5,532 nucleotides of DNA from the NCBI GenBank assembly GCA_028819945.1, contig JAPPKQ010000068.1, forward strand, positions 1 to 5,532, written 5' to 3'. Below, in pieces: positions 1-5,532 of this stretch (positions are counted from its first letter, which is position 1; each line of letters begins with the position of its first letter). The translations under genes and the position numbers were made by a program. Source of the DNA: a bacterium. Lineage in GTDB: Bacteria > Actinomycetota > Acidimicrobiia > Acidimicrobiales > CATQHL01. The notes under the pieces were generated by a model. It ran no database searches. It worked only from the letters and a program-made list of their open reading frames with translations, and was not told where the DNA came from.

Positions 1-1347
1 GGCCATCCCGTGGCGGACCGCGTCCTCGGGCATGACGAGCACGTCCAGATCGTCCGCCTCGGCGTCGTTGGAGTTCGTGTCGGTTGACAGGCGGAGGACC
101 GCCAGGGCGGGGTCGAGGATCTCTCGGGTGTTGCGGTAGTTGGTGCGCAGGACGGTCGCACGGCCGCGGGCCGTTGTGCTGGGCGGGTTCCAGGTCATCC
201 GGCGTCGGTACACCTTCTGCGCGCTGTCCAGGGCGATCACGAAGTGGTCCCGGTCGGGTTTCAGCATCGCCCAGGCGAGATCGAGGCCCGATTCCCCGAG
301 ATCCTGCGCCTCGTCCACGAGCACCATGTCGAATCGCTCTCCGGCGTCGAGCTGGTTCGCGAACTCGACTGCGTCAGAACGTCGCGCCTCGAAATCGGGG
401 TTGCGTTCGAAGGGCGCGGGTCGGCCGGCGTCTTTGAGCAACGCCGTCGCCAGACCGTCGACGGTCTGGGTGTGCACGTTGTCGACCCCCTTCATCTCGG
501 CGGTGAGTGCGACGGAGAGCGCTCTGTTGAAGCAGAGCAGCAGGATGCGCCAGTCCGGGAAGTGCTTGCCGAAGTGTTTCGCTCGGTGGGTGAGGATGAG
601 GGTCTTGCCGCTGCCGGCGACGCCGCGGATCAGCCGGTAGCCGCCGCCGAGGTGTCGGGCGAGCCGCTCTTGGCGCCGGTCGAGGGCGCGGACTTGGTCG
701 GTGTCGTCGGGCGGTCCGAACAGAGGCGCTTGCGCGGCCCGGGGGGATTCGGATGATCCTCCGATGGTGACCTCCGGCTTGACCGTCGCACGCGCCTTGG
801 TTTCCTCGGTCGGATCCAGTGAGCGTGACCGGGTTCCCAGGTTGCGGTGCAGCGCCCGCCCGAGGCCGTCTCGGGTGAAGTCCTCTTCGGTCAACATGGC
901 CAGAGGTTCCGTGATCTGGACATCCTCTCGGCGGTGTTGGGGAAACGCCAAGACGTGGTGTACCGGCAGGGATAGAACGGGACCGGTGGCGAGATCCCGG
1001 CGCAGGTTTGCGGCCCGCCGGGCGATCTCTGCGCGGATCGGCTCCGACTCGAGCGACCGGTTGCGCAGGAGGTGCCGCCGTGCCCGGGGCACGGTCGGGG
1101 CCTCGATGATTGCGATCCCGGCGGCGGGGTCCAGGACCACGAGGTACGGCTCGGACGAGTCGCTTTCTGCCGGGTGGCTCTCCGGATCGAACTGGCGGCG
1201 CAGCGCGGCGGCGGCGCCGTCGCCGGTCCGCTCCAGCCAGACCGTCACCTCGTCGGGAAGGAAGTCCCGCAGCGCCCGGGCTGCCTGCTGCAGGTGCTGG
1301 GGAACGTCGTTGCGGCTGGGGATGTTCTCGGGCTGGAGGAACGCCAT
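1..1347 (-). CDS. UvrD-like superfamily 1 DNA helicase with N-terminal NERD-like domain (3' end off window)
   Basis: An ATP-dependent DNA translocase/helicase of the UvrD/Rep superfamily, probably cytoplasmic and acting on DNA repair or foreign-DNA intermediates; the substrate is unknown. Only the first 449 codons are present, and the frame is open to the window's left edge. Residues about 1-180 look like a NERD-type domain: a beta pattern VVLDP (D73) then GIAIIEA (E82) matches the family's core, but the expected lysine after the glutamate is absent (EAP). A proline/serine/acid-rich linker follows (about 180-220). The motor then begins: a Q-motif-like stretch (LDRRQERLARHL), Walker A GVAGSGKT (242-249), motif Ia-like LCFNRALS (271-278), HTQTVDGL (292-299), Walker B VDEAQD (344-349), motif III-like ALDSAQKVY (372-380) and motif IV-like TNYRNTREIL (402-411). 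Motifs V and VI must lie off window. The ATG at 1347 is the first start codon in frame after the upstream stop and suits the domain layout, but no clear Shine-Dalgarno precedes it. The helicase call is firm; the NERD call is tentative. Confidence 0.93.
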   Translation of the reverse strand, partial: MAFLQPENIPSRNDVPQHLQQAARALRDFLPDEVTVWLERTGDGAAAALRRQFDPESHPAESDSSEPYLVVLDPAAGIAIIEAPTVPRARRHLLRNRSLESEPIRAEIARRAANLRRDLATGPVLSLPVHHVLAFPQHRREDVQITEPLAMLTEEDFTRDGLGRALHRNLGTRSRSLDPTEETKARATVKPEVTIGGSSESPRAAQAPLFGPPDDTDQVRALDRRQERLARHLGGGYRLIRGVAGSGKTLILTHRAKHFGKHFPDWRILLLCFNRALSVALTAEMKGVDNVHTQTVDGLATALLKDAGRPAPFERNPDFEARRSDAVEFANQLDAGERFDMVLVDEAQDLGESGLDLAWAMLKPDRDHFVIALDSAQKVYRRRMTWNPPSTTARGRATVLRTNYRNTREILDPALAVLRLSTDTNSNDAEADDLDVLVMPEDAVRHGMA

Positions 1348-1512
1348 GGCAGGTGCGGGGAATCGGGCACAGTCATGCGACTGGCATGGAACGCGGCGGA
1401 CTCTACCGGACCCGCCAGAGCCGTAGGAGTAGATGTGATCGTGGGGATGAGGCTCCGAACCGTCACTTGGGGCGGTCGGTCCCGCGAGACCTGAGGCGAC
1501 TGTCCCGCCCGC
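1348..1512. other. Intergenic gap between the two helicase genes
   Basis: The 165 bp between the fusion gene's TGA and the next ATG holds no hairpin followed by a T-run, no strong Shine-Dalgarno and no convincing promoter pair. A TAGAGT (minus strand, 1405-1400) is a poor -10 match without a -35 partner. The gap stays open in the same frame as both flanking genes. Whether the second gene is co-transcribed from upstream or has its own promoter cannot be told. Confidence 0.6.
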
Positions 1513-4500
1513 TCAGAATCCTCCGAGGAAGGACTGTCCGGTCTCGGTGATCGCCACGTGCTCATAGCTGGTTCCCGAGTCGGTTCGGGATTCGCCCCTG
1601 GTCGCCAGCCGGTCCTCGATCAGTTCGTCGATCAGGGCGTCGACCTCGGTCTCGCGCAGGATTGCGAGGCGTCCGAAGGTGGGGTGCGTGGCGAGTTCGT
1701 TCGGCAGGGCGTGTGGCGCGGGGTTGACGCCGGCGAGTGCGCGGACGATTCGCAGGCGGGAGTAGGGGTGCTGGCGCCCCGAGGTGTCTGCAATGAGCCG
1801 CAGGGCAATGGTTCGCTTCGGTAGCGCCGCCAGCAGGCTTTCCCGGTCGAGGGTGCTGGCGGCCCAGGGCCGCGGAAGGGGTGCGCAGCCGTCGCAGGCG
1901 CCGCAGCGCTCGGGATCCTCCCAGTCCAGGTGGTCATTGGCGCCGAAGTACTCCAGCAGAACTCGGCGCCGGCAACGCGGCGAGGGGGCGCCACCGGGTG
2001 TGCCCGCGTGGCCGAGCGCCGTGATTGCGGCGAACTGTTTGGCGCGGTCGGATTTCTCGGCCACCACCGCCTGCCGCTGCTCGGCCAGTTCCTCGATGGC
2101 GTCCCAATCCGGCTCGTGGCCGGCGCGCCGCTCGAGGGTCCAGGCGTGGCGCCAGGCCACGAACCCAAGGATGTCCCAGCTGTTCAACTCGAGCAGATCA
2201 GCGGCGATCTCCGCAGGCGGTCGCCCCAGGCGACGGCTCCAGTATCCGGCCTGGTAGTCGTCGTTGTCGTCGACTGATGCGAATTCGAGGATTCCCCGGG
2301 CTCGCGCCGCGAGTTCCGGGTCTGTGACCGCCAGTTCGTCGATTCGAGCCCCCGAGTCGGCCAGGACCGTCAGGCGCCCTCGCCACGGCGTGTCCAGGTG
2401 GCGGGTCACGCCGCCGCCGGCGGCCTGCAGGTAGTGCACGGCGAGTGCGATGTCGATGCGCTCCCGGTCGGTTTCGTCGTCTCCGTCCGCCAGTTGCTCG
2501 GGGTCGTAGGGATGTGTCCCGACGTCGAGTTGGTTCCAGAGGCGGCGCACCAACTCCGAGGTGGGCGCGGCGCCGCGGATGACCAGCCTGTGCATGGACC
2601 AGTCCTGTGGCGTCTTGAGCAACACTGCGGTGCCGACACTCGGCTCCTCACCGCCGACGGCGCCGCGCACGGCCCGGCCGGTCTCCTGGACGTACTCCTC
2701 GATCGTGGGAGGCATCTCGAGGTGCACCACGAGTTCGATGTCGGGTTTGTCGATCCCCATCCCGAACGCCTTGGTGGCGATCACGACATCCACCTCGCCG
2801 TGGCGAAAGGCGTCCTCGATGTGGCGGCGGGCGTTCTGCTCCATGGCACCGTGGTACGCCTGGACGTTGTGGTCGGCTGCTGACAGCAGACCCGCCAGCC
2901 GCGTGGTGTCCTTGCGCGTCGGGACATAGACGATCGCGGCCCGGCCCCTGAAAGACTCCGCTATCTGCACCACTCGCAGGTCCCGGTCGTGGCGGTTCTC
3001 GCAGTTCTCGACGAAGTAGCGGATCTCGGGCCGGTCGGGTGACAGCGATATCGGTTCGGCGCCGGTGAGGTCCAACCCGAGAAGTTCGTTTATCTCCTCG
3101 CGCACCTCGGGGATGGCCGTGGCGGTAACCGCGAGCACCGGTGGCCGCGGCTCGCCGATGCGTCCGAGGGCGGCGGGGATGGTCGTGTACTCGGGCCGGA
3201 ACGAGTGCCCCCACTGGGAGATGCAGTGCGCCTCGTCGACGGCGAACCGCTCCACCCCGATCCGGGCCAGGGTCCGGACGAACTCCTGGGACCAGAGCCG
3301 TTCGGGGCTCACGTAGAGAAGCTTGTAGTCGCCCCGCTTCGCGCCCCGCAGAACGTCGCGCCATTCGCCTTGGGGGATGCCGCTGTGGATCGCGGCCACC
3401 TGCTTGACGCCCCGTGCCTGCAGGTTCTCGACCTGGTCGTTCATGAGAGCGGTCAGCGGCGAGATCACCAGCGTGAGCCCCGGGCTGATCAGCGCCGGGA
3501 TCTGGAAGGTGATCGACTTGCCCGACCCCGTCGGCAGGACGGCGAGGGTGTCGCCGCCGGCGATGAAGCGCCGCATCACGTCGAGTTGTCCGGGCCGCCA
3601 GCGCTCGAATCCGAAGAGGCCCCTCACCTCGTCGAGGCGCTCGTTCACCGTTTCTGTGTCGGCCGTCTCGTCCTCGCTCAACTCCAGTGCGGCGAGGTCG
3701 CTCCAGGCGCCCGCACCCGGCACGGCGTCCAGACGGCGGCGCATGTCCTCGTCGTAGCGGACGCAGGGGAGGTGTCCCGCGATGTGTTCGTAGGCTTCGG
3801 CCGCCTGGCGGGCCCGCTCGGTCCGGGGCGGACCCGGCAGCATTCCGAGCATCACGTCGCGGTACGGCGTCGGGCGGCAGAGGCGGCTGTCGAGCACGGC
3901 GGTGACACCGCGGTCCGCTTCGGTTCGGATGAGCCGGCCGACGCCCTGGGCGAAGCGCAGCGCCGCCCGCGGCACCAGGTAGGTGGCGAACGGGTCATTG
4001 CCTCGTAGCTCCATGGCCTGCATCCGCGCGGCCGTCACCGGATCGGCGGGGGAGTCGAACGGGATCTTCTCGATGATCAGCAGGCTCAGCGCCTCGCCGG
4101 GGACATCCACGCCCTCCCAGAACGACCGCAGCGCCAGCAGGCTCGTGGCCCCCTCGTTGCGGATGCGCTCGACGAGGGCCGGCGCCGCGTCGTCGCCTTG
4201 GGCCAGCAGGGGGATGCCGCTGCGCTCCAGGATCGGCCGGGCGTGGTCCCGCACGAACTCCAGCCGGGCGCGGGCGGTCAGCAGCGCCAGGCCGCGCCCG
4301 GCGGTCAGGGTCAGCAGCCGGGGGATCTCCCGGGCGGCTGAGGCTCGGAACTCCTCCATGAGATGCGCCCGCGGGGCGGGCAGGTAGTCGGTCAGCAGCA
4401 GGAGATGGTTCTCAGCGATCCAGGCGAACGGGGTGTCCAGAGCGATCGGCGACTCCACGGCGCCGAGCCCCAGAGTGTGAATGATGTGGTCGAAGCTGCC

Positions 4501-5532
4501 GCCCACCCGCAGCGTGGCCGACGTCAAGACGGTGCTGTGGAGACAGTCCCAGATGGCGCCGAGTTCGGCTGTCACCGACAGCGGCACCCGGCGCAGGGCC
4601 CAGGTCCAGCGGCCGGAGTCGTGCTCGATGCCGGCGACGGAGACCCACCGCTCTGGATCCTCGGCCCAGACGACCATGTGGATGGTGTCGGCGAGGTCGC
4701 GGGCGCGGCGGCCCAGCCTGGCGATCTCCTCCTCCAGCCGGTGACGCCGGTAGGGGGCGATCAGTTCGCCCGGCAGGTTGACCTCGTTCAGGACGTCGGC
4801 GACGCCGCGCAGGGCGTCCCTCAGGTCGGTGCCGCGCCGGCGCACCTCGGCGTAGTCCGGGTGACGGGTGTCGATCCACGGCCTGATGTGGTACGCCGCG
4901 GGGTAGGCGTCGGCCGCGCCGGCGGCGGTGCGGGTGCGCACATACCGCACGAGTGCCGCACCGAAACTCCCAGCGGCGTTGCGGGCGTCGCTCGCCGCGG
5001 CCCTCAACGCCGAGAGGCGCTCGTCGCCCAGACCCCATCCGGCTGCAGCGGCGAGCCGATGGACGGTGCTGCGGCGGTTGCCGCTGTCCCAAAGCTCCCC
5101 GACGAGGGTCTCCACGTCGCCCAACCCGGCCTCGGCGGTCAGCGCGTCGGTGGCGGCGTCCTCCAGGTTGTGCGCCTCGTCAACCACCAGTCGCTTGGCG
5201 CGGTCCAGCCACTCCTCCCAGGTCACGATCAAGGCGTGGTTGAGAATGCCCAGATCAGCGTCACGTAGGCCTTCCCGGGCTCGGCGCAGGAAGTCGCGCT
5301 CCTCCAGCGGCCCTTGTGGCGGCCCGCCGACGCCCTCGGCGCTGAGGCGCAACCGCAAGCTCGCCAGCGCGGCCCGGTTGGTGCCCGAGTGATCACCCGT
5401 CGTGGCTGTGACCCGAGACACGATCGCGCCGGTCCGCAGATCATCCCAGTCGCCGGTCGGAGTGGTCGCAACCCAGCCGCAGAGGATCGCCAGCATCAAG
5501 CCCGCTGCCGTGTCCCCGCGTGGAGCCTGTTC
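1513..5532 (-). CDS. DinG-type / RecQ-type tandem helicase fusion protein (5' end off window)
   Basis: One uninterrupted frame encodes two superfamily 2 helicases. It is open to the right edge, so the true start and the DinG Walker A motif lie outside. A TTG at 5499 could be called as a start, but it would leave a motor with no ATP-binding loop. Counting residues from 5499, the DinG half has VVDEAHNLED (105-114), TSATL (326-330), SFWEGVDVPG (459-468), IIEKIPF (475-481) and QGVGRLIR (518-525). After an acidic linker the RecQ half has motif 0 FGFERWRPGQ (629-638), Walker A LPTGSGKS (655-662), VISPLTALMNDQV (678-690), DEAHCISQWGHSFRPEY (755-771), AVTATA, ATKAFGMGIDKPD (908-920) and motif VI QETGRAVR (938-945). 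Zinc ligands are Cys 1176, 1199, 1202 and 1205. No HRDC domain is evident. Family knowledge gives DinG 5'->3' and RecQ 3'->5' movement along single-stranded DNA. A role in fork, R-loop or end processing is inferred. The protein is far longer than a free-standing RecQ (about 600 residues) or DinG (about 700-900). Confidence 0.95.
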   Translation of the reverse strand, partial: EQAPRGDTAAGLMLAILCGWVATTPTGDWDDLRTGAIVSRVTATTGDHSGTNRAALASLRLRLSAEGVGGPPQGPLEERDFLRRAREGLRDADLGILNHALIVTWEEWLDRAKRLVVDEAHNLEDAATDALTAEAGLGDVETLVGELWDSGNRRSTVHRLAAAAGWGLGDERLSALRAAASDARNAAGSFGAALVRYVRTRTAAGAADAYPAAYHIRPWIDTRHPDYAEVRRRGTDLRDALRGVADVLNEVNLPGELIAPYRRHRLEEEIARLGRRARDLADTIHMVVWAEDPERWVSVAGIEHDSGRWTWALRRVPLSVTAELGAIWDCLHSTVLTSATLRVGGSFDHIIHTLGLGAVESPIALDTPFAWIAENHLLLLTDYLPAPRAHLMEEFRASAAREIPRLLTLTAGRGLALLTARARLEFVRDHARPILERSGIPLLAQGDDAAPALVERIRNEGATSLLALRSFWEGVDVPGEALSLLIIEKIPFDSPADPVTAARMQAMELRGNDPFATYLVPRAALRFAQGVGRLIRTEADRGVTAVLDSRLCRPTPYRDVMLGMLPGPPRTERARQAAEAYEHIAGHLPCVRYDEDMRRRLDAVPGAGAWSDLAALELSEDETADTETVNERLDEVRGLFGFERWRPGQLDVMRRFIAGGDTLAVLPTGSGKSITFQIPALISPGLTLVISPLTALMNDQVENLQARGVKQVAAIHSGIPQGEWRDVLRGAKRGDYKLLYVSPERLWSQEFVRTLARIGVERFAVDEAHCISQWGHSFRPEYTTIPAALGRIGEPRPPVLAVTATAIPEVREEINELLGLDLTGAEPISLSPDRPEIRYFVENCENRHDRDLRVVQIAESFRGRAAIVYVPTRKDTTRLAGLLSAADHNVQAYHGAMEQNARRHIEDAFRHGEVDVVIATKAFGMGIDKPDIELVVHLEMPPTIEEYVQETGRAVRGAVGGEEPSVGTAVLLKTPQDWSMHRLVIRGAAPTSELVRRLWNQLDVGTHPYDPEQLADGDDETDRERIDIALAVHYLQAAGGGVTRHLDTPWRGRLTVLADSGARIDELAVTDPELAARARGILEFASVDDNDDYQAGYWSRRLGRPPAEIAADLLELNSWDILGFVAWRHAWTLERRAGHEPDWDAIEELAEQRQAVVAEKSDRAKQFAAITALGHAGTPGGAPSPRCRRRVLLEYFGANDHLDWEDPERCGACDGCAPLPRPWAASTLDRESLLAALPKRTIALRLIADTSGRQHPYSRLRIVRALAGVNPAPHALPNELATHPTFGRLAILRETEVDALIDELIEDRLATRGESRTDSGTSYEHVAITETGQSFLGGF
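1516..1857 (-). other. C-terminal winged-helix-like region after the zinc site
   Basis: Residues about 1215-1328 follow the zinc site where RecQ proteins carry the RQC winged helix. The pattern of helices (SRLRIVRALAG, ETEVDALIDELIEDRLATR) and a final strand pair (YEHVAITETGQSFLGGF) fits a small winged-helix DNA-binding domain. The region ends the protein; no HRDC domain follows. Confidence 0.6.
1885..1974 (-). other. RecQ four-cysteine zinc-binding site
   Basis: The stretch begins CRRRVLLEYFG and ends CGACDGC, giving the spacing C-x22-C-x2-C-x2-C. RecQ proteins have the same arrangement, with a CRR..LL.YFG start and a CxxCxxC end, that holds one structural zinc. All four ligands (Cys 1176, 1199, 1202, 1205 counted from 5499) are present. 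Confidence 0.9.
1990..2634 (-). other. Extra segment between RecQ motor and zinc site, winged-helix-like in part
   Basis: Residues about 956-1170 separate motif VI from the first zinc cysteine. In Escherichia coli RecQ the comparable gap is about 50 residues, so most of this segment is additional. It contains a helix-turn pattern (IDIALAVHYLQAAGGGV), then a strand-like stretch, then GRPPAEIAADLLELNSWDIL followed by a hydrophobic strand (GFVAW), which together read like a winged-helix fold. The end of the segment is a long charged helix (EELAEQRQAVVAEKSDRAKQF) that corresponds to the ordinary RecQ helix leading into the zinc site. The fold assignment is by pattern only. Confidence 0.5.
2635..3642 (-). 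other. RecQ-type helicase motor module of the fusion
   Basis: Residues about 620-955 hold a complete set of RecQ motor motifs: motif 0, Walker A (GSGKS at 3514-3528), the DEAH box (3226-3237) with the RecQ-specific aromatic-rich loop, motif III ATATA-like, motif IV (AIVYVPTRKDT), motif V (FGMGIDKPD) and motif VI (2665-2688). Two positions that are strongly conserved in RecQ differ. The aromatic-rich loop reads GHSFRPEY instead of GHDFRPEY, and motif VI reads GRAVR instead of GRAGR. Both ATP-binding signatures are intact, so the motor is expected to be active. Confidence 0.92.
3835..5532 (-). other. DinG/XPD-like helicase module of the fusion (N-terminal motif I missing from window)
   Basis: This is the part of the fusion that matches DinG/XPD-family helicases. 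The segment before the DEAH box (positions 5170-5181) ends in DADLGILNHAL, the family's typical lead-in. TSATL, SFWEGVDVPG and QGVGRLIR (3925-3948) follow in the expected order and spacing, and the DSRL after the last motif also fits DinG. In XPD and Escherichia coli DinG four cysteines before the DEAH box hold a 4Fe-4S cluster; here only one cysteine (residue 7) lies in that stretch within view, and the usual cysteine just before the RRAR element is not there. The module is therefore probably of the cluster-free kind known from some Gram-positive DinG proteins. Motifs I and Ia, and any N-terminal exonuclease domain, would be beyond 5532. Confidence 0.88.

Follow-up and report, generated by a model that had tools for sequence, protein, structure and literature searches.

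What might a bacterium do with a DinG-type and a RecQ-type helicase motor joined in one polypeptide? The question is raised by the DNA analyzed here, a stretch of 5,532 nucleotides (the window) that makes up the whole of a 5.5-kb contig, C62, in a fragmented acidimicrobial genome of 2.6 Mb (485 contigs, 76% complete). On the minus strand, an uninterrupted frame of 1339 aa runs from 5532 to a stop at 1513; its 5' end is open, the fusion gene being cut by the contig end. A second minus-strand frame starts at 1347 and runs off the contig end after 449 aa. Residues below are those of the window protein unless P0001, its closest relative, is named. The features are as follows:

1513..5532, minus strand: exonuclease-DinG-RecQ fusion gene, 5'-truncated; window residue 1 is residue 375 of the 1712-aa P0001
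5170..5181, minus strand: DEAH box (motif II) of the DinG half, residues 118-121; P0001 D492-H495, invariant in a 25-row alignment
3847..4320, minus strand: Helicase_C_2, second motor domain of the DinG half, residues 405-562 (Pfam PF13307, E 4e-32)
3925-3948, minus strand: QGVGRLIR, inside Helicase_C_2 of the DinG half
3616..3846, minus strand: inter-motor linker of 77 residues, from the Pfam domain end to FGFERW; relatives have a linker too
3586-3615, minus strand: FGFERWRPGQ, starting just ahead of the RecQ DEAD domain
3100..3594, minus strand: RecQ motor domain 1 (DEAD), residues 647-811 (PF00270, E 2.5e-25; TIGR00614, 306 bits, cut-off 219.8)
2665..2958, minus strand: RecQ motor domain 2 (Helicase_C), residues 859-956 (PF00271, E 4.9e-25)
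1885..1977, minus strand: RecQ zinc-binding region with four Cys (P0001 C1560, C1583, C1586, and C1589; PF16124, 24.3 bits, cut-off 25)
1..1347, minus strand: partner gene, UvrD-type SF1 helicase (Pfam), truncated by the end of the contig after 449 aa (596 aa long in genome G151)

A preliminary description of this DNA had seen DinG and RecQ motif sets in a single frame, with QGVGRLIR and FGFERWRPGQ about 100 residues apart. Both family assignments hold in Pfam and NCBIfam, and the starts of the two motifs lie 111 residues apart. Helicase_C_2 of the DinG/XPD type (residues 405-562) and the DEAD/Helicase_C pair (residues 647-956) share one frame; the NCBIfam recQ_fam model matches residues 639-982 above its cut-off, and the YoaA/DinG models match between residues 71 and 580 below the cut-offs, which the window protein, missing its N-terminal part, does not reach. 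The DinG-RecQ fusion is confirmed, yet the window holds only part of the full protein.

Coming from a single short contig of so fragmented an assembly, the frame might be an artefact joining separate DinG and RecQ genes, and the preliminary description had itself named such a join, or homologues in which the halves are always separate genes, as the ways in which its idea could fall. Neither applies. The same fusion is found on contigs of 2-3.6 Mb in genomes G155, G163, G668, and G717 and in plasmid records of Thermus and Deinococcus, and single open fusion frames recur in other genomes. PF13307 and PF00271 stand in one protein in 120/120 relatives among the matches listed (539 found), many of them on megabase contigs, and PF00929 is also present in 111 of these 120. 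When members from Thermus and Deinococcus were included in the alignment for a second search, 649 proteins matched at E up to 1e-100, with 120 of them listed. We consider the artefact refuted and its probability negligible.

The full architecture is visible in P0001, which is 98% identical to the window protein and carries, in this order, a DnaQ-type DEDDh exonuclease (PF00929, residues 10-180), the DinG core, and the RecQ part. About 374 of the 1712 residues are missing from the window, the DinG Walker A motif among them. The start of the window's own gene lies at the edge of another contig (C20:1-474) and is 97% identical to P0001 residues 1-158; residues ~159-374 in P0001 numbering are on neither contig. 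By comparison with relatives, C20 and C62 probably adjoin.

Conservation was assessed in 140 full-length rows (139 distinct), composed of those search hits that reach 1600 aa (121 of 128) and 19 sequences from loci. The residues of the DEDDh exonuclease are kept in 136-139 rows, the His in 139; the Walker A lysines and motif VI arginines of both motors are intact in all 140. In the RecQ half, the W, F, and R of the aromatic-rich loop are present in 140/140 rows and the four zinc-site cysteines in 139-140/140, with a Pfam score (24.3) just below the cut-off of 25, and the motif 0 glutamine (Q1023) is invariant in 13 rows that include Thermus and Deinococcus. The family profile TIGR00614 is passed (306 bits against 219.8), and the RecQ equivalog TIGR01389 is not reached (357.9 bits against 640.2). 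Among five full-length relatives, HRDC gave no match up to E 1 and RQC matched in P0011 alone, at E 0.02; the predicted model suggests further helices and strands beyond the zinc site. Judged by its motor and four-cysteine zinc site, the C-terminal half is assigned to the RecQ family at the level of sequence.

The DinG half is harder to read. The D, E, and H of its DEAH box are present in 140/140 rows and the A in 139, and an iron-sulphur four-cysteine cluster site was not found in the 140 full-length rows: between Walker A and DEAH a single cysteine column is widely conserved (119/140), the next ones reach 35 and 12 rows, and four cysteines occur in 4 rows, with fewer in the other 136. A DEDD exonuclease with a DinG core that lacks the cluster cysteines is the arrangement of Bacillus subtilis DinG, for which passages of PMC12525004 describe the same lack of cluster cysteines and report a 3'-5' exonuclease that degrades forked 3' tails and hybrid RNA; given ATP, the enzyme shortens a fork's 3' tail and halts ahead of the junction instead of unwinding it. 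The same passages leave open some helicase potential for this protein and cite a Staphylococcus aureus DinG D10A variant as unwinding forks at saturation (PMC12525004). Because the cysteine set is missing, as in B. subtilis DinG, we prefer to see the DinG half as an ATP-driven core that handles DNA for the exonuclease, rather than as an established 5'-3' helicase, although, given the passages on B. subtilis and S. aureus DinG, it may still unwind DNA.

This bears on the mechanism suggested in the preliminary description, in which DinG (5'-3') and RecQ (3'-5') would track both strands of a duplex in the same direction, as a bipolar motor resembling RecBCD. Part of that idea stands: both families are present, the motor residues of both are intact in every row, several motors are combined as in RecBCD, and the family polarities, 3'-5' for RecQ and 5'-3' for DinG, permit the geometry, the polarity of Escherichia coli DinG being stated in PMC12525004. 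Lacking the iron-sulphur cysteine set, however, the DinG half is no more than a candidate helicase of opposite polarity, and related cluster-less DinG proteins degrade forks, or unwind them only under special conditions, according to PMC12525004. The comparison with RecBCD also overlooked the N-terminal exonuclease of the 3'-5' type, a DEDDh enzyme where a PD-(D/E)XK nuclease would be expected. Taken together, the bipolar motor seems improbable to us. A role as a substitute for RecBCD, as distinct from the mechanism itself, was rejected, since PD-(D/E)XK proteins (PF12705) are present in 24/24 genomes tested, 15 carriers and 9 others, so that the fusion is no stand-in for such an enzyme; in 21 of the 24, two PD-(D/E)XK matches lie in frames of at least 1000 aa. 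PDDEXK_1 had no Pfam match in the fusion or its partner.

The second gene of the window appears to be a fixed companion among closer relatives: a UvrD-type helicase gene lies downstream of the fusion, on the same strand, in 18/18 of their loci. The first 449 of its codons are inside the window. This partner family does not adjoin the fusion in Thermus (L199 and L201) or in the distant copy of G404 (L257), and in Deinococcus (L200) a different, larger gene of the PcrA type lies upstream. An active NERD nuclease in the partner was considered and rejected: three partners gave no Pfam NERD match, and the site where E-x-K would be expected reads E-A-P, with Pro in 44 of 47 sequences by eye. On this by-eye reading, the partner possibly carries an inactive NERD relic.

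Several observations concern the surroundings of these loci. As regards a possible tRNA-anchored island, an idea not retained, a tRNA gene is present in 4 of 19 loci (L018, L248, L117, and L118). On contig C20 of the window's genome, the fusion start is preceded by a tRNA-Leu at a distance of a few hundred bases, and a tRNA-Leu with the same anticodon lies upstream of a remnant in genome G150. Adjoining the fusion pair of G163, a divergent plus-strand gene (L113:12810-14534) encodes a NERD-UvrD protein that matches RTasNERD-Hel in PADLOC. Downstream of the Thermus copies (L199:12945-15843 and L201:13018-15960) lie three conserved genes of 279-323, 157-180, and 502-514 aa; those tested had no confident Pfam match, the first having weak matches of the coiled-coil type. 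In G404 (L257:12142-18483, minus strand), the gene of a 2113-aa protein stands directly upstream of the fusion copy, the frames overlapping by 4 nt, and this protein matched nothing in Pfam (E up to 0.001) or PADLOC (E up to 1e-8).

Control by LexA was also considered. With a box that we take to be GAACNNNNGTTC in actinobacteria, no perfect match was found in 18 upstream stretches (17 loci and the own contig; start sites estimated, and the L114 stretch only 269 nt long); one-mismatch sites in 4 of the 18 are at shuffle level, as 10-13 of 100 single-base shuffles give as much. Damage induction is unsupported.

A scan of the class at E up to 1e-160 found matches in 19 of 395 genomes, 13 with the RecQ-bearing fusion and 6 with an unfused form; among the 13, G692 holds a contig-end piece, and the window's own genome holds the gene in pieces. 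Within the genus, four of eight genomes carry the fusion and one, G150, only a remnant, while the other three, two of them less than 90% complete, gave no match at E up to 1e-60. Compared with G154, G150 has lost ~6.8 kb, from fusion codon 207 to about partner codon 557; identity is 97.5% across 1.8 kb of left flank, and the right flank starts with 77 nt at 95%, continues with 6 kb at 72-85%, and then rises to 99%. G151 has an intact pair and, ~50 kb away, a decayed second copy (L121:7011-8756, contig C9) in which pieces of fusion residues 4-576 are followed at once by partner residues 167-284. In each of these two decayed copies of the genus, one gap thus spans both genes. The pair is a patchy accessory module added to ordinary repair genes.

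Such a pattern suits a two-gene system against invading phage or plasmid DNA, whose helicases would open the DNA and whose exonuclease would destroy it from 3' ends. Consistent with defense are the patchiness, the joint decay, the position of the same-family G155 copy outside the own genus in the gene tree (AU p 7e-48; G155 is a long branch), two copies in G761 (a genome with 8% contamination), copies on plasmids of Thermus, Meiothermus, and Deinococcus, and strain-variable presence in T. thermophilus. Some neighbors are also defense-like: a PDC-M55C match in PADLOC beside L256, the NERD-UvrD gene at L113, and a Fic gene beside L248. However, in scans covering part of the flanking genes, 13 of 18 neighbors (from class loci or L017) had Pfam matches, mostly to housekeeping functions such as UvrA, thiolase, transporters, and dehydrogenases, with 5 unmatched, and of 11 neighbors scanned with PADLOC, 5 had hits, three of them of generic UvrA or helicase type. 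Apart from G155, moreover, the tree largely follows taxonomy, with one branch separating family f31 (weak support) and another separating Deinococcota; inheritance followed by losses would fit this as well. None of the 102 phage records with a match reached 80% query cover, and all 77 matches in a viral-contig scan, which used RecQ motifs as patterns, lay at residue 954 or beyond, in the linker and RecQ part; phage cargo was rejected on these grounds. PADLOC-DB (2023) has no model covering the exonuclease-DinG-RecQ architecture: the best 25 of 35 hits to the window protein, which lacks the exonuclease, concern single helicase parts, such as DpdF at 627-1004 and typeIV_DinG at 73-578, and so do the 10 hits to the partner. 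We regard defense as a close rival, quite possible if less credible than the reading given below. A fuller version of it, a mobile two-gene, four-enzyme DNA-destruction system that occurs in Acidimicrobiia and has cousins on plasmids of Thermus and Deinococcus, appears slightly more doubtful still; in it, RecQ and the UvrD-type helicase would unwind invading or conflicting DNA, an ATP-gated DinG core lacking the iron-sulphur cluster would feed the strand, and the DEDDh enzyme would degrade it from the 3' end.

Other gene forms also came to light. In G719, and in one G761 copy out of two, the fusion is broken up into two overlapping frames (L255:6730-11890 and L256:7190-12209), through either sequencing error or decay. 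In genus g78 (L242-L247 and L116), an unfused exonuclease-DinG protein of ~1000 aa, which scored highest among the unfused relatives of the N-terminal half when the class was scanned, lies in a conserved chromosomal neighborhood, the L116 copy being broken (825 aa). The window's own genome also encodes a second mega-fusion on contig C56 (L119:201-5519, minus strand), a chain of 1772 aa with a RecQ-type motor at 360-681 and a UvrD-type helicase at 1159-1624; its start could be DEDD exonuclease-like by eye, where Pfam gave no exonuclease match, and it has matches at E up to 1e-100 in 10 of 22 genomes tested.

We prefer, tentatively, an accessory role in repair, in which the fusion and its UvrD-type partner are predicted to form an unwinding-coupled 3'-to-5' exonuclease that acts where forks have stalled, or on R-loops or intermediates of strand exchange, a reading that we hold to be possible rather than probable. 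Both RecQ and UvrD-type enzymes translocate in the 3'-5' direction along single strands, and exonucleases of the DnaQ type trim 3' ends. The two products would act together as one machine: RecQ, likely with the UvrD-type partner, would open the duplex; the DinG core, to judge from B. subtilis DinG, would bind single-stranded DNA and use ATP to hold, feed, or release the strand rather than serve as the main unwinding motor; and the exonuclease, following RecQ, would trim the strand with the 3' end, or else the RNA in a hybrid. Since removal of the 3' strand leaves no 3' tail for RecA and recombination, clearing of forks, R-loops, and strand-exchange intermediates is favored, and the machine would clear or undo such structures rather than resect ends for RecA. 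Against the repair reading, defense or plasmid biology would account equally well for the patchiness, the decayed copies, and those on plasmids of Thermus, Meiothermus, and Deinococcus, and the partner family is not universal, as Thermus, G404, and the Deinococcus locus L200 illustrate.

If the pair works as proposed, two polypeptides would supply three helicase-type motors and one 3'-5' exonuclease, a compact setting for studying the sharing of one DNA end among motors of different families. Bacteria would then have a WRN-like exonuclease-helicase that could be studied in simple hosts, and the protein recorded as a curiosity first in Thermus (2005) and then in Deinococcus deserti (2009) might be accounted for. 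Should the defense rival be true, the pair would be a helicase-nuclease system missing from the PADLOC-DB library.

Whether the architecture had been studied was not known to the author of the preliminary description. The triple fusion has been in print since 2005, when it was noted for T. thermophilus HB27, and appeared again in 2009, when PMC2669436 listed Deide_06510 of D. deserti (1683 aa) as a large multidomain helicase with DnaQ/DinG/RecQ parts, also present in HB27. The next entry of that table is Deide_06520, a UvrD/REP helicase, and both are given there as having no counterparts in two other Deinococci (PMC2669436). Full-text searches of the open-licence literature found, among the papers listed, no biochemistry or genetics on any fusion member. 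To the extent of these searches, what is new is the family in Acidimicrobiia, the UvrD-type partner fixed to it, the missing cysteine set, and a patchy distribution in which both genes decay together.

Comparison with known systems places the fusion among them as follows. The copies of T. thermophilus HB27 (plasmid pTT27, WP_011174436.1, L199), D. actinosclerus (L200), and Deide_06510 have the same exonuclease-DinG-RecQ order in ~1650-1760 aa, and L199, L200, and L201 keep the exonuclease, Walker A, DEAH, and zinc residues as in the window family, although they are just 28-30% identical to the window protein. Their settings differ: three unrelated small genes follow the Thermus copies, where the window's relatives have the UvrD-type partner, and D. 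actinosclerus has, upstream, its larger UvrD gene of the PcrA type. DinG of B. subtilis and S. aureus shares with the fusion the N-terminal DEDD exonuclease and the DinG core, as well as, in B. subtilis, the lack of cluster cysteines, but has no RecQ part. Among five solved structures that match the N-terminal half of the fusion is 8zef, a "3'-5' exonuclease DinG" of 897 aa; PMC12525004 states this same length for DinG of S. aureus.

Human WRN pairs an exonuclease with RecQ, as the fusion does, and the proposed mode of work would be akin to its own. WRN has a DEDDy exonuclease and is not known to have a DinG core, whereas the exonuclease here is of the DEDDh type (His in 139/140 rows), a DinG core is added, and HRDC is without a match in the five full-length relatives. 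RecBCD, AddAB, and AdnAB combine several motors and a nuclease in one complex, as is proposed here for the fusion and its partner; their nuclease is of the PD-(D/E)XK type, whereas that of the fusion is DEDDh, and the carrier genomes hold PD-(D/E)XK proteins separately.
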